Below are positions 1-6,321 of a stretch of 6,321 bases of DNA, piece after piece. The first letter of the stretch is position 1. Every line of letters begins with the position of its first letter. Where the stretch lies: positions 1-6,321 of the forward strand of contig JAJZPK010000150.1 in assembly GCA_021811205.1 (NCBI GenBank). Direction: 5' to 3'. The notes beneath the pieces are model-generated. The model saw only the letters and a list, made by a program, of their open reading frames with translations. It had not been told where the DNA came from and made no database searches. The position numbers and the translations under genes are program-made. The stretch is from Pseudomonadota bacterium (lineage in GTDB: Bacteria > Pseudomonadota > Gammaproteobacteria > Burkholderiales > JABEVD01).

Positions 1-1
1 T

Positions 2-331
2 GCGCACCAGACGCTGCAGAAGCTCGGCCTCATGGATGCGCTATCAGCCAGGATGGTTGATGGGGAGGACGTGAGGCAGGTCCTTGAATACGTGGCAAGG
101 GGGGAAGTCGATGCGGGCATCGTGTTCGTCACCGATGCCGAAATCCTGCCGGGCGCGGTCGAAATCGTGGCAAAGGCGCCGAAAGGCTCGCACAGCCCCA
201 TCGTCTATCCTGCTGCCATCATGAAGGACTCGACGCATCGCGAAATCGCAAAGGCCTTCGTTGCCTTCCTGTCCGGGCCGGACGGCAAGCGCTTGTTCGG
301 CAAGTACGGATTCTCGGTCATCGGGAAATAA
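2..331 (+). CDS. modA: Molybdate ABC transporter substrate-binding protein ModA, C-terminal part (5' end cut by window)
   Basis: The reading frame is open from base 2 and ends at TAA 329-331, giving the last 109 residues. ModA is the periplasmic protein that captures molybdate or tungstate and delivers it to the ModB channel. The visible part matches the end of the second lobe: 'HQTLQKLGL', then 'RMVDGEDVRQVLEYVARGEVDAG', a V-F-V-T-D-A strand, 'YPAAIMKDS', and the terminal 'FLSGPDGKRLFGKYGF', all typical of ModA. The internal ATG at 32 is not the start, because homology runs upstream of it. The signal peptide, the first lobe and the operon promoter lie outside the window. The following molbindin, modB and modC on the same strand support the call. 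Identity is secure; substrate preference between molybdate and tungstate cannot be told. Confidence 0.95.
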   Translation, partial: AHQTLQKLGLMDALSARMVDGEDVRQVLEYVARGEVDAGIVFVTDAEILPGAVEIVAKAPKGSHSPIVYPAAIMKDSTHREIAKAFVAFLSGPDGKRLFGKYGFSVIGK

Positions 332-356
332 TTTCATCAGCACAAAGGAAGAAATC

Positions 357-560
357 ATGAAAATCAGCGGTCAAAACAAGCTTGCGGGAGAAATCATCGC
401 AATCAAGATGGGCGAAGTGTCCTGCCAGGTGACGCTGCAGTCGGGAGACAGCAGGATCGTTTCAGTCATCACGGTGGACAGCGCGAAAGACATGGATCTC
501 AAGGTGGGGGACAAGGTGGTTGCGCTCATCAAGTCGAGCGAAGTCATGATCATGAAGTGA
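357..560 (+). CDS. Stand-alone molbindin (single MOP/TOBE domain protein)
   Basis: This 67-residue protein is one MOP (TOBE-type) domain. Family members assemble into oligomeric rings that bind molybdate or tungstate in the cytoplasm for storage or homeostasis. Visible marks are N-terminal 'ISGQNKLAGEI' (family form SARN-x-x-x-G), central 'VSVITVDSAKDMDL', and the C-terminal 'VVALIKSSEVMIMK' strand. It resembles the first MOP repeat of ModE further down. The usual Arg of SARN is Gln here (residue 6), while the Lys of the second anion-contact region is kept (residue 59). I chose ATG 357 because AAGGAA at 345-350 sits 6 nt upstream; the longer frame starting at 261 runs inside modA. It lies 25 nt after modA and 4 nt before modB. 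The name mop or modG would fit, but I leave the symbol open. Confidence 0.9.
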   Translation: MKISGQNKLAGEIIAIKMGEVSCQVTLQSGDSRIVSVITVDSAKDMDLKVGDKVVALIKSSEVMIMK

Positions 561-564
561 TCTC

Positions 565-1224
565 ATGGAAAAGATCCTGCCGGCGTTGAAAATATCGCTG
601 CTCGTCTCTTTCTCGGCGACCGGCCTGATCCTGGCGGTCGGGCTCGCGCTGGCCTATCTGCTGGCGCGCTTTGAATTCAGGGGAAAGCATCTGCTCGATG
701 CGCTGGTCACCATACCGATGGTGCTGCCTCCGACGGTTGTGGGCTATTATCTCGTCATCCTGCTGGGCAGGGGGGGGCTGATCGGCGCGCCGCTTTATGC
801 AGCAACTGGCTGGTCCTTCATTTTTACCTGGCAAGGGGCGGCGATTGCAGCCTTCGTCGTATCCCTCCCCCTGATGGTGAGAGTATCGCGCTCGGCCTTC
901 GAGTCGGTCGACGAGGATCTGATCAAGATCAGCTACAGCCTGGGAAAATCCAAACTGGAGACCTTCTTCAGGGTGATTCTGCCGCTCTCGAGAGGTGGCA
1001 TCATGGCCGGCACTATCCTGGCTTTCGCGAGGGCGTTGGGCGAATTCGGCGCGACCCTCATGGTTGCAGGCAACATTCCGGGAAAAACGAGCACGCTTTC
1101 CCTTTCGATCTATTCCGCATTCCAGACCGGGGATGACGAGCTGGCGAAGACGCTTGCCCTGGTGCTGACTGCAATTTCTGCGACGGTCATTTATCTGGCG
1201 GGAAAATGGGCAAGAAGCATGTGA
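565..1224 (+). CDS. modB: Molybdate ABC transporter permease ModB
   Basis: ModB is the inner-membrane channel subunit; two copies pair with a ModC dimer and receive molybdate from ModA. The protein has 219 residues, a normal length. It shows several hydrophobic segments (about residues 9-35, 47-68, 88-105, 145-168 and 196-213). The cytoplasmic EAA coupling loop that contacts the ATPase covers about residues 116-146. The strongly conserved 'ARALGEFGATLMVAGNIPG' follows at about 155-173. The start ATG 565 lies 4 nt after the molbindin stop with no strong Shine-Dalgarno sequence, which suggests translational coupling. The gene overlaps modC by 19 nt. A run of eight G (770-777) lies in the coding region; the frame is intact across it. 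Confidence 0.96.
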   Translation: MEKILPALKISLLVSFSATGLILAVGLALAYLLARFEFRGKHLLDALVTIPMVLPPTVVGYYLVILLGRGGLIGAPLYAATGWSFIFTWQGAAIAAFVVSLPLMVRVSRSAFESVDEDLIKISYSLGKSKLETFFRVILPLSRGGIMAGTILAFARALGEFGATLMVAGNIPGKTSTLSLSIYSAFQTGDDELAKTLALVLTAISATVIYLAGKWARSM

Positions 1225-1949
1225 GCGTTCGCTTCAGGAAGATTCTGGAAGGCTTTTCCCTGGACATTGCCTGGGAGGCTGAGAGCGAAATCGTGGTGCT
1301 GTTCGGCCCTTCCGGGGCAGGCAAATCGATGACCTTCCAGGCGATGGCCGGCCTTTCACCCTTGCAGGAAGGCATTGTGCGCGTGGGAGAGACTGTGTTT
1401 TTCGATTCGGAAAAGGGAATCGACATGCCTCCCCAGGAAAGGTGCGTCGGCTATCTTTTCCAGCATTACGCGCTTTTTCCGCACATGAGCGCGAAGCAGA
1501 ACATCCTTTACGGCCATGACGATCCCAAACATGCGGATGACGAACTGGCCGATATGATCGAGCTGTTTCATCTGCAAGGGCTCGAAGAGCGCTATCCGAA
1601 AGAGCTTTCCGGCGGGCAGAAGCAGCGCGTTGCGCTCGCTCGCGCGCTCATGAGAAAGCCTAAGATACTGCTGCTCGACGAACCGCTTTCTGCGATCGAT
1701 CTTTCGGTGAGGCGCGCGATCAGGAGCGAACTGAAATCTCTGCAGAGAAGGCTTTCCATCCCGATGGTCATCATCACCCACGATCTCGGGGAGGCGATGT
1801 CGATGGCCGACAGGCTGATCATCTACGATCGCGGAAGCGTGATACAGTCCGGAAGACCGCTCGATATCGTCGAGCATCCTGTTGACGAAAGGGTCGCCGA
1901 GCTGGTGGGGAGCATACGGCTGCATCCCGAGCGAATTTTTTCTTTCTGA
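1206..1949 (+). CDS. modC: Molybdate ABC transporter ATPase ModC, short form lacking the C-terminal MOP domain
   Basis: ModC powers molybdate import by ATP hydrolysis on the cytoplasmic face. In the 247-residue protein I see the Walker A motif GPSGAGKS (34-41), Q-loop Gln86 in 'LFQHYALFPHM', the ABC signature 'LSGGQKQR' (134-141), Walker B 'ILLLDEP' (154-160), the D-loop, and switch His192 in 'IITHDLGEA'. The protein ends shortly after the ATPase core at 'RIFSF'. E. coli ModC has about 350 residues, with a C-terminal molybdate-binding regulatory domain that is absent here. ATG 1206 overlaps modB by 19 nt; an in-frame GTG at 1221 is a possible alternative start. The modE ribosome-binding site overlaps the modC stop codon. 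Without the regulatory domain, feedback inhibition of transport by molybdate is presumably lost or supplied elsewhere (inference). Confidence 0.95.
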   Translation: MGKKHVSVRFRKILEGFSLDIAWEAESEIVVLFGPSGAGKSMTFQAMAGLSPLQEGIVRVGETVFFDSEKGIDMPPQERCVGYLFQHYALFPHMSAKQNILYGHDDPKHADDELADMIELFHLQGLEERYPKELSGGQKQRVALARALMRKPKILLLDEPLSAIDLSVRRAIRSELKSLQRRLSIPMVIITHDLGEAMSMADRLIIYDRGSVIQSGRPLDIVEHPVDERVAELVGSIRLHPERIFSF

Positions 1950-1956
1950 GGTCGAT

Positions 1957-2754
1957 ATGGACAAACCGTCAAAACTGAAGGGCCGCATCCTGCTGGAAAA
2001 GGACGGCATGTCCTTTCTCGGTGGAAAACGCATCGAGCTCCTTGAAGCCGTCGAAGTCTACGGTTCGATCACTTCCGCAGCCAAAGCGGTCGGCATGAGC
2101 TACAAGGGGGCATGGGACACGATCGACGCGATGAACAACCAGTCCGACCAGCCTCTGGTGTTGCGCGCAGCCGGCGGAAAGCATGGCGGCGGCACGCAAC
2201 TCACCGATCACGGCAGAAAGATAGTGCGCCTGTTCAGGCAGGGGGAAGGGGAATATCAGCGCATACTGGAAGCCTTGATGGAAGGGATAGAGGATTTCGA
2301 TGCGATGCAGGGTTTTCTCAAAAAGGATTCTCTGCGCACCAGCGCGAGGAACCAGTTCCTTGGCAGGATAACGAAGCTTGTCAAGGGTTCCGTGAACGTC
2401 GAAGTCAAGATCAGGCTGGACGATGTGAACGAAATCGTGTCCGTGGTGACGACCGAAAGCGCCGAAACTCTGGATCTTGCGGTTGGCCTAGAAATCCGCG
2501 CATTGATCAAGGCACCATCCGTTCTTCTGACGACGGACATGTCGGGAAAATACAGCGCAGAAAACAGGATGTGCGGCACAGTCGCGAGGATCCATGAAGG
2601 AGAAGTGAACGCGGAAGTCGTTCTTGCTCTGGACAATGAAAAGACGGTGACTTCGGTCGTCACGCACGAGACCGTCAAGAAGCTTGAGCTGTCCGAAGGG
2701 GTTTCAGCTTGTGCGCTTTTCACCGCATCCAGTGTGATTCTTGCACTGGTTTGA
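1957..2754 (+). CDS. modE: Molybdate-responsive transcriptional regulator ModE
   Basis: ModE senses intracellular molybdate and, when loaded, binds DNA to repress molybdate uptake and adjust molybdenum-dependent genes. The 265 residues match the length of full ModE (262 in E. coli). The N-terminal winged helix-turn-helix spans about 18-90, with 'GSITSAAKAVGMSYKGAWD' at 36-54 and the glycine-rich wing 'AAGGKHGGGTQLTDHGR'. Two MOP/TOBE repeats follow (about 128-193 and 199-265). The first carries the anion-binding signature SARN (129-132) and Lys185 in 'ALIKAPSV'. In the second the matching positions read SAEN and FTAS, so it is degenerate, as it is in E. coli ModE. ATG 1957 was chosen because GAGG (1948-1951), overlapping the modC stop, sits 5 nt upstream. 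The gene is last in the transporter operon, so it is probably co-transcribed and autoregulated. No terminator is visible after it. Confidence 0.95.
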   Translation: MDKPSKLKGRILLEKDGMSFLGGKRIELLEAVEVYGSITSAAKAVGMSYKGAWDTIDAMNNQSDQPLVLRAAGGKHGGGTQLTDHGRKIVRLFRQGEGEYQRILEALMEGIEDFDAMQGFLKKDSLRTSARNQFLGRITKLVKGSVNVEVKIRLDDVNEIVSVVTTESAETLDLAVGLEIRALIKAPSVLLTTDMSGKYSAENRMCGTVARIHEGEVNAEVVLALDNEKTVTSVVTHETVKKLELSEGVSACALFTASSVILALV

Positions 2755-2770
2755 TGTCGAATTCTCGACA
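2755..2770. promoter_or_regulatory. Putative NifA upstream activator sequence (TGT-N10-ACA)
   Basis: TGTCGAATTCTCGACA is a perfect inverted repeat (6-bp arms, 4-nt centre) and fits the NifA binding consensus TGT-N10-ACA. It begins at the base right after the modE stop codon. Its centre is about 63 bp upstream of the start site expected from the sigma-54 promoter at 2799-2815. Sequence fit is seen; binding by NifA is inferred. Without a run of T it is not a convincing terminator. Confidence 0.8.
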
Positions 2771-2780
2771 ATAGATCATG

Positions 2781-2793
2781 TAACTCATTGATT
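2781..2793 (-). promoter_or_regulatory. Putative IHF binding site
   Basis: On the minus strand this reads AATCAATGAGTTA, an exact match to the IHF consensus WATCAANNNNTTR. It lies between the NifA-type site and the -24 element, where IHF bends DNA in classical nif promoters to bring the activator to sigma-54 polymerase. The surrounding bases are AT-rich. The match is seen; function is inferred from position. Confidence 0.7.
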
Positions 2794-2798
2794 TTCAT

Positions 2799-2815
2799 TT
2801 GGCACGTTGCTTGCT
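2799..2815 (+). promoter_or_regulatory. Sigma-54 (RpoN) -24/-12 promoter
   Basis: TTGGCACGTTGCTTGCT matches the sigma-54 consensus TGGCACG-N4-TTGCW without a mismatch. The invariant GG (2801-2802) and GC (2813-2814) are separated by exactly 10 nt. Transcription would start near 2826, leaving a leader of about 25 nt before the gene at 2851. With the upstream NifA-type site and the IHF site this is a complete nif-type promoter. Confidence 0.88.
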
Positions 2816-2850
2816 TGTGAATGGAATAGACAATTATTCCGGAGCGATGG

Positions 2851-3201
2851 ATGCTGGATGCGGCGATGCTTTCCATCATCGACGAAGCGGGCGTCAACGT
2901 GTTGACCCTGACGGAAGGCCTCGATGAGATCGAATTCTTTGCCACCAGGCTGACGCGACAGGAGGTGGGGCGCCAGGTCGCGACGATGGCAGGGATACTA
3001 CAGAGACTTTCCGCCGGGTTGCGCACGGACTTTGCTGAACTGGACTGGGAAGGTTGGGAAGGCGTTTGGCGGCTTCTGGAAGCCCCGGGAGAATCGGGCA
3101 AGCATGCGCTCTGGTTCGCAGTGCGCTCTCTTGTGCCTGCCACGCTGATGTGGCTCAGGGTCTACCGCCAGAGCCATCCCAAGCTTTTCGCATTTGAGTG
3201 A
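2851..3201 (+). CDS. Unknown 116-residue protein, first gene behind a NifA/sigma-54 promoter
   Basis: I do not recognise a named family. The protein is small, acidic and probably mostly helical, with no signal peptide and no clear membrane segment, so it should be cytoplasmic. It has five tryptophans (66, 69, 73, 88, 101), clustered in 'DWEGWEGVW' and around 'HALWFAVRSLVPATLMWLRVY'. The latter is the most hydrophobic part and looks like a packed helix. There is no cysteine, so it is not an obvious iron-sulphur or haem protein. ATG 2851 has GGAG at 2841-2844, 6 nt upstream. It is the first gene behind a sigma-54 promoter with a NifA-type site, so expression during nitrogen fixation is inferred. 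Position after the molybdate operon makes a role near molybdenum or FeMo-cofactor supply possible but unproven. That it is a real gene is likely from the promoter, ribosome-binding site and coding-like composition. Confidence 0.8.
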   Translation: MLDAAMLSIIDEAGVNVLTLTEGLDEIEFFATRLTRQEVGRQVATMAGILQRLSAGLRTDFAELDWEGWEGVWRLLEAPGESGKHALWFAVRSLVPATLMWLRVYRQSHPKLFAFE

Positions 3202-3225
3202 TTTTCACGCATGAGGGATGAGATG

Positions 3226-3510
3226 ATGCAAGTCTGTACGATCGAGATCGAGGGAGAACACGTGCCTCTCGCTTCAAAAGAGGATATCGCTTCCGGAGTC
3301 GCTGCGGCATCGAAAGTGTTTGCTGCGCACGATGCCGATCCGGAAGGATGCGCTGCCGCATATGCGAAGATGGAACGGGACGAGCTGCTCACCCGCGAGG
3401 AAGCGCTGTTTTGCATGATCTGGGAAGAAGCCGACGAAGCGGCATTTCGCGCGGTCACGCTGGGGTGGCTGGTCAGGGGGGGCATCGATATCCGTCTCGT
3501 CGTGAAATGA
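3226..3510 (+). CDS. Unknown 94-residue acidic protein, second gene of the sigma-54 unit
   Basis: No family is recognised. The N-terminus 'MQVCTIEIEGEHVPLAS' looks like a short beta hairpin, followed by an alanine- and glutamate-rich helical region (about 18-72) and a final 'AVTLGWLVRGGIDIRLVVK' that ends in a beta-like strand. It has three cysteines (4, 42, 63), not arranged as a metal-binding motif, and no signal peptide. Three in-frame ATG codons occur (3211, 3223, 3226). I chose 3226 because GAGGG at 3213-3217 lies 8 nt before it; 3223 is nearly as good. It starts 24 nt after the previous stop, so the two genes are probably co-transcribed from the promoter at 2799-2815. A run of seven G (3476-3482) lies near the end; the frame is kept. 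Confidence 0.72.
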   Translation: MQVCTIEIEGEHVPLASKEDIASGVAAASKVFAAHDADPEGCAAAYAKMERDELLTREEALFCMIWEEADEAAFRAVTLGWLVRGGIDIRLVVK

Positions 3511-3683
3511 CGGTGGTGCAGCTGATCGAAGTTCTGATGAAGCTGCTCTTCCTGAATCAGTCCGGAACCCTATCGATCGAGATCGCGCTCATAGACCTGC
3601 TGGATGAGTTTTATCGAAATGCGTCTTTTGCGTCCCCATGCGTATTCGGCGCTTGCCTTGAGCTTAAGCCATTGTTCTTCTAG
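3507..3683 (+). CDS. Possible 58-residue ATGA-coupled small ORF (doubtful)
   Basis: The ATG overlaps the stop of the previous gene as ATGA, a common sign of translational coupling. The first 37 or so codons have coding-like third positions and give a leucine- and isoleucine-rich stretch starting 'MTVVQLIEVLMKLLFLNQSG'. Against it, there is no Shine-Dalgarno sequence, no recognised family, and the last 114 nt overlap tail-to-tail with the minus-strand gene at 3570-3917, whose composition is more convincing there. Its real 3' end could be altered by a frameshift. Confidence 0.28.
   Translation: MTVVQLIEVLMKLLFLNQSGTLSIEIALIDLLDEFYRNASFASPCVFGACLELKPLFF
3511..3569. other. Gap between converging transcription units
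   Basis: This 59-nt stretch separates the plus-strand unknown genes from the minus-strand porin unit, unless the small ORF at 3507 is real. It contains GCAGCT (3518-3523) and AGCTGC (3541-3546), a weak 6-bp dyad with a 17-nt loop and no T run on either strand. No convincing bidirectional terminator is visible. Confidence 0.4.
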
Positions 3684-3917
3684 CGTTTTCCATCCGAAAA
3701 TCACTTCGCGGTAAGACAATGCCTCGAATATGCATTCGTCTTCGTCGAAGCGCTCTTCGGTCAGCACGAATTCGTGAAAGTAGAAACACCTTATTCCCGC
3801 GCGGTCGTAGCCGAGAATTTTGCGCGCTCCGAGCGATTCATCTTCGTGAATCTCGAATTGCACCGGGATATGTACCCGGTGCAGAAATCCCTCGGGAAGA
3901 CAGGTTCCCCAGAACAT
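3570..3917 (-). CDS. Unknown 115-residue cytoplasmic protein downstream of the porin
   Basis: I cannot name a family. The protein has no signal peptide or membrane segment. The first two thirds are acidic and aromatic ('FEIHEDESLGARKILGYDRAG', then 'CFYFHEF', then 'ERFDEDECIFEALSYRE'). The end turns basic and helical ('WGRKRRISIKLIQQVYERD'). A tryptophan-glutamate segment 'GWKTLEEQWLKLKA' links the two. Repeated His, Glu, Asp and Cys residues could bind metal, but no canonical motif is present. ATG 3917 begins 2 nt after the porin stop codon with no strong ribosome-binding site, so translation is probably coupled to the porin. Both genes would be driven by the sigma-54 promoter at 5226-5242. 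It may assist or respond to the substrate of the porin, which is inference from position only. Confidence 0.72.
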   Translation of the reverse strand: MFWGTCLPEGFLHRVHIPVQFEIHEDESLGARKILGYDRAGIRCFYFHEFVLTEERFDEDECIFEALSYREVIFGWKTLEEQWLKLKASAEYAWGRKRRISIKLIQQVYERDLDR

Positions 3918-3919
3918 GG

Positions 3920-5164
3920 TCAGAATGCGTACTGCAGCATGACGCGCTCGTCCACATAGGTATTGCCCCAGGCAGGCATGCCGTGCTCGATGCCAAGGCG
4001 GTTGCGCAACGTCAGACCTTTGAGCTTGCCGTTCAGATGGTAGGCGATGTCCAGCATGAAGGCATTGACGTTGGAAACGAAGGGCGCGGTATTGTAGCGG
4101 GAAAGCGTGGGAAAAATATCCAGCCGATCGCCGAGCGGCTTCAGCTTCATGCCCAGCAGCCAGGCGTGCCCGGCCGCTCTTGCCGAGACCAGGCCGTAGT
4201 TCATCACGGTGGTATAGAGCGGGTCTGTATTGTAGACCTGGGTATAGGGAGAGAGCAGATTCCCGTTGGATATCCCGGCTACCTTGTTGTAAGGAACCTT
4301 GTCATAGGCGAAATAAACTTCTCCGGAGGGCACCGTGGTCCCGATTTTTGCGCCATAAACTGTGGAATCAACCGAACCGAGAAACTGCGCTCCGCTTCCT
4401 GTTTCCTTCATGTACTGGAGATGGGCGAAAGGCGCATAGCTTTGTTTCGGGAGCTTGTAGCCGCCTTCGATATAGGTCATTTTTGCGAAATCGTAAAAAT
4501 CGTAAAGCCATGCCTCCCCGCTGATGCCGCCTTTCTTGTAAGTGGCGCCGATTTCACTGGTGCCGTTGTTGCTGCCGTTGTATCTCGGATTGTCATAAGG
4601 AAGCTCGAACAGGTTCGATGCCTGAAAACTCGATACCGTGCGGTTCTTGAAACGCAGGATTCTGTCTGCATGCAGCTCCAATCCTTTTGCAGGAGATACG
4701 GCAAAGGTGACGCCCTGATAGAGGTTGGGCATCATGAACCCGTCGCTCGGGTTGACCCAGGGATTGTCTATGACCTGATTCCCGGCCCTGGCCAGCAGCC
4801 AGGGCTTCTTGTACTGGAGATAGGCTTCGCCGATCACGTCAAGTCCCCGGCTCGTGCCCATCAGGAGCGGGTTGAGGTACTTGTTGTTCTGACTGTAGTT
4901 GTTGAAGCCGATGTCGTGTGCGAAATAGACAGCGGCTCCTGCACTGAACCCGTTCAGGCTTCCGGTCACGGCTTTCATTTTTCCGCCCACGGAAGCCGAA
5001 TGCAGGTTTGTCAGAGTGTTTCCTGCGTAATTTCTGCTGAAGTCGTAGACGCGAAGATCGCCCGAAACCTTCCCTCCCTGCAGCAGCGCATCGACGGCTG
5101 AGGCATGAGCGGCAGAGGGGGCAATCAGCATGGCTAGAACCAGTTTCTTGTAGCGTGTCATCAT
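3920..5164 (-). CDS. OprD-family outer-membrane porin
   Basis: A 414-residue protein with a signal peptide (basic 'TRYKK', hydrophobic core, likely cut after AHA at residue 21). The mature part begins 'SAVDALLQGGKVSGDLRVYDFSRNY', typical of OprD-type porins. These are 18-stranded beta barrels for small organic acids, basic amino acids or other solutes. Alternating strands rich in Tyr and Gly, no cysteine, and a final Phe ('VMLQYAF'), the signal for barrel assembly, all support an outer-membrane protein. Two ATG codons start the frame (5164, 5161); AAAGGA lies 4 nt before the first and 7 nt before the second, so 5161 may be the true start. A sigma-54 promoter and NifA-type site lie upstream, which is unusual for a porin and points to use during nitrogen fixation. 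The substrate cannot be read from sequence. The identification as OprD-like is by overall pattern. Confidence 0.87.
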   Translation of the reverse strand: MMTRYKKLVLAMLIAPSAAHASAVDALLQGGKVSGDLRVYDFSRNYAGNTLTNLHSASVGGKMKAVTGSLNGFSAGAAVYFAHDIGFNNYSQNNKYLNPLLMGTSRGLDVIGEAYLQYKKPWLLARAGNQVIDNPWVNPSDGFMMPNLYQGVTFAVSPAKGLELHADRILRFKNRTVSSFQASNLFELPYDNPRYNGSNNGTSEIGATYKKGGISGEAWLYDFYDFAKMTYIEGGYKLPKQSYAPFAHLQYMKETGSGAQFLGSVDSTVYGAKIGTTVPSGEVYFAYDKVPYNKVAGISNGNLLSPYTQVYNTDPLYTTVMNYGLVSARAAGHAWLLGMKLKPLGDRLDIFPTLSRYNTAPFVSNVNAFMLDIAYHLNGKLKGLTLRNRLGIEHGMPAWGNTYVDERVMLQYAF

Positions 5165-5225
5165 GTTTTCCTTTCGTTATAAACTATACTATATACCGGT
5201 AGTTAAAATAACCTAATAACGGTCA

Positions 5226-5242
5226 AGCAAATTCAGTGCCAA
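5226..5242 (-). promoter_or_regulatory. Sigma-54 (RpoN) -24/-12 promoter of the porin unit
   Basis: Read on the minus strand this is TTGGCACTGAATTTGCT, matching TGGCAC-N5-TTGCW, with GG and GC separated by exactly 10 nt. Transcription would start near 5215, about 50 nt before the porin ATG. The leader 5165-5225 is AT-rich and holds an 8-bp TACCGGTA palindrome (5194-5201) but no clear sigma-70 promoter. Confidence 0.85.
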
Positions 5243-5246
5243 TTTG

Positions 5247-5259
5247 CAATATATTGAAT
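5247..5259 (-). promoter_or_regulatory. IHF-like site, one mismatch
   Basis: The plus strand reads CAATATATTGAAT. Compared with the reverse of the IHF consensus (YAANNNNTTGATW) it has one mismatch. It lies between the NifA-type site and the -24 element, but only 4 nt from the latter, in AT-rich DNA where chance matches are common. Function is uncertain. Confidence 0.35.
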
Positions 5260-5291
5260 TTTAATGGTTTGTATTTTTTGTGAACAGGCGA

Positions 5292-5307
5292 TGTAACAAA
5301 TGCTACA
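5292..5307. promoter_or_regulatory. Putative NifA upstream activator sequence (TGT-N10-ACA) of the porin unit
   Basis: TGTAACAAATGCTACA fits the NifA consensus TGT-N10-ACA. Its centre is about 85 bp upstream of the start site expected from the sigma-54 promoter at 5226-5242, within the usual range for NifA sites. It lies 5 nt after the stop codon of the cytochrome gene. Around it, GCGATGTA and TACATAACGC give a wider, imperfect dyad that slightly resembles a ModE site, a less likely alternative. Confidence 0.75.
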
Positions 5308-5312
5308 TAACG

Positions 5313-5786
5313 CTATCTGTTCGAAATCCTGAAATTCGCATGACATGCGGTGCACTCTTCTGTCACAAGGGAAAGCGCGCCGATCGCCTTGCTGTAATCG
5401 CCCGCATTGCTCCTTGCAACGGCGGCGAAATTGTCCGCGGCGGTGTGCATTTTGTACCCTATCTTGTGCATGGACTTGGGCATGAATTTCGAAAGAGTGC
5501 TGTTGTCGGGCGGGTGCATCATGCCCGTTTTTTTCATGCGGCATGCAGCGGAAGAGGGGGCCTTCAGGCCGAGCCTGCTGCTCGCAATGTCGGCAGCGTC
5601 CTCGAAGTGCCTAGAGCCGAGCGCAGCCTGGATTTCATGTATGGCCAGCAGATGGTCGCGCATGTTCGCGAAGAACTGGGCGCGTATGGCCGGCGGGAGG
5701 TCGATTGATTCCGGCGCATCGGCGGCTTCCGCGCCGATCGAAAAGAGGCATGCAAACATCAAACAGAGATTCGATTTCAATTTCAT
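5313..5786 (-). CDS. Secreted class II cytochrome c (cytochrome c'/c556-like)
   Basis: The 157-residue protein has a signal peptide (MKLK start, hydrophobic core, cut near AEA at 19-21), so it should be exported to the periplasm. A single haem-attachment motif CTACH sits at 145-149, close to the C-terminus. This placement, with a helical body of about 130 residues, is the hallmark of four-helix-bundle class II cytochromes c. Met42 in 'FANMRDHLLAIHEIQ', on the first helix, is a candidate sixth haem ligand, as in low-spin c556 types; this is inferred. The middle is unusually rich in Met, Lys and His ('RMKKTGMMHPPD', then 'KFMPKSMHKIGYKMH'). ATG 5786 has AGGA 6 nt upstream, overlapping the stop of the chemotaxis gene, and the intergenic gap is only 7 nt. 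The partner redox protein is unknown. Confidence 0.87.
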   Translation of the reverse strand: MKLKSNLCLMFACLFSIGAEAADAPESIDLPPAIRAQFFANMRDHLLAIHEIQAALGSRHFEDAADIASSRLGLKAPSSAACRMKKTGMMHPPDNSTLSKFMPKSMHKIGYKMHTAADNFAAVARSNAGDYSKAIGALSLVTEECTACHANFRISNR

Positions 5787-5793
5787 GCAGATC

Positions 5794-6321
5794 CTAGTGT
5801 CTCAAGCTATCCAGTCGTTCGGCGATTTCGCCGGCATTTTTCGCCTGCTGCTCGGCAGATGACGCGATTTCTGTCACGAGCGATTGGACCGTTCCGATGT
5901 CGCGCACGATGCTGTCGAGCGATGATTCCACTTCGTGGGACAGCGCTTCCCCTTTTTCGGCCTCGATTCGACCGTTTTCCATGATCTCGACGGCAAGGCG
6001 CGTGCTCCCCTGGGTGGATTCGATCATTTTACCGATTTCCGCCGTGGCCAATGTGGTTCTTTCGGCGAGCTTTCTCACTTCGTCCGCCACCACGGCAAAT
6101 CCCCGGCCCTGTTCGCCCGCCCTGGCAGCTTCGATTGCGGCGTTGAGCGCAAGCAGATTGGTTTGTTCTGCAATTTCCTTGATTACGCCGACTATTTTTC
6201 CGATCTCCTTCGATTGCTCTCCCAGTTTCTGAATTGATTCGGAGGCGGATCTAACGATGTCGGACACTTCCCTCATGCCGGCCAGGGCATGCCTGACGAC
6301 TTCCTTGCTGCAAGGAAGTCG
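5794..6321 (-). CDS. Methyl-accepting chemotaxis protein, C-terminal signalling domain (N-terminal part cut by window)
   Basis: The minus-strand frame is open to the window edge; the ATG at 6276 is internal. The fragment is the cytoplasmic coiled-coil hairpin that binds CheA and CheW and controls flagellar motion. The hairpin tip is textbook: '[20 protein letters not shown]', then [20 protein letters not shown]. Flanking heptad-like helices carry Glu/Gln pairs suited to methylation ('[19 protein letters not shown]'). The protein ends 'DSLRH' without the NWETF-type tail that recruits methylation enzymes. The sensor region is outside the window, so the stimulus is unknown. The cytochrome gene follows after 7 nt, so the two are probably co-transcribed. 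The first few residues seen (RLPC) come from an inverted repeat at the window end and may not be genuine. Confidence 0.93.
6297..6321. repeat. Perfect 12-bp inverted repeat at the window edge
   Basis: The arms CGACTTCCTTGC (6297-6308) and GCAAGGAAGTCG (6310-6321) are perfect reverse complements around a single T, and the second arm ends exactly at the last base. It lies inside the MCP coding region. The first arm encodes 'KEVV', normal for an MCP helix, while the second arm encodes 'RLPC', which breaks the helix. A fold-back assembly artefact at a contig end is a likely explanation; a real hairpin cannot be excluded. Confidence 0.7.

Follow-up and report, generated by a model that had tools for sequence, protein, structure and literature searches.

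The promoter analyzed here is itself of an already known kind. In relatives (G001, G002, and L003), the nifE promoter of nifENX pairs a TGT-N10-ACA activator site with an exact or 10/11 -24/-12 element 50 bp downstream, and in G001 and G002 an exact IHF match, read by eye, lies between both elements, as it does before the gene we refer to as ORF1. The nifE promoter differs in driving nifENX and the genes behind it, in its spacing (50 vs 45 bp), and, in L003, in its activator site, TGTAGGATTTGCAACA. Unknown genes likewise lie behind RpoN and NifA sites in the NifA regulon of Azoarcus sp. BH72, for which the available part of the study lists eight genes with both sites, including azo3791, a conserved hypothetical ATPase that we compare by description only (PMC3916325). 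ModE-controlled molybdate transport operons have a likeness here in modA-mop-modB-modC-modE; in contrast to them, our locus combines NifA-type and ModE-like sites at an outer-membrane porin. For ORF1 itself, the comparison is with the HepT and MntA-HepT toxin-antitoxin systems (HEPN superfamily, PF01934), from which it differs in lacking R-x4-6-H-x-Y, in having no nucleotidyltransferase partner that we could find, and in being tied to nif. The available part of a survey of HEPN proteins describes an R-x4-6-H RNase motif that some HEPN families have lost, and nitrogen goes unmentioned in that part (PMC3710099).

The locus occupies a 6,321-nucleotide stretch of DNA, hereafter the window, whose closest relative is locus L001 (MAG SKS3.bin101; 89% DNA identity). 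It has the following features:

2–331, plus strand: 3' part of modA, aligning to L001 modA
357–560, plus: Mop-type molybdate-binding protein (domain search)
565–1224, plus: modB (domain search)
1206–1949, plus: modC-like ATPase, below the equivalog cut-off
1957–2754, plus: modE, LysR-type HTH and TOBE/Mop domains (Mop domain above cut-off, ModE models below)
2755–2770, plus: NifA-type activator site TGTCGAATTCTCGACA, TGT-N10-ACA (pattern search)
2781–2793, minus (read 2793–2781): IHF consensus match AATCAATGAGTTA, exact WATCAA-N4-TTR (pattern search)
2800–2815, plus: sigma-54 -24/-12 element TGGCACGTTGCTTGCT (TGGCAC-N5-TTGCW, 0 mismatches)
2851–3201, plus: ORF1, 116 aa, RNase motif absent; probably a HepT-like protein of HEPN fold, from a nif-linked family
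3191–3198, plus: junction where L001 has about 1.7 kb extra (alignment to L001)
3211–3510, plus: ORF2, 99 aa, no recognized fold; in relatives it comes after ORF1 or after the AAA gene
3507–3531, plus: 5' remnant of ORF4, a small ORF that lies downstream in L001 (alignment to L001)
3570–3917, minus: ORF3, 115 aa, from a nif/mod-linked family, 2 bp past the porin
3920–5164, minus: OprD-family outer-membrane porin (PF03573, 43.8 bits vs a cut-off of 25)
5173–5200, minus: ModE-operator-like palindrome between start site and porin gene, with the same arms in L001
5226–5241, minus: second exact -24/-12 element TGGCACTGAATTTGCT (pattern search)
5247–5259, minus: IHF-like site with one mismatch, at chance level alone
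5292–5307, minus: second NifA-type activator site TGTAGCATTTGTTACA, with counterparts in L001 and G002

As the initial annotation had claimed, a symmetric TGT-N10-ACA (in full, TGTCG-N6-CGACA), an exact 13-bp IHF consensus, and a mismatch-free -24/-12 element precede ORF1, and the activator site begins at the first base past the modE stop codon (2752–2754). The -24/-12 element has the GG-N10-GC required of sigma-54 promoters, and the predicted transcription start near 2826 agrees with the GC at 2813–2814. Its exact pattern occurs twice in the window against 0.01 expected by chance. By itself, TGT-N10-ACA is weak (2 found vs 0.58 expected, a number reached in 26 of 200 shuffles), and the IHF pattern occurs once exactly (0.14 expected) and, with one mismatch tolerated, no more often than chance in the window. 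An activator site and an exact -24/-12 element 10–100 bp apart were found in none of 3000 simulated first-order Markov windows, compared to two such pairs in the real one, one per strand. The motif combination before ORF1 is not due to chance. The pair on the minus strand (5307–5226) marks a second such promoter that the first reading had overlooked. The proposed likeness to a classical nif promoter held for the order of the elements and failed for their spacing: the activator site starts 45 bp before the -24 element, whereas this distance is 85–96 bp in most of 20 nifH promoters of relatives. The predicted IHF site sits very close to -24.

We propose, with a probability of roughly 0.7, that a compact NifA-activated sigma-54 promoter drives ORF1-ORF2 and that a sister promoter drives porin-ORF3. 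Positions 2755–2826 would be a promoter of the kind that lies before nifE and opens the nifENX-nifQ-mod string of L001. We infer that NifA would bind at 2755–2770, that IHF bending at 2781–2793 would assist in this lineage, and that NifA would contact sigma-54 polymerase at 2800–2815, switching ORF1-ORF2 on during nitrogen fixation. At the level of sequence, NifA/sigma-54 control is supported by 7 of 55 sequences, counting the window, in which ORF1 is directly preceded by an activator site and a -24/-12 element, by the nearly identical nifE layout in the nearest genomes, and by the presence of nifA and rpoN in relatives (G001, G002, G003, G005, and G014).

Positions 1–3191 of the window align to L001 5153–8341 at 89% identity and positions 3198–3531 to L001 10050–10383 at 88%. 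The gene order in L001 is nifE-nifN-nifX-TIGR02935-(Rop-like)-fdxN-nifQ-modA-mop-modB-modC-modE-ORF1-AAA-ORF2-ORF4-SelO fragment, beyond which a porin and a TonB receptor lie on the opposite strand. The 1.7 kb absent from the window is the AAA ATPase gene of L001. Because both L001 and the more distant L014 carry this gene, the window's line likely lost it from between ORF1 and ORF2, judging from the alignments; alternatively, its absence may be an assembly collapse. The L001 gene (8369–10066) encodes a Cdc48/Msp1-like AAA+ ATPase whose N-terminal part has no name.

It is unlikely that the operon is decaying in this strain, with AAA, ORF4, and SelO lost and ORF1-ORF2 functionless. The missing 1.7 kb, the shortened C-terminus of ORF1, and the cut ORF4 would fit such decay, as would the SelO gene that appears truncated already in L001 (a 323-codon frame). 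However, ORF1-ORF2 also occur without an intervening AAA gene in G002, G003, and G005, where the promoters are intact, and the window's own ORF1 promoter is intact. The dN/dS values against L001, 0.11 for ORF1 and 0.16 for ORF2, also speak against decay, being like those of modC and modE, although they do not date the loss. In our preferred reading, the window retains ORF1-ORF2, which NifA would drive, without the adjacent ATPase gene.

A profile search with ORF1 yielded 54 loci, which together with the window gave 55 sequences for comparison. The seven with an activator site and a -24/-12 element directly 5' of ORF1 are the window, L001, L002, L003, L004, L005, and L014; the L002 and L003 promoters are identical in sequence. 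A -24/-12 element of at least 10/11 lies at most 120 bp from ORF1 in 10 of 55 sequences, compared to none in the reversed control. TGTCG...CGACA is retained in L001, L002, L003, L005, and L014, and TGT-N10-ACA in L004; the -24/-12 sequence of the window is identical in L001, L002, and L003. An exact IHF match is present in four of the seven promoters (window, L001, L002, and L003) and was not found in those of L004, L005, and L014. The activator site lies 45 bp from -24 in five promoters and 55 and 68 bp in the other two. It abuts the modE stop codon in L001 too and lies further downstream of it in L002 and L003.

Across all ORF1 loci we found 50 pairs of activator site and -24/-12 element, some sharing a -24/-12, and none in the reversed control; several stand before nifE, nifN, or nifH. 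A genome-wide motif scan of 10 chosen genomes gave 9 matches in 6 genomes (control, 0), comprising 5 at ORF1, 2 at nifE, and 2 without a gene assignment (G001:C39 and G016:C14), with gaps limited to 18–48 bp and nifH promoters therefore outside the scan. In Methylophilaceae and Zoogloea loci, where ORF1 is part of an extended gene string (2Fe-2S ferredoxin, TPR protein, ORF1, and in part modE), no -24/-12 of at least 10/11 was found within 120 bp of ORF1; Thiobacillus-type loci keep the palindrome, with no -24/-12 found at ORF1. Palindromes or hairpins resembling TTTGTCGC-N4-GCGACAAA occur 5' of ORF1, without a -24/-12, in L006–L010, L013, L016, L017, and L019, where they follow an FmdB-type zinc-ribbon gene. 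By eye, a frame of about 36 codons ending at the ORF1 start also seems conserved in L010, L013, L016, L017, and L019.

Co-occurrence with nifH was counted, without correcting for kinship, in 399 genomes drawn from G001's order. A nifH above cut-off is present in 56 of the 399 overall, compared to 20 of the 21 genomes with ORF1 (E <1e-20); a stricter threshold (E <1e-40) gave 15 of 16, and this supports the earlier proposal that ORF1 belongs to the nif regulon. Nine weak ORF1 matches (E ~1e-9), probably ordinary HepT, had nifH in one case. Kinship likewise uncorrected, nifH accompanies the AAA ATPase (E <1e-200) in 18 of 19 genomes (0 of 4 for weak AAA matches) and ORF3 (E <1e-6) in 24 of 25 (all but G343). 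Among the 50 ORF1 genomes, 45 have nifH above cut-off, G021 has only a nifH piece at a contig end, and no nifH was found in G007, G013, G019, and G025; nifA is above cut-off in 44, with G007, G013, and G019 among them. The AAA gene is present in 29 of these 50 genomes and ORF2 in 20, the ORF2 search being confined to them. The ORF1 and ORF3 families and the AAA+ ATPase co-occur with nifH as nif genes do, ORF2 being a companion of ORF1. Almost confined to nitrogen fixers among the genomes checked, the ORF1 and ORF3 families may be overlooked parts of nitrogen fixation or molybdenum supply, and current efforts to rebuild nitrogenase maturation and molybdenum supply in new hosts call for a complete parts list.

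These counts speak against a quite improbable alternative, in which the palindrome serves another sigma-54 activator or a repressor and ORF1-ORF2 belong to a regulon other than that of NifA. This alternative draws on the ORF1-type site, TGTCG-N6-CGACA, being more symmetric than nifH sites (e.g., TGTGGGTTTTGCAACA) or the L003 nifE site, and on L006–L009, where 47–66 bp separate the palindrome from the ORF1 start and no -24/-12 intervenes. The same TGTCG-N6-CGACA form, however, is found at nifE in G001 and G002, with a spacing close to that at ORF1. ORF1-ORF2 and porin-ORF3 are most likely members of the NifA regulon beside molybdate uptake, as far as motifs and gene distribution indicate.

The initial annotation could assign neither protein behind the promoter. 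ORF1 probably has a HEPN (HepT-like) fold according to its structure model, for which HEPN entries top the second structural comparison; the best HEPN E value in Foldseek is 0.36, and Z does not reach the level below which the tool advises caution for helical bundles. ORF2 still has no recognized fold and no supported match in Pfam, NCBIfam, or PDB sequences. None of the window's ORF1, ORF2, and ORF3 reaches a Pfam cut-off, and our literature searches found no description of the ORF1 family, ORF2, or ORF3. R-x4-6-H-x-Y occurs in 0 of 120 ORF1 homologues; the plain R-x4-6-H is present in 20 of 120, where its sequence context varies, and His in any single column in at most 5 of 51. The neighbors of ORF1 are ORF2 and modE, with no MNT nucleotidyltransferase partner found beside it. 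Because the RNase motif is missing, the likeliest role of ORF1 is that of a binding or adaptor subunit rather than a toxin. An active HepT-type toxin or defense component merely sited in nif islands is very improbable, even though the modeled HEPN-like fold would suit it and defense systems are known in which AAA+ genes occur together with HEPN genes (PMC3710099, available part).

ORF1 would be a HEPN-type protein dedicated to nitrogen fixation that binds a nitrogenase or Mo-handling partner. That relatives often encode it together with the AAA+ ATPase and ORF2 suggests that the three form a module for remodeling or assembling a nitrogenase or Mo-handling protein, in which the ATPase, where present, would remodel the partner of ORF1. 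Near the 54 ORF1 loci, whose flank lengths are uneven, we found a nif gene in 15, modE in 13, the AAA gene in 12, ORF2 in 15, a 2Fe-2S ferredoxin in 17, an amine-oxidase-like FAD protein in 11, and SelO (protein adenylyltransferase) in 11, including the truncated-looking L001 copy; seven loci had no nif, modE, AAA, 2Fe-2S, SelO, or amine oxidase. In Methyloversatilis G034, G040, G042, and G043, a segment of about 11 kb holds ORF1, nifH, and the AAA gene; in L103 and L104 the AAA gene is flanked by nif gene groups, and in G029 it lies 4 kb from nifH. It is doubtful that ORF1, the AAA+ ATPase, ORF2, SelO, and the amine-oxidase-like FAD protein form one undescribed NifA-controlled module in which an inactive HEPN protein, ORF1, serves as adaptor. 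Within such a module, ORF1 might be AMPylated by SelO, vs by MNT enzymes elsewhere, and nitrogenase or its Mo supply might undergo ATP-driven remodeling.

SelO loci include L005 (8516–10063), L006, L008–L010, L016, L019, L026, L029, and L047. The amine-oxidase-like FAD protein is found in L010 (11289–12884), L004, L011, L016, L017, L019, L028, L029, L050, L051, and L054, and also in L105–L107 and L111; it adjoins ORF1 or the AAA gene.

On the minus strand, the sister promoter together with a ModE-like operator would drive porin-ORF3. Against ATCGCTATATA-N6-TATATAACGAT, which we take to be the ModE operator consensus, ACCGGTATATA-GTATAG-TTTATAACGAA scores 18/22; the reversed control gave 5 matches of at least 18 in about 0.84 Mb. 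The L001 porin promoter retains TGT-N10-ACA, an exact -24/-12, and the same ModE-like arms, and ModE-like operators in L001 precede modA (immediately), the porin, and the TonB-receptor gene. In G002, a porin 71% identical and ORF3 follow an activator site and an exact -24/-12; inspection by eye also showed a ModE-like half-site there, and the gene pair runs on into modA and modB. The ORF3 family often adjoins mod or nif genes. Porin-ORF3 probably serve molybdate entry through the outer membrane: the porin, whose OprD match covers residues 126–290 only, would admit molybdate, and ModE would shut it off at ample Mo. That the porin promoter combines NifA-type and ModE-like sites suggests that molybdate entry at the outer membrane is likewise regulated in diazotrophs.

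In L001, two TGT-N10-ACA sites followed by an exact -24/-12 at 15314 precede the TonB-dependent receptor gene (13023–15254, minus strand), which also has a ModE-like site at 15275; uptake of Mo chelates is a possible role for this receptor. Upstream of the window's porin, on the minus strand, lie a cytochrome c'-like protein below the Pfam cut-off (5313–5786) and a chemoreceptor signaling domain (5794–6321), and a chemoreceptor is upstream of the G002 porin too.
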